Source of the DNA: Fistulifera solaris
Taxonomy: Eukaryota > Bacillariophyta > Bacillariophyceae > Naviculales > Stauroneidaceae
Assembly: GCA_030295235.1 (NCBI GenBank)
Contig: AP026123.1
Span: 1,488,001-1,552,000 of the forward strand
Reading direction: 5' to 3'
DNA length: 64,000 bases
Part shown: positions 1 to 64,000 of the stretch, piece by piece
Position numbering within the stretch: the first letter of the stretch is position 1
How the letters are laid out: each line of letters starts with the position of its first letter
Translations under genes and position numbers: made by a program
The notes under the pieces: generated by a model
Told to the model about the DNA's origin: nothing
Database searches by the model: none
The model's input: only the letters and a program-made list of their open reading frames with translations

Positions 1-1727
1 GAACTTAGCAGTAAGCGCTAGTATTTGGGAGCTGGAGAACCTCTGGAATTTAAAAGCTTTAAACGATTCTTCCCTAGCTGTTATTCCTACTTCAACATTA
101 GGTGTCGTTGCTTCAATGGTCATCATCCGTCACTACGAGAAAAGCATGATTTGAAACATGAAGACGATCTTGAATATTGAAGCAGTACTAGTGATTCCGG
201 TCATCAAAACGATCGACTACCAGGGCCCAATGATCCCGCGCGGTGGACTTCCATGTACATAGGTTCACATCTTGAGCCTCTGATCGCTCATCGATACTTT
301 ACTATGCGGGGAGGCCATTTTAATCGCTCCCAACTGCGTCGATCATCCTTTGTAGTTGTCAGGTCTCTCTGTGTCGAGCAAGATCAATCGACACCTCGTT
401 AGAACAACGTACTTTCAATTCTACAGGCAGTCCATTCCGTTTTCCGTTTGATTCGCTGGGTAGAGATCGTTTGGGTGGCGCCTTTTTGCCATTCGGTAGT
501 TGTAGAACAAACCCATCAATCCTAGTTCAGCACATTAAGACAACCGTTGGCATAGAACACAAGCTTGAACTGCCGTCTCGCGAGGCCCAATTATCCTTCG
601 TCTCGCACTTCAACAACTTAACGCCTCTCGTCGAAGTAAGAATAAATAAATAACTTTGATGTTATATTTTAAGTCCTATCCACGTTATAGGTGGTTACTT
701 ATTTCATTAATCCGCTAGAACTGATTCAGACTGGTTGCCTCAAGAGACATCCGCTGGCTGACCGGGAACCACCCCCAAGATTCTCATCTACGGCGCGGAG
801 CGCACCAAGATCAAACCGACCCACTACCGTATCGAACCCAGCCCCTCCACAAACGAACCTGGAGAGTAACCATCTGTGCTCGTTGGCTAGTGATTCGAGC
901 ACGAACAGCAAATGCGACAAAGATTAATCCGACGAACTAATCTCCTGCTAACTTATCGTCAAGCTATATAGGCATGCTGGTTAGTTATTTAAAATTGAGC
1001 CACGCCCCGATGGCGACCGTAATGTATATCAACGGTCTCTCTGTCGAGGCGAGGGGCGTCGACAAATGACATAAAAAACAAGAAGAAGACGACAGGGGGC
1101 GCTTTTTACGTCCCGTAGCGCAAACATAGTATGTTATCTACTATGTGTGATAATATTGTTACAAAGACTACCAAGGACTGGAGGATTATCCTTCCAGAAG
1201 TCGACGATTTCTTCACATGTTATTGCAGAAAAGAATGGGGCAAAAATCATGGGCAACCGCCTTGCATTTTTCGGCCAAAAAACACGGTTTGGATACACTA
1301 GCTACAAAAGTACAGTTTTATGTCATGTAATTATTTAGTGTACAGGTTGTTTTGGAGCGGTACTACTTTTGTTTTCATGTCGTAGTGTGATTAAAAAATG
1401 TCGTCGAGGGTGCACGGACAGACTGGACCCACATAAAGGATTCGTGACTAAAACTGATAGAAGCAAAGCATCCGGGACAGAAACCTTGTACGTAGAATTA
1501 CGTAGAAAATGTACTGGGCGCGGTTGGCTTATTTCTCCCACCGCAGCAGTAGCTCCGCGCTGGTTACGATGATCGATCGAAGCTTGATCATTCAATGAAT
1601 AAACATATTTTCTTTTGCATTGAAAAATCTCATAAATCATGGACTTCTCTTCAATTCCTCGTGCCATCGACAGCTTGCAGCGCCGGCAGCCACCGTTGGA
1701 TGCGGCGATCTTGAGACGGCCGAACAG
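1..1727. other. Intergenic, no supported gene
   Basis: I see no conserved protein, RNA gene or repeat here. Several open frames of 60-110 codons occur but are low-complexity, overlap on opposite strands and lack recognisable motifs. The 3' part presumably holds the promoter of the HEAT-repeat gene that follows. Confidence 0.5.
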
Positions 1728-3770
1728 ATGCGCAACGCGACCGACCCGGAGCTCGTGACGCGTGCGGCAGAACGTTTACTCGAAGATGCAACGCGATGGG
1801 AATCCTTAGCTGTTGGTTTGCTCGTAGCGACGGAACTTTTAACGCAAACGAAGAAAGGAGCTGTGTACATGGAAGGACCTCGTGTCCCTTCGACGGATAC
1901 CGCACCGATCTACACTCTCCCCGAACTCAGCGAGGAACAGCAAACGCAGCTTTGCAACACGTTGCACCGTATTTCGATGGAACATCTAGAGCACCCGGAA
2001 CCCCGTGTTCGTACCATGGTAGCCAAAGCGATTGCTGCCTATGTCGTCAAGAGCTCGTCGGAAGTTCGACAGGGATTGCATGCACGTCTCATAGGGTCGA
2101 TTCATCAGCACATTCAACAAGGACGAGACGATGCTGCTTCCAAATACAGTCGCAGTTCGACGGGAGCCTTGGATGATACGACGGGTTGGAGAGCTCTTGA
2201 AACGAACTGGCAGTGTCTGGCGTCTCAGATCAGCGCTATGGGCAGTGATTACTGGCGCGAATTCCCCTGCACGGATGATCTCCTCAGTGATGTGGAATAT
2301 TCCTGCGTGACTCATGTCAATCGCCATGTGCGTGCGGCGGGTATGGCCGTTCTAGAGCAAGGCGTCATTGCGGCTGCGGAGTACGATGACATTTTGCAAG
2401 GCCCGCTGCGAAAGACGATCAAAGCCGTCATCAAGACGGGCTTAGCGGATAACTGGTCCCAAGTCCGCATGGCGGCTAGTGTGTTATGTCGCGTGTTCTT
2501 GATCACTTTACAGAACAAAGGAGATACTTTGGACGACATCTTTCCCGTCTTGCTGCCGCGGATGTGTCTGAACCGCTTTTACCTCGCGCAAGGTGTCCGA
2601 TTGTACAGTCATGAAACCTGGAAACTAGTTTTCCCTACGCAAGGACTCGAGCTCGTGGTGCAATATTTGCCGGCGGTCGTGCGCTACTACGTTCAGATGT
2701 GCGATGCTGACAACCACGCAGTCCGTGAAGCCGCGTGTCAAGCCATTGCCGAACTGGCGGTGCGCCTGGGCAGTCATCCAGAACACCGAGAAGTTTTGGC
2801 GGATCATGTCTCTACTTTACTACAGGCGCTCATCATGTGTTTCCACGATGAGTCGTGGCCTGTACGCGATGAAGCTTGCATGGCCACGGGCACGTTGTGC
2901 AAATGCTTTCCGGAAGATTGCCGTCCTGAATTCAAGTTGCTGTGGGCGCGTTGGACGGAGCAGCTGACGGATCAGATTTGGTCCGTTCGTCGTGACGCTG
3001 CTGTTGCTTTGGGTGACGCATTAGATGCGTACGGTGACGAAGTGTGGAAGCTGTTGGAGAAAGACCTAATTCCCAAGATATTGCCCGCCGCGCGCGATCA
3101 GCCCGCAATGACGGCTGCTGAATACAAGGCCCATGTCAACGACATTGAAAAGCACACCGGAGCTCAGCTTTACAGCTGCGGTAGCCTGGCACCGAAATTG
3201 GGAAAGAATCGCAAAGACGGCGCGGGGCGCATTGGTTGTTCTAGTTGCGGTATCGATCGTCCCAAAGCGCCATGGGAGGCTACCGATGGGTGTATCTACT
3301 TGCTGAAAGAATTGTGCATCAAATCTGAAACCCACGCCGAGCTAAATGATAAAGTTCTGCTTCCACTTCTGACGGAACTTGCCGATGTGTGCCGTGTTCA
3401 GCATTTTCCGCAGTCTGATGAACTTCGCACGACTTTGTTCAAACAACTTCCGGAAATGGCTCACGCTTTAGGGAAGCAGCGCTTCAAAGGTTTGTATCTG
3501 GAGGTGTTCCAGGACCTCATGTTTCGTACGATTGAAAGTCGAAGTGCATCGGCACTTGCTCAGCATGCTGCTCGTCAATGCGCTCTCGAATTGGCGCATT
3601 TGATTGGCCCCGCAATCTTTCGTGCTCGACTCGCAGATGAGATGCAACAGCGCGCCTTCGATGAAATCATGCGTGAAGAGAAAAGTGGAGATGGCAAAAT
3701 GATGGATGACCCGGCTTTCTCGCCATTCGGACCTCCAGGGTTGATCGGTTCTGCCCCTTTTCCTCATTAA
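1728..3770 (+). CDS. HEAT/ARM-repeat protein, function unknown
   Basis: About 680 residues, mostly paired helices typical of an alpha-alpha superhelix. Repeat-like units are visible around VRTMVAKAIAAYVV, VREAACQAIAELAVRLG, WPVRDEACMATGTLCK and WSVRRDAAVALGDAL, where the arginine/alanine pattern of HEAT units recurs. Near residue 500 there is a small CxxC-bearing insert (GCSSCGIDRPKAPWEATDG) which is unusual for a pure HEAT scaffold and might bind metal. The open frame extends upstream to 1620, but that extension begins with TTG; the ATG at 1728 is the first methionine that opens a natural helical start (MRNATDPELV). Such proteins usually act as scaffolds; no partner can be named from sequence. 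An upstream coding exon cannot be excluded. Confidence 0.8.
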   Translation: MRNATDPELVTRAAERLLEDATRWESLAVGLLVATELLTQTKKGAVYMEGPRVPSTDTAPIYTLPELSEEQQTQLCNTLHRISMEHLEHPEPRVRTMVAKAIAAYVVKSSSEVRQGLHARLIGSIHQHIQQGRDDAASKYSRSSTGALDDTTGWRALETNWQCLASQISAMGSDYWREFPCTDDLLSDVEYSCVTHVNRHVRAAGMAVLEQGVIAAAEYDDILQGPLRKTIKAVIKTGLADNWSQVRMAASVLCRVFLITLQNKGDTLDDIFPVLLPRMCLNRFYLAQGVRLYSHETWKLVFPTQGLELVVQYLPAVVRYYVQMCDADNHAVREAACQAIAELAVRLGSHPEHREVLADHVSTLLQALIMCFHDESWPVRDEACMATGTLCKCFPEDCRPEFKLLWARWTEQLTDQIWSVRRDAAVALGDALDAYGDEVWKLLEKDLIPKILPAARDQPAMTAAEYKAHVNDIEKHTGAQLYSCGSLAPKLGKNRKDGAGRIGCSSCGIDRPKAPWEATDGCIYLLKELCIKSETHAELNDKVLLPLLTELADVCRVQHFPQSDELRTTLFKQLPEMAHALGKQRFKGLYLEVFQDLMFRTIESRSASALAQHAARQCALELAHLIGPAIFRARLADEMQQRAFDEIMREEKSGDGKMMDDPAFSPFGPPGLIGSAPFPH

Positions 3771-3948
3771 AAGTTAAAACTTACATAATATTATATTGTG
3801 AAAAATTTAAGACTCTATCGGCAATTATATATGTATAGAATGCTCACTTTCTGCCAGTCAAGCTTGTCGAAATACAAAATATCCGAGGAAAAATCCGCTG
3901 TCCTTGGAAGAACTACCAGGTGTGCTCGTGAAGCTTACAGCGCCACCA

Positions 3949-4359
3949 TTACTTAACACAGTTACTCGCATTTTTCTTTTGAAGAAAAGCCGGAAAGAAA
4001 GATGTAGCATTCTTCTGTGGGGGTAAAGACGCCTGTTTCGGTGGCTTAGGAGCTTGCTCTAAAGCTCGTTTCTCGTCTTCCTTGGGTGTCGTGGCTGGAT
4101 CCCCACGAACGATTTTCGACGACTCGTCTTCGTTCATCGCTGGAGTCTCATTCAAAGCCGGAAAGGTACCGAAAAATTCCCCTTGTCCACAACTTACGGA
4201 AGGCTGTCGAGCGCGGCGACTCGGAGTACTGGGCACGCTCGATGATCCGCCGAAGAACGCATTGCTTCGCTCATCTCCAGCATAAGTGAGACTTGCCGTC
4301 TTCACTCTGCGGCGTTCGCGCGTTGGGGTGCAAGGTGGTTTGTCCCTGGTGTTTTCCAT
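3949..4359 (-). CDS. Small proline/serine-rich protein, unrecognised
   Basis: 136 residues, starting at an ATG, with a basic N-terminus (CTPTRERRRVKTASLTYAGDE), several S/T-P sites (VPSTPSRRA, ALNETP, ATTPKED) and a lysine/proline-rich C-terminal half. It has no signal peptide or membrane segment and looks intrinsically disordered. The S/T-P motifs could be phosphorylation sites, but I recognise no family. The alternative is a chance open frame; the uninterrupted length and the biased yet non-repetitive composition mildly favour a real gene. Confidence 0.45.
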   Translation of the reverse strand: MENTRDKPPCTPTRERRRVKTASLTYAGDERSNAFFGGSSSVPSTPSRRARQPSVSCGQGEFFGTFPALNETPAMNEDESSKIVRGDPATTPKEDEKRALEQAPKPPKQASLPPQKNATSFFPAFLQKKNASNCVK

Positions 4360-4897
4360 AGCAAAGAAAGGTTGCTCTCACTTATGCGGCTGTAGTTGCT
4401 TGCTGAAGAAGATTTTGTGAAAAGATAGAAGATATAATAGAGAACTGGCGAAAGAGTGAGAAAAGAGTTCTCGCTTTTTTTGTGATTGATTCTTGACACA
4501 GGTTTCTTGGTTCTTGCATGACATTGTACACTTACTGCTACGGTACAAAGGATCGTATCTATTTGGAAAGATTCTTTGTTGACGCACCTCTTTATTTTGT
4601 TGATGTGAGAATAAAATAAAAAGTACTTCAATAGAAGCTAGGTGGGCGAAGAGGTCGGAGTGGCATTAACGTTCAAATACTTAGGACTTAAAGCCTACTT
4701 TTTATACTCCGCTTGTCCTACTATAGCCGCAACAGTATACGACTTTTATCGCGACTGGATTTCAGTCATGAGGAAGACATCATGCAGCCATTCAAACTCA
4801 TTCCAACCGTCCGTCACACAAGAAATTTGTCCTCGCAACATCCTCACCTCGAACAACATTAGATCGAGAAGCTTATTCATTATAATATTGAATCAGC

Positions 4898-5668
4898 ATG
4901 ACCAAATTCCGACCCTGCATAGATCTTCATCAGGGACAAGTGAAACAGATTGTTGGTAGCACGCTTACCACCGAAGCGACGGACCTGGCTACCAATTTTA
5001 GCACAAACAAGCCAGCATCGGAATATGCGGCTCTTTATGCCAAAGACCAACTGACCGGAGGTCACGTCATTATGTTAGGACCGGGAAATACAGAAGCAGC
5101 GCAGTCGGCATTGAAAGCTTATCCCAATCATTTGCAAATCGGAGGAGGCATTGATGAAACAAACTGTCAAGAATGGATCGATTTGGGAGCTTCTCACGTC
5201 ATTATTACCTCTGCAGTGTTCAAAGATGGAAAGGTATACTGGGAGAAACTAGAACGTATTGTTGATTCGATAGGTAAAGAAAGACTGGTGTTGGATCTTT
5301 CTTGTCGCAAAAAGGATGGGGTCTATTATGTCGTGACGGATAAATGGCAGAAATTTACGGATTATCCTGTGACACCCGACAATCTCAAGGACTTGGCTCA
5401 ATATTGTGATGAATTTTTGGTGCACGGAGTGGATGTGGAGGGAAAGCAATGTGGGATTTTGGAAGATTTGGTCGAACTGTTAGGAGAACACTCGCCAGTC
5501 CCTGTGACCTACGCTGGCGGCGTTCGAAGTGTTGAGGATTTAGATTTAGTGCAACGACTTGGCCAGGGTAAAGTCGACATTACTGTCGGAAGTGCTCTTG
5601 ATATATTCGGAGGATCATTTCCTTATGACGACGTTGTAAAATGGCACAAGGAGAGAAACGCAGAGTGA
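4898..5668 (+). CDS. HIS6: Phosphoribosylformimino-AICAR-phosphate isomerase (HisA/HIS6)
   Basis: 256 residues, the usual length of eukaryotic HIS6/HISN3. It is a TIM barrel that performs the Amadori isomerisation of ProFAR to PRFAR, the fourth step of histidine synthesis. Visible motifs are CIDLHQGQVKQIVG at the N-terminus (first catalytic Asp), LQIGGGID near residue 80, LVLDLSCRK and LVHGVDVEGKQCG in the middle (second catalytic Asp region) and PVTYAGGVRSVEDL near the C-terminus, which binds phosphate. The sequence resembles the fungal/plant subtype rather than bacterial HisA. No targeting peptide precedes this ATG in the same frame, so a cytosolic location is possible; a separate leader exon upstream was looked for and not found convincingly. 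Confidence 0.93.
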   Translation: MTKFRPCIDLHQGQVKQIVGSTLTTEATDLATNFSTNKPASEYAALYAKDQLTGGHVIMLGPGNTEAAQSALKAYPNHLQIGGGIDETNCQEWIDLGASHVIITSAVFKDGKVYWEKLERIVDSIGKERLVLDLSCRKKDGVYYVVTDKWQKFTDYPVTPDNLKDLAQYCDEFLVHGVDVEGKQCGILEDLVELLGEHSPVPVTYAGGVRSVEDLDLVQRLGQGKVDITVGSALDIFGGSFPYDDVVKWHKERNAE

Positions 5669-5817
5669 CAACCTTGGACGCGACGGTAAATTTTAATTAC
5701 TAGGTTCCACCCAGCTACGCCCAGAATAATCCCTGCCTTGCTATTAAACTTCGAATAAAATATGCTAGAGGTATTTCTCTTTTTTTCCTATTAGAGGCTG
5801 CTGTCGATTGTGATGAT

Positions 5818-6244
5818 TCACGGCTTGTTGCTTGCACTCTCGAGAGCCCTTTCTCTGGAAGCCGCCAGAAGCTGCTCTTGCTGGGCTCTATCTTCGACGG
5901 TAAAATTCGTCGAGCCTTTTCTTTTTCCTTTTTTCTGCCGGTGGCTTGGTATCAACCGCTTCGGTGGCTACTTCTATTAGATGCTGCAAACCCATTTCTT
6001 CCAGAGCCTGTTCCACGTGAGCTGTTTTCGCAATCAAACAATCTTCCGGTAACTGCAACTCACTTCCCAATCGCTCTAAGAAGCGCTCGTGGCACAAGAC
6101 AAGATATTGCAATGCCGCTGCGGTCACCTGGATGTCGCCGCTTTGTTCTAAGATCGATTCGACGCCACGACAAGACCAATTCAATCTTCCTGGAATGTTC
6201 GGAGCTTTTCGCTTTCGCAGTTTTAGACTCTTTGATCCGATCAT
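5818..6244 (-). CDS. Histone-fold protein (Dr1/NC2-beta or POLE3-like), frame broken
   Basis: From the ATG at 6244 the protein has a basic N-terminus (SLKLRKRKAPNIPGR) and then a histone-fold-like stretch: VTAAALQYLVLCHERFLERL (long central helix) and HVEQALEEMGLQHLIEVA. The second piece matches the last fold helix and following helix of Dr1, POLE3 and NF-YB proteins. The frame stops at 5888 inside a lysine-rich tail. Skipping one base of the six-T run at 5929-5934 opens a continuation ending at 5818 with EDRAQQEQLLAASRERALE, very like the glutamine-rich tail of Dr1. The family is inferred; a DNA-polymerase-epsilon or CHRAC subunit is the main alternative. The break is probably a sequencing indel. 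Confidence 0.6.
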
Positions 6245-6669
6245 GTTATTATTGAATGACACAGACACCGTTTGAACAATTACACGTTAAGAAAAAGAAT
6301 AAATATGGAGAAGATACGCATCAGAAGCAACAACCCGCCCTCGTCCTCGTCTCATTGCGTTTCACGTTTCGTCCGCCATTTGTCGGGGTTCGTGACTCAA
6401 CATGATTTCGAGTCGGGAGTTGAGGTCAGAATTCCATTTTTTAACTGTCAGAATTGTACTCTTTGAATGAGATTGCGCTGGCATTTATGTCGCTCGTTCG
6501 GAAGAACGAACGCTCGTCCCGTTTTTTCACTCCGTCGCATTTGCTGCGTTTATTATTTTGTAATAATGCAGACCGGTGAAGGCAAAAAGTGATAATCCAT
6601 CAATTCGGAATTTATTGTTGAGCAACAAGCTTTCTATCGACGCAAGGCTCTACATTCGATCGATCGAGA

Positions 6670-8686
6670 ATGTCAAATTTCGCCTACCCGCACATGCGGG
6701 CGGCGGAAGTCAACCACAATGGTCCTCGGTCGAAGTGTGATCAAGTCATTTATGAAGCGATCGCCAAGGCCTGCGAGATTGTCGTATCAAGTCGGGTAAC
6801 GCACGCGAGTGATGCGGGGAGCAGTCGCTTCAATCTGCATATTCCGGAAATCAGTCAAGTGCGATCGATTTTGCAGGCCTGGCGGCTGACGCTTCATGTA
6901 CCGATTCGTCTGGATGTTTATTATCAGCACGAAGGGGATCGGCGCGAATTGCTGGAACGGTGGTGTTTAGAATACAAGCCTACTTCGACCGAGCATTTTA
7001 TTCAGACCGAAGGAGTCGTCACTCAGGATCCTATCGTGCAACTGAGGCACGTTTGCAAACGAATTGTTTTATGGCTGCGAACTCTCTACTGCTGGACGAG
7101 ACTTTTGCCCGCGCAGGCATTGAACAAGAAAGGTGTCAAGTCACCGATTGGATTCTCCATTTACGTTAACTCGGAGAGAAAAGATGATATCACGGATTTA
7201 ACCCAAAATCAGGGCTTCCGATGGCAACGGCAGCCATCGTCAGTTGTTTCCCCCTTACGGCGAACTCGAATGGAAAGTCATTTACAGCTCTTCCGTCTCC
7301 CGGTTAGTAGCACTGCAAAAACCAACCAAATCCGTTGCTATATCGATTCCGGTCTCAAATACTCCCAGTCAGTCGGAATCAGATGGAAGGCAGATGATTC
7401 GACATTCTGCACCATCTCATTTCGCGACGATGCGAGCTAAGAGCTTCAACAGCTCGAACGATCATCATCTTACAAGACCAAGACTCATCAATGATCAGCA
7501 AAACACATACGATCCCTCTTCTTTCGTTCGTCCCGTGCACCATTCTACTACGGCGGCTGGATTTTCCCCGCACGGCGTATTGAAACGGCGTCATACCTCG
7601 GTTGGCCAAGAGAGTGCTCCTACGGTTGAAACAGGGAACCCTCAGGCCCCCGAGCGCATTCTCTCGGGTCTGTCTTTGGCGATGATGCCTTTGAATCAAG
7701 ACGACGATGATGACGATGACGAAAGCTTTAATATTCCAAGTGACGAACCAGAGCTGCCGTCCGATGCGGTAATTCGGCGACATGCGGCGTTGCATCAAGT
7801 TCCGTTGCACGTTCTGGAGCAACAACAGTCACATCATCACCCTGTACCTGCTTCACGGGAGTATGGCTACGGCTACAACAATCATATCGCGTGGCAAACC
7901 ATTCAACCTTCCATCTCAAAGCCAGTCGTCGGTCGCTCCTTTTCCGATCTGAGCGACAACAACAATACCTACAGTAAGACGCCAACTTATAGCTCGTCAT
8001 TCCTGGGAAGCACTCGGCCTTCCGCTGCATTTTTGGGTGCTACACCGCCAACTATTTCAAGCTTTCCGCGCCCTGGATCGACCATGATGACGCCTCCCTT
8101 CAAACCACGGCCGATGGGTTTTGTGCATGAACCGTTAAACGTCTCTTCGCTTATTCCTCCTCAAACCGGTGCCGCGCACAGCGTTGAGAACAAGTCTGGT
8201 CCTTTGCAACCGCAGACCTCGCTTGATCTGTTGCATTCGAGTCCATTTCAGCAACAAGCGCAACTCACGTCGTTGGTATCGTCATTTGCGGCATTCGCCG
8301 ATGGGACGGGTCTAAATTCATCGTTGGTGGATCGAACTCTGTGGAATAGTGGAGCACCGTCGCGCAGCCAGAGGGAAGACGACGAATTTTACGAAGAAGA
8401 TATTCCCTTTGCAGTCGAAGAAGATACGGTCAGCGCAACAATGAATCAAAGTCCTGGCTCGTCCCTCATGTACGCTTCATCTGCAGTTGCATCCTTTGCT
8501 CAGAAATGTACGGCGAGCCAAAGACTGAGCATTTTTGAGAGTGATGCGGCCGCTGATGTCGCAACCCCTCTGACGGACAATGTGGCCGACAAGCTGTCAG
8601 AGTTTCGGTCTTTTGATGCTTCGCTGCAGGCTTCAAGTAGATATGCAGGTGGCAATTCTTCAGCGGCTGTTTCCTTGCGAACATGA
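6670..8686 (+). CDS. ATG13: Autophagy protein ATG13
   Basis: The N-terminal third is the HORMA domain of ATG13, regulatory partner of the ATG1 kinase in autophagosome initiation. Visible are SKCDQVIYEAIAKACEIVV, SRFNLHIPEI, VPIRLDVYY, LLERWCLEY and VCKRIVLWLRTLYCWTRLLPAQ, all in the canonical order. The frame then changes: the first frame loses similarity after about 7165 and the second resumes with LFPPYGELEWKVIYSS, equivalent to the TPxGxLxxSVxYR strand that closes the domain. An intron of about 79 bases ending at the AG at 7242-7243 would join them in phase, although the donor GTTAAC near 7165 is weak; an indel is the alternative. The remaining roughly 450 residues are disordered, rich in Ser, Pro and Gln, with an acidic run near 7700, as expected for the regulatory tail. 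Confidence 0.9.
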
Positions 8687-9250
8687 TTTTTTCTGAGAAT
8701 GGTTTACGAATGATTTTATATAACTAGATGTATCTCAATACGCTTTGGTCGAAATCAGGATAGCATGATCATGCATGAATAAGTCTAGGTCAAACAAGAG
8801 GTAAACAAGAAACAAGACAGTGTGTCGCAATCTGCTTGTACAAGTGATAGTCTACTTTAATCGTTTCGTGTAAGCCTTAGAACCGTGATCGTGAAAACTA
8901 CTCGTGACTCATGACTTAGTGATAAGTGATGAACGTTGAACGCTGGCACGTGTTTATGTTCTACGAAAAACCTGTTATAGAAAAATGTACAAAAAGACGT
9001 ATCGGTTTCTTTTTTGTGCTTGCATTGCAGTACCGCGGTACATAAGCTTATGGTAAGAATTAAAATCAACGTTAAATAACCGTTACTGTGGATACTAAAA
9101 AATTAGCATTGACGCATCACATTCGGAATTCGGCCAAGAGGAAAATTATTACACTTTGGATACGAACTGGCCAACAACAAGGAGCGGAACATCGTTATTG
9201 CATCCACTTTCAGTGCGATTGAAAGAAGTGCTAAATTTGTGTTTTAAATC
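8687..9250. other. Intergenic, nothing recognised
   Basis: About 560 bases between ATG13 and the hydroxylase-like gene. I see no conserved frame, tRNA or repeat copy. It should contain the ATG13 3' end and the promoter of the following gene. Confidence 0.4.
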
Positions 9251-10184
9251 ATGAGGAGGCGCAAAACGACAAGTACGCCATCGTATCATGGCGATGAAAA
9301 GGACGAGATAAAATCGAAGGGCTCGGGTAGAGAGAGCCGCTTGGTTGTGTATGGCATTGCTATTTGCGTGTTGTATGTGCTTGCCCCCTCGGTCCACATA
9401 TCATGCGAGCATTACCTTTGCTTTTGAGTGGCAGAAAGCATGAGTTTTCCACCATTTTTCGTTATGACATACCATGGGCATGGGCAAAAGATGCGCACCG
9501 AGAAGTGTTTCCGGAAATGACCCCTACTTCCTTAGGTTCGAATTTCGACATTATCATTCAAGAGTACGATGCATACAGAAAGTTATATGGAGAAGCAACG
9601 AGTTTCGCTGATATTGACAAGAAGTATCAAGGTTTCAAAGACAAAGAGCCTTGGGGATCTCAGTTTTTGCGAGTTTATGGCGTAGACACGTGTTACGCAG
9701 ACTACTTTCCCAAAACAATGGAACTTTTCAATCATTGGGAGTATGAAGCTACTTCGATTATGATTTCCAGGCTTGCACCGGGTCAGACACTACCGGCGCA
9801 CCTTGGGCCTACCAAACTAGTCCTTCGCCATTTGATGGTATTGAAAGCGGACTTCGAACCCGAGCCTTCGGCCATCCATATTGGACCATGTTATACAAAA
9901 CCACAAAGCTGTGAACTAAAGAAGTACCCTTGGGAAAAGAAGGCCAGGAGCGTGTATTTGATGACTCTTTCTGGCACATGGCAGATAATCCCACACATAA
10001 GGAACGGATTGCACTGTTCACCGACGTGAAGCGTGAAATGAAAGGGTGGCGAGAGCAGCTGATTTACGATTTGATTATGTACGTCATCAGAGTCAGTACG
10101 TTTGAACCAAAGCATTCTATTGTGGAAAACACGAATCGTTTTTGCGAGGCTGCAAAACGCAAGCAATCGGGCCAATCAAGCTAG
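9251..10184 (+). CDS. Aspartyl/asparaginyl beta-hydroxylase-like dioxygenase, membrane-anchored
   Basis: The catalytic part reads through ATSIMISRLAPGQTLPAHLG (first metal-ligand His region), TKLVLRHLMVLKADFEP and, in another frame, ERVFDDSFWHMADN (second His, FDDSxxH motif), the core of the Fe(II)/2-oxoglutarate-dependent AspH family. An ATG at 9251 opens a basic N-terminus followed by a hydrophobic stretch (LVVYGIAICVLYVLAPSV), suggesting a type II membrane anchor. A GTATGT donor at 9373 and AG at 9433-9434 would join it in phase to the catalytic exon, a 62-base intron. Near 9930-9935 the frame must shift by one base (one T appears missing) to reach the FDDS motif. Likely substrates are Asp/Asn side chains of secretory proteins; this is family knowledge, not shown here. 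Confidence 0.75.
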
Positions 10185-10369
10185 GTTAAAGCGTATTTTT
10201 GAGTGAGTTCAATAATTGTAACGTGACAGTCATCACCAAAACTCTACGCTCAATTTATTGCCTTTGGATGTAGATATTACTTCTACAGGGATTTAATGTC
10301 AAGCTACCTGAAATCTAGAGAACACGGGTGGAGCATAGAAGGCTCGCGTTTACTAATTGGATCATGGAG

Positions 10370-10762
10370 TCATGGCGTGCCAACTTTTGTGCTATCCTTG
10401 ATCGAAATGACAACGTCGTCACTCATTCCCTTTAAAAGCATCTGACCTTGATAATCGATGACCCCTCGTTTCTTTGCCGATTTTAGTGTCCCTACAAGAG
10501 CTTCGTAATAATTTGCAACTTGGTCATCGTCAAACAATTCTCCGAACTTGACCTGCGGCGAACCAGGTTCACCTATGCGTTGAATGTCCTGCACGAGTTG
10601 TCTGATTTCCTCATTTATGCGTTCCTTGTTGATTGAATAAGGGAATATGTTGAAATGAAAGGGAAATCAGATACTGTAGGCCAAGGAACAAGTACGGTAA
10701 TAATACGCGGTTCTCCCTACCTCCTGTTCCTTAATGACTTCATTCGATGTGACAATAGGCAT
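10370..10762 (-). CDS. Costars domain protein (ABRACL family)
   Basis: The second exon encodes a whole costars domain: INEEIRQLVQDIQRIGEP, VKFGELFDDDQVANYYEALV, GTLKSAKKRGVIDYQGQMLL and DDVVISI. A 42-base first exon (10762-10721, MPIVTSNEVIKEQE) joins in phase 0 across a 96-base intron with donor GTAGGG at 10720 and acceptor AAG at 10626-10625. The predicted protein is about 98 residues, near the family norm for stand-alone costars proteins. Homologues influence actin dynamics and cell motility in Dictyostelium and animals; the role in a diatom is unknown. The tiny first exon would be missed by simple ORF calling. Confidence 0.88.
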
Positions 10763-11255
10763 TATGACTATTTAATTCGCTTTGCTGTAAGCTTTTTTAT
10801 CCAAGAGCCCGTTGCTGTTCTCACAGGTTGATTTTCATACCTCTTTGGCGTTGGATTAGAAAATAGGTCTAATTATGTCCGCCCCGTTATTGTTTTTGTT
10901 GTCTCTCTTTGTTGTGTGTTGTGTCTTTCGTCGTCCGTTGTAGGTTTTCAGGCTTTTAGCGGACAGCGGACAGGACTTGCTATCGAGTCCTCTGGATCCT
11001 GGATCTATAGAGAGAGCTAGTAAGCCGACAAATCCTAGAGTAATTCGACCGATTGTACTTTCTTGAGAAAAAAATAAGCGAGGGAAAAGCTCACACATAC
11101 TCCATATTTGATATAGACGTCTGAGTTTGAGCAGATGGTCTTGTAGCCCGAAATCGACGCACGTTGTAAGATAGGGCGCATCAAAAAGGATTAATGATTA
11201 CTTTGATTACTGGTCGACCAAGATGAAACGGGCTGGCTTGGCTCGGGCCGGGCTA
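10763..11255. other. Intergenic, no supported gene
   Basis: About 490 bases upstream of the costars gene and downstream of the lumenal protein gene, which both run leftward. An 80-codon minus-strand frame at 10856-11098 shows no motif, only asparagine/lysine-rich low complexity. No repeat family member was seen. Confidence 0.4.
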
Positions 11256-11820
11256 TCAAGACGAAGCTTGCTCGTCGTAAGCTACTATAGAAGACTCACT
11301 GATATCAATGAAACGTTCCAATGAAGCGACGAATAAGTCGTAACTTTCCTTGAGCTCACTGGTGCTCAACTTTCTTCCCCCTCATTCCAACACTAGCGAG
11401 CGAGTCCAACTTCTCTAAACTGGTGATCATGGTCTTGTAATTTGTTAAGATATTGTCCGCATTCGGCCCATCTTCCGTTGCTTTAATTATAGTGGAGCAT
11501 GACTTGCGTAGATCCGAGATTGACTCCAACCGAAGAGCTGCTTTGATCCCTGTATAGTCATTCAACAAAACGGTGTCTTCCAGGTTGGTAATTTTCTTTC
11601 GAGCACGTTTGATCGCCCTCAAGGCTGCTGGTGCAGCAAGTTGACTCGTGACGTCGGCGCGGGCTAATGTTGGTACAAGCAGTACAGAGGCAACTGACAT
11701 TGAGCGTCCAAAGTTTTCAAAGAGAACTCGCCGTGTTGGTGGTCTTTCCTGAATTGAAAAACCGTTGGCAACGATGACGGAACAAGCCGCCAGGAGCAAA
11801 ATGGAAGAACGCGATGACAT
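11256..11820 (-). CDS. Thylakoid-lumen four-helix protein, PsbQ/Psb31-like
   Basis: The N-terminus carries a three-part targeting signal: an ER-type signal peptide (SSILLLAACSVIVANG) ending at a phenylalanine cleavage site (NGFSIQ), a short transit stretch, then a twin-arginine thylakoid signal (RRVLFENFGRSMSVASVLLV ending ARA). The mature part is helical and lysine-rich (ALRAIKRARKKITNLEDTVL, NYKTMITSLEKLDSLASVG), in keeping with extrinsic photosystem II proteins of the PsbQ or diatom Psb31 type. The open frame stops at 11356, but a one-base shift near 11367-11373 continues the helical pattern (TSELKESYDLFVASLERFI) to a stop at 11256. I prefer the ATG at 11820 over 11847 because it begins the signal peptide directly. 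Location is well supported; the photosystem II role is inferred. Confidence 0.7.
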
Positions 11821-13439
11821 CCTGTTCTGTCGTTCGAAGTATGTCATTTGGCAACCCGACTAGCTTCTTTTGTTCGTAGTGTGAAGACTGGAAATGGGCA
11901 GGAACGTCGACTTATATCACTGTATTCACGGGAAAACATCAAAAACAACAAAAAGGCGTTGCGGGTGCGAGTGCTGCGTTGACGATGAGTCATTCGACTG
12001 TCCTTGGTCCGGCTTCTCGGATTTCCACAACGATTGTCAAGACTGCAATGCAATCTGGTGCTATCCAATCTTCCTTCGTTCTAAGAACCTCTCCCTCTAG
12101 AGAGTCTAGGGTCTACTCTATGTTGTTTTCACACCACCAGTAAAGGAGGAATGCTGGGGAGTGGAGAACCAGAAGAATCATCATCGCTCTCTACCTCTAC
12201 CGTCTTACCTGGTACGTACCCTGTATTGTGTCCTGGTAGGAAGTTTTTTCCTTGGTTTTTCATCATAGTCCATTTTTTCCGAAAAGCAGGCAGAGTTTCT
12301 GTATATTTTATTACAACCTGTCCGGAAACGACGATAATATTCTGCCTCGCCGTAGGCTCTACGTAGAAACTTGTACTGAGAGGCAGAATTTTAACGTCCT
12401 TTCCCCGCAATTTTCGGAACGAACACAGAAGTTCTACATGAAAAATGCTCCGTATGCATAATTTCTGAAAACTACACTGAATTTCTGAATGAGAATTATT
12501 ACGGAGTAGAGTATAATTCTCGTTTCCATTCTAGCGTCGCAGCTGCTTGTTGCTTTGATCATAGAATCATACATCATAGAGTCCGAATTTCGAAAAGGCT
12601 ACTAGTCCATTCCGCATCATTTCTGGAAGAAGACCCGTCCTCGTAAGCCTATTACCATGTAACCTTACAAGTATCCGTCCGTAGTGGTGACAAGCAGTCT
12701 CGACTCTTGACTTGATGATCAATACTACGGAGTAGCTATTACCTGTTACCTGTTAACCTATAGGTTTAAATTTTAAACTTGAGCCAGCTACTGATCGTGA
12801 AAGGCATTTTGTCCGGTTTGGTACAGGTGGGACGTTATGAAGTTTACAAATTACAAAAGACCTTGTCCATCAAGAAGAGAAGTCGAAATCGGACACGAGA
12901 CACGAGACACGAGACTTGCTAAATAATTGCCGCTTGCAAGCAATTAAGGACTTTGCCAATTTCACATGCGACACGCATCCTAAGATCAGATCCTCATGCA
13001 TTCGAATTCGCCCTTGTGTTGAGTTTTACTGCAGTTTCTCATTACAATGATAATGTTGGCGTCGAGACCCTATGCCACAGTCTATTGGTAGAGAGAATAA
13101 TATGCTCAGATCAGTAACCATGCTATGAAGCATTGAACGGAGGCAAGAGTTTGTAATGTTGCCATTCAGTCGATAAGAAAATAGATCCCGACCAGCTTCT
13201 CAACTTTCTAATTATTTCTGATACCCGGCTTTCATTCCGCTGAAGCGGCTAATAATAAAATCTCTTTATCAAATAATCACCTCATAAAGATCTTTTAGAA
13301 AAACCTGGAAGAAGCAACAGAATGATAGATTGCGGACAAATGCCAGTTGTACCAGGTACAGAAGGTTTCGAGCATCTCCGCTCCGGTATGAAAAAGTGGC
13401 TTTTGAACAAAAATAACGCGCAACGAATCATAGAACAAT
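11821..13439. other. Long gene-poor spacer
   Basis: No conserved reading frame was found in about 1.6 kb. It contains the palindromic element at 12331-12397 and two copies of the nonamer TACGGAGTA (12500 and 12726). Minus-strand frames at 12129-12410 and 13295-13537 are translations of the palindromic element and of the tRNA gene respectively, not proteins. Confidence 0.5.
12331..12397. repeat. Small palindromic element, copy 1
   Basis: About 67 bases flanked by inverted arms (left ATTCTGCCTC, right GAGGCAGAAT, with outer bases imperfectly paired), enclosing CGCCGTAGGCTCTACGTAG and AACTTGTACTGA. A near-identical copy lies 34 kb away at 46403-46469. The left arm here has diverged (ATAAT where copy 2 has TTAAAA). 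It could be a miniature inverted-repeat element or a structured RNA or DNA motif. Confidence 0.75.
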
Positions 13440-13443
13440 AAAA
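13440..13443 (-). terminator. Candidate Pol III terminator of permuted tRNA gene
   Basis: TTTT on the minus strand, eight bases after the end of the tRNA 5' half. In a permuted gene transcription must run past the 5' half before stopping, so this placement fits. Confidence 0.6.
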
Positions 13444-13445
13444 GA

Positions 13446-13545
13446 TTCAGACCGTAGTCAGGCGCCTTACCATTGGGCCAACGGGAATGTTCGACGATTT
13501 CCCGCCCGGGATTCGAACCCGGAATCTCCTGATACACTAACTGAA
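13446..13545 (-). other. Outer helix of a predicted bulge-helix-bulge in the permuted pre-tRNA
   Basis: The bases just before the 3' half (TTCAG at 13545-13541) are complementary to those just after the 5' half (CTGAA at 13450-13446); one more G-T pair extends the helix. This would hold the two ends of the precursor together next to the anticodon stem, giving the kind of substrate cut by tRNA splicing endonuclease. Only the complementarity is seen; the cleavage is inferred. Confidence 0.65.
13452..13533 (-). tRNA. Circularly permuted tRNA-Arg(ACG)
   Basis: On the minus strand the 3' half (13533-13498) comes first, then 10 bases (13497-13488), then the 5' half (13487-13452). Rejoined at positions 37/38 they make a complete 72-base cloverleaf. 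The acceptor stem is TTCCCGT with GCGGGAA (six Watson-Crick pairs and one G-T) and discriminator A. T8 is followed by a D arm with A14, G18 G19 and A21. The anticodon stem is CCTGA with TCAGG, the loop CTACGG plus A38, so the anticodon is ACG (read as inosine-CG, arginine). The variable loop is AGATT and the T arm CCGGG-TTCGAAT-CCCGG. Box A lies in the 5' half and a perfect box B (GGTTCGAATCC) in the 3' half. The break point is exactly where ordinary nuclear tRNA introns sit. No intact copy is present around it, so a simple scan would miss this gene. Confidence 0.9.
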
Positions 13546-13570
13546 CGCTGTCGATAACAGGAGCAATTGG

Positions 13571-13577
13571 TTATATA
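13571..13577 (-). promoter_or_regulatory. TATA-like box upstream of the permuted tRNA
   Basis: TATATAA on the minus strand, 38 bases upstream of the first tRNA base. An upstream TATA element would help place Pol III when the internal boxes A and B are in reversed order. Position supports the idea; function is untested. Confidence 0.4.
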
Positions 13578-13732
13578 AACACCACACTTGAGATCCTCTC
13601 TTGACTGAAATTTCAAGTAATGCGGTAGAGGGTAAGTGGATGGTACACTTTCTCCCAGTCATCCAGTACCGCACAAGTACGCGATGCGACAAATAATAAT
13701 TCTCTCATCGCCCTTCCGTCGACCCAAGTAAA

Positions 13733-14146
13733 AAATGAAACAGCAAAAGTATGATCTCACTGGATGTGAACTGTCGAACGGTTGCCGAAGTAGGGCAAAG
13801 GAAAAAGGAACAGAAAAGCAGCCGTCAGCCAGCCGTAGTCCAGCCGTAGTCGTATTGGTCTCTGTCATAAAAAAGCAAAAAGTACGATCTCGAATGGATG
13901 TGAACTGTCTATCGAACACGGGCGGACGAACGCAACGCGAAACGACCGCGTAACGCGTACTGTAAACCAAAAGAACCGCGCACCCAGCACAACCACAACC
14001 CACAACCCACAACGGCCGACCTCTCCGCTCCGTTTTCTCCACCCGGCTCCCCGCTCCGAACTCTGAACTCCGACGGTGATTTTTTTCTGTGAAAAAAGAA
14101 TTAGCAAAAAGTACGATCTTGGCTGATGTGAACCGTCCGTCGAAAG
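13733..14146. repeat. Three dispersed copies of a ~40-base motif (R3)
   Basis: Copies start near 13741, 13874 and 14103 with core AGCAAAAAGTACGATCT, then a few variable bases, then GGATGTGAACTGTC and CGAA. Spacing is about 130 and 230 bases, all in the same orientation. The flanking bases are A-rich on the left in each case. The opposite strand is open for 209 codons (14288-13659), but the three repeats explain the recurring translated motif, so I do not call a protein. The region also has a direct duplication of AGCCGTAGTC near 13833-13853. Confidence 0.75.
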
Positions 14147-14890
14147 AAGGTCGAGCAAATAATGCGAAACGGGACAAAGACCGCAGCGAGCTTTCCTTCG
14201 AGCTTGATGAGGAGGAGCTTGCTTCGAGCAGCATGAGCATGAGGGCCCTTGATACGACATAAGACATGATGGATTTCCTTTGACGCAAGCAAACGAAGAT
14301 CCAATTCCTGAAAACTTACCTGATGCTCACAAAGGTTTCTGCAGGCGTGGCTGTTAGGGAAAGCAATCAAAGGAAGGCCCTGGCTATCTTTGTGACTGTC
14401 GTGCCTGGCGTTTGATGGATAGTTCTTTCTTCGACCGTTTCTTTCTTTCCATGCCTTGTTTTCATTCGTCAAGTTCGTCAACAGCGTGCGAGAGAGTAAG
14501 TTGAGCCGGTGTTTAATTCGGGCCGTTTACTTACTGTCGTCCGTGCGGACCAAAATGGAAAATGGTGTCTTCGGAGAGCCATTCGGAAACAGTTCAACGA
14601 GGAGTCAAATGTCATCCGTAACTTGTTCTTTGTCGCGAAAAGGAGGAATACGAATGCGCAGCAATAATGTATAATGCGTTCTTTCAAAAGCATAGAGTGA
14701 ATGATCAATGATCGTGGTGCATGTTGCTTCGTCGTTCGAATGACATCGGCATGAGGCATGAGGGAACAGAATGCAAGATGCCAGATCCAGATGGCCACGA
14801 GAGGGGGAGAAACGTCAAAAAATGACCCGAACGAGAGTCATTTCGAGTATGTACCAAAATGTAGAGAAAGATACAGTTTGTGAAGTTCAC

Positions 14891-15173
14891 ACGTCACTCG
14901 TTTTGAATTTTGAATACTCCGGTACTGTACCTGGTACAGTACATCTTTTATTTTTGGCATTCCATTCGACGAAAACGAAAAACTAGAAATCTCTTTCTTT
15001 TTCCGAAGCCCTCGCAACAACTCGCAACGAAGATACGAAAGACGACTGACGTTCCCAATTACTCCGTATTTCAACTTGCACACGCTGAGCTTCTTGTTCA
15101 TTCTCAGACACAATTATTCGATCATTGTTCAACTTGTGTTTAGCTAAATCTACAAAAGCCTTACAAGTGAATC
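14891..15173 (+). promoter_or_regulatory. Candidate promoter of UGP/PGM
   Basis: Contains ACGTCA at 14891, TGACGT at 15047 and a perfect odd palindrome at 14922-14942 (10-base arms GTACTGTACC and GGTACAGTAC around one T). TGACGT/ACGTCA is the core of the CO2/cAMP-responsive elements described in diatom carbonic-anhydrase promoters; use here is inferred. TACTCCGTA at 15060 recurs in other spacers of this window. Confidence 0.4.
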
Positions 15174-18100
15174 ATGGCGTCGTTTGCACCTACCAAGGTA
15201 CGTCATTTCGAGACGAATTCTCATTCGACGCGAACGAAGACACGGTAGCGAATCTCACAACATTCTTTTTCTTGAATCAGGCCAAAATGGAGGCCGAAGG
15301 CATCTCTCCTTCGGCTATTTCGGCTTTCGAATCGACTTTTAACTCGCTCGTATCAGGAAATACTGGTTTGATTCCCGAAGACACCATCTCACCGGCGCCG
15401 GACCTCGACAACGCCGAAGACTTCTCGAAAAGTATTACGGTCGATCCCGCCTTGCTCAAGGAAACCGTCGTACTCAAGCTCAATGGAGGTCTCGGTACCG
15501 GCATGGGTCTGGACAAGGCGAAATCGTTGCTCAAAGTCAAAGGCGACGATACTTTCTTGGACTTGACGGCCAAACAGGTCATGCAAATGCGCGAGGAATA
15601 CGGAATGAAGGTCAAGTTCATGCTCATGAACTCTTTTTCGACATCTCAAGATACTTTGGACTTTTTGAAAACCAAGTATCCGGGTCTGGCGTCCGAGGAA
15701 GGCCTCGAAATGATGCAAAACAAGGTCCCCAAATTGAATGCGGATACGCTCGAGGTACGTACGTTCGACATGAATCTCCGTCGTATACGTTTGACTCACA
15801 CTTCTCTATTCTTCTTCTCAGCCCGCCGTGTGTGAAACGGACCCCGACAACGAGTGGTGTCCTCCGGGTCATGGTGATTTGTATGCGGCCTTGGTCGGCT
15901 CTGGATGCTTGGACAGTTTGCTGGCCAGTGGCTTCAAGTACATGTTCGTGTCCAACTCGGACAACTTGGGGGCGGTCTTGGACTTGGCCATCTTGACCTA
16001 CTTTGCTCAAAAGGGTTCTTCGTTTATGATGGAGTGCTGTGAACGGACCGAAAACGACAAGAAGGGTGGCCATTTGGCCGTTCGCAAGGCGGATGGTCAG
16101 TTGGTGCTGCGCGAATCGGCCATGTGTGCCGACGAAGACGAAGAAGCCTTCCAGGACATTACCAAGCATCGATTTTTCAATACCAACAATCTGTGGATCC
16201 GCTTGGATATTTTGGAAGCAAATTATTGACAAGAACGGTGGCTTCATTCCGTTGCCGATGATTAAGAACAAGAAGACTGTCGACCCCAAAGATGATTCCT
16301 CGCAAGCGGTCTTTCAGTTGGAAACAGCCATGGGAGCTGCTATTGAATGCTTCGATGGCGCCACGGCCATTGTGGTGCCTCGTACACGTTTCGCGCCCGT
16401 GAAGAAATGCAGTGATTTGCTCCTTCTACGAAGTGATGCGTACACTTTGGTGGATCACAAGCCCGTTTTGAATCCGGCGTGTGGCGAAGCAGCTCCGATT
16501 ATCGACCTCGACAGCAAGGCGTACAAGCTAGTTGGTGCGCTCGAGGAAGCAACTGCGGGCGGCGTTCCGTCTTTGGTAAATTGCAAGCGTCTCAAAATCA
16601 AGGGAAAAGTTCGCATGTCGTCAAAAACGAAATTCATTGGTGACGTCGCCATCACCAACAGCAGCTCGGAGAGCAAATTCGTTCCCACGGGTGAGGTCAC
16701 CGGAAGTCACGACTTGACCGCCGCTGTCGGCATGGGTAAATTGTGCCCTACTATTGTCTCGACGGCGCCTATCGATGGACAAAAGCCGGGTACTTCCGGT
16801 CTTCGCAAGAAGGTCAAGGAATTCATGCAAGAGAATTACCTCGAAAATTTTGTCCAGTCGACGTTTGATGCTGTGAAAGCTAGTGGAACGGACGTTACCA
16901 AGGGATCTTTGGTCATTGGTGGAGATGGTCGCTACTTCAACGACCAAGCCATTCAGACGATCATCAAAATGGGTGTTGCGAACGGTGTCAAGCGCTTCTG
17001 GATCGGACAAGATGGTCTCTTGTCGACTCCTGCCGTTTCAGCTGTTATTCGAGAACGCGGACCGGGCTGGCAGTCGGCTTTCGGGGCATTTATTTTAACG
17101 GCCAGTCACAATCCCGGTGGACCAGACGAAGATTTCGGTATCAAGTACAACTGCGAGCACGGCCAGCCGGCACCGGAAAAGGTTACGGATGAAATTTATG
17201 CCAACACATGCACTATCAAGTCTTACAAGATTTGCAAGGACTTTCCTACAATCGATGTGTCCATTCCGGGTATCACCAATGTCAAGGCAGATGATGGAAG
17301 CAGCGAGGTCAATGTGGAAGTGATCAGCGCTACCGACAACCATGTTGAGTTGCTCAAATCGATCTTTGATTTTCCTGCGATCAAAGCGCTTCTCGACCGA
17401 AAGGACTTTACGATGGTGTACGATACCATGTACGGTGTGAACGGTCCATACGCAAAGAAGGTTTTCGTTGAAGAGCTTGGGCAGCCTGAAGAGATTTGCA
17501 TGAACGCTACTCCCAAGGATGACTTCAATGGTGGTCACGCCGACCCTAACCTCACCTACGCTAAGGAACTAGTGGCAAAGATGGGACTTGACCGCAACGG
17601 AATGAAAATTGATGTCCCTGCAGGAAGTGCGATTCCGGATTTTGGGGCTGCCGCTGATGGGGATGGCGACCGAAACATGATTCTGGGCAAGCAGTTTTTC
17701 GTCAGTCCTTCTGACTCGCTAGCTGTCATTGTCGCAAATGCTGATGCTATCCCATTCTTCCGCACTCAGGGTGGACTAAAAGGTGTCGCCCGTTCGATGC
17801 CTACTTCCGGGGCAGTTGACCTTGTTGCTAAAGATCTGAACTATAGTCTTTTCGAGACACCGACAGGTTGGAAATACTTTGGCAATCTGATGGATTCGAA
17901 GGAATTGTTTGGAGGCGAGGACTACACGCCGTTCATTTGCGGTGAAGAATCCTTCGGTACAGGATCGAATCACGTTCGTGAAAAGGACGGAATTTGGGCT
18001 GTTTTAGCATGGCTGCAGATTCTAGCGGTGGCCAATCCAGACGCCTCTCAACCACTAACTACAGTCGAGGATATCGTTACCGCTCATTGGCGAAAATATG

Positions 18101-18504
18101 GACGAAACTACTACTCCCGCTGGGATTTTGAGGGAGTTGATAAGGTCAAGGCGACTGCGATGATTGACAAGATGCGTTCGGATGCTGAAGCTAACACCGG
18201 AAAGACTGTCGGAAAGTACAAAATTGCCAAGGCAGACGACTTTACGTATGTTGATCCTGTTGATGGAAGTGTTTCGAAGAATCAAGGCATTCGATTCCTC
18301 ATGGAAGATGGATCTCGCATCATCTTCCGTTTGTCTGGCACAGCCGGTTCCGGTGCCACTGTTCGTATGTACATCGAGCAGTATGAACCGGAAAAGATCG
18401 ACATGGTTGCTTCCGAGGCGCTGAGTGATTTGATTCGTATCGCCTTGGACCTTTGCGACATTAAAGGGTTCGTCGGTACCGAGGAACCTACTGTCATTAC
18501 TTAA
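15174..18504 (+). CDS. UGP/PGM: Fused UDP-glucose pyrophosphorylase / phosphoglucomutase
   Basis: About 1,059 residues. A short first exon (15174-15197, MASFAPTK) and introns at 15198-15280 and 15755-15821 (both GTACGT...CAG) fit in phase. The N-terminal half is UGPase: LKLNGGLGTGMGLDKAKSLL binds nucleotide and TNNLWIRLDIL and FQLETAMGAAIECFDGA are conserved. The C-terminal half is PGM: IDGQKPGTSGLRKKV, the phosphoserine loop TASHNPGGPDEDFGIKYN, metal loop AADGDGDRNMI, sugar loop GEESFGTGSNHVREKDGIWA and phosphate-binding RLSGTAGSGA. Together they interconvert glucose-6-P, glucose-1-P and UDP-glucose, feeding chrysolaminarin and glycan synthesis. The fusion is known from diatoms and relatives. 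One extra G at 16214-16215 breaks the frame between DIL and KQIIDKNGG; removing it makes the coding length divisible by three. Confidence 0.96.
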
Positions 18505-18646
18505 GCTGCACGTGTAGCTCTTATTTGAGAACCAGTAAGTGTTTTAAAAAAGACAAGCCGTAGTGCAATATAGCTATTTCTATACATGTTGTTTATGAAA
18601 TTTTTATCAGGTTGAATGGCTTTCTTCGTCGAGTCGTCTTGCTCGC

Positions 18647-19234
18647 TTAGAATCTCGTTTGTCTTTTTTTCTCTTTTCGCTTCGAATGTTTTTCTCGTTT
18701 TCGTGCTTCTTTCTTTTGTTCCTTTTTCGCCTTTTTTCTTTTTCTCTTCCTTCTTTCCCTCGAAGAATCATCATCGGCTGGGGGTGCGAATAAGTCCTGT
18801 CCCTTTTCTATTGTAAATTGATTGGCTAACTGTTGGCCTTCATACGCGTGACCGGGAGCGGCCTGTTGTTTCTCTTCCAAATGTTTGGGCAAGCGATAAT
18901 TTTCGACGTGATCGATGCGGAGCGGTCGGTCTAAAATCTTGACACCAATGAGATTGTCGACTGCCAAAATACAGGACTGGGGGTCTTCGTACTTGACAAA
19001 GCCAAAACCTTTCGATTTACCGGTTTCCTCATCTCGAATCAAATGTGCGTCCTCTATTTCTCCGTACTGACTCAAAATGCACAATATATCACCCTCGGTC
19101 AGCTGATGGTCCAAATTTCCGACGTAGACCCAAGGGGCATGCGCAAACTGCGAGTGCCACGAACCGGCGGTTCCGGCCAGGCCCCGTTCTAATTCCTGAG
19201 CATTGATCTTCTCGATTTCTCGGATAGTATTCAT
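18647..19234 (-). CDS. RBMX2/Ist3-like RNA-binding splicing factor
   Basis: 195 residues. The N-terminus (MNTIREIEKINAQELERGL) and SWHSQFAHAPWVYVGNLDH are diagnostic of the RBMX2/Ist3 (Snu17) family, part of the RES complex on activated spliceosomes. One RRM spans about residues 33-115, with RNP2 VYVGNL and RNP1 KGFGFVKYED. The sequence after the RRM (RPLRIDHVENYRLPK) is the family's partner-binding segment. The C-terminus is a long run of Lys/Arg. No introns are needed, and the length is typical. It ends about 140 bases from the convergent UGP/PGM 3' end. Confidence 0.93.
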   Translation of the reverse strand: MNTIREIEKINAQELERGLAGTAGSWHSQFAHAPWVYVGNLDHQLTEGDILCILSQYGEIEDAHLIRDEETGKSKGFGFVKYEDPQSCILAVDNLIGVKILDRPLRIDHVENYRLPKHLEEKQQAAPGHAYEGQQLANQFTIEKGQDLFAPPADDDSSRERRKRKRKKAKKEQKKEARKREKHSKRKEKKRQTRF

Positions 19235-19330
19235 TTTGGTCTTACAAAAGCTTCAAGTGCAGAAAACAAGACTTCATCGCCTTTCTTTGAGATGCAATAA
19301 ACCAGTTGCATTATTTTTCCGCAGCGGCCG

Positions 19331-19830
19331 CCTCATGGCTGAATCAGTCACGGTTCCCTTGAACCACCACTTTGGGTCCATAGTAAATACAGCAGATACC
19401 GTTTCGCAAGGCTCTTCGTGTAAGGCAAACGCTGCTAAAGAGTATTGGATTGCTTACAACGACAAATAGTGACTAAGATATTTTGCTGAACGAACGAATT
19501 GTATAGGCAGCATTGTCGTTCGAAAGGCTATTGATTCTCACCTGAATTGCAGTCGTGGCGAAATACGGGAAGCACTTTGGTCGATAGTAAAATACGGCAC
19601 AAAACGTCAAGCAAGGCTCTTCGGCGTAAATATATAATGACGTGTAATGAAATGCTGCTAAAAAATATAACAATCTAATAACGACAAAATGAGTTCAAGA
19701 GAATTGCTGAGAGAACAAATTGTAGTCTGGAAGCGTTGTCGCTCGAAAAATTTGCTTCATGACTGAACTTCAGTCGTGGATAAGTAACAATACAGTTTGT
19801 GCTATAGTAAATTTGAGGGAGAATCTGAAG
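19331..19830. repeat. Degenerate tandem repeat R2, three units
   Basis: Units begin near 19331, 19531 and 19755. Each starts with a hairpin core of the form GACTGAA-TTCAGTC-GTGG (perfect at 19761-19775), then CACTTTGG-TC-ATAGTAAATA. The first two also share AAGGCTCTTCG, AATGCTGCTAAA, AACGACAAA and ATTGTCGTTCGAAA. Unit spacing is about 204 and 221 bases. No coding potential was seen. Two more units lie at 21265-21560. Confidence 0.7.
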
Positions 19831-20026
19831 TGAATGTTTTTCGCTTCTTCGTTTTTCGCGATTGAAGACTCTAGTATTTTCTTTACATCACCAATAAGTA
19901 CATCACTACTCCTCCGGCGTCTGGCTTTTAAAAAGGTGACTTGTACACTAACAGCGGAAAGGATGCTTTTCACTATCCAACACTGGCTCATTCACATTTA
20001 AAGTTCGAAATAGTCAGTATTAGCTA

Positions 20027-20841
20027 TCATTGATTATCGAGTAACGATTGCTTTTCCCCACTACGGCCATTCTTTTCTACCGACGTCCAAGCATGGCGAG
20101 AAAATCCATGTTGGGCCGTCCGTTGAATAATAGGCGTCCGAGGATGAGGATCTTCTTCCAGAAAAGATGCGGGATAGTAACCTTTTCGAAATTCGGACTC
20201 TCGACTCAAATAAATCAAAGCAACGGCGACCAGAAAATATAAAAATCCCAAGAGCGCTTCCAGTATTCCTTTCAAGCTCCAGCAAAGAGATGCCATGAAG
20301 AAGAGCAGAGCGGGCCTTCCGACGGGGTGAAACAACACGCCAAAGTAATCTTTCAGCATTTGTCTCGTTTCCATACCACGATACGTCGTCCACGCAGTTC
20401 CTTCTGTCACACCGGATGCAAACGAATGTTCATCGTCGCCATTATTTGTATTGACGCTGCTCCGTAACGGCGACGAGAGGAGTAACGCATCGGAAAGACC
20501 GAGCAAAAAGCCAGAAACGCCAAGTAGACGGACAGAATTAACCGCGTCCATTGTAACATTATTAAATGCCACAGCCACGTCCACAGCAGCAAGAAAATGG
20601 TGGCCAAGGACAGAACAACAACGGCCGTCCGCAGTTGTTTAATACTTTCGTGTACGGCGCCACAAAACGAGTATTCATACGAGTTCGTCAGACCGATATT
20701 GGGTCGGAGTCTCGCGTTTCCGTACCACCAACTGCTTGGTACATCATCATCGTGCCGTATAGTAGGTGTTGCTACGGATCTGCCTCCTGTTTGATAAGAC
20801 CGTAACAAAGGATCGTCTTGTGAAGGATGCGGAAATGTCAT
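20027..20841 (-). CDS. COPI-associated/TVP15-like membrane protein
   Basis: About 270 residues with at least four hydrophobic segments: AVVVLSLATIFLLLW, RLLGVSGFLLGLSDALLL, RPALLFFMASLCWSLKGIL and LLGFLYFLVAVALIYLS. The segment LKDYFGVLFHPVGRPALLFF resembles the YFGFLYxxxGRGLFY signature of COPI-associated proteins, small Golgi membrane proteins including yeast Tvp15. The N-terminus is cytosolic-like, with DDPLLRSYQ; the C-terminus has EEDPHPRT and SLLDNQ. The frame shifts between WTW and DVAVAFNN at 20581-20582 where one G of coding sequence appears to be missing. The family assignment rests on topology plus one motif. Confidence 0.6.
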
Positions 20842-21264
20842 TTCTAGTATTGAATACTCCGTATCAAAATTTCCACCGAATCAAACTGGGCCGTAGAGCA
20901 GGGAATACAATTTGTGGAGCGTGAAATTAAGCTTAAATTGAATTGTTGGTTGTTGTTGTTGTGTGGTACCTTCTTGTCGCGAAAGTTGAAACGTGACGAG
21001 AAGGATGACGAAGAGAATAAAAGCAGAGCGAAAAGCGCACAAAAAGGATCCAAATTGGTTTATCGTCAACAGGGTTACTGGTAGGGTATCGGTTCACGAG
21101 TGAACCAAACAGAACCTATTTTTGAAAAATTGGGTTTTGATAAAGCGACCCCCAAGGCTTTTCGACATCCTAAATCAAAATATGGTTGAAAATATTGCAG
21201 ATGGCTATTGCATTGGATTCAAGATAATTATAGCTCAATGTGCTTGCAAAATGAGCGAACGTAA
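20842..21264. other. Spacer upstream of the COPI-associated protein gene
   Basis: Holds TACTCCGTA at 20855, just upstream of the start codon at 20841, and otherwise nothing I recognise. Confidence 0.35.
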
Positions 21265-21560
21265 TGTCGCCAGGTTATTGATTCATGACTGAAAGCAGTC
21301 GGGGCGAAAAAGGTCGTCTACACTTTAGGTCTATATCAATAGAAGAACGCCGTTTCTTCACCGTAAAAAACTAGATTCAAGGGTTATCGACGCGCCAGTC
21401 TTTTGGTCTCATCATAAGAAACTGAATACAGTTTTTAAACGCGCAGAATGAACGAAAAGAAATGATTCTGGATTAATAATCCTGATCTGATTCATGACTG
21501 AAACTTAGTCGTGGTAAAGTTGATAAACCTTAGTACACTTTGCCAATTTGCTGCATACAA
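21265..21560. repeat. R2 repeat, two further units
   Basis: GATTCATGACTGAAA-CAGTCGGGG at about 21280-21301 and GATTCATGACTGAAA-TTAGTCGTGG at about 21488-21513, each followed by ACACTTT. Spacing is about 210 bases. These and the 19.3-19.8 kb units bracket the COPI-associated protein gene. Confidence 0.65.
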
Positions 21561-21813
21561 GCTGGACCAGAGAAAAGAATTTTTCGTTGACGTCTGTCTG
21601 ACGCAGCGTGACCGGTCAATCTTCTCTTTGCATCTACAGTTGCCGATGGATTTCTCTCCACCATGATCTTCAAAGTTCCCCTCGTTCGAACGGCAAAACG
21701 CTTTCAAGTCAAAGGAGAAAGTGTTTTTCATGCCACGAAAGTACATTATTTATGACGAATCTTTTCCAAGAAAGCAAAATATTTATTAAAACTCATTTCT
21801 TCTTTGATTGCAA

Positions 21814-24404
21814 ATGACCAACTTTCTCCCCACTTACATCGCCTCGCGGTGGCTCGCCGGCGGTGATTCCGAGTTCGGCGTGCACATTGAGTACACGGAT
21901 CTCTATGGAGCGGTCGTCTTCTTCGTGTGCATCTACTGCGCCGGTCAGTTTGCGTCGCGTGTGTTAACTATGCCGGCGTTAGTCGGCGAGATATGTTGTG
22001 GTATTCTGCTCGGTCCGCAACTGGCAGATTATGTCCCCAATCCGCAAGCGTGGGTCCTTTTCGGAGAAATCGGGTGAGTTTTCTTTTCGCAACAAGGTCC
22101 CGATTTCATCTTTTCTGTTTCTGATCCCTGCCCATCCCCTGTCTATTACAGTTTGATCCTGCTTGTTCTGGAAGCGGGTATTGATATCGATGTGTCGACG
22201 CTCAAACTCATCGGAACACGAGGTTTCTTGATTGCAGTAGTCGGAAGTGTTCTTCCGATAGGTATCGCTACCTCCTTGGCGTTAGCTCTCAACGGAACGG
22301 GCGATGTCAAAGCCGCCATTGCGGCCGGAGCGTCGTTTGCTCCCACGAGTCTGGGCATCGCCCTCAATATTCTCCGTGCGGGTGGGATTCTCAATACTCC
22401 CGTCGGTCAATTGATTATTTCGGCCGCGGTCATTGATGACATGATCGCCTTGATCATTCTTTCGCAACTGGAGTCATTGTCGGGGACGATCGACGCAGCT
22501 AGTATTCTTATTCCTATCGTGTCGGCGTTCTGCTTTTTAATTGTTGGGGGATATGTGTCTCTTTTCATCATTCCGCCTTTGCTCAAGGCGTACGTCTTGC
22601 CACGTTTCGACGATGCCGAACATGGACGGGTAGAGATGATCGTCATGTTTGCCTTTTGCTCGGCATGATGCCGGCAACCTATTACGCCAAGGCCAGTTAC
22701 TTGATGGGAGCTTTCGTGACCGGTTTGGCTTTTGCACGTCCCATGAGTTGCATGTTACTTTTGTTCGACAGTTCAAGCGTATTCTCCAATGGTTGATGCG
22801 GATATTCTTTGCCGCGAGCATCGGCTTTCAGGTACCGATCAAGGACTTTGCGGACGGAGTTGTCATCTATCAGGGATTGCTTTTCGCTTTGGCTCTCCTC
22901 GGAAAGCTGACGGTAAGTCATATACTCATTTCTATCAAAAGTCTAGAGCGGGCTCTCATGCATAATGTCTTCTTTTTCTCGCATTAAGGTCGGCTTCATG
23001 GTGCCCAATTTCACGCAGAGTCGCTCGTTTACAGAACTGCACCTGAGAGACTGTCTCATTACTGGCTTCAGTATGGCAGCGGAGGGCGAGTTTGCGTTTG
23101 TGATTGCTGTTTTCTCGGTTGATAGTGGATTGATTAGTGAAAAGCTGTATGCGTCCGTAGTTTTGGCTATCCTAATTTCGACCGTGATTCCCCCCTTTCG
23201 CGTTGCGATTTACGATTTCGTATTATAACAAAAGGGCTGAGAAAATGATTGAGAAGATTGCCAACGACGAGATGGAGCGTAATCATTTGCTCGAGGGAGA
23301 AGAAACTTTGGTGCAACAAATTCAGCTCAAGCGCGCGGTCTTTCTGTGTATTCAAACTCAGTCTCTCGGTCGCTGGGGGCTAATGCATGAGCTCATGTCA
23401 ACCATGGCAAAACTCGGGCTGGACGTTATTGATCACAGAGCTTGGCGTGAGTACTTGTGTGCTAGTTCTATGCCAGATGCCCATTTAGCGTCTCACCTGT
23501 TGTCTTTCTCTTAGATCCAAGAGGTATCGATACAACGTTGGTAAATGAAGTGTATACAAAAGATTCGATTCTTTTGGATGGAACAGGAAAAGCCGAGGAG
23601 TCTCTGAAGGAACGCCTCGTTGATATTGAATCAAAGATTCGACAAGTTGTTGGTGAAGAGGCTACGGTCAGAGTCCAGCGGTGGTATCCTGGTGTTGTCG
23701 AGGAGATCATAGAGCGAACTGAGGAGCGATCGAAAAAATCAAAACCAAAGATATCTCTAGAGCAGAGGCTTTTATCCGAAGCCGCTGCGCAACTTGATCG
23801 TAAGCAGACTCTCCAGATTAACGCCACAAAACAAAAATCGGTTGAAGAAATTCTAAAAATGATGGATGGAGAAAAAGACCCCAAAAATATTGCTTTCTCG
23901 CCTTTGGAGCTCGGAAGCAAAGAGCAGGCGCCTCGACGAAGAAGGCGGCAGAAAATGAGGAGCACGCCCGTGATTGGGGGCGACCTATTTTCGGAGATGG
24001 TCGGGGAATCTCATGCCGATGAGGAAGAGAAGAGCGATGCAAAGGACCGGAAGAAATCAAAGAATCCCTTTGATTTTGGAGTTTCAACCGGTCACAGAGC
24101 AGAGATCATTGTGGACGGCGAATCTTACGATGTCACCATTAGTAATGATACAATCAAGTCACTCCGTACTGGATTTAGCGGTGACATGCTTGACAGTCGT
24201 GGTGTTTCCATCCATGGAGTTTCCTTAAGTCCATCGTCTGGCACGGTAGCTAGTCAGTTGAAGGGGTATGTCCGTAATATGGGAGCCTTGCAGATGATTG
24301 AGGAGGAGGGCGGTTCTGAAACATCAAGCACGTCGGGGCTCACGTCTGCGACGCATACTGATGTCAAGAAAACCAGAACAATTGATGGGATGCCTCCTGT
24401 GTAA
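21814..24404 (+). CDS. CPA2-type cation/proton antiporter with ACT-like C-terminal region
   Basis: The N-terminal half is a CPA2 (KefB/KEA-like) antiporter: MPALVGEICCGILLGPQLAD, LILLVLEAGIDIDVSTLKLI, AAIAAGASFAPTSLGIALN, AAVIDDMIALIILS and GFSMAAEGEFAFVIAVF are the family's membrane helices. Introns 22074-22151, 22913-22988 and 23447-23514 fit in phase. Frame breaks at 22654-22657, 22737-22743 and 23190-23195 are each repaired by one base, giving AFLLGMMPATYYAKAS, VTFVRQFKRILQWLMRIFF and VIPPFALRFTISYYNKRAE. After the membrane part, LMHELMSTMAKLGLDVIDHR and the next strands look like an ACT-type regulatory fold, followed by a charged coiled region. There is no TrkA-N/RCK domain, unlike bacterial Kef proteins. 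Probable role: K+ or Na+/H+ exchange in an internal membrane. Confidence 0.85.
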
Positions 24405-24493
24405 TGATTTGTAATATGGTCTGTAGGTCTTATACCAAAAATACATATCAGCCCGTTGACAGCCGACATCAATCGAGTACTTGAAGTAACTTT

Positions 24494-26290
24494 CTATCTA
24501 GTATCTGCATGTTTTTGCCGTTCTTGAAACTCGGCCAGTTCCTTCTCCTGTTTCTGAACGCGTTCTAGCAAATCTTTTTCTGCTTGCTGTTTCTCATTGT
24601 TCAGTGCCTCGGCGTCTAATTCATTCACGAGGATTTCAGCCCCATCTGGTACACCATAATAAGCAAGGGTGCACTCGTCGCTGTCCATAGCAGACGGAAA
24701 TCCTTGATCGGGAGATGCTCTATAGTGAAGGACTTGTAGGTCCAGGTCCAACCCAAAATATCGTGAACAGAGTGCTTTCAGACGACCGACCGTCAAGTCT
24801 GCGGGAAAACGTCTAACCAAAGGCTCCATCGTGCAGGAGTTCGCAGCCATCGACCGGATGGTCACACTCACTATTGAGTCAATCAAAGCCTTACTAAAAC
24901 CATTCGTGCCCGAAATTGGCTGCGCTCCTTCAACAAAGTCAGGGTGATTTGTAGTCCAGTAAACGTACTGTGGGTTATCATCTGGTTTCCGGGAAGTACT
25001 CGTTGAATCTGTCTCTTGAATCTCTTGCTGCATTCGTCGAATAGTTCGAACATACCAGCGCGCTGCATCTTTCCGTTCGGAATTCGTAATAAGACTCCCG
25101 TTCAGCATTTGCAGCTTGGGTAAGTGAGCGATCGTAGTCATGCGGGCTCCACCCGTTCCCAAACCGTTTTGAAGAGGACAATTTCGTAGACGCAACCGAT
25201 TCAGCTTTGGTAAACGATGCAGTGGAATGGTCAAATCCATCCAATTTTTCCATCCCGTGCCAGCCAGTTGTAGATTCTCAAGCGACGAAAAGTGTTGTTC
25301 GGGATTGAAACCGTCCCAGTTCTCTAAAAGAGGATTGTCATCTAAACTCAGTGATTCGAGTTTCGGAAGAAAGGCCCAAGCCAGAACCTGGCTATTTGAG
25401 TTGAGTTCACAATGTGTACAGTCCAGGAAGGTAAGATTCGCAAAGACCGCGGCGAGAGATTTGGCGTCTTCGCTTCGACATTGAATCGGACAGTCCGCCA
25501 GCGACAACTCTTGCAAATGCGGAAACACGTGCCCAAGTGCCATGATTGATTCCACTGACTTGATCTCGGTCTGTCGTACATTCAAATGAGTCAAAGAGGG
25601 GCACTGTGGCATGTCATCTGGGAACTCGACGTCGCCCAGGCGGTTACACGCTAAACTGAGATTGCGCAAGTTGGGGAGGACATGAAGGAGTGTGGCAACA
25701 TCTTTCCAGTCGAATAACAGATTCCCGGCTAAATCCACTTCTGTGAAATGATTTAGTGTTGACCAAGATTCACTCATTTGTACGGAAGAAATACCCCAGC
25801 GTCGTAGCGACACGGTCGTCAAATCTTCGAGCTGCTGTTGCGATCGAATTTTCAATTCTCCCAGAAATTCTACAACTTTATCATTCCGTCCAGAAGCCGT
25901 TTGTACAGTATGTGGTAGTAAATTGTGGGGAGCAACAAGCTCGTCGGAGTTGAGTGTCACATATCGCTCTCGCAATAACATTGGCGACAAAGCGACTCCA
26001 CAATCCACTTTTCCGATTCGTAAGAAACTCCCTGATGTTGGATGCGGGGCGTGAAAGTGACGCACTAAATTTCCTGTCGAGCGATCAACGACGCTTCCAT
26101 CATGTTTCCCGCGCGAGAAATCATCCCAAACGACGCCACAATAAACTTCGGTGGGGTCTTTCGCCGAGGCGACTGGTCCGACGTAGACGACGGTTGCCGT
26201 ACATCCGGAAGCGTCCCTAATTCTTGTTTTTCCGATGTGCCAGGTACGATTCGTTACTTCATCCTGTATTATATTGCTTGATCTGTCCAT
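24494..26290 (-). CDS. TBCE: Tubulin-folding cofactor E (TBCE)
   Basis: 598 residues in one exon with the full TBCE layout. A CAP-Gly domain lies at about residues 15-95 (YCGVVWDDFSRGKHDGSV, with GKHDGS in place of the canonical GKNDG). Leucine-rich repeats run from about 140 to 400 (FTEVDLAGNLLFDWKDVA, LRNLSLACNRLGDVEFP, LESLSLDDNPLLENWDGF, LNRLRLRNCPL). A C-terminal ubiquitin-like region carries VTIRSMA, FPADLTVGRLKALCSRYFG and LAYYGVPDGAEILVNELD. TBCE binds alpha-tubulin and acts with TBCD to form the tubulin heterodimer. Length and domain order match animal and plant homologues. Confidence 0.95.
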   Translation of the reverse strand: MDRSSNIIQDEVTNRTWHIGKTRIRDASGCTATVVYVGPVASAKDPTEVYCGVVWDDFSRGKHDGSVVDRSTGNLVRHFHAPHPTSGSFLRIGKVDCGVALSPMLLRERYVTLNSDELVAPHNLLPHTVQTASGRNDKVVEFLGELKIRSQQQLEDLTTVSLRRWGISSVQMSESWSTLNHFTEVDLAGNLLFDWKDVATLLHVLPNLRNLSLACNRLGDVEFPDDMPQCPSLTHLNVRQTEIKSVESIMALGHVFPHLQELSLADCPIQCRSEDAKSLAAVFANLTFLDCTHCELNSNSQVLAWAFLPKLESLSLDDNPLLENWDGFNPEQHFSSLENLQLAGTGWKNWMDLTIPLHRLPKLNRLRLRNCPLQNGLGTGGARMTTIAHLPKLQMLNGSLITNSERKDAARWYVRTIRRMQQEIQETDSTSTSRKPDDNPQYVYWTTNHPDFVEGAQPISGTNGFSKALIDSIVSVTIRSMAANSCTMEPLVRRFPADLTVGRLKALCSRYFGLDLDLQVLHYRASPDQGFPSAMDSDECTLAYYGVPDGAEILVNELDAEALNNEKQQAEKDLLERVQKQEKELAEFQERQKHADTR

Positions 26291-26569
26291 ATTACGCTCT
26301 CATCAATAATCTCGAACGTATTATCATTAAGCCATGAAGCACAAAGACAATAAAAACGATGATAAATGATAGTGGGGCGCGGTCAAGAAAAAAAGCGAAA
26401 GTGCGCGACTATGACAACGTCGTCTGGGCGTCGACACGCCATTCCTTGCTAGAGGTGCGCATACTATGCTTGGTGCGCGTTCCAGCAAGATCGAAAACAA
26501 TCCATCGTAACAAACTACAAGTGCTTTACCAAAACTGCCAATGATTTGTTGTAGCAAACGATACAAGCG

Positions 26570-26880
26570 TCATCAATCGGAGATCGGAGTTCAAGCAGTA
26601 GAAAAGACGAAGCATGCAACGCGTTGAAAGTCTACGTTTATCTCACGTAGCTCTCGTAGGAATTTTATCGATGTAGGGGTACCTGGATATCGAAGTAATT
26701 CGGTCACCTTATTTTGCGAGTCCTTTTCCCTCAAGCTTTGAACTTAAACTTCATCAGCATACCTTATTCGAAGCATCAAGCAATAAGGGTCATCAATCGG
26801 AGTTCAAAACGTAGAAAAGACGAACAATGGAACGCTTCGCAAGTCTATGTACATCTCACGTAGGCCTAGTGCCGAATGAA
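26570..26880. repeat. R1 repeat, two units
   Basis: Two copies about 218 bases apart of GTCATCAATCGGAG...TTCAA...GTAGAAAAGACGAA followed by AAGTCTA-GT-ATCTCACGTAG. The first copy continues with CTCTCGTAGGAATTTTATCG and AGGGGTACCTGGATATCGA, the core shared with R1 units at 46.5-47.2 and 61.9-62.4 kb. The spacer between TBCE and the FKBP gene (26291-27054) holds no other recognisable feature. Confidence 0.75.
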
Positions 26881-27054
26881 CTGCAATGAAAAGAAACTCT
26901 CTCCCTGGTATCGCATTATCTCAACAGCAAGAACAAAGAGTTTGCTGGGCCTTAATAACGTTCAGTCTTCTTAATAGAGTAGTATTCTAGACCCGTAAAT
27001 TCAATAACTTTGTTTCGTTCTGAATTCTGACTCCTGCGTCGTAATCTTTGTAGC

Positions 27055-27984
27055 TTAGAGACCAGGAGACTCCATTGCGTCCACATTTTCCTTGGTTTTG
27101 CGAATTCTCAATACTTCAATCTCCATGATGAGACTTTGATCGAAGCGCTGGGCCATGCGTCGCTGCTCTGCGTAAGAGGTAGGGAAAGGCTGCTTCGTGC
27201 TGTCGAAACACGCCTCTGCAGCAACCATTGTTGCGGTGGGTACTAATACATAATCCGTTTTTAGCTCGCCTCCCTTCCCGGAGCCTCCTGGGCCTCCATC
27301 ACATTCCCTACCTGGTTTCCGCCAACCATCTTGTGGAAAGACTGCAATTCGTCGAACGCCGCTCTCTCTCATTCCAATCAAAGCGTTATTTAACGCACGA
27401 ATGTTGTTGTATCCTCCGACAATCGTTACGAATGTTTTGACACCTGGTTTACTTTCGTCGTCTTCCAAGCCATAACCTCTCGAAAAGACGACGGTCCCTT
27501 CCCCGGATATACCATCATAGCTGCGCTTGCCTAGCTTTAGGACTTTGTAAAACAATTCTACTTCATCTCCATCGGCAACAAGATCACCGTTCCCTTCTTT
27601 GATATCAATGTATTTAATCCCAGACGGAGTAATTTTGTAAGAGACTTCACTCGCTGCCGCCAATTCGCGTTCGGCTTGTTCGCGCTTCTCGGCGGCAGCT
27701 TGGCACTCTTCGACGTTCGTACATTTGGGTTTGTCGGTGACAGATATTTTCGGAGGTGGAGCGTTTCCTTTTACGAGAGCATTTGCTGGAGTTGCTACGA
27801 GCATGACACTGGCAGCCGCGAAAAGATCTCGTCGAGTCCAGTATCCTGCATCAGTCAGTTCATCATTATTTATATTTGTGAAAAGACTGGTTGGGTTCTT
27901 TGGTCTGGGGTGAAGCGAAAGGAAACACGTCACTTCCCGACAAGTCAGACATAAAGCAGCAAGGCAAGCAAAAAGACTCCACAT
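27055..27984 (-). CDS. Thylakoid-lumen FKBP-type peptidyl-prolyl isomerase (1)
   Basis: 309 residues from the ATG at 27984, chosen because it starts a clean signal peptide (MWSLFACLAALCLTC, cleavage before FLSL). A twin-arginine lumen signal follows (TRRDLFAAASVMLVATPANA). The mature protein has a Cys-containing, Glu/Ala-rich helical linker (KCTNVEECQAAAEKREQAER) and an FKBP-like domain (SGIKYIDIKEGNGDLVADGD, VELFYKVL, GMRESGVRRIAVFPQDGW). The FK506-pocket residues are only partly conserved, so it may be more a chaperone than an isomerase, as for several plant lumenal FKBPs. The open frame continues upstream to 28107, but that is repeat-derived. It is divergent from a second lumenal FKBP. Confidence 0.88.
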   Translation of the reverse strand: MWSLFACLAALCLTCREVTCFLSLHPRPKNPTSLFTNINNDELTDAGYWTRRDLFAAASVMLVATPANALVKGNAPPPKISVTDKPKCTNVEECQAAAEKREQAERELAAASEVSYKITPSGIKYIDIKEGNGDLVADGDEVELFYKVLKLGKRSYDGISGEGTVVFSRGYGLEDDESKPGVKTFVTIVGGYNNIRALNNALIGMRESGVRRIAVFPQDGWRKPGRECDGGPGGSGKGGELKTDYVLVPTATMVAAEACFDSTKQPFPTSYAEQRRMAQRFDQSLIMEIEVLRIRKTKENVDAMESPGL

Positions 27985-28137
27985 GACCTGCAAACTGTTT
28001 CTCTTTAAGGCTGAAGCGAGTGCGCTGTTGTTGTTGGCTTTCACGGCTAAAAGTTTCAACAGTCGCGAAAAGATCTCGCTGTGCGCTGCGATGATGAAAG
28101 ACGCCAAAAATTCTGGACCAGTTTTAGTTTCACGTTC

Positions 28138-28549
28138 CCAGAAAATCTGGGGGTTTGGTTTTTCCGTCTCCAGAAAAATAAAATCTGAACCAGCTGTATT
28201 TTCCCTCTCCCAGGAAATCTGTGAGTGTGGTATTTACGCTGGTCCAGAAAATCTGGACCACTTGTATTTTCACGTTCCCAGGAAATCTGGGGTGTGGTGA
28301 TAACATTGGTCCAGAAAATCTGGACCAATTGTAATTTCACGTTCCCAGTAAATCTGGGAGTGTGGTATTTACAGTGGTCCAGAAAATCTGGACCAAACTT
28401 TCACGTTCCCAGAAAATCTGAGTGAATGGTATTTACACTGGTCCAGAAAATCTGGATCTGTCGTTCCCAGAAAATCTGGGGGAGTGATATTTACACATTT
28501 GTCCAGAAAATCTGGACCTATTATGTTTTCACGTTCCCAGAAAATCTGG
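28138..28549. repeat. Hairpin-repeat array between two FKBP genes
   Basis: Eight exact copies of CCAGAAAATCTGG (28138, 28244, 28311, 28379, 28443, 28467, 28503, 28537) plus several one- or two-base variants. Two alternating forms occur, GGTCCAGAAAATCTGGACC and TTCCCAGAAAATCTGGGAG, each a hairpin with 7-8-base arms and an AAA loop. Between them recur TTTCACGTTCCC and GGTATTTACA. The GTCCAG form repeats at about 60-68 bases. It sits in the shared upstream region of the divergent FKBP genes. Confidence 0.9.
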
Positions 28550-28697
28550 AAGGGCTGCGCATTGGGAACTCGGCACTTAACGAACCGCAACAGATTGCGT
28601 TGCGATTTTTTGCGAGGTGATGGGAAAGCACACGCAGAGTGCCGACATAAAATATCCTATTCTGACCTCCGTCTTCATCAGATACCAGAAGCTTACC

Positions 28698-29486
28698 ATG
28701 AAAGCGTGGTTCTATTTCTTGCTTTCGCCACTCGCGCTGCCCTCTCTTTGCGACGCGTGGACGACGGGGCAGCCACTGAGAGGGGCGGTGACGTCCAAAC
28801 TGCTGGCTCGTCGCGACGACTACAGTGAGGTTACTCGACGAGACACCTTTACAAAACTTTCTGGCCTGGCTCTCTCGGCGATTGTCTTACCTGTCTCTGC
28901 AGAAGAGGGTGAGACTCTTTACGAGCAAAAGTTCATTCAACAATACGAAGATTTCAACAAGCTGCCGAGTGGTGTTTCGTATCGAGACGTAAATTTAGGG
29001 AAGGGGCCGGAGGCAAGCAAAGGCGACCGTGTCGTCTACGATTGGAGTGGATACACGATCGGATATTTTGGACGTCCGTTTCAAGCCAAAGGTGGTCCTC
29101 AGGTACGTCAACTCGTGTGTAGTCTTACCTATTTGTGTCTGATTGTCCTCCTTTCTCACCCAACTATTCAGGGAGGAGCCTTTGATAAAGATCTAGATTA
29201 CGAACGCACTGTGCTCGGTTCCCATCAAATCGTACCTGGCCTAGAAGAAGCATTCTATGGTATGCAAGCGGGGGGCGTTCGGCAAGTCGTTGTTCCTTAT
29301 AAGGTATCGTATCCGGCAGATGATTTGAAGCACGAAAAAGTTGGCCCCAAACCTAGCACTTTTTCGGGCATGAGAGCTCTCAACTTTGTATTAGAAAACC
29401 CTCGACTCGACCGGACGTTATTATTTAATGTAAAAGTTGTGCGCATCGACAAACCCAACGGTTCTGGAGGGTTTACAAGAGGCTGA
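28698..29486 (+). CDS. Thylakoid-lumen FKBP-type peptidyl-prolyl isomerase (2)
   Basis: Starts at the ATG at 28698, which opens a signal peptide (MKAWFYFLLSPLALPSLCDA) followed by WTTGQPL. A twin-arginine lumen signal is present (TRRDTFTKLSGLALSAIVLP, cleavage near VSA). An intron at 29103-29171 (GTACGT...CAG, 69 bases) is in frame and has no stop, so it can be mistaken for coding sequence. The FKBP domain reads LPSGVSYRDVNLGKGPEASK, GDRVVYDWSGYTIG, TVLGSHQIVPGLEEAFYGMQ and GGVRQVVVPYKVSYP. It is divergent from another lumenal FKBP, so the two may be co-regulated. Role: folding or assembly of thylakoid-lumen proteins. Confidence 0.9.
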   Translation: MKAWFYFLLSPLALPSLCDAWTTGQPLRGAVTSKLLARRDDYSEVTRRDTFTKLSGLALSAIVLPVSAEEGETLYEQKFIQQYEDFNKLPSGVSYRDVNLGKGPEASKGDRVVYDWSGYTIGYFGRPFQAKGGPQVRQLVCSLTYLCLIVLLSHPTIQGGAFDKDLDYERTVLGSHQIVPGLEEAFYGMQAGGVRQVVVPYKVSYPADDLKHEKVGPKPSTFSGMRALNFVLENPRLDRTLLFNVKVVRIDKPNGSGGFTRG

Positions 29487-29542
29487 TAGAGCGCACTCAT
29501 ATATTGCTATAAATCTAAAAATTCTTCAATTAGGTTTCCTCA

Positions 29543-32500
29543 TTACAAAATTGGTCTAAGACGTTTCAAAGCTCTTTCCAGAAAAGAACTTAAAATCTTC
29601 GCATCTTCCTCGTTCTTACAAGCAATTATTTCAACGTCACTTCCGTTGCTTCGTGGGGTGCTCAGCAGTATAAGAACACTCCAGACAACTTCGTCTTCCC
29701 CCCTGCGTATTATTTCTAACTTCCACGCTCTCGACATGTTTCAGCCTGATCAGGAGCAGTTCTTGTCCTTTCGATCCTAGAACTAATAAACGTTTCACTG
29801 TTACTAGAAGCAGTCTGTCGCCCATGTCTAAATGATTGAAATATTCCTCACCAGCCAACCGAGTCCTCATTAAGAGCGAAGACGCGGCTGCATCTGCCAT
29901 GTTATATGCTCGTAATGACCGCTCGCGCCCATATAATGCCCGACGCGGTCGAAGGGGCGTCAATTGACTTTGAACTCCGGTTGCTCCTTCGACAGAACCC
30001 TTCACTCCAAGCATCACATCAGCGATCCCATCGGAAATGCCGATGATAGGTTTCACCAGAAGACCGAGCAACCCTTTTCCAATGCCTTTTGCGAATCCTT
30101 CAAGTCCTTTTCTCTCTGCGCCGCGTATCGGTGCCTTCACCACACCAGTCACCCCTTCAAGAAAACCAGTGATTAGCTTTTGAACACCGCTTCCTAATCC
30201 TAAAGCGACATTGATATCATCGTGGTCGCGTAAAATTTCTCCGCGATCGCGTTTTTGTGCGTAACGTCGATCTAAAGTCAAAACTGCCATATTCTTCGAA
30301 AACGTCTCGGTCAACATTGCTGCCGAGTCGGCGAATCCACCGACTGTGTGTCGCGCTAGTGAAAACGTGCCACGAGCAACGCCATCAACTAAGTAGCTTG
30401 CATCCATTTCCTGTACACTGCGTTGGAACCCTTTAACTGGCTCAAGAATCAGGTCCTTGACTCCATCTCCGAGACCACGAGCCAAACCGATCGGATTTCC
30501 CAGTGCAGCCAATGATCCCAGTAAGGCAGGAACGTTTTGCCTCAAAGAATTGAGGTAGTGCGCCCCGAGCTGAGATGAGAGTTGGCTACCGGTAGCGATA
30601 TGATTCCTCAAAACGACCCCACCAAAATTTACCGTCGCACCGTCGAGGCGTAATAGTGCGTCGACAACGATGCTCTTGAACACGCCACGAAGAACCGCAA
30701 CAGCTGTTCTGTTTGTGCGACCTACCCTAACCCCTAAAACAGCTGCACTGGACCTTTCGAGACGGACGTCTCCTTTTCGAATGGCTTGATGAATTTCCGA
30801 ATTCTGTTTTCCTTCGAGAGCTGCCTGGGGACCCGTCAAGGCTCTCGCCGGGGCAACAGAGAGCTTTATGTTGTGAGGAAGAATAGTGAACCCAGAAAAG
30901 AAAAATTTTTTCAATCCGATTCCCCTTTGTGCTCTGGCTTCCAAGCCTCTCACTTTATTAATTATGTCCGGTGCTGGCCACTTAGTATCTAAGATTTCGT
31001 TTTGTCTTTGAAAGTAACTCTCTAGCTCAAGCGCAAACTTTTGCAGCCTTATAAGAAATGCAAGATCGACTCGAACTCCTAGATCTCTAGGTGCAATAGT
31101 AACAGATCGTAGACACTGTGAAGTCGAAATTGAGCCAGGAAAAATGCATTGATCTCCACGAAGAAGAAAACTTACCACTGTTCCCGTTTTGTGTTTCGGT
31201 GCAAATGACAAGCCAATCACAAGAACAGGAGGAATCTGCTTATCACAGTCAGCAGATCGTGGTTCTGTTAAGAATGTTCCACCTTGACTAAAGGCTTCCC
31301 GTATCGCACTGACGGCCACTGGAAACGGAGCATTTGATATCATATTGTCCATTTGAAGATCTGTGATGGTTATTATCACAGCAGCATTTGTTGTGCGGTA
31401 TTTATTCCATGAAGCAATCCCATTAACGTTTTTCAGCGTTATTACGGCTATCTCAGATGGAGCCGAGTCGACTAGACTAACAACGACACCTCTCAAGGAC
31501 ACTCTGAGTGAAATTTGTAAATCCGCGTTTTGTTCAACATATGTTTTCGAATTTGGTGTGCTCGCGTTGATCTTTCGATATAGCTTTTTGTTTATCACCT
31601 CCATTTCCGTTGGAAGTTTCTCTTTGCGACGGGAAATTACAGTCTCGCTAGCAGCGTGAGCAATCAATTGAGAAATCGCTGACAGTTCATTCTGTTTGGG
31701 GTGCGTGTCGAATATACTGTCGTCAATGCTAAAAGGATTGACCAAAAAATTGTCTGTATCTTTTTCTATCATGCTGAAAAAATTTGAGCGGTCACTGGTA
31801 GCCAGCAAAAAAGTTGTAAGCAAGTTCTTACCTTAAATTCAAGACCGTTGTTGGGCCGTCTGTTGTCACAACCCCGAGAATTCTTACTCGGTCGAGGTCT
31901 GATCGAAGCGGGGCCTCAAGAAACTGTAGCTTTGTTGGGTTTAACCTCACCCGGGTACCTATTGACGAAAGACATAAAACCTTTGTTGTTTCGATCCCTG
32001 CACGCGTATTGAGAGGAGACAGACCGAGTCGGACACGCAAAAGCTCCGCAATCGTAGCGGCTTTTCTACCTGTATATTTCCCTTGACGATAAGGAACATC
32101 CAGGGCGAAGCAAGAGTTCGTGGACGGGCCAACCATGGTTCCCTCCAAACTCGATAAGTCTCCTGTATCACTTGAGGGGTTGGCTAGAACTCCGTCTTGA
32201 GCAATCCAGACAGGGAAAGTTGAGCAGTTTTCAATTCGAAACAGGGCACCATCTCCAGAGTTCTCTTCTTCCTCGAAGGATATGTTTATACCAGTACCCC
32301 CCGTCCCTCTCCGTATCTCAGAACCCATTTTGACAGAAGTAACCACTGTAAAGTGTTTCGAGTCCGAAATATGGAAAGCCTTCTTTTGTTGAATTCGGAT
32401 CGGTAAGGCACCTATTGTAAGTGGATCAAAACCGCCGCTCCATTCGTATCGATGTTCGGAACCAACCACATCCAAAGGTCTGACCCTGCAATGGTGTAAC

Positions 32501-35500
32501 AAAACGCAAATCAGATATTGAAAAATGGTAGCATAACGATGAGCTTGTTCTTACGATAGCAGTTCCGGACGTCGCGAGTCAGCCCAATGAAATGGTAAAG
32601 CATCACCAGGAGGTATTTCAACAGAAGAGGTGTCTGAAGAACCCATTTGTTTAACTTCGAATCTGATAGATTTTGATTGATTAATCAGAAGAAAGCGCGA
32701 TGTGATAGTGAGTGATTTGGAAAGCTCACCCCAGGGTCCTTCAAGCGGGTGAATTGCATAGCAAAGTTCAAAGACTGAAGAGGAACACGAGACAGGCTGC
32801 ACTTTACTTTCCACTATCGTCTGTTCAGGCCAGCGGGACGCCCGTGCACGCATGGCGCCAAAAATCCTTCCAGAAATATTAGGTATATCAGAAGTAAGTG
32901 CCCATCGACCACCATTTACTTGAATGCCTAATTTCGCATTAGTAAAGTTTGATTTCCCTTCTTTTGTATTAACATCGGATAGATTTCGTCTCGGTTGATA
33001 ATACCCGTGGACTCCGGGCACGTGCATTTCGGTGTTACGAAATCCGCTACGTTTTCGGAACCACCGTCGTCGACGAAATCGATGAGTAACATTAAAGGTT
33101 CTAGTGCCGACAAAGTCGTTTAGATCTGCAAACGACTCAAACCCATCATCTGATAGACTACCTGCGTAGTCAATTTGCTGTACGCCTCCCGTCAGAAAAC
33201 GATTGGACTCCCAAACAATAAATATATAATTGAAACGTACCCAATCTTTATCCTTCCAAAACCACTTGGCAGTATCGACGCACGGGTCTATTTCTCGGGG
33301 ATCATTAACTTTGTTATTTGGGTTTTCCGTCGCCCACCACCTGGTCTCGCCTTCATTCATTAGGTCAACATACTCAAAAAACTCCTCTACTACGAATGGA
33401 ACGGTTTGCCCTGCAATACGGGTAATATCAGCAACTAAACCGCTTGAATTTTTAAGCCTTTTCATTTCGACGCCGCTATCGAAGAGTAATGATATTTCCC
33501 TCAAAGCAGCCTCGGCTGCTGATAATTCATCCTCTACTAAGTCCTGTTTTGCTTCATTATCGAAACTCGAAGTAGCCTCCCACGGGTAACCAAATGCAAT
33601 GTCCAGCGATGTGCAATTTGTCAGCCATAGCTCAGCGAACAGCGCGACTTCTAAACCACACTCCTTTTTTATTATTCGCAAGGATAAATCATGAGGGACT
33701 CCAAACGAATCTTTTAGGTGAACATAGCGAACTGACTGGCCTTCGCTGTTGTCCGATGTACCTTCGATTATTGGGTGTTGTAAGGAGTCCAAGGTTTTCT
33801 GCTCGTCCAAAGAAATAGAGACATGATCGGACCAATGAGCAAATCCAGACGGGCGGAAGCGAGCGGTGATTCCCACAGTTGATCTAGCAAAGATCTCAAT
33901 CTTCTCACCGCTTTCCAGAGGAACCGGTTTTCCAGAGTGTTCCTGGGCACGTGATATTGATCCATCGAAAGCGGCGCTTTCGGGATCACTACTTCCCATT
34001 CTATGCACACCGGTAAAAGGTTTCGCAACGATACGGAACTGTCAATGGTAAGAGTAAGTATACCGTCTCGCTTGACAGTTCCCACCGAAAGCCAACCAGA
34101 CGGTGACACGCCTCCTTCGTGTAAACATTTTAAGGTCCTATTCGAATGAGAGCTGAAATCCAAACCGTCTTCTGCGGACGAACGGACTAGAATTGTATAG
34201 CTGTATTCTTCAGATGTTCTTATACCGCAAACCCAGGTCCCATTTGTCATATCTAGCCAGACGGGGAGATAGAAATACGACTTTGGGTACACCATACCCA
34301 CTGCCTTCATGTCGACTTCCTCTGTATGAGGCCGATCAGCGGTCGAAAAAGAGAAAAGCTACTTCAACAGGTTCGCGAAGAAGCGAAAGTATTCGAATAG
34401 AACTTCCGAGTGTTATGATTGTTTTCTCTTCTACGAGCTCTACACACCAGGAGAGCATCTGGTGGCCTTCCGTGGGACGTCGGCTCCCAGAAGAGTTCTG
34501 GTCATTTGCTGTGTGGAAGCGAATCGGAAGAAGCATTTCTACTGGTCCTTCAATCTCCTGGCCAGTCAAAGGCTCGACGACTATTCCCGCAACAGTCTGC
34601 AGGGAAACTAACTCAATTGGAATTTTCGCAACTGGAGAAATATCTTCGTCCTGTACGTCATTTGTTTCAACTCGAAATAATATGTCCTGACCATTTCCCA
34701 CCATATGGATCACGGACGGATCGTAGCTTTCGAGTCCGCTGAACTCACCCACAGACAGAAATGGGGCTTCAGTGGGATTTTGGTACTCCGTTTTGACATG
34801 CTGTCTTTGCCGCACAAAGGCGGCGGAGAGGCCAGTCCGATTCCGAAAGATAAAAGGTCTGGTTGACCCATGCTTCTGCTTCCGGGCGTAGACGAGCGCA
34901 GCGGTAGCGGCGCTGCGAACGTTCTTCACCTGATCGCCTTCCTTTTCAGTGTGGAGGGCTTCATCTTGGTCTTCTATAGATTCGAACGACTGGGTAAAAT
35001 TCAATGCATAGGTGCTCCATGATAAAAACTTGCTGATAGCCTCAGCTGCAGCGCTGGTAATATTGATTGCTAGCCCATCATCACTGTCACTGAATTCCAG
35101 CGTTAATTGTCTTGTATTCTCTCTGTCATCTCGAAAGTCAGCAGAAAAAAGCATCCGTCCTTGCTCAAAAAGCGGTTCCCAACACCAGATCCGAAAGTTA
35201 TAGTAATCCACACCGATAGACGCCGAAATAGAAAGACGTATGAATTTCTCCTCTTTTCATCTACCTTACAAGCTAAGCGCGAAGAAGAAATTTCAGCTTT
35301 TAGCAAAGGAAAGTCTCGCTCAACAAGCGAAAGGACTGCGGACGAAAAGTTCACGTCGAATGTTGAATTGCGGTCAACAACGGTGTCGGGTACTAGTAAG
35401 ACTTCTTCAGAGACCGCTTTCCGTCTAGCTAAAGTCAATGTGATGGGCCTCTCAAGAATCAAAATCTGATTGACGAAGCCAAGAAAGTCTCCATCGTTGT

Positions 35501-38500
35501 AATAATCAGTTGGTTTTCCATTGATGCCATGGATAACATCTCCAACACAAACACCTTTAGATTCGGTAGCTGGTTTTACGCTATCCACAATGACAAGGCC
35601 CCCTTCTTTTCGCAAACCAAGTCCCAACCTTTCTGTTTCAAAAACAACGTCATATTCATCGACAAGCTCCTCAGTCCTAGTCTCGATATTTGACGACCGC
35701 GACCATTTCTGAACGACAGAGCGGACCAGGCTTAAGTCGTCACTCCCAATAACGATAGATAAGGGGTCCACGTTTACGCTAAGTGCTCGTTTAACTCCAC
35801 CTCGAGGACTTTGAAAGTGCTCGAACTCCATTCCAACGGTAAGGGGCAATAGCAACGGAATATAAAAGTCTTCGGTCGTATAAAGAGGCAACTCAAGATT
35901 CGTATCAGTGGAGCAGGTATCTTCAATGATTTGAAGGTGGTGGATTCTTGGCGTTAAAATGTCGCTGACATCGGCATGGATGTAGCTTGAAATATTCTGG
36001 AGGTCGGCGTTTATCCTCGTCAAACTGCCACTTTTTCCGCTTGCGTCGTCACCATCAGAAACATCGGTACGGAACGCCCCGTTGGCAATAGCAAGGCTGG
36101 GTAATCAAATTGAGAAAATAAGGAAATATGGTTGGTCGTAACTACACGGTCCAAACTTACCCCCTTAGTACCAAAGCTTTCGATCTTGGATCGCTTTCGT
36201 CCGCAACAAAGATGAAACGTGGATAATGGAGTACGAATCGAACTTGCATCAGCCCACTTCGTGATCGATTCTTTTTGTCCTTAGATCTTGCATTCTCTTC
36301 GCGACAACTCAATTTGCACCCATCGGGCAACGGCCATAGACACATCAAGAAACTTGCTGTATCTTGCACAAAACTTTGGAGCACGACCACACTCAGGTCA
36401 CTTAATACCATCGCAACTTTCGTCTCGCCCGATAAGGTCTTGTCGACCTTTAAAGAAAAGTGTGTAGAAGGATTGTCGACATCGTTACGCTTCTCCGGGG
36501 GTGAATAATTTTCTATAACGACGGATGCTTTTCGTTGCATTGGGTCACTCGCTTCTACCCACCTTTCACCAAGATCGAAAAGATAAATTTGATCAAGAGA
36601 GAGATTGCACGACATCTCGCCGTCGGAGCCTTTACCTGCAGTAAGTTGCAGTCCTCGACCATGAAGGAAAAAGAAATCCAAGTGTGGCTGATGACTAGCT
36701 GTGGCGCGCGACAGAGTGATTAGAAGCCTACCAAGAGATAAGCGAAAGTCAAACGATGTCGGCTTGACTCTTTTAGAGCCACCGAATTGGACATGACGTG
36801 CACTGGACGCGTATGAGACAGGAGAAGGTAGGTCACTTTCCTCTTTAGCAGAATCACTATTCCGGGCTTGCTCCTTTTCCCACTGTGTCTCAAGATTATC
36901 CCAATCCTGGTTTTCGATGGACCGCATCAAGTTATGATTAAACACGTTTAGTAAGATAATGTAGTCGTGGTAAGAAAAAAGAAGCTCCACATCTGATATT
37001 TCAGCATACAAAGAAAGACAGGAAAAACTCCTCTCCGCCACTATTGCTAAGTCCACCTTTTTGAGAATGGTACTACCAGCTACCATCGTCGTACATTCCA
37101 AGCCCTGGATTGATGTCTTCAGCAGACGTTTTCCATCTTCTTGACCAACGTCGCTAACCCAACTTTCTAATAAAACATCCCCTGCGAAGCACGGTGTTAG
37201 TTTGTCGTCTAAGTGAGAATAAATCGCGCCTAGATTTGAGAGAAGTACTAACCAAGTTTCAACTCGATCCCTTCATTTGTTAATTCGTCGCTTGGCAGCG
37301 AAAACGTGGGTGATTCCATGTCAAGATGAAAATAGCTTCTCTTCTCTATTCTCTTTTCACAAAGCCTTTTGCTGCTCTCGAGGTAGCCCCCATACCCTTT
37401 CCGGGCATACCATTACTGAGGTAGTCCACAAGCTCTTCTATGTGATTTCGAACAACTCTGACATCGAGCGATGACATCGATATGTCGATAAAATCGTCGA
37501 TTCTTCCCGCATTAGAAGCCAGGTGGCGTTGCAACCAGTCTGGAGCCGTACTATTGTCTCCAACAGCACTTCCCAATTTATAGGTCCTGTAAAGCACATT
37601 TAAAAAGTTCCTCTCATTGTGGCACGTATTGATGAACTTCCTCTCTGGTGAACCAATCATACACGCGTCTAGAACGAAGGACTGCAGATCCTTCACTTGA
37701 CCCTGTATGAGGGAGCCATCTTCATCGTTCATGACATCTAAGTAGCACGAGGAGAGAGCTGATCGGACCAACCTCCTTTTCTGGTGTTCCTTGTTAAGGC
37801 AAATCGATAATCTGTGACATTCAAATGTACCCCGAGATGTTTTCGCTGCATCGCCGCCCTGCTGTGTGGTGACTGTAAGGTTTTCCTTGCCGATATCAAT
37901 ATCTCCTTCCTCGATAATCTTTTCCTTGAAACGCTTCAAGAATCGACCCAAGAACCTCTGCACTGCAATTACCATTGACGGATTATATTGAATATCAACG
38001 CAACCCAAAATGATGCTATATACGTGGGCTGCGTTGGCCAGACTGAGAACTTCCACAGCAAGGTCGTGACAGGGCAAAGAATTTTCGCCTAATTGAGTAA
38101 TATCGAGTTCGGTTGCTTGCTTGTTCTGGCAGACTGTTACAGTGGATGAGGGTCTAAGCCCCAAAACATGTCTAAAAGGAGACATACTTCCTTGTAGACA
38201 ATCGAAGACATCTAGTTGCCGAACTCGCAAATGTAGCGAGTTCTCGATAGAAAGACATAGAAGTCGAATCGTCCAGACTCATGCCGTCCCACACAGTCCG
38301 TTCTTCGGTTCTAAAATCAATAACATCGCTTGAAACTTCAATAAGTTCTTGCGATCCTGAAAAATGTCTCCCACTGTCATCTACAATGACGACATTTGTA
38401 CCTTCTAAAACCAGCAGAAATCTTTTCAACGATGGTCGTCCACATAACGTTTCCTTATTCTCTTCTGAGGCTTCCATGCCTTCTGCACGAGAAGTCGTAA

Positions 38501-41500
38501 AATTCATGTAAGCATGCAAGTCTCTTTTAATACGAAGAACAACATCAATTCCAATCAGCATTTCAGAAAACGATATTCTTGTTGTGAGCTTGCTTATTGA
38601 AACCTTGTCGGAATGCATGGGACAAGAGCATTGTTTTTGACGGTCGCATTTGTTGGAAGTGGCAGTAAGGGACCATGGCTCTATTAGGGAAGTCATTTGA
38701 AAGCTGCTATTTCGCGCCAACCCCATTTGGACTTTGTCAATGACATACTTCCTCCGTACTGATCCGTCGTTGGATGCGTGCGTAAAATCGATGAGATGAA
38801 TCAGAATTTTTGCTGCAGCTTCGTAGTCGCCCAACAAAATCTGTGATTCTTTCACAGTAAGTGCGAACGTATGAGTAGCCGACACTGGAACGTTGCTTGT
38901 GCAAGGGAAGCACATTGATTCTGCTTGCATGGGAAGCCAACTCATCCTACTGTCCACTTGAAGTTCGTCCTGTTTTGGTGGCCCCCACCTATTTTATACC
39001 ACCTATCGCCTATCTGGATTACTTCGTTAGGTGAAAGAACTGTCGGCTCTGGCAAAACATGAAGAAATTCGATAAATGCCGGAAGGCCGATATATCGGCG
39101 TGTATTCGAGGGTTCTCGACGACCAAGGTACGACTTGTGTTGGCTGACTTAGTAGTAATTGAAGAATAGGAAATTCTGGACCAACATTGGTTGGCGCCAC
39201 TTAACAGCGTTCGAGGACCAGAACGTGTTTCGACGGCAACTTGCAAGGAACAGTGAAGAAGCTGTTGGCTGATGCGATCTGCATTCTTCGTGAAATTCCA
39301 ATCAAATCCAGAAAGAATAAAAACTGAGTATTCTTCAAAATAATCATTACGAGCCAAAAGCTTGACCTGGGGAACCGAAAGGGTCACGTCGAATGTGGTG
39401 GGAGACAAGTCCTTCTGGTCGTATCCGAACTTGACAAGAAGACTAGCAAGGTAGCTCTGTAACGCTGACGGCGTTAATGATTGTAAAGCTACCCATTCTT
39501 CCATATTTCTGGATTCTTCTCCTATATTAGAAGATATTACATGCCGAAAAAGAGCGAAATCTTCTTTTCGTATAGCGAGTTCAAGGCTGTCGAATGAACA
39601 TTTGACGCACCACTTCGGAAAATTCACACTGGCTGTTCTCCCTGCAGGCCAGCTGATGTTGACGAGTCCGTCGGGTGCTTCATCCTCTCCGCAAATGATA
39701 CTTCCGTCCGGATTCGATAAGAGAATGTTCCTTGAAGAGACAGACACATTATTGAACCATTGCATGAGAGGTCCACGAGTAAGATGATGATTTTCCGAAG
39801 TACGCATGGGCCCACATTCAAAGCGATTTCGAATCCAGAGCTCGTCGCTCTCAAAACGGATAAAGTCGGTTGAACAGCAGGAAACAGGAATCAGGATGGT
39901 TGGGGACTCAACGTATATTGCGAATGCATTCACACCAAATTTCTCTATCGCGTCAGTGGCTTCCTCTTCGAGCTGCGCTGGGTCGAAGGGCTGGGGTCTT
40001 GTCGCTCCCCACACTTCGTATCCCACGACGCCTTCAAAAAAGTAGTCGATTATTTCCAGCCACAGCTGCTGTAGGTACACGAATTTCATTGGACTCAGAT
40101 TAGCTTCGATCTTCGAATCATAACCGTAAAGATTCCCTTTGGGGATATCCACCAATACACAGTCTTCGACAATCCCATCGTGTTTGTCTGATGTCGAAAG
40201 GTATTTCCGAAGTCTCGGGTTTTTAGAAATATTTAACTCAAACAAAGAAGTAGGCTTTGATTTACTTGCATCCGTCTTCAATCCAATGAGTTCTCTGTAC
40301 AAAGTCTTATTGTCGAAACTTTCTGGATCTGTAAGGGAAAAATTCTCAAACACTGCCTTGATATGGTAGCCACCCTTCGGCTTTCTTTGATAATTCACAC
40401 GGCAGTGCTCCATTTCAACGGCGAAAAGACGACGGTGACGTACTTCCTTGTTAAAATTAATTCTCAACCTTTTTATCTCAAAGGTGACCAGAATTGGATT
40501 ACTACCCGCGGGCTGAGAGGCTTCAACATTTCGAGAGACATCAACGTCTGATAGTAAAGCAACTTTCGGGTTCTTACTCAACGGAGCCAAAAGTAGGCCG
40601 CGAGGACTCCCGAGAAAGGGTAACGATCTGAATTGAGGCGTTCCCGTGTCGTCTTCGGTCGTCAAGTCCATTGACGACGACACCACGGATTCACTGATCT
40701 CGGATACCATGAACGTGTCGACGCTGCTATATGAAACCACAGACTCCGCGTCGACGAAATCGTCTTCATCTGCGTCGAAATAAAAGGACGAGTCAACTTC
40801 AAACCTCGCGCCGTCCAAATCACCATGAGAACCTTGCATTGCCTTGTTTATTATTCCGATACTGTCTGGATTCCATTCGATGAAGAGCTCGTGAAATTTA
40901 ACGATGAGGTAATTGGTCATTTCGGAACGACCTTGGCCGCTATTCGATAGCTCTGTGCCATACTGGACCGAAACAAGATCCGAAGATCGACCCGAGTGGG
41001 TCAGCTTAGATCGGTCTGCCTGTACAAGTGTTGGATCAATAGAGGCAATCATCAAGGAGAAATCGTTACCTGCTCGTTGGTACAAGTCTCTCATGGTGAG
41101 CCGATGCAATGACATGTTGGAAGTAAGTATGGTCCCTCTCGAAAGGGTTTCCGAAACGAATGAAACTTTTATCTCTGTCAAGTTTAAGTCGAAAAGAGGG
41201 ATTGAAGATGCCTCTGCTTTTCCACCAAATTTTCCGGTATCCTTTTCCACGTAAAGTTGAAGCAGAGGAACCTCAAACTCGAAAATGACCTTTTGATAGG
41301 TTGAAGATGGTTTGGAATGCAGACCACCTACTGGATTCACTTTAATTTTGATCGAAGAACCAGCACCCCATGTCGGACTCATTTCTTGTCGCCGAGCATG
41401 CCACTGCTGACAAAGGCTGCGAAAAAGTCCAATCGTACACGAACTCAAATTGAATGCGAGTCGAGGAAGCTCGGCGAAAATCTTTATTTGAGTTTGATCC

Positions 41501-44085
41501 AAGCTTCCTTTAGAGGCCATGTTTTCGATTTTAAAACTAACCCCGAATGGCTCAATAATGGAGCCCATCGAGCGCTTAATGCAATCTTCCCGGGTTGTCA
41601 ATGCCAGGCCCAAAAGTTCTCGATAATTATTCACTGAGCAACGCAACACTTGTATTTGAGACAAGTCAAGTTTCCAATATTGATCGACTCGCTCGCTATC
41701 CATTGGGTTGAATGCCTCCGTTACGGTTGTAAATTTGAGACGACCAAGGTCAATAACGACCATTAGACTGCAGTCGGCGGAACTTTCTGGGAAGAGGACG
41801 TTTGGCCCCGCCAAATCAAGATCCACCGAAAAATCATGCTCCTTGTGGATCATTGCTAAATAAAGACGTTTTTGCTTTTCGTTTTTCCATTTTCTCAACT
41901 GCACAAGTGTATGATGATAGTCATCTTTAAAATCAAGGTTTGCTGTTTGGAAGATTCTTGTTAAAGCTTCAACAGGTTTCGTGACGTAAACAATTTCCAG
42001 GGGATGAACCCGCACCACAACCGAAGTTTTGGAAGCGAAGCTCATTGATTGTTGTTTTGTGTAAGCTCTCTGTATTCGGACTGCAATAGTTTCCTTGAAG
42101 AATTTGTTGTTTATTTCAAAGCCGTGCCTGTGCTCGGCATCTTCAAATTTGGTCCTTGAGCTCACAAGATGAGGGAGGGCTTTACTTTGATCGGAAGAAG
42201 TGAAGACCATACAATCTTCAACTATCAGATCGCCCACAAGGTTACTAATGCTCCATGATCCATCGCAGAAAACTTCTAGCTCTTGTAACAAAGCGAAAGA
42301 GAGACGCACCACCGGCTGACGTTTCCTGCATCTATACCTATGGTCATCGATACGCAGACTGAACTCCGCGCATTTCATTGATGTCGTACAGACTGGCTTA
42401 AACTCCCCGTTGGCGCTTGACGAAATTTCTTTTGATGAATTTTCGCGGTAAAGGAGCTCGGCCATTTCGATGAAGGCACTTTTTCTGTGTTGAAGTGAAA
42501 GCACGTCTTCTGCCAGTAAAGATGTCCTTAAATTCCGGTCAAACTTCAACATATCTCCTGATAATATAAGCGATTTGTCACGGGTCCCTCGTAGAGCCTC
42601 GTATGTATGAATGCGGAAGGCCACGATTTCGGCAACAGTGAGTTCAGCTTCAAGTCTCGTGAGTTCAAAATGACAGTCCAGCTGGACTTCCTCTTTCTCC
42701 AAGAAACATATTTTGATAAAAAGTTCTGTACAATTTTCGCTTTCCAAGAATTTGAGCTACTCCAAGCCATCCACGCCGCCGTTTCCGCATAATAGCAGAT
42801 GTTCGTTGGTCCTTGCCTTGCGAGTCAAACGCGACTACAACCTGCAACGCGTAATGCCACCATTGTCGAGGACTCAATAACGGCGACTGAGTTGGTCTCA
42901 GTTCGCTGAGTTTTGCCAAAGTCTTTTTCATTGATAAACTCTGATTGAAATCATTCCAAACTGTAAGAGACTTCCTCAAGTATCCAAGATCTTCTAGAAG
43001 GCTTCGTGAAAGTATGATTTGGCACGGTGGAAAGTAAACGTCAATCGTTGAGCAGCGTGGTGGAGAAGCGTCCGCAGGCGATCCAGAAACAGCTTCAGAC
43101 ATGGTTGTTTCCGAAGACAAGGCGATCTGAATCGAGGGTGAAAAAGGGTCGAGAAGGTACGTATGTCGGGACTGAAAAGTGCTCTTTTCCGAGTCCGACA
43201 TGAATGACGCAGGTAGTGCTCCTTCCTCTAGACGCCGAAATGCTTCACGATAAAATAAATCTGGACTTGCCATAATGCCGCGAGCAGTGCGGGTTTTCAG
43301 ATCCGAAGCTAGTATACAGCTGCTATCCCAGTATGCAGCCAAATCCTTGAATGCCACAACTCGATCACGTGTCGAGCTCGAAGGGTCTTTGCTCGCGGAA
43401 TGAACCATGAACTCACGCAGTACTACACCGACTGAAAAGAAGGACGGTAACGAAACGGTGGGTTGTTCGAACCCAGATTCCTTGCAAAACCCAGACAATC
43501 CCCGGGATCTTCGTATCGGACATGAACGTTTCGCACGGTGACGACTAAGTTGGATAAAATTTCCGCCACTCGTTCGTGGATCCATACAGCCAAAAAAGAC
43601 TCTTTTGCTGCTGGTATTGACGCTGAAGCAGCCCGTTTCAATAAATGTTTGTTGAGAGCGGCTTGCACCGCTTCCTCTAATTTTCGTTGTTTCTCTTCAA
43701 GGGAAGCATCCTCTAACTCCTTGGATCCAGTCTCGTCCGAATCATCAGTCCTGGCTTCCTTTCTCGGCGTCACGAGGATTTGAATGTCGGAAAGAACCAC
43801 CGTGCATTGCAGGTCGTCGTCTAGTGACGACTCGCTCGTACGCCATCGTAACCTGGACCGCAGGAATTTCCAGGGTATCCGAATCTCCAAGTTCCCAATT
43901 CTTCCGTAGCATAAATGAATCGGACAATCAGTGACCCAATGATCTAAAGCATCACGACGCAAGGCCAAGTCATTTAATACGAGCTCTCCATTCCATGCGG
44001 ACAAGCGTATTCTATCTTTGTCGAATCCATCAATCAAGTGGCCGAAATGCGTTGTCAAGACGTCTGTCAGGTATCGTTCAAACAT
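29543..44085 (-). CDS. VPS13: VPS13 bridge-like lipid transfer protein
   Basis: About 4,750 residues over 14.5 kb. The N-terminus is the chorein domain (HFGHLIDGFDKDRIRLSAWN, GELVLNDLALRRDAL, VRNVHVRYEDPGD). The middle has extended RBG-type beta repeats and the SHR-binding/VAB region (FRIENCSTFPVWIAQDG, WSGGFDPLTIGALPIRIQ). The C-terminus has the ATG2-like amphipathic region (GVVKAPIRGAERKGLEGFAK, GIGKGLLGLLVKPIIGISDG) and a PH-like end. VPS13 forms a hydrophobic groove that moves phospholipids between organelles. In-phase introns are visible at 37182-37252 (with CTAAC branch site), 36097-36160, 32486-32554 and 31774-31831. Ten further frame changes (near 43435, 42699, 39034, 38982, 38229, 37354, 35230, 34346, 33995, 29698) are repaired by one base each, mostly in homopolymers. 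A PDZ domain is embedded at about 35418-35657. Confidence 0.93.
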
Positions 44086-44578
44086 CGCTCGGTCTTATTA
44101 TTATCAGTAAGCGTTTCGATTCCAGCGCAAGTTGTAAATGCGTGTTCTTATAACATTCTTTCATTACAAGAACCTGGTAAGTTATGGAGAAACTCGTCTT
44201 TCAATGACATCAACATACTCCGTGCGATCGCATTCATCGCAGCAACCGCATGGCGGAAACGAATGAATGAGGTGCGACAGCGGTTACTGTAACGGTGGTG
44301 AAAGATTATGTAAAATACGTCATATTACACGTTGACGTAATAAATAAATCGCACTACTACATAAATGACTTTACTCGAATACCGGACTCTGGCTCCTCGA
44401 CCACCACCCATCAATATCAATTTGCCCATCGCAACGAAACAACCCATTTCTCGCTTGCTCAGACTTCTATGAATGGTCGCTGTTTCTTCCGTTCTATTCA
44501 ATACAACAGCCAGGCTTTGAACCACTCTAGAAAAAAGCAAAAAGAAAGGCGCTTCGTCTCTAAAGTCTTGGACCGGAA
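44086..44578. promoter_or_regulatory. Divergent promoter region of VPS13 and TRM5-like gene
   Basis: 493 bases between two start codons on opposite strands. No repeat family copy and no clear element were recognised; the segment from about 44300 is open on both strands but without conserved motifs. Confidence 0.4.
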
Positions 44579-46165
44579 ATGCCAGCTCGCAAGATATTCG
44601 ACCTACGATACAAAGGGTTGATTTTCCTTGTTGTGTTGCTTTTCGAAATGCTCGGGCTTCAGTTCCGAATAGCTCGGTGTACCCGGGTATCTGCCTTTCA
44701 TATCCGCCCAAGGTCTTCATTTATTTCCCGTGTAACGCGCTCGAATACACTGCGCTACCTTGCCACACGCTCTTACACAATTTCTGCCCCAAATCAATCG
44801 CACAACGAACAAATTTTGAAAAACGACGAGTTACTAAATTGGCGAAATCATCCTGCTTTGAACATTTCAATTTCATTTCCGACTTGGATAATACCGGTTG
44901 CAGGCAAGGGAATCCAGAAACTCTTAAGCGAACCACTACTACAACCTTACTTGGCAACTCGCCTCGATATCTTGGAACACACGCATCAACGGCTGAAAGT
45001 CGTTCAAGACTACCACACAGATGGCCAAAATCGAAATACGACTCATAAAGTTGTTCTTTTGCATCCAGATACCCCTTCTCAAGAGCACCTTCCCTTGGAA
45101 GTGCAGCAATTGATGCGCGATTACAAAGTCGACTCTCCCGGCCCCTTGATTCCTGTTTCATTCAATTACAAACAATTTACTGCATCCTACGTCTTAACAA
45201 AGCTTCTGCCACCGGAAGCGCACCCTCCACCAACTTCCTTTGAGACCATCGGACATGTGGCACATTTGAATTTACGGGAAAATCACCTTCCTTACAAACG
45301 ACTGATAGGAGAAGTCTTGTTGGAGACGCTGCCGACGATTGAAACAGTCATACACAAAGTGGGAGAAGTCACGGGACCGTTTCGGACGTACGATTTTTCG
45401 GTCTTGGCGGGTCGCCCGGACACGGCCGTCAAAGTGACCGAAAGTGGTATTCAAATGCATTTTGACGTGGCAGAAGTCTATTGGTCGGCACGCTTATCAG
45501 AGGAACGGCAACGCATTTTGAAGTATGAGATTCAGCCAGGAGACTATATAGCTGACGCATTTTGTGGAGTGGGAGCTATTTGTCTTATGGCTGCTGCACA
45601 GCTCAATTGCACAATTTCGGCCAATGACTGGAACCCGAAAGCAGTGGAATATCTGAAGGCGAACACTGTGTTGAATGGGGTGGAGCAAAACTTCAAGAAG
45701 CTATCCTGCACTGACGCTTACGACTTTCTAATGGACCTCGGTCTCGCGGATGATAAGAAAGAGACCAGGCTTCCCGATCATGTTTTGCTCAATTTTCCAT
45801 TGGAAGCCCCGCGATTTTTGGGAGCACTTCGTTGGTGGCCCGTCAAAAGTCCATCGAATTTGAAACGGAGCGACAAGGCTGAAAAGGATGAAACGCACCG
45901 TACCCCACGTGTGCACGTGTATACGTTTGCCCGTGCGGACCCCGAAACCAATCGGAGCGCCGAGGACGTAGCAGTAGATTCAATTGCTTCCAATCTGCTT
46001 CCCATGGGAGATTCGACTTATCGTAAAGATGAACTTAACAATGATTACGGGTGTAAGGTCAATGTTCATGACGTAAGAGATGTAGCGCCTGGAAAGGTTG
46101 TCATGTGCGTCAGTTTCAGCGCGACACCAAGACTGCTACGGTGTATGCAAGGGGATTTTTCCTAG
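44579..46165 (+). CDS. TRM5: tRNA (guanine-37-N1)-methyltransferase, TRM5-like, probably organelle-targeted
   Basis: 528 residues in one exon. Diagnostic motifs are GHVAHLNLRENHLPYKRLIG near residue 220, then the SAM fold: DAFCGVGAICLMAAAQLNC, ANDWNPKAVEYLKANTVLNG and LNFPLEAPRFLGALRWW (the NLP-type motif, here NFP). The enzyme makes m1G37 next to the anticodon, which prevents frameshifting. The first 60-70 residues are rich in Arg, Ser and Thr (RIARCTRVSAFHIRPRSSFI), with a hydrophobic stretch at the very start; this suggests mitochondrial or dual targeting. TYW2 is the nearest relative, but the N-terminal D1-like region and the motif set fit TRM5 better. It shares a divergent promoter with VPS13. 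Confidence 0.88.
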   Translation: MPARKIFDLRYKGLIFLVVLLFEMLGLQFRIARCTRVSAFHIRPRSSFISRVTRSNTLRYLATRSYTISAPNQSHNEQILKNDELLNWRNHPALNISISFPTWIIPVAGKGIQKLLSEPLLQPYLATRLDILEHTHQRLKVVQDYHTDGQNRNTTHKVVLLHPDTPSQEHLPLEVQQLMRDYKVDSPGPLIPVSFNYKQFTASYVLTKLLPPEAHPPPTSFETIGHVAHLNLRENHLPYKRLIGEVLLETLPTIETVIHKVGEVTGPFRTYDFSVLAGRPDTAVKVTESGIQMHFDVAEVYWSARLSEERQRILKYEIQPGDYIADAFCGVGAICLMAAAQLNCTISANDWNPKAVEYLKANTVLNGVEQNFKKLSCTDAYDFLMDLGLADDKKETRLPDHVLLNFPLEAPRFLGALRWWPVKSPSNLKRSDKAEKDETHRTPRVHVYTFARADPETNRSAEDVAVDSIASNLLPMGDSTYRKDELNNDYGCKVNVHDVRDVAPGKVVMCVSFSATPRLLRCMQGDFS

Positions 46166-46402
46166 ATGAACTTTAGCTATGACAACGTAAGCGATCACTT
46201 TATCAACTAAGAAGCAGGCAGCTAGACGGGATTCGAACCACCAACGACATGATTACCAACATTTCTAAACATGAATCGAAGAGTAGACATTCGTAACATT
46301 GCATCTGTTGTCTTTTTCATGTTTGGTGTTCCAATTTAATGTCGATTCTTGCTAATAGTCTCTGTGAAGGTATGTTGAAGAAAGGTTCGATAGAAATAAA
46401 CG

Positions 46403-46469
46403 ACGTTAAAATTCTGCCTCGCCGTAGGCTCTACGTAGAAACTTGTACTGAAATGCAGAATTTTAACGT
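46403..46469. repeat. Small palindromic element, copy 2
   Basis: 67 bases with perfect 15-base inverted arms (ACGTTAAAATTCTGC and its complement) enclosing the same interior as 12331-12397. It lies about 60 bases from the start of the R1 array. The perfect arms suggest this copy is the less decayed of the two. Confidence 0.8.
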
Positions 46470-46527
46470 TCTTTCCCGAGAAAAACTTCGATGAGGTCGA
46501 GTTCGATGAATGCCAGGTGCTACCTAC

Positions 46528-47213
46528 ATCGATAAATATCCTACGGGGCCTACGTGAAACGCACCTAGACATTCGAAGAGTTGTATCTTCAATTCTTTTT
46601 ACGTTTTTATTTCGATTTGATTGTGAACATCGTCAACGAGTGTGAATTAAGAATGTTGACGAAAGGTTTTGTGGCATTTGGTGTCAGCATACCCGAAAAA
46701 TGGTGGTTGTCGGATTTCGCAATATCCGGGTACCCCCTCTGTCGATAAATTTCCCCACGGGGCCTACGTGAATTGCACGTAGACATTCGAAGAGTTGTAT
46801 CTTCGATCCTTTCTACGTTTTTATTTCGATTTGATTGTGAAAATCGTCTACGAGTGTAAATTAAGAATGTTGACGAAAGGTTTTGTGGCATTTGGAGTCA
46901 GCATACCCGAAAAATGGTGGTTGTCGGATTTCGCAATATCCGGGTACCCCCTCTGTCGATAAATTTCCCTACGGGGCCTACGTGAATCGCACGTAGACAT
47001 TCGAAGAGTTGTATCTTCAATTCTTTTTACGTTTTTATTTCGATTTGATTGTGAAAATCGTCTACGAGTGTAAATTAAGAATGTTGACGAAAGGTTTTGT
47101 GGCATTTGGAGTCAGCATACCCGAAAAATGGTGGTTGTCGGATTTCGCAATATCCGGGTACCCCCTCTGTCGATAAATTTCCCTACGGGGCCTACGTGAA
47201 AAGCACGTGGGCA
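46528..47213. repeat. R1 tandem array, three 214-base units plus partial
   Basis: Exact period 214 (GTGGCATTT at 46671, 46885 and 47099). Units are nearly identical and include, on the minus strand, TCTACGTGC-N-TTCACGTAGG (a hairpin), GGAAATTTATCGACAGAGG, GGGTACCCGGATATTGCGAA and a 100-base A/T-rich part. Minus-strand open frames run through the array but are repeat translations. It lies between the TRM5-like and PH/ankyrin genes. Confidence 0.9.
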
Positions 47214-47339
47214 TTCCTGCACTGCATCTATCGTTGCACTCCGACAAAGATTACAACAAGGAAGCAATAACCTCTTGACAATCGTTCTGCATTGTGTCCA
47301 AGAACATTTAATGGAGAGGCTATCCTAACGCTCATAAGC

Positions 47340-48704
47340 ATGGCACAAGAGTCTGACAGCGACAGCGAATACTCGCTCTCCGCAGCACTGGAAAACATGA
47401 ACATTGACAGTGACTTTAACGTTTGGACGTCTTTTCGCGGATCGATGGGGCATGAAGTTTTACTATCCGGTGATATTCTTGAAGACAACAATCCAGAGGA
47501 AAAGGCTGACATCGCAACTTCTCCTTCCGCCGACGAAGTAAACCCCAATCAGAAATTAGAACAGCAAGATAAGATCTGGTCAGCGAGATGGAGGCGCGAC
47601 GAAATTTACAGTCCGTTTTACATACCGTCCGACACCGAGAAAGACGAATTACGAGATGTGGAAAAATCATTTCAAAGTCCGAAACGCTTCAATCTCCTTG
47701 ACACATTAGTATCCATGACCACGGCACAACCAGAAGACGCCCAAGTGTTGTCCCGCCTTTTACACCCATCAGAACCTCCATACAGCATCCTTCTAAAACG
47801 AGGACCCTGCATGTGGAAGCGGCAAAAACAAGAAAAGGCAGCTGAAGCAGAAGTGATCTTACTCACACAGGGTTTAGTGGTGGCTCTAGTGGCAACGGAG
47901 AAGAAATCTGTCTCGAAACAACTCGCCAAGGCAACCGAATGGTCCAAGGTAAAATTCATTCAACCATCCCCTCACGACGCCGAAAAAGCATGGCAAGTTT
48001 TACTGGAAGACGATATATGGACATTCACATGTTCCTCTGCAAAGCAACAACAGTACTGGCTGCGAGCCTTCGAACGGGTGCTGGTAGAGTATCGCATGCG
48101 AGCTCACGCTCCAGTCGAGTTGGGATGGCAATACAAATGCGTCCATAAGCCTGCCTTTACTATGGCCGTAACGGATGAAATGGACATTGTTCGACCGAAC
48201 GAGAAATTACTGACAAAGCTCGATAGCTACAACGGCTACACACCCTTGCATTATGCTGTAAGGTGCAACAGACCCAATGCTGTTCGGACGCTACTCAAAA
48301 TTGGATCCGATCCTAACTATCCCGATTCAGATGGTGCTTCCAGTGTCGACCACGCAATCAGGGATCCCGCTTCCTCAACCATAATTGAATTGTTGCAACA
48401 AAGCGGAGGGGTTTTTAATGACGTCAACCAGGGTGCGCTCTTCGGTCAAGTGGCAGCAGTTACCGAGAAACGCGAAAAAGAAATCGCAGCTCAAAAGGAA
48501 CGAGACCTCGAAGAAAAGGAGAAAGCAGAGAAAGCGAAAGAGAAAATGGCCGAAAATTTGCGGCTATTACAAGAGCGCGGGGAGAAAATAAACGAAATAG
48601 GCGACAAAGCTTCTCACCTGAATGAAGAAGCCGGCAACTTTCGTTCCATGGCACAACAGCTTAAGGAAAAAACGAAACAACAGAGCAAATGGCTACCATT
48701 CTAG
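47340..48704 (+). CDS. PH and ankyrin-repeat protein
   Basis: 454 residues from the ATG at 47340; the frame is open upstream only from a TTG. The acidic N-terminus (MAQESDSDSEYSLSAALENM) is followed by a PH-like domain at about residues 140-260, ending in WTFTCSSAKQQQYWLRAFER, the typical C-terminal helix with its conserved Trp. Two ankyrin units follow (NGYTPLHYAVRCNRPNAVRT, LLKIGSDPNYPDSDGASSVD). The C-terminus is a charged coiled coil (EKREKEIAAQKERDLEEKEK) that ends in a SNARE-like heptad stretch (GDKASHLNEEAGNFRSMAQQ), reminiscent of a longin/VAMP or synaptobrevin core but without a membrane anchor. Probably a peripheral membrane scaffold binding phosphoinositides; no specific family was recognised. 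Confidence 0.82.
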   Translation: MAQESDSDSEYSLSAALENMNIDSDFNVWTSFRGSMGHEVLLSGDILEDNNPEEKADIATSPSADEVNPNQKLEQQDKIWSARWRRDEIYSPFYIPSDTEKDELRDVEKSFQSPKRFNLLDTLVSMTTAQPEDAQVLSRLLHPSEPPYSILLKRGPCMWKRQKQEKAAEAEVILLTQGLVVALVATEKKSVSKQLAKATEWSKVKFIQPSPHDAEKAWQVLLEDDIWTFTCSSAKQQQYWLRAFERVLVEYRMRAHAPVELGWQYKCVHKPAFTMAVTDEMDIVRPNEKLLTKLDSYNGYTPLHYAVRCNRPNAVRTLLKIGSDPNYPDSDGASSVDHAIRDPASSTIIELLQQSGGVFNDVNQGALFGQVAAVTEKREKEIAAQKERDLEEKEKAEKAKEKMAENLRLLQERGEKINEIGDKASHLNEEAGNFRSMAQQLKEKTKQQSKWLPF

Positions 48705-48758
48705 AGTAAGAATAGACGTCACTAGTGTGGAACACTATAAACTTGCCGTTTCTATTTT

Positions 48759-49520
48759 CTAGGCTTTCTCTTTGAGGGTGCAAAGAATGTTGACCATCTT
48801 CACGACAGAGTAAGGCTTTCCCTCAATCATCACGTCATTTCCAGCGTAATCCTTGAATTTGACGTAATCGCCTACTTTCACTGGACTGGGGGTAAATTGA
48901 CCTTTACTGGCCATCCTTCCTTCTCCTACTTTCACGACACGTCCCTCGCACGGCACATCATCTTTCGTTACCTGGGAAGCAATTACGACACCTGATTTGG
49001 TTTGCATAGGATCACCGCCGAACCTTTCGTCAAGCTCAACCAATACATAATCTCGTACAGGAGTTACTGTGTCGAGTTTCATCGTCACACCCGAATACGC
49101 GAGCAAAACATCATCATCGCGAATCATTTGGCATTCTTCGCCCTTATACTGAACTGCTTTTCCGTCAAATTTTCCATACAATACCGACATTCCTGCTTCG
49201 ATGGGATTGGTGATACGCACACCTGTGAAAGGGTGGAGCTTTCCCGGCCCAGCCTCGAGCACCAACCCTTCCGTGGGTTTCTCTTTCGATTGATCGGGAA
49301 GGAGAATACCCCCACTTGTGGCGGTCAAAGTGTCCTTTACTTTAACAAGGATAAAATTTCCCAGAGGAGTGATCGGTCCGCGAATATCTTTCCCATCCAA
49401 TGTGAATGTCGACAAGGGCGATGATTGCAGATTTGTTTGAAATGATGAAGCAGGCGAAACCGAGATCCAAGCGTCAGCTACACCTAGCAGAAGTGTCGAG
49501 AAGAAAACCGATAGTTTCAT
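48759..49520 (-). CDS. CPN20: Plastid co-chaperonin Cpn20 (tandem GroES)
   Basis: 253 residues in one exon with two GroES domains in tandem, the hallmark of plastid Cpn20. Domain 1 (about 50-145) has ITPLGNFILVKVKDTLTATS, GGILLPDQSKEKPTEGLVLE and GEECQMIRDDDVLLAYS. Domain 2 (about 150-250) has VTPVRDYVLVELDERFGGDP, KSGVVIASQVTKDDVPCEGR and VKVGDYVKFKDYAGNDVMIE. An N-terminal signal peptide (MKLSVFFSTLLLGVADA) supports import into the secondary plastid. It caps the Cpn60 chaperonin that folds Rubisco and other stromal proteins. It converges with the PH/ankyrin gene, with 54 bases between them. Confidence 0.95.
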   Translation of the reverse strand: MKLSVFFSTLLLGVADAWISVSPASSFQTNLQSSPLSTFTLDGKDIRGPITPLGNFILVKVKDTLTATSGGILLPDQSKEKPTEGLVLEAGPGKLHPFTGVRITNPIEAGMSVLYGKFDGKAVQYKGEECQMIRDDDVLLAYSGVTMKLDTVTPVRDYVLVELDERFGGDPMQTKSGVVIASQVTKDDVPCEGRVVKVGEGRMASKGQFTPSPVKVGDYVKFKDYAGNDVMIEGKPYSVVKMVNILCTLKEKA

Positions 49521-50132
49521 AGCGGATTTATCAGCTGTGATTAAATTATTTAGCCTTTATGGATACAGTGCTGGTCAAAGCCGATGATGTCGATTGATCA
49601 AGAAGGTTGATCGATTGAAATGCAATTTATGGCGCACGTCGTCTTTTTCTGTTTTATTTGCGTTTGATGTTTTTTGCGTTTGATCTTGCGTCACCCGCAT
49701 CCGCATGCGGACGACTTTTATCGCACTGTCGCACCGACACGTGGAAGTCCTACTGGAAATTGGAAATAATAATCGAGTACCAGTACAATCCGTCGAAACT
49801 ACACTGTAACTTAATCTACGACGTCGTAGCGTGAATAAAGACCAGAAAATGGCTGGTTTGAAAGGTGCGCAGGGACTGGCTGTACAACTCCGTAGACTTT
49901 CTACAGTTAGGCGCAACTTTGACCAACCACCAACGGACTGACTATCAGCATGCTGAAAAAAGCAACAGGAACGTAAATAACAAACAACAGCAAAGAAAAG
50001 GCTTTGTTGATTAGAAGAGCACTCGTTGTTGCCTAACATTCATTGACAACATCAAAAGCAAAGCAGAATTTGTCGTTTACGCTTAGGAAGCAGCTGTTGT
50101 GAATCAAGGTCACTAAAAAGTAGTTCGCAAAA
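49521..50132. other. Intergenic; divergent promoters of Cpn20 and the CW protein
   Basis: 612 bases; no conserved frame, RNA or repeat copy recognised. A minus-strand frame of 154 codons at 49575-50039 is cysteine/serine-rich without motifs and probably chance. Confidence 0.4.
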
Positions 50133-53100
50133 ATGAGTTCCCTTCGTCTGGCGTTGAAAAAGTCCATGGAAGAAGCCAAAGGCGGCGGGAAAGGAATACC
50201 TTCCAAAAATCACGCTACAGATCTCGGAGATGACAACGGTGAAGGTCGCGATGGGGGCGAGACACCACGCAAACGAGGCCGACCGCGGAAAAATCCCCCT
50301 CCCAGAGATGGAGGGAACGAGGAAAACTTTAGCAGCGAAAATGAGTTCTCTGTGGGTCATGCAGACGACGACGGGTCAGAGACATCCGACCGCAGGCGAA
50401 GTTCAAATCATGAAGCAGCGAATCGGATACAAAAGCAGTGGAAGAAACAGCAGAAAATAAAGTCGAACGAAGAAGGCAAGCAATTTGTGTCCGACAAAAA
50501 ATTGAGCGCACCAGAATACAATGAACACATGGCTTCGGATCAACCCAGAAAGAGTTCTTCTTCTCCCATACCCCCTACGAACGCTCATTCTCGTCCTAAT
50601 TCACCAGCGGTAACCGAAAAGACATCGGTCTCATCTGCAGCAGCACAGGGAAAGAGTGCTATGCCGAAAACTGGAAAACCGAGAACAGTCCCGCCTCCGT
50701 CGCAGCATCTCGCTTCGTGGCAGACGAACCATATTGCCCCAAAACGAGCGAGAAAAAGTGTTGTTCCCGGTTTGAGAGTCAAAGTACGCTTCGCACTGCG
50801 AAAAGAGGGCGGCAAGAAAAAGAAAAAAGTGGTTTGGAGGCTCGATTGCGGCTGTCAGCAAGGAAGGCACCAAGGTGAAAATTATGTACGATGATGGAAC
50901 TCATGAAATCACGAAATTTCCTGACAAGGATATCGTCATCGATGACACGGAAAATGGAGAACACAAGGCGCCGTTAGCTGTCATTGAACTGTTCTTGCCA
51001 CCTGAACAGGAGGAAGCGGAAACTGGAGAGAAGGAGGAACGTGCAGAGATAGCGACAGCGGAGAGTGCTACGCGACCGAATGCAGACAATAACGAGTTTG
51101 GTGACAAGTCGAAGTTGACTGACACACACAATTTTATTCAGTCTGATGGTTTCGTAAAACAAGATGAGACTGCATCTCAGCCGACCAATAACGACGCTAA
51201 AGAGTTTGCTGAAATCCCAATAAAGTACAGCGACCAGCACCCAGACGGTATAGCTGCGAAGAAATTCGACCTGGAGACAGACGCACCTGACAATTTAGCA
51301 AGTGAACCTGTTTTGCATTCCGTTCAGCAGTCTGCCAGTTCTCAACACGCGCCCAATGATTCGTCTCTTGTGAAAGATGTGTACATGGATAAGCCAGAGC
51401 AGTCGACCAGTACTGATTCCCCAGCGGAACAACCACTTTTTAAAAGGAAAAGAGGCCGCCCGCCAAAAGTTCGCCCGTCTTCCGACACCGATACGGTTCG
51501 TTCAAACCAGCATTCTGAAACAGCTTCATCTGATTTTACAAAACCTGCGCCGTCTGATATGGGCCAGCAAGCGAGGGGACCGCTTAGCATTAAAATTCCC
51601 CTTGGTAAGCTTGAGCATCACCTTCCAGGAAAATCTCCGAAAGCCGGTGATTCATCTGAGTTTCTTGAAATGTACGATCGTAAAGTTCAAAGTCTAAAAG
51701 GCATCAAACGAAAGCAAAGCAGTTCTTCTTTTGTTGGTTCCAGCAACGCTTCTTTGGATAAAGTTGATGATGAAATTTCGGAAAGCCATAACTTTCAATC
51801 TTCGCCACTTCATAAAAAGAAGATCCGGAAGTTGCTCGAGGGATCACAGTCAGATATTGCTGCTCGTACTGCTGACGATTCCCTTGTACTCTCCGAGCCG
51901 GCACCTCTCGACGAATCGTTAGTTCCTATAGCATCAAATAGCGCACCACAAACTGATCATAGCGTTGAAGAAAACAACCTGGACGCGGGCGATTCGAGGA
52001 ATACACCCGTGCCGCCAACGTCGCGCGAAGAGTCTGAAACAACACCTACACGCCCTCGTGGCAAGCCTGTGTCTACCGAAGGGGCCCCGCTCGTAAGATC
52101 CGGCAGACGAGCAGCCCATCAAGCGAACGAAAGGATTGTTGCCAAAGTGGAGTCATCGGAACACTTGTTGAAGCTAAAGAAGAAGAAAGCTCAAGGCGAT
52201 GAAGCGGACGACCTTTCTGTCAAGCAACCTGAATGGGTACAATGCGACAGATGCAGCAAATGGCGAGTAATTCCAAGCAACTTTATAAATTCGCTCCCCA
52301 CGCAGTGGTATTGTGAAAGACAATATACACGACCCAAAACGAGCGAGCTGTGACGCACCAGAGCAAACACTCAAGGAAGTGAACAAAGAGAGGAGGAGAG
52401 AAAAGAAAAAGAAGCAAAGGATGTTGGAAGCAGCCGCAGCGGCCGAGACAGAGAAACGCGAAAGAGTCCGAAGTCCTTACCCCGTCGAAAACACTGATGA
52501 ATCGATGCAGGCGAAGCGGTCTTCGCCTGACCTCGGTGCGTTTTTAGAGAACGAGGAGGATGAAATGAAATCTGATCGAAAAGGAGGTCCATTTGGGGGA
52601 AAAAAGGGCCGGCCTGCTTATGCATCCAGCGATACATTAGATGCAGCTGCTGATTCTGTTCCTGAAATCCGGCGTGGCCGTGGCCGTCCCCGTCGCACCG
52701 CGGCTCAGAGTGATAAAGAATCCGGAAATCTGTCGAGTAAAGGGAACAATGACGATGCTGACAATGTGGAATGGGTCCAATGTGAAAAATGTGATAAATG
52801 GCGAAAGTTGCCTCCGCATATTTCCGCAAGCGAGTTACCGGACGTGTGGTATTGCGACATGAATACGTGGAGTACGAGCCTGACTTGCGATGACCCAGAA
52901 GATAAAGCGGATGGCCTATTGGATGTTGGGTTTTTGGGCACTTCTGGTGCTAGTGGGAAATTATCGTACAGAAATCTCATCTTTGGCAATACAGGAAGAA
53001 AAGCGAATAGACCGATTTCGGAGCGAACGAGAGCTGCCGAGTCATTGTTTGGGACAATCGAAGAAGGCGAAGATGTTGCACCGGTTGTCAAGTACTCAAA

Positions 53101-53673
53101 CTGTTGTGCTTTCATTTCGCGTTCTAAAGCCGTGTCTGGTAGCGAAGAAAACACTGGCCCGTCGCTCTTTGATGTCATACAGAACTGCAGCTTTGTATCG
53201 GAACTCCGTTCAATTCAGGAAGCGAACTCTGTTACGGGCCGTTACAACGAGACAAATTCCGGTGATTCTCTCATTTTCGGGCAAACGTATGAAACCTTAC
53301 CTTTTGAAATGAAAAACCCTGTAAAGAAGCTTGTAGTTGAAGCACTTAGCTCATCGGCAGCATCAGGCGAGGAAATCACAGAAAAAGTCAATTCAAGAAA
53401 CTGCCAGCTGCTATCAGAGGCTGATGCACGCGCTCTCTCATACTGCACCATCAACGTGGTCGTCACTACTTTATGTGCTCTTGCAAAGAGGGCGTCTTAG
53501 AAGTCGTTCACCCCAGCGGTGCGATGTGGACGACATCAGATTGGAATCCACGCTATCGCATTGTTCGCCCCCCTTGCGCTCCGAAGCGTGAAAACTGCAA
53601 AAGCGATTCCCAAAGGAAAGATACTCGATTTATGAAAATTTCTAAACCTTGGAAGCACATGGCGATGCAATAA
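50133..53673 (+). CDS. AT-hook, Tudor-like and double CW zinc-finger chromatin protein
   Basis: About 1,180 residues, one exon once three single-base breaks (50833-50835, 52316-52318, 53485-53487) are bridged. Three AT-hooks are visible: RKRGRPRKNPP near the N-terminus, KRKRGRPPKVRP in the middle and RRGRGRPRR between the CW fingers. A Tudor-like segment (PGLRVKVRF, GGSIAAVSKEGTKVKIMYDD, GTHEITKFPDKD) follows the first hook. Two CW domains with the full Trp/Cys set follow: EWVQCDRCSKWRVIP...QWYCE...SCDAPE, and EWVQCEKCDKWRKLP...VWYCDM...TCDDPED. CW fingers read methylated H3K4. The last 150 residues look like a winged helix (ITEKVNSRNCQLLSEADARA, CALAKEGVLEVVHPSGAMW). Likely a histone-mark reader that binds AT-rich DNA; the exact complex is unknown. 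Confidence 0.88.
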
Positions 53674-53722
53674 AATAGATTCTTGATAAATCTATCAAAT
53701 ACTTCTCATTAGTATACACGTT

Positions 53723-55921
53723 TTAGAACCAAGTAGAGTGTCTATCAATCATCCCGCTGATTTTGGGAAGAAATTGGTGTTTGCGGGAACCGGATGAACT
53801 ACCCTTTTCCTTAGCTAGCATTGAATCGAGTCGCTCCAAGATGTCCCTGAATTTGGGTCGATTGTGCATGTCAGCGTCCCAGCACTCTGTCATTAAAGTC
53901 GTGAGCTCCTGGGGCCATTTTCGACTCAGAGCTGGTCGCTCCCCTCCATGGACTATTCGTTCGTAAAAGGACTCTCTGTTGAGCCCATCAAATGGTTTCT
54001 TACCAGAGTTGAGTTCCCAGAAAATAATACCAAAGGAATAGACATCTGCGCTGGAGTTATATGGTAGCCCATCCGCCACTTCAGGTGCCATGTATCTTAA
54101 ACTTCCAGTTTCGCCACTCATTTGGTACACATTGTCGCAGTCAACATTTGCATTCTCAATGATTCGAGCCAATCCGAAATCGAGCAATTTAACACTTCCG
54201 TCCAACGTAAATCCTATGTTGTCTTTCGGTGTTCAAATAAAAGCAAAGTGAAAGGGTCTGGAATGTGAGTTGACACGAATGAACGTCGGAGTGAAAATGA
54301 ATAGAAGCTTTCACCTACCAGGCTTTAAGTCTCGGTGCAAAACGACACATCCCGGAACAGCTGATTCGTGGCAGTACCTCATTCCCTCGGCAATAGATCG
54401 TGCGATTCGCAGAACGTCAACAAATGGAAATTGCTTTTTTCGCCAGAATCGCCGTCTTCGGTCTCTTATTCGCGTATCATATCCAAGCATTTGCGCCAGC
54501 GTGCCACCGTCCAGCCGCTCTAAAACAATAAATCGAACTCCTCTTGTAGTTGTTCCTGCACCAAGCAGCTCTACTATATTAGGATGCTGCAGTCTCGAAT
54601 GGATGTCTAACTCACCCTCCATCTCGTTGATGGCCACGACGACATCTTGACACTCTGGCTTGAGCGTTTTGACGACTACAGGCTTATCCCGAAAAACAGC
54701 GGTGTGAATCCAACTGTTACCACCATCCGTAAGATACTCGACATTCTGCAATTGACGCCACTGCAGATTCAGTTCCGCGCCGGTTACGGAAAATTTGTCC
54801 ACTCTTTGATGACGAATCGATATTCCCGCCCCTGCGTTCGGGACGTGTTCCGATTTTGACTGTATATTCGACCCGGTCACTACGCCACGATTAGTTCGTT
54901 CATCACTACTCGGGAGCGCCCCAACTACATCGCGGCTTGTCAGCCCTTCTATGTGCAACGAATTGACTGCGGCTACCCCTGCGGAAAGAGACATGTGAAC
55001 GAGAAACTCAACGGATGTGGGCCGAACAACCATCCTGAATCGCAAATAAAAAGGATTATAGCGACGTACAACAGTGAAACACAAAAGGAAGAACATTCTT
55101 CATTCGAATGCGGCCACTTACTTTCGTATGCTGAAAAAGATGACCGTAATATTCGTGTTGCTGGCATCGTGACAAACAGGAACAGCCACGGCCGTCCTTA
55201 CATTACTAATGGAAGCCTTCAAAGCTTGTGCCTCCCGCGGTGTGTGCGACGTCACCCATACCACGTCCCCGGCTTCCTTGGCGCGTTTGCACAAGGCCGG
55301 ACTGAGTCGATGGGTGCGCTCCGAACTTTGTTGCCCATAATAGACGTCCACCAAATCATTTCGTACCGAATCTTCCAGAGCGGTGGGACGAAGGTGTGAA
55401 TTGGTTAATTGATGCGTTTTGGGTCCCGTTCGTAACCATATTTCGGCAATGTCGAATCCACACACTTCGCAGCAAGCCGCTAGTACAGCCTCCACCGCGG
55501 CGGACGGTTGACAAAGTATTCGATCCTGATACAACGATTGTTTCGCCGCTAGTGCGGTCAACGCTACAGATGGTTTCGGAACAAAAGCCGGATCTTCTTC
55601 CGCATTTTGTTGCTGCTGCTCTTGCATCAGAGCGAATTGCGTCGCCAACGAACCGTCGGTAGATCCAAGGGTCCAAGGGGTATTCATTGGTTGTTGCTGC
55701 TGTGCTTGGTAGAGTGCCTGATGCTCCGGCCGGGATGCCAGTCCTTCCATGACACTATTGGTGGAGGCTGTGGAGACGGAAGAACCCGTCATCGCCTCTC
55801 GCGCTTGTATCGGTTGTGTCGGCGGTCTCATAATGTTGTGCTGCGCGGAAGTAGGCGCTTCGGCTGCTTCTCCGTTGGAAGGCTGCATCGGTGATAGTGC
55901 AGCAGTCATCGCTGGTTGCAT
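53723..55921 (-). CDS. GAF domain-protein kinase (TKL/Raf-like)
   Basis: Two in-phase introns (55035-55121, GTAAGT; 54223-54318, GTAGGT) join three exons. The first exon is Gln/Pro-rich, then a GAF-like domain (VEAVLAACCEVCGFDIAEIW, AVAVPVCHDASNTNITVIFF). The kinase begins near FRDKPVVVKTLKPE (lysine of VVVK) with the glutamate helix EMEGELDIHSRLQHPNIVEL, catalytic loop LHRDLKPDN, metal loop LLDFGLA, APE motif RYMAPEV and DVYSFGIIFWEL. The APE region and HPNIV style place it in the tyrosine-kinase-like group. All catalytic residues are present, so it should be active. The glycine loop is degenerate (LTDGGNSWIHTAVF). The GAF part may sense a small ligand or redox state; which one cannot be told. 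Confidence 0.88.
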
Positions 55922-56977
55922 TGCTCAAGATATCTAGAAACGTATATTGGTTTCAATAAAGGTGTCAAAATCGAATCTCGAGGATTCGGTGACTGTTAAC
56001 GGTGCGAAGGCGGACAGCGTTTCTCGAGCTGCGCCAACAGAGTCCTGCAAAACGAAATGCTCTGATGCACTCTGCAAGAAGCCTTATCGAGCAAGTGTAT
56101 TGTAATATCACCCCTCGAGATTCTTAAATAGCTAATTGTCAAGTCAATAATTACTCTTCAGCAACAATAAGCGTCTTTTCTGTTGAACTGCGTTGAAGCG
56201 AGTAAAATCGGAGGGTGCTGTGGAGGTGGAGGGCGCGAGGCGCGAGGGAGGAGCATTTTTCGAGGAGTGTCTTACGAGTGCCGGATGCCAGCCCAGACTA
56301 CTTTATACGTGACAGTTCGTAGTTCGTAGACGTTGACTTTCTTAGCTGTCGTAGTACGTTGTGCGTCCGCTAGGAACAAATGCACGGAACCTTGCAAATC
56401 AATTGAAGCAAAGACAGCTAAACATGTCTTGTACTTTTGCTGTTTCCTAAAACAATACCATTACCTCGAGCTCATTTGCAATTAGCGCCTCGATTTTTTA
56501 CGTCGAGAATCGTTGTGAATAGTTCCATCTCCAGTTTACTGTAAGCGAAAGTGTAGATTACTTTTATCACGACTGCATTTTAGTCACGAGCAATTATATC
56601 GTGAGCTCGACCAAATAAAGCTTGATTCGTCGTTCTGTTAGTCAAGTCTACTAAAAGTTCCGTTTAAGTTCAAGATTCGCAATTGGCTATGCGAGTCAGG
56701 TTCATCGTACGAGAGCGATGAAGTAATTGTGTTTGCCTTCTAACTACCGGAGTACTTACTACACGCCGTCACCATTCTCGACAGATGGACGTACGGAACG
56801 AAGGACACAACTGATTGAGTCACTTGTTCACCGTCACCATCGCCCGCTACAAAACGAGTGAATGCTCTCCATCCAAAAACATTCCGACGCAGCCACAACA
56901 TTCGCGACGACCATCGCATTTCCAAGGATCGCATTGCGTTTATGCTCCTATTATCGTACATTTACGGAAACTGCACA
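55922..56977. other. Intergenic, divergent promoters of the GAF-kinase and SAP-hydrolase
   Basis: About 1 kb without a recognisable gene. It contains an R2-like hairpin core at 56568-56590 (CACGACTGCATTTTAGTCACG) and TACCGGAGTA near 56744, a variant of the recurrent nonamer. Confidence 0.4.
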
Positions 56978-59011
56978 ATGACGACGAAGCATCTTTTTTG
57001 CAGAAAACGACCGCTGGATAGATTCTCTCAAGCCATCGTTCTGCTGCTTTGTTTCACTTCCGAAGCATTCTTGTTCGGTCAGCGGCAATCCTACAATGGG
57101 ATTCAGCTTCGCCCTTTGTCTTTTGTGAGCGTTCCTGTCGCTTTTTATTCGAAGATGGGGGACGAGGACGAAGAAGATTTCGTAGAAGCCGTTTTGCCCT
57201 CCAACGAGCTTCCACTTTCTCCGTCCGAAGTCGAAAGTCTCACCGTTTCGGCACTGAAACAACAACTTCGCCTTCGAGGACTGAAAGTTACTGGTCGAAA
57301 ATCGGATTTAGTCGAACGACTGCTTCAGGCAACGGGGTTTTCAATTGGTGAGGAGGTAAAAAACAAAGACAAGGAATTTGTGGACGTTTCAGCATTTTTG
57401 GACGAGGAAGATGTTGGTAAATACGTCAAAACAATATCCGGTGGACAGGATGTTGAAGAGGAAGACAATCCCGTATCGGCTTCTGAGCCAGAAGTATGGG
57501 GGACACAAGCACGAATTGTCGAAGAATACGAAGGTCGGCGGATTGTCGTTGACAGTCTCACAGAGAATGTGGTCGAATTTATTGGCTCCAATCAATCATA
57601 CCAACTTGCATATGTGGTCGCAACCAGGGACGCATTGAAACCATTCCTGGCGGGAGGGGCTAATAGTAATCAAACGAAACTATCATCCGAAGAAAAGCTT
57701 CAGCAAATACAGACAAACCGCGAGAAAGCGGCGAGGCGACCTGTCTCTTTGGACGACATGGCCGGCCTGGATGAGGGCGATGAAACAGGTATATTTGAAA
57801 ACGTTTTGCAACGCGATTACAGTGATTGGGGCAAATACACTCCAACAGGCGCACAGATCTCCGCTACTGAAGTAGCTGGAGTACTGCTACTGAGCGACGT
57901 TTACGGTGCCTTCACTGAAGATACGAAAACTCTTGCGGCAAAGATTGCTTTTGAATGTCAACCCATCGTGGTTATGGTGCCTGATTTATTTAATGGAAAC
58001 CCATGGACCGGGCCGATAGGCGGGGCGAACAATGATGGACAATCTTATGAGACATGGAGGGCTACACATTCCGATCTACAGGTTAGCATTAATATTCGTG
58101 CAGCAGCTGCTTGTCTGCGAGAGCGATATGGAGTTAGTTCTGTTGTACTATGGGGCACCTGCTATGGTGGCGGCCGCGCGCTCGAAGCAGCGGTTGGCTG
58201 GTTGCCGAACGGTATAATACACGACATCGACGGAAGGCTTGGTCCTCCCCGGTGGAACCCATGGCAGTCGTTGCATGGTATCCCACTAGGTACGATGCTC
58301 GAGCCTTGTTTGGTGCTAAAGAACAAAGGAAGGACGCGGAGACATCGCTTCCTTTTGCCAAAAATCACCAAATGGCAGTAATGGGTGTTTTTGCAGAAAA
58401 TGACAATCTACCTGGGGCGTCCCCTAAAGATGCCGAACTACTCCGCAGCCTTCTTTCAGTTGATGAAAGAATCAAAGATCATATGGTCAAAGTCTTTCCA
58501 GGACAAGAACACGGCTTTGCGCATATTGGGATGAGTGAATCAGAGGAACTGGATGAGAGCGACCGCTTTTTAGATGATGAGTTTGGGGGCTCGCCTAATA
58601 TGTCTTTTTGGTGATCGAGGCGACGCTGAAGTTGCATGTCTGCTTTCAACAGCATTTATGGAGACGTACAGCCGTGTTTTCTTACCTACGGTTGGTCCTC
58701 CAATAAGTCTTGACGACCAAGAATCGAATTGGGGAAGAAACATTGCATTCAATTCTGATCTTGTACAGATGGCCAGAGCTCGTGATATTCGGTCCGAACT
58801 ACAATTTCAGGCGGAAAATTTTGTGGAGGAGCCCCTTGGGGGTATTCGTGTCGACCCCACAGACGATTCTCAAGAGGCCGAGCTGGCAAAACTGTTGGCT
58901 GCAATGCAGAGTCCTGATATTAAGGACGGACCATTAAAAATTGAACCGGATGATGATCTGCCAACAATATACGCCAAGCTGGCTAGTTCTGACGATTTTG
59001 AGATCTTCTAA
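56978..59011 (+). CDS. Plastid-targeted SAP domain-dienelactone hydrolase
   Basis: Starts at the ATG at 56978, giving a signal peptide (AIVLLLCFTSEAF, cleavage before LFG) for the secondary plastid. A SAP motif follows at about residues 80-115 (LTVSALKQQLRLRGLKVTGR, SDLVERLL). The C-terminal half is an alpha/beta hydrolase of the dienelactone hydrolase family with its whole triad: nucleophile Cys in WGTCYGGGRALE, Asp in FAENDNLPGA and His in GQEHGFAHIG. Substrate unknown; in bacteria the family opens lactone rings in aromatic degradation. Two frame breaks (58247-58250, one C missing; 58605-58609, one T too many) are repaired by one base each, restoring PPPVEPMAVVAWYPTRYD and SFGDRGDAEVACLL. 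A SAP motif, usually DNA-binding, on a plastid hydrolase is unusual. Confidence 0.85.
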
Positions 59012-59187
59012 AATTTGTTTTATAAGACAAAAGGCAAGATCGGACCAAAGATTCTTCTACGGACCAATGTTTGCGGAGGCCAGAACTGTGAGCTGATTCA
59101 TACACAAAGGGCTGAGCTCAGGAGCTTGAGATGGACTTGATACAACAGCCATCGTGATCTGCTCTCTCATTGATTTATTAGTCAGCA

Positions 59188-61564
59188 TCAGAAAAAGTAA
59201 GGATCCTCTGGAGATGTGATAGCACGTGCAAGCGTTAGACATTGGATAGCCCCGTTCCCACTCATTGATGGCAGAAGTTTGCGTAACAAACATGCTTGCT
59301 GGCAAAACTGAGCATTTTGAAGATCTTCGTAGAAACTCTTTGACTTTGCTGTTTGCATTCCATCTCGACTGATAATAATGCCAGCGAGAGACTCTGGAAG
59401 TGATGACGCTGTAGAAGTCTTGAAAACTACTCTCGTCGGCGGTTGTCTACCATGCTGAAGGACTGCGTTCTGTAATCTGCATATGCCCAGAGATACATTT
59501 GGAGTCGTTGCGATGTCATAGATAAGCAACACATAGATGTAGACATAACGGTCCGCGGCGACAAGCTCGGCCAAAGCCACCACGATATCTCTGGCGGCAG
59601 CCTCTTCGTCCAACACTGATGTGCAAATCAGTAGCAGTGCCCCTCTGTCCGCTAACTCCATATCAACACCGCAACCTTCTAACAGAGGCGAATCAATGAA
59701 GCGAATATCTCTCAAACATGAACGCGACTGACCTGAATAAGACTGATGCCACTGGTTAGCAGTAACAGCACAAACAAGATCACCCCATGTTTCGAGAAAA
59801 CTCTCGGTGCACAAGACTTGTATCGGATCTTGACTGGGAACAACATTGATGCTAGCAAAGGTTTCCTGAGCGGCCGGATGGCTGGTAGCGGCAATCATTG
59901 GTTGCCGACCGGATATTTCTTTTTGACTGTTAAGATTTGAACCTTCTTCTTTGCTTGTGGAATTGATACCATGCATCAGTGGTCGATGTAGCTCGTGGTG
60001 CTTTGCAATGCCGGATCTGAATGGTAATGACGAGGAGCTGGGCTTTGGTGCCGTGCGTTCGAAGGGATTTTTGCCCAAGGAAGCTTGTCGACTATGAGAT
60101 GGAGGAGCTTCTTTCCATTGCTCGACCGTGCTATTGCTGGGTCGCTCTTGTTTCCTCGATGAGGCTAATGTCTTTCCTGAAGAAAGAACGTTCGAAGATA
60201 GTTTTATTCCGAATGGCAAACGAAGACTCTGGTGATGGCTGACGTGAGTGTCGGAGCATTTTTCTGGAATCATGTGCTGACGAGGCTTCTTGGAGTTTTC
60301 ACCATGTGGAACCCCGGTTTCAGATTCATTAAACTCATCAGTTCTCTGCCGCTTTCCATTAGATTCATTTAATAAACTGTCATGCTCTCTGCATTCTATG
60401 CACTCAACACGTAAGCTCTCGGCAGGCAAAGTCGATGTGCCCTCAAGTGATGTGTCACTGAAAGTTTGCTCAAGGACCCTCTTACTCTGCTCCTGTTCGG
60501 CGGCTTCTCGTTCGACGCGCTGCGCTTGCTTCTCCCTTGCTTTCTCAAGTTTTTCGGTCACGGCGCTTGCGCTTTTCTTCCTTCCTTTTTCTCTTCTGAG
60601 CCTTAGACTCAATGTCGTTCTTGTAAGTGCCGTGCCTGGAAGTAAGACCGGTAGTTCTCTCAGATTTCTCTTGACATAGTTCAAAGACTGATTCGGTTTC
60701 AGCTGACCGAGAAACGTGTAGTTCTTCTCCGACAGGTGGAAAACTAACAAGGTTGCTTGCCGTCGCGAAGACGAGAGCATCACTTTCATGCTGTTGCTTG
60801 AATGGGCGACGCACTTCTTCTTCGGTCTGGTTGGACAATGTTTCGTGAAACAGTCTCTTCCGGAGATTACTATCATTCGCTGCTTTTACGGCAAGATTGA
60901 TGGCAAATAGCATCACCTCGGTGTCTGGGCCCAACTGAGGCGGGTCGATCGAATGTGAGCCCTGTAGTGGAAATTTACCGTCCCTATGTTGGTACCTGTA
61001 CGGAACAATCGCACAACAGGACACCTCCTTATTGCATCTGTCTTCATCAACGTAGAATGCCTCCAATGTTTCTGTCGATGAATTCTGTTCCAGCTGTGAA
61101 GTACAGGGATCGACTTGCGCCGGGAACGAAGTTTGTTGTTCTAGATCACCCCAAGGGCAGCTTGCGATTCGCTTAGTTGAGGCTACTGATGCAATTTTAT
61201 CCATGAAGAATTTGAACTGGAGCTCTGTCATCCCTTTCTTGGCCGTTTCTTGAATGCAAACACCCTGGGGCGGAAGGGAGACTGATTGCTCAGAGTGACC
61301 ATCCACTGTCTTCTCACGATGGCAAAGTTGAGAAAACATCAGCTAGATATGATAGCTTTTTCAAAACAATGAATTACATACCTGGCTATCCGCCCCCTTC
61401 GCTTCAACTGCACCTGCTGGGGTAGTCGATGTTGGCTCGAAGTTTTCATCTCCGCGGATTTGACTTGCTTGGCGAATGAAGAGCACGTCCCGAGATTTGC
61501 GTGAACTCTCTTCGTGAACCGAGGCTTCCCGTTGATAATCGAAATTGAGCGCACGGAATTTCAT
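59188..61564 (-). CDS. Large unrecognised protein, possible XPF-nuclease-like C-terminus
   Basis: About 770 residues. Exon 1 (61564-61382, starting MKFRALNFDYQREASVHEES) joins in phase 0 over a GTATGT intron of about 69-72 bases (61381 to 61313 or 61310). A helical N-terminal part is followed by a Lys/Arg/Glu-rich coiled coil (KLEKAREKQAQRVEREAAEQ), reached by dropping one base of the T run at 60550-60554, then a disordered Ser/Pro-rich middle. The last 230 residues fold-predict by eye as alternating strands and helices (RGALLLICTSVLDEEAAARD, YVYIYVLLIYDIA, TRVVFKTSTAS, LAGIIISRDG), ending in LLRKLLPSMSGNGAIQCL, which resembles the helix-hairpin-helix of the XPF/SHOC1-ZIP2 superfamily. This is a weak resemblance; no catalytic GDx(n)ERKxxxD motif is present. 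I do not assign a function. Confidence 0.65.
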
Positions 61565-61799
61565 GATGTGGTCATTTATTCTTTGAACAACAACTGTTTC
61601 TTGGATCGATGAACGGCAATGCTCATTTTGTTTTTTGTCGAATGAATAACTTCCTCAAAAAATAATAATATCGTTGACATCGTCTGCGCGTCTACCGTAA
61701 CGGCATTGATGACGTCAAAGATGAGTCGTCGTCACTCGTCACGTCAAAGAAAAAAAACTCCAACAAAATAATAGACTCTAGTCTAATTATTAACAGCCA

Positions 61800-62419
61800 T
61801 GTCAATATTTATGTGCCCAACATCGCTTATGCGTGCCATGTGCCATGCAACAAAAACCAAATCGATCTTGGTTGGACAGTGAAACACAAATGAGTAAAAA
61901 GATACAACGCTTCCAATGTCTACGCGCTTTGCACGTAGCCGCCCTGGGAAATTTATCTCTGCAGGGGTACCCGGATATTATGTTTTTCTCCATCATCCAC
62001 TTTTCGCATCTACATTGCACAGATGTCAACGTTCCCTTGTCCACCGTATTAGCTTCGTATTCGGAAGTAATAGCCGCCTTCGAGTTGAAAACAAAACGTT
62101 GTTGGTACAAATGTAGCAGCGCTTCGAATGTCTACGTACTTTCACGTGGCTCTCGTAGGGAAATTTATCGACAGAGGGGGAACCCGGATATCGAGTAAAT
62201 TCGATCACGCCATCTTTCGCGTCGCTTGGACGCCAATGTCAATGTTACTGTGCCCAACATCGCTAATGCGTGCCATGTGCCATGCAACAAAAACCAAATC
62301 GATCTTGGTTGGACAGTAGTGAAACACAAATGAGTAAAAAGATACAACGCTTCCAATGTCTACGCGCTTTGCACGTAGCCGCCCTAGGAAATTTATCTCT
62401 ACAGGGGTACCCGGATATT
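61800..62419. repeat. R1 repeat, three units with a ~180-base direct duplication
   Basis: 61800-61979 and 62238-62419 are about 95 percent identical, including TGCCATGTGCCATGCAACAA, AAACCAAATCGATCTTGG, TGAGTAAAAAGATACAACGC and CTACGCGCTTTGCACGTAG. A third, more diverged R1 core lies between (62121-62190, TCTACGTACTTTCACGTGG, GGGAAATTTATCGACAGAGG, ACCCGGATATCGA). CACG positions 61932, 62143 and 62372 give spacings of 211 and 229. The array ends 52 bases before the start codon of the next gene, so it covers that promoter. Confidence 0.85.
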
Positions 62420-62470
62420 CTCTAATTTTTACATTTTTTATTTTTGCGCAGCTCTTTTCATATTGACACG

Positions 62471-63860
62471 ATGAACCTTCCATTCTTAGTAGCATGTCTC
62501 TTCATTATTGTGCGGCAAACACTATCATTTCGCTCTCCTCAAACTTCTCTCCAACCTTTAAGTCGCAGAGGAGCAGCGGGTAGGCCGCTGGATTATGCGA
62601 CAGGATGGCCGCAAAAGTTCCCCGCCAAAGATCATTGCTCGCGGTGTGGTTTGTGTGAAACAACCTTTGTTTCACGTGTCAAAGATGCTTGTGCGTTATT
62701 ACCTGAGACCGGTATGAGTCGAATGCACGACTTGGAAGTCAAAGTGCACGGTCGTAGCCGGAATACGCACCATGCAATGGACACAGCCGACGAAGGTCGA
62801 TTTGGTGTTTTGCACGAGGAAATGAAACTGGTAAAGGGCGTCGGAATGAATGACTCTCAGTGGACTGGAGTCGTAACATCGATTGCTCTCTCGATGTTAG
62901 AAGCAAAGAAAGTTGACGCAGTTGTCTGTATTGCCGGAGAGCAGGATAGTTGGGCTACTCCCGAAGCGATTGTAGCAAAATCTGCGGAACAAATTTTGCG
63001 TGGACGAGGTGTAAAACCTTCTTTGGCTCCCCAGTTTGAAAGTCTTGGATGAAATTAAAGAAGATAGATCGATTCGAAAATTGTTATTTTGTGGAGTAGG
63101 ATGCTCCGTTCAAGCTTTTCGAGCTATTCAAGATGATCTTGATCTTGACGAAGTCTACGTGCTGGGAACGAATTGTGTCGACAACAGCCCGACTCCCAAA
63201 GCAGCTGAAAATTTTGTTCGGGTGGGACTTGGCTTGAAAGATATTGAAGAAGTGAAGGGTTATGAATTCATGCAGGACTTTCGCGTTCACGCAAAGACAA
63301 GTGACGGGTACTTGACGAAGCCGTACTTTTGTTTACCGGGAGTGATTGCTAAGCCATCCATTGCAACATCTTGTTTGGCGTGTTTCGACTACACAAATGG
63401 GCTAGCTGATGTCGTGGTTGGTTACATGGGAGCACCACTGGACTCTGGAAGGCGTATGGACGAATCCTTTCAAACTTTAACAATAAGGAATCAGAAAGGG
63501 GCAGACATGATCGAGACAACCAGAAAACGTGGCCTACTATCAATTGGACCGACAGCAACGGGAAAAGGGAGTTTTGAAGACTTTGCTTTGTCCACATTGA
63601 AGTCAGATGCTATTGTACAGTCGATGATAGGAGGTTCAATTATGGAAAAGGGATTGCCCGATTGGCTTGGTACTATGCTGGCTTTCTTGTTGCAAAGAAT
63701 TGGTCCAACGGGCATAAACTTTGCGAGGTACAGTATCGACTACCATATCCTCCGAAACTACATGCATGTTGTTGGCGAATGGGGAGAAACTTCCGCCAAG
63801 AAATTTGTCCCTGCATATGCCCAGAAGATCATCAAAAGTATCTCGAGAAAGATTCCATGA
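62471..63860 (+). CDS. FrhB-family plastid reductase: 8-vinyl reductase (F-DVR) or HCAR-like
   Basis: About 462 residues. The start ATG at 62471 opens a signal peptide (NLPFLVACLFIIVRQTLSF). The N-terminal part has iron-sulphur cysteines (DHCSRCGLCETTF, KDAC). The rest matches the F420-hydrogenase beta-subunit family used in chlorophyll metabolism: MKLVKGVGMNDSQWTGVVTS, KLLFCGVGCSVQAFRAIQDD, YVLGTNCVDN, TSCLACFDYTNGLADVVVGY and MGAPLDSG. Plant HCAR reduces 7-hydroxymethyl-chlorophyll a, and cyanobacterial BciB-type F-DVR reduces the 8-vinyl group. Diatoms lack chlorophyll b, so 8-vinyl reduction is the likelier role, by inference. A break at 63039-63041 (one A too many) separates PQFE from VLDEIKED. 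Confidence 0.85.
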
Positions 63861-64000
63861 CAAATCTTTTGTCACAGATCCATCAGAACAGCGAATACAG
63901 TAGCCGTAAATCTAGAGACCCCTACTAAACTAGTAAGCAGAGATCCTTCTGTAGTTTCCTTGAATGTTCCAATTTCACCCCTCATGTCATAACTCGCGTT

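Follow-up and report, generated by a model that had tools for sequence, protein, structure and literature searches.

A probable permuted tRNA-Arg(ACG) gene, conserved between paired contigs, in the nuclear genome of a Fistulifera-like diatom

Introduction

In a conventional tRNA gene the 5' half lies upstream of the 3' half. The minus strand of one diatom locus has the reverse arrangement: from position 13533 down to 13452 of the 64,000-nucleotide stretch analysed here (the window), the 3' half of a tRNA-Arg(ACG), tRNA positions 38-73, is read ahead of the 5' half, positions 1-37. Is this a working gene with exchanged halves, a relic, a sequence kept for some other purpose, or an error of assembly? 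A review of permuted tRNA genes counts 34 in six unicellular algae and one archaeon; Arg(ACG) is missing from its table, and its available portion does not mention a diatom (Soma 2014, PMC3978253). The preliminary description of the locus knew of no report from a diatom, and the open-licence literature, covered mostly as titles and abstract openings and with subscription papers outside the scope, yielded none among the papers listed. The gene is therefore likely the first permuted tRNA gene to be described in a diatom.

Results

F. solaris is an allodiploid diatom. The genome comprises 51.7 Mb in 61 contigs, among them paired diverged contigs, and over the 8 kb compared the window's contig (C3) is collinear with contig C4, individual pieces being 69-91% identical. 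One window protein has five relatives, including FisN_17Lh214 from Fistulifera solaris (76% identity over 61% of the query) and a JGI protein (96% over 84%); the former bears out the original assignment to a diatom-type nuclear genome. Beside the tRNA gene, at 15125-18504 on the plus strand, adjoining frames carry UTP-glucose-1-phosphate uridylyltransferase (UGPase) and phosphoglucomutase domains and are likely a fusion gene. A foldback repeat with 31-nt arms, 84% complementary and 19 nt apart, occupies 12324-12404; it recurs at 91-98% identity in at least 37 other places in the genome and is probably a MITE-like element.

Reading of the letters on the minus strand upheld the half swap and the 10-base gap first proposed for this locus. 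The 3' half (13498-13533) is followed by an intervening sequence of 10 bases between discriminator A73 and position 1 (13488-13497), and then by the 5' half (13452-13487). ARAGORN identifies the rotated halves as a 72-nt tRNA-Arg(acg), while in the unrotated window neither ARAGORN nor Rfam at its gathering threshold reports a tRNA. Joining at 37/38 yields stems TTCCCGT/GCGGGAA, CCTGA/TCAGG (the anticodon stem, with 5 of 5 pairs) and CCGGG/CCCGG, together with the anticodon loop CTACGGA bearing anticodon ACG. The rejoined molecule has U8, A14, A15:U48, G18G19, A21, U33, TTC at 54-56, A58 and discriminator A73. A and B boxes are present in the gene, and CCA is absent from the encoded sequence. 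The cloverleaf had been called faultless; it is a normal one with the consensus bases, but that word is slightly too strong, as pair 7-66 is a U-G wobble and C13 and A22 of the D stem do not pair. The order of the halves on one strand, the 10-base spacer and the normal cloverleaf on rejoining are those of type II permuted genes. The proposed split of tRNA-Arg(ACG) at 37/38 thus gains support from the ARAGORN call on the rotated 72-mer, and from the same order in a homoeologous copy.

How often would chance produce such an object? Among 93 GTTCRA T-loop-like motifs on both window strands, just one yields a rotated tRNA, and that one is the permuted gene. In 100 dinucleotide shuffles of the window, 15 of 10,808 motifs did so, or approximately 0.15 per window, and because of this figure the cloverleaf alone is suggestive but short of conclusive by what is a loose test. 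The homoeolog described below, with 71 of 72 tRNA positions the same, lends the gene stronger support.

The place on C4 that is syntenic to the window carries a permuted gene with the same order of halves, and we take the two copies to be homoeologs. In the alignment of C3 with C4, 71 of 72 tRNA bases are the same (3' half 36/36, 5' half 35/36), as are 7 of 10 spacer bases, 11 of 13 columns of a leader arm preceding the 3' half, and all 12 bases of a trailer arm plus terminator following the 5' half. The neighbouring columns are only 53-75% identical, at 34/56 and 135/181 upstream and 77/144 and 272/453 downstream. Stretches of 72 columns outside the gene have on average 38 identical positions (n=850). 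The best of these, with 63 of 72, lies near 13620-13693 and overlaps the end of an unassigned 209-aa minus-strand open reading frame. The lone difference within the tRNA is at position 20, where C3 has U and C4 has C. Igloi (2022, PMC8975779), in the portion available, gives C20 and/or U20 for the diatom nuclear tRNA-Arg sequences at hand, A20 for organellar ones, and C and U for F. solaris. Since halves, arms and terminator are conserved and their neighbours far less so, the kept block comprises the tRNA and the parts that a permuted gene needs. At the level of sequence, a copy that retains 71 of 72 tRNA positions amid much less conserved surroundings is stronger evidence than the cloverleaf.

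A third permuted copy lies on C4 (L061, C4:1437278-1437444, plus strand), inverted, about 6 kb from the C4 homoeolog and with the same half order. Its 5' half matches at 35 of 36 positions (97%) and its 3' half at 85%, with four additional T-arm bases and an acceptor mismatch; it looks drifted, as a redundant copy would decay. These copies bear on the concern, raised at the outset, that the order of halves is a local assembly artefact, an ordinary gene put together with its halves reversed: this is very unlikely, verging on negligible, because the syntenic copy and the inverted third copy share the order amid differing flanking letters, and the conserved splice arms outside the halves would be out of place in an ordinary gene.

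Two candidate RNA polymerase III signals flank the gene. TATATAA, at 13571-13577 on the minus strand, starts 44 bases before the 3' half and is likely an upstream element; a TATA at −44 is also found in the C4 homoeolog. TTTT at 13440-13443, likely the terminator, is the same in the homoeolog and closes the conserved block. For Cyanidioschyzon merolae, the available part of the review describes permuted genes that have a TATA-like sequence no more than 50 bp upstream and are followed by a run of T residues (Soma 2014, PMC3978253), and both diatom copies share this pairing of an upstream TATA-like sequence with a downstream T run. Upstream of conventional nuclear tRNA genes in this genome (23 regions), a TATA, TTGTA or TATC starts at −36 to −28 in 13 cases, such a motif occurs only at other positions in 6, and 4 have none. 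The comparison is soft, as the same motif set also picks out TATC at −23 in the window gene and others at −50 and −42 in the homoeolog. The more distant TATA of the permuted gene would leave space for the leader arm.

The predicted splice arms lie on either side of the halves. The leader arm, GTTCAGTTAGTGT (13534-13546, minus strand), would pair in the predicted folds with the trailer arm, TCTGAATC (13444-13451, minus strand), and possibly with the anticodon loop: leader TTCAG would match trailer CTGAA, and leader UAG the CUA of the loop, with bulges flanking the cuts after G37 and before A38. Folding of a 111-nt window precursor closes all arms at −35.4 kcal/mol, a value reached by 25 of 200 shuffles (z −1.09). 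The C4 homoeolog adopts a near-cloverleaf fold over 110 nt, and a different fold is best over 111 nt. In the register of a bulge-helix-bulge the energies are −28.9 and −28.7 kcal/mol for window and homoeolog, against minima of −35.4 and −35.3; the bare cloverleaf is weaker than this register, at −26.6 and −26.8. At the 37/38 junction (hBH) the arms are present and conserved, the bulges have 4 bases instead of 3, the central helix is 3 pairs long, and the structure lies above the minimum in energy. The modelled splice structure would be a relaxed bulge-helix-bulge at best.

Anticodon-loop introns are served by the tRNA splicing endonuclease. Matches to PF01974, the splicing endonuclease family, are found on contigs C19 and C20, and a third, on C10, is borderline at 27.4, the cut-off being 27. 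tRNA-Tyr genes with introns of 18 and 19 bases lie on C1 and C2 (L070, L082); ARAGORN labels the second as Asn, although its sequence equals that of the first except in the intron. An exon-by-exon search for the RtcB ligase, which could miss a split gene, gave no match in the genome, its control being positive in 9 of 14 genomes. The search with PF09511 gave 0 matches and is uninformative, its control being silent as well.

Is there an ordinary gene that would make the permuted one dispensable? The rejoined sequence, used as a query against the whole genome, matches just the three permuted loci, and TGACTACGGATCA is absent from the genome. The pattern CTACGGAN{14,18}GGTTCGA has 3 matches (control 2), and ARAGORN finds no tRNA at any of them. 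CTACGGN{14,18}GGTTC has 47 matches, below the control's 153, the tRNA spacing being normal in 8 of them. Three of these 8 were inspected, as was the pair C3:613080 and C4:560197, and none of the five has an anticodon stem, just 1-2 of the 5 pairs being present. The 5'-half pattern ATGGN{9,13}TGACTACGG has 8 matches (control 4), namely the three permuted loci and five others; the one of these five that was inspected has no anticodon stem and is no tRNA. Such patterns could miss a tRNA-Arg(ACG) with different stem letters or an intron, and the RF00005 search, in which 63 of 1,908 candidates were scored, 56 of them on C57-C61 (taken as organellar), is no census of nuclear tRNAs. An intact tRNA-Arg(ACG) elsewhere, which would have told against the permuted gene, was thus sought by incomplete pattern and sequence searches of the genome, and none was found; for this reason the permuted gene may be the sole source of tRNA-Arg(ACG).

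Other permuted genes were sought as well. GGTTCGANTCC occurs in 204 places (control 34), and the 30 examined among the matches listed comprise 16 conventional tRNAs, 2 tRNA-Thr 3' fragments, the window gene and 11 that are none of these. A rotated scan of 96 loci responded at many of them to ordinary tRNA genes too; each of the six such loci inspected holds ordinary tRNA genes, some of them adjoining, and adjacency explains two of the patterns. An exact pattern spanning both halves matches neither viral nor prokaryote contigs (0 in each set). On C1, at about 1408-1450 of locus L067, a lookalike of a tRNA 5' part, TGGTGCAGTGGTAACACG, directly precedes a tRNA-Glu(TTC) and is not seen before its homoeolog (L080). 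On C2 (L078, C2:825017-825322) tandem repeats, each bearing just the tRNA 3' end, lie behind an intact tRNA-Thr(AGT), and partial duplication of this kind could be the raw material from which a permuted gene arises.

Discussion

We propose, with a probability of about 0.88, that the locus is a functional type II (37/38) permuted nuclear gene for a cytosolic tRNA-Arg(ACG) in a Fistulifera-like diatom, a reading in which we infer every RNA step. The reasons are that half order, cloverleaf, arms, terminator and TATA recur in two diverged copies, that the one tRNA difference, U20/C20, involves bases given for diatom nuclear tRNA-Arg, that the genome has endonuclease matches and intron-bearing tRNA-Tyr genes, and that the incomplete searches described above yielded no contiguous copy. 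Weighing against it are a precursor fold that does not stand out from its shuffles, a splice structure with enlarged bulges and an energy above the minimum, and the lack of an RtcB match in the exon-by-exon search. Two alternatives deserve weighing. The better of them, to which we give a slim chance, is a pseudogene: reversed tRNA fragments left by a partial tandem duplication, with expression lost. tRNA fragments do occur in the genome, as the tandem tRNA-Thr 3' ends behind an intact gene on C2 attest, and the third permuted copy is damaged. A pseudogene would, however, be free to drift, and between the homoeologs 71 of 72 tRNA bases, the arms and the terminator are kept while the flanks have drifted; nor did the incomplete searches bring to light an intact contiguous gene that would render the permuted one dispensable. 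Slimmer still is the chance that the sequence makes no tRNA and is kept as a TFIIIC-binding boundary element or a small-RNA source. The A and B boxes would suit such a role, as would the second conserved stretch upstream, but it would not lead one to expect acceptor and anticodon pairing across the swap, splice arms, a TTTT, or a position 20 limited to U and C.

For a functional permuted gene, the following pathway can be envisaged. Directed by the TATA box, RNA polymerase III would initiate ahead of the leader arm and terminate at TTTT. The linear precursor would fold with its tRNA halves paired, leader and trailer arms closing a relaxed bulge-helix-bulge at the anticodon loop, and the tRNA splicing endonuclease would cut after G37 and before A38. 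Ligation of the cut ends would give a circle of 82 nt. Standard steps of tRNA maturation would follow: RNase P and tRNase Z would excise the 10-base spacer from the circle, CCA would be added, and A34 would be edited to inosine.

A broader reading, which we favour by little more than even odds, is that the permuted genes are the sole source of tRNA-Arg(ICG) in both subgenomes, so that reading of CGU and CGC, and probably CGA, would need a circular RNA; that the permuted order is older than the divergence of the subgenomes, and tRNA-Arg(ACG) may generally be encoded in this way across the diatom group, a condition so far overlooked; and that the ligase is one other than RtcB. CGT, CGC and CGA each account for 12-13 per thousand codons in 11 long, uncurated window open reading frames (7,160 codons). 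A conventional tRNA-Arg(TCG), which might read CGA, is present on C23. Should this needed decoding tRNA have no source but the permuted gene, then an essential gene escapes standard tRNA annotation in such diatoms, and this alga would be a test case for a eukaryotic splicing endonuclease and ligase acting on a reversed substrate.

Very probably the gene belongs to the known type II kind, and what is new, as far as the open literature covered shows, is the lineage. Permuted tRNA genes have so far been described in red and green algae, in nucleomorphs of green origin and in one archaeon. The nucleus of a diatom, as the site of a conserved example, would extend the phenomenon to the stramenopiles and bears on the number of its origins. 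As far as the available part of the review describes them, the type II genes of prasinophytes, C. merolae and the Bigelowiella natans nucleomorph share with the diatom gene the half swap, the 37/38 break and the absence of CCA; their spacers are likewise short, at 1-74 bases against 10 here, and those of C. merolae share the TATA-like sequence and T run (PMC3978253). Unlike the reviewed genes, the present one resides in a diatom nucleus, specifies Arg(ACG) and has a relaxed splice motif. Swapped halves in an algal genome are also described, in the accessible parts of the reports, for permuted tRNA genes from Auxenochlorella (PMC12636532) and from the nucleomorph of Amorphochlora amoebiformis (PMC4494063); unlike the diatom gene, these belong to the green lineage or to a green-derived nucleomorph. 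Closest to hand are the intron-bearing tRNA-Tyr genes of the same genome, which are likewise interrupted in the anticodon loop, but in which the 5' half comes first and a circular intermediate is unneeded.
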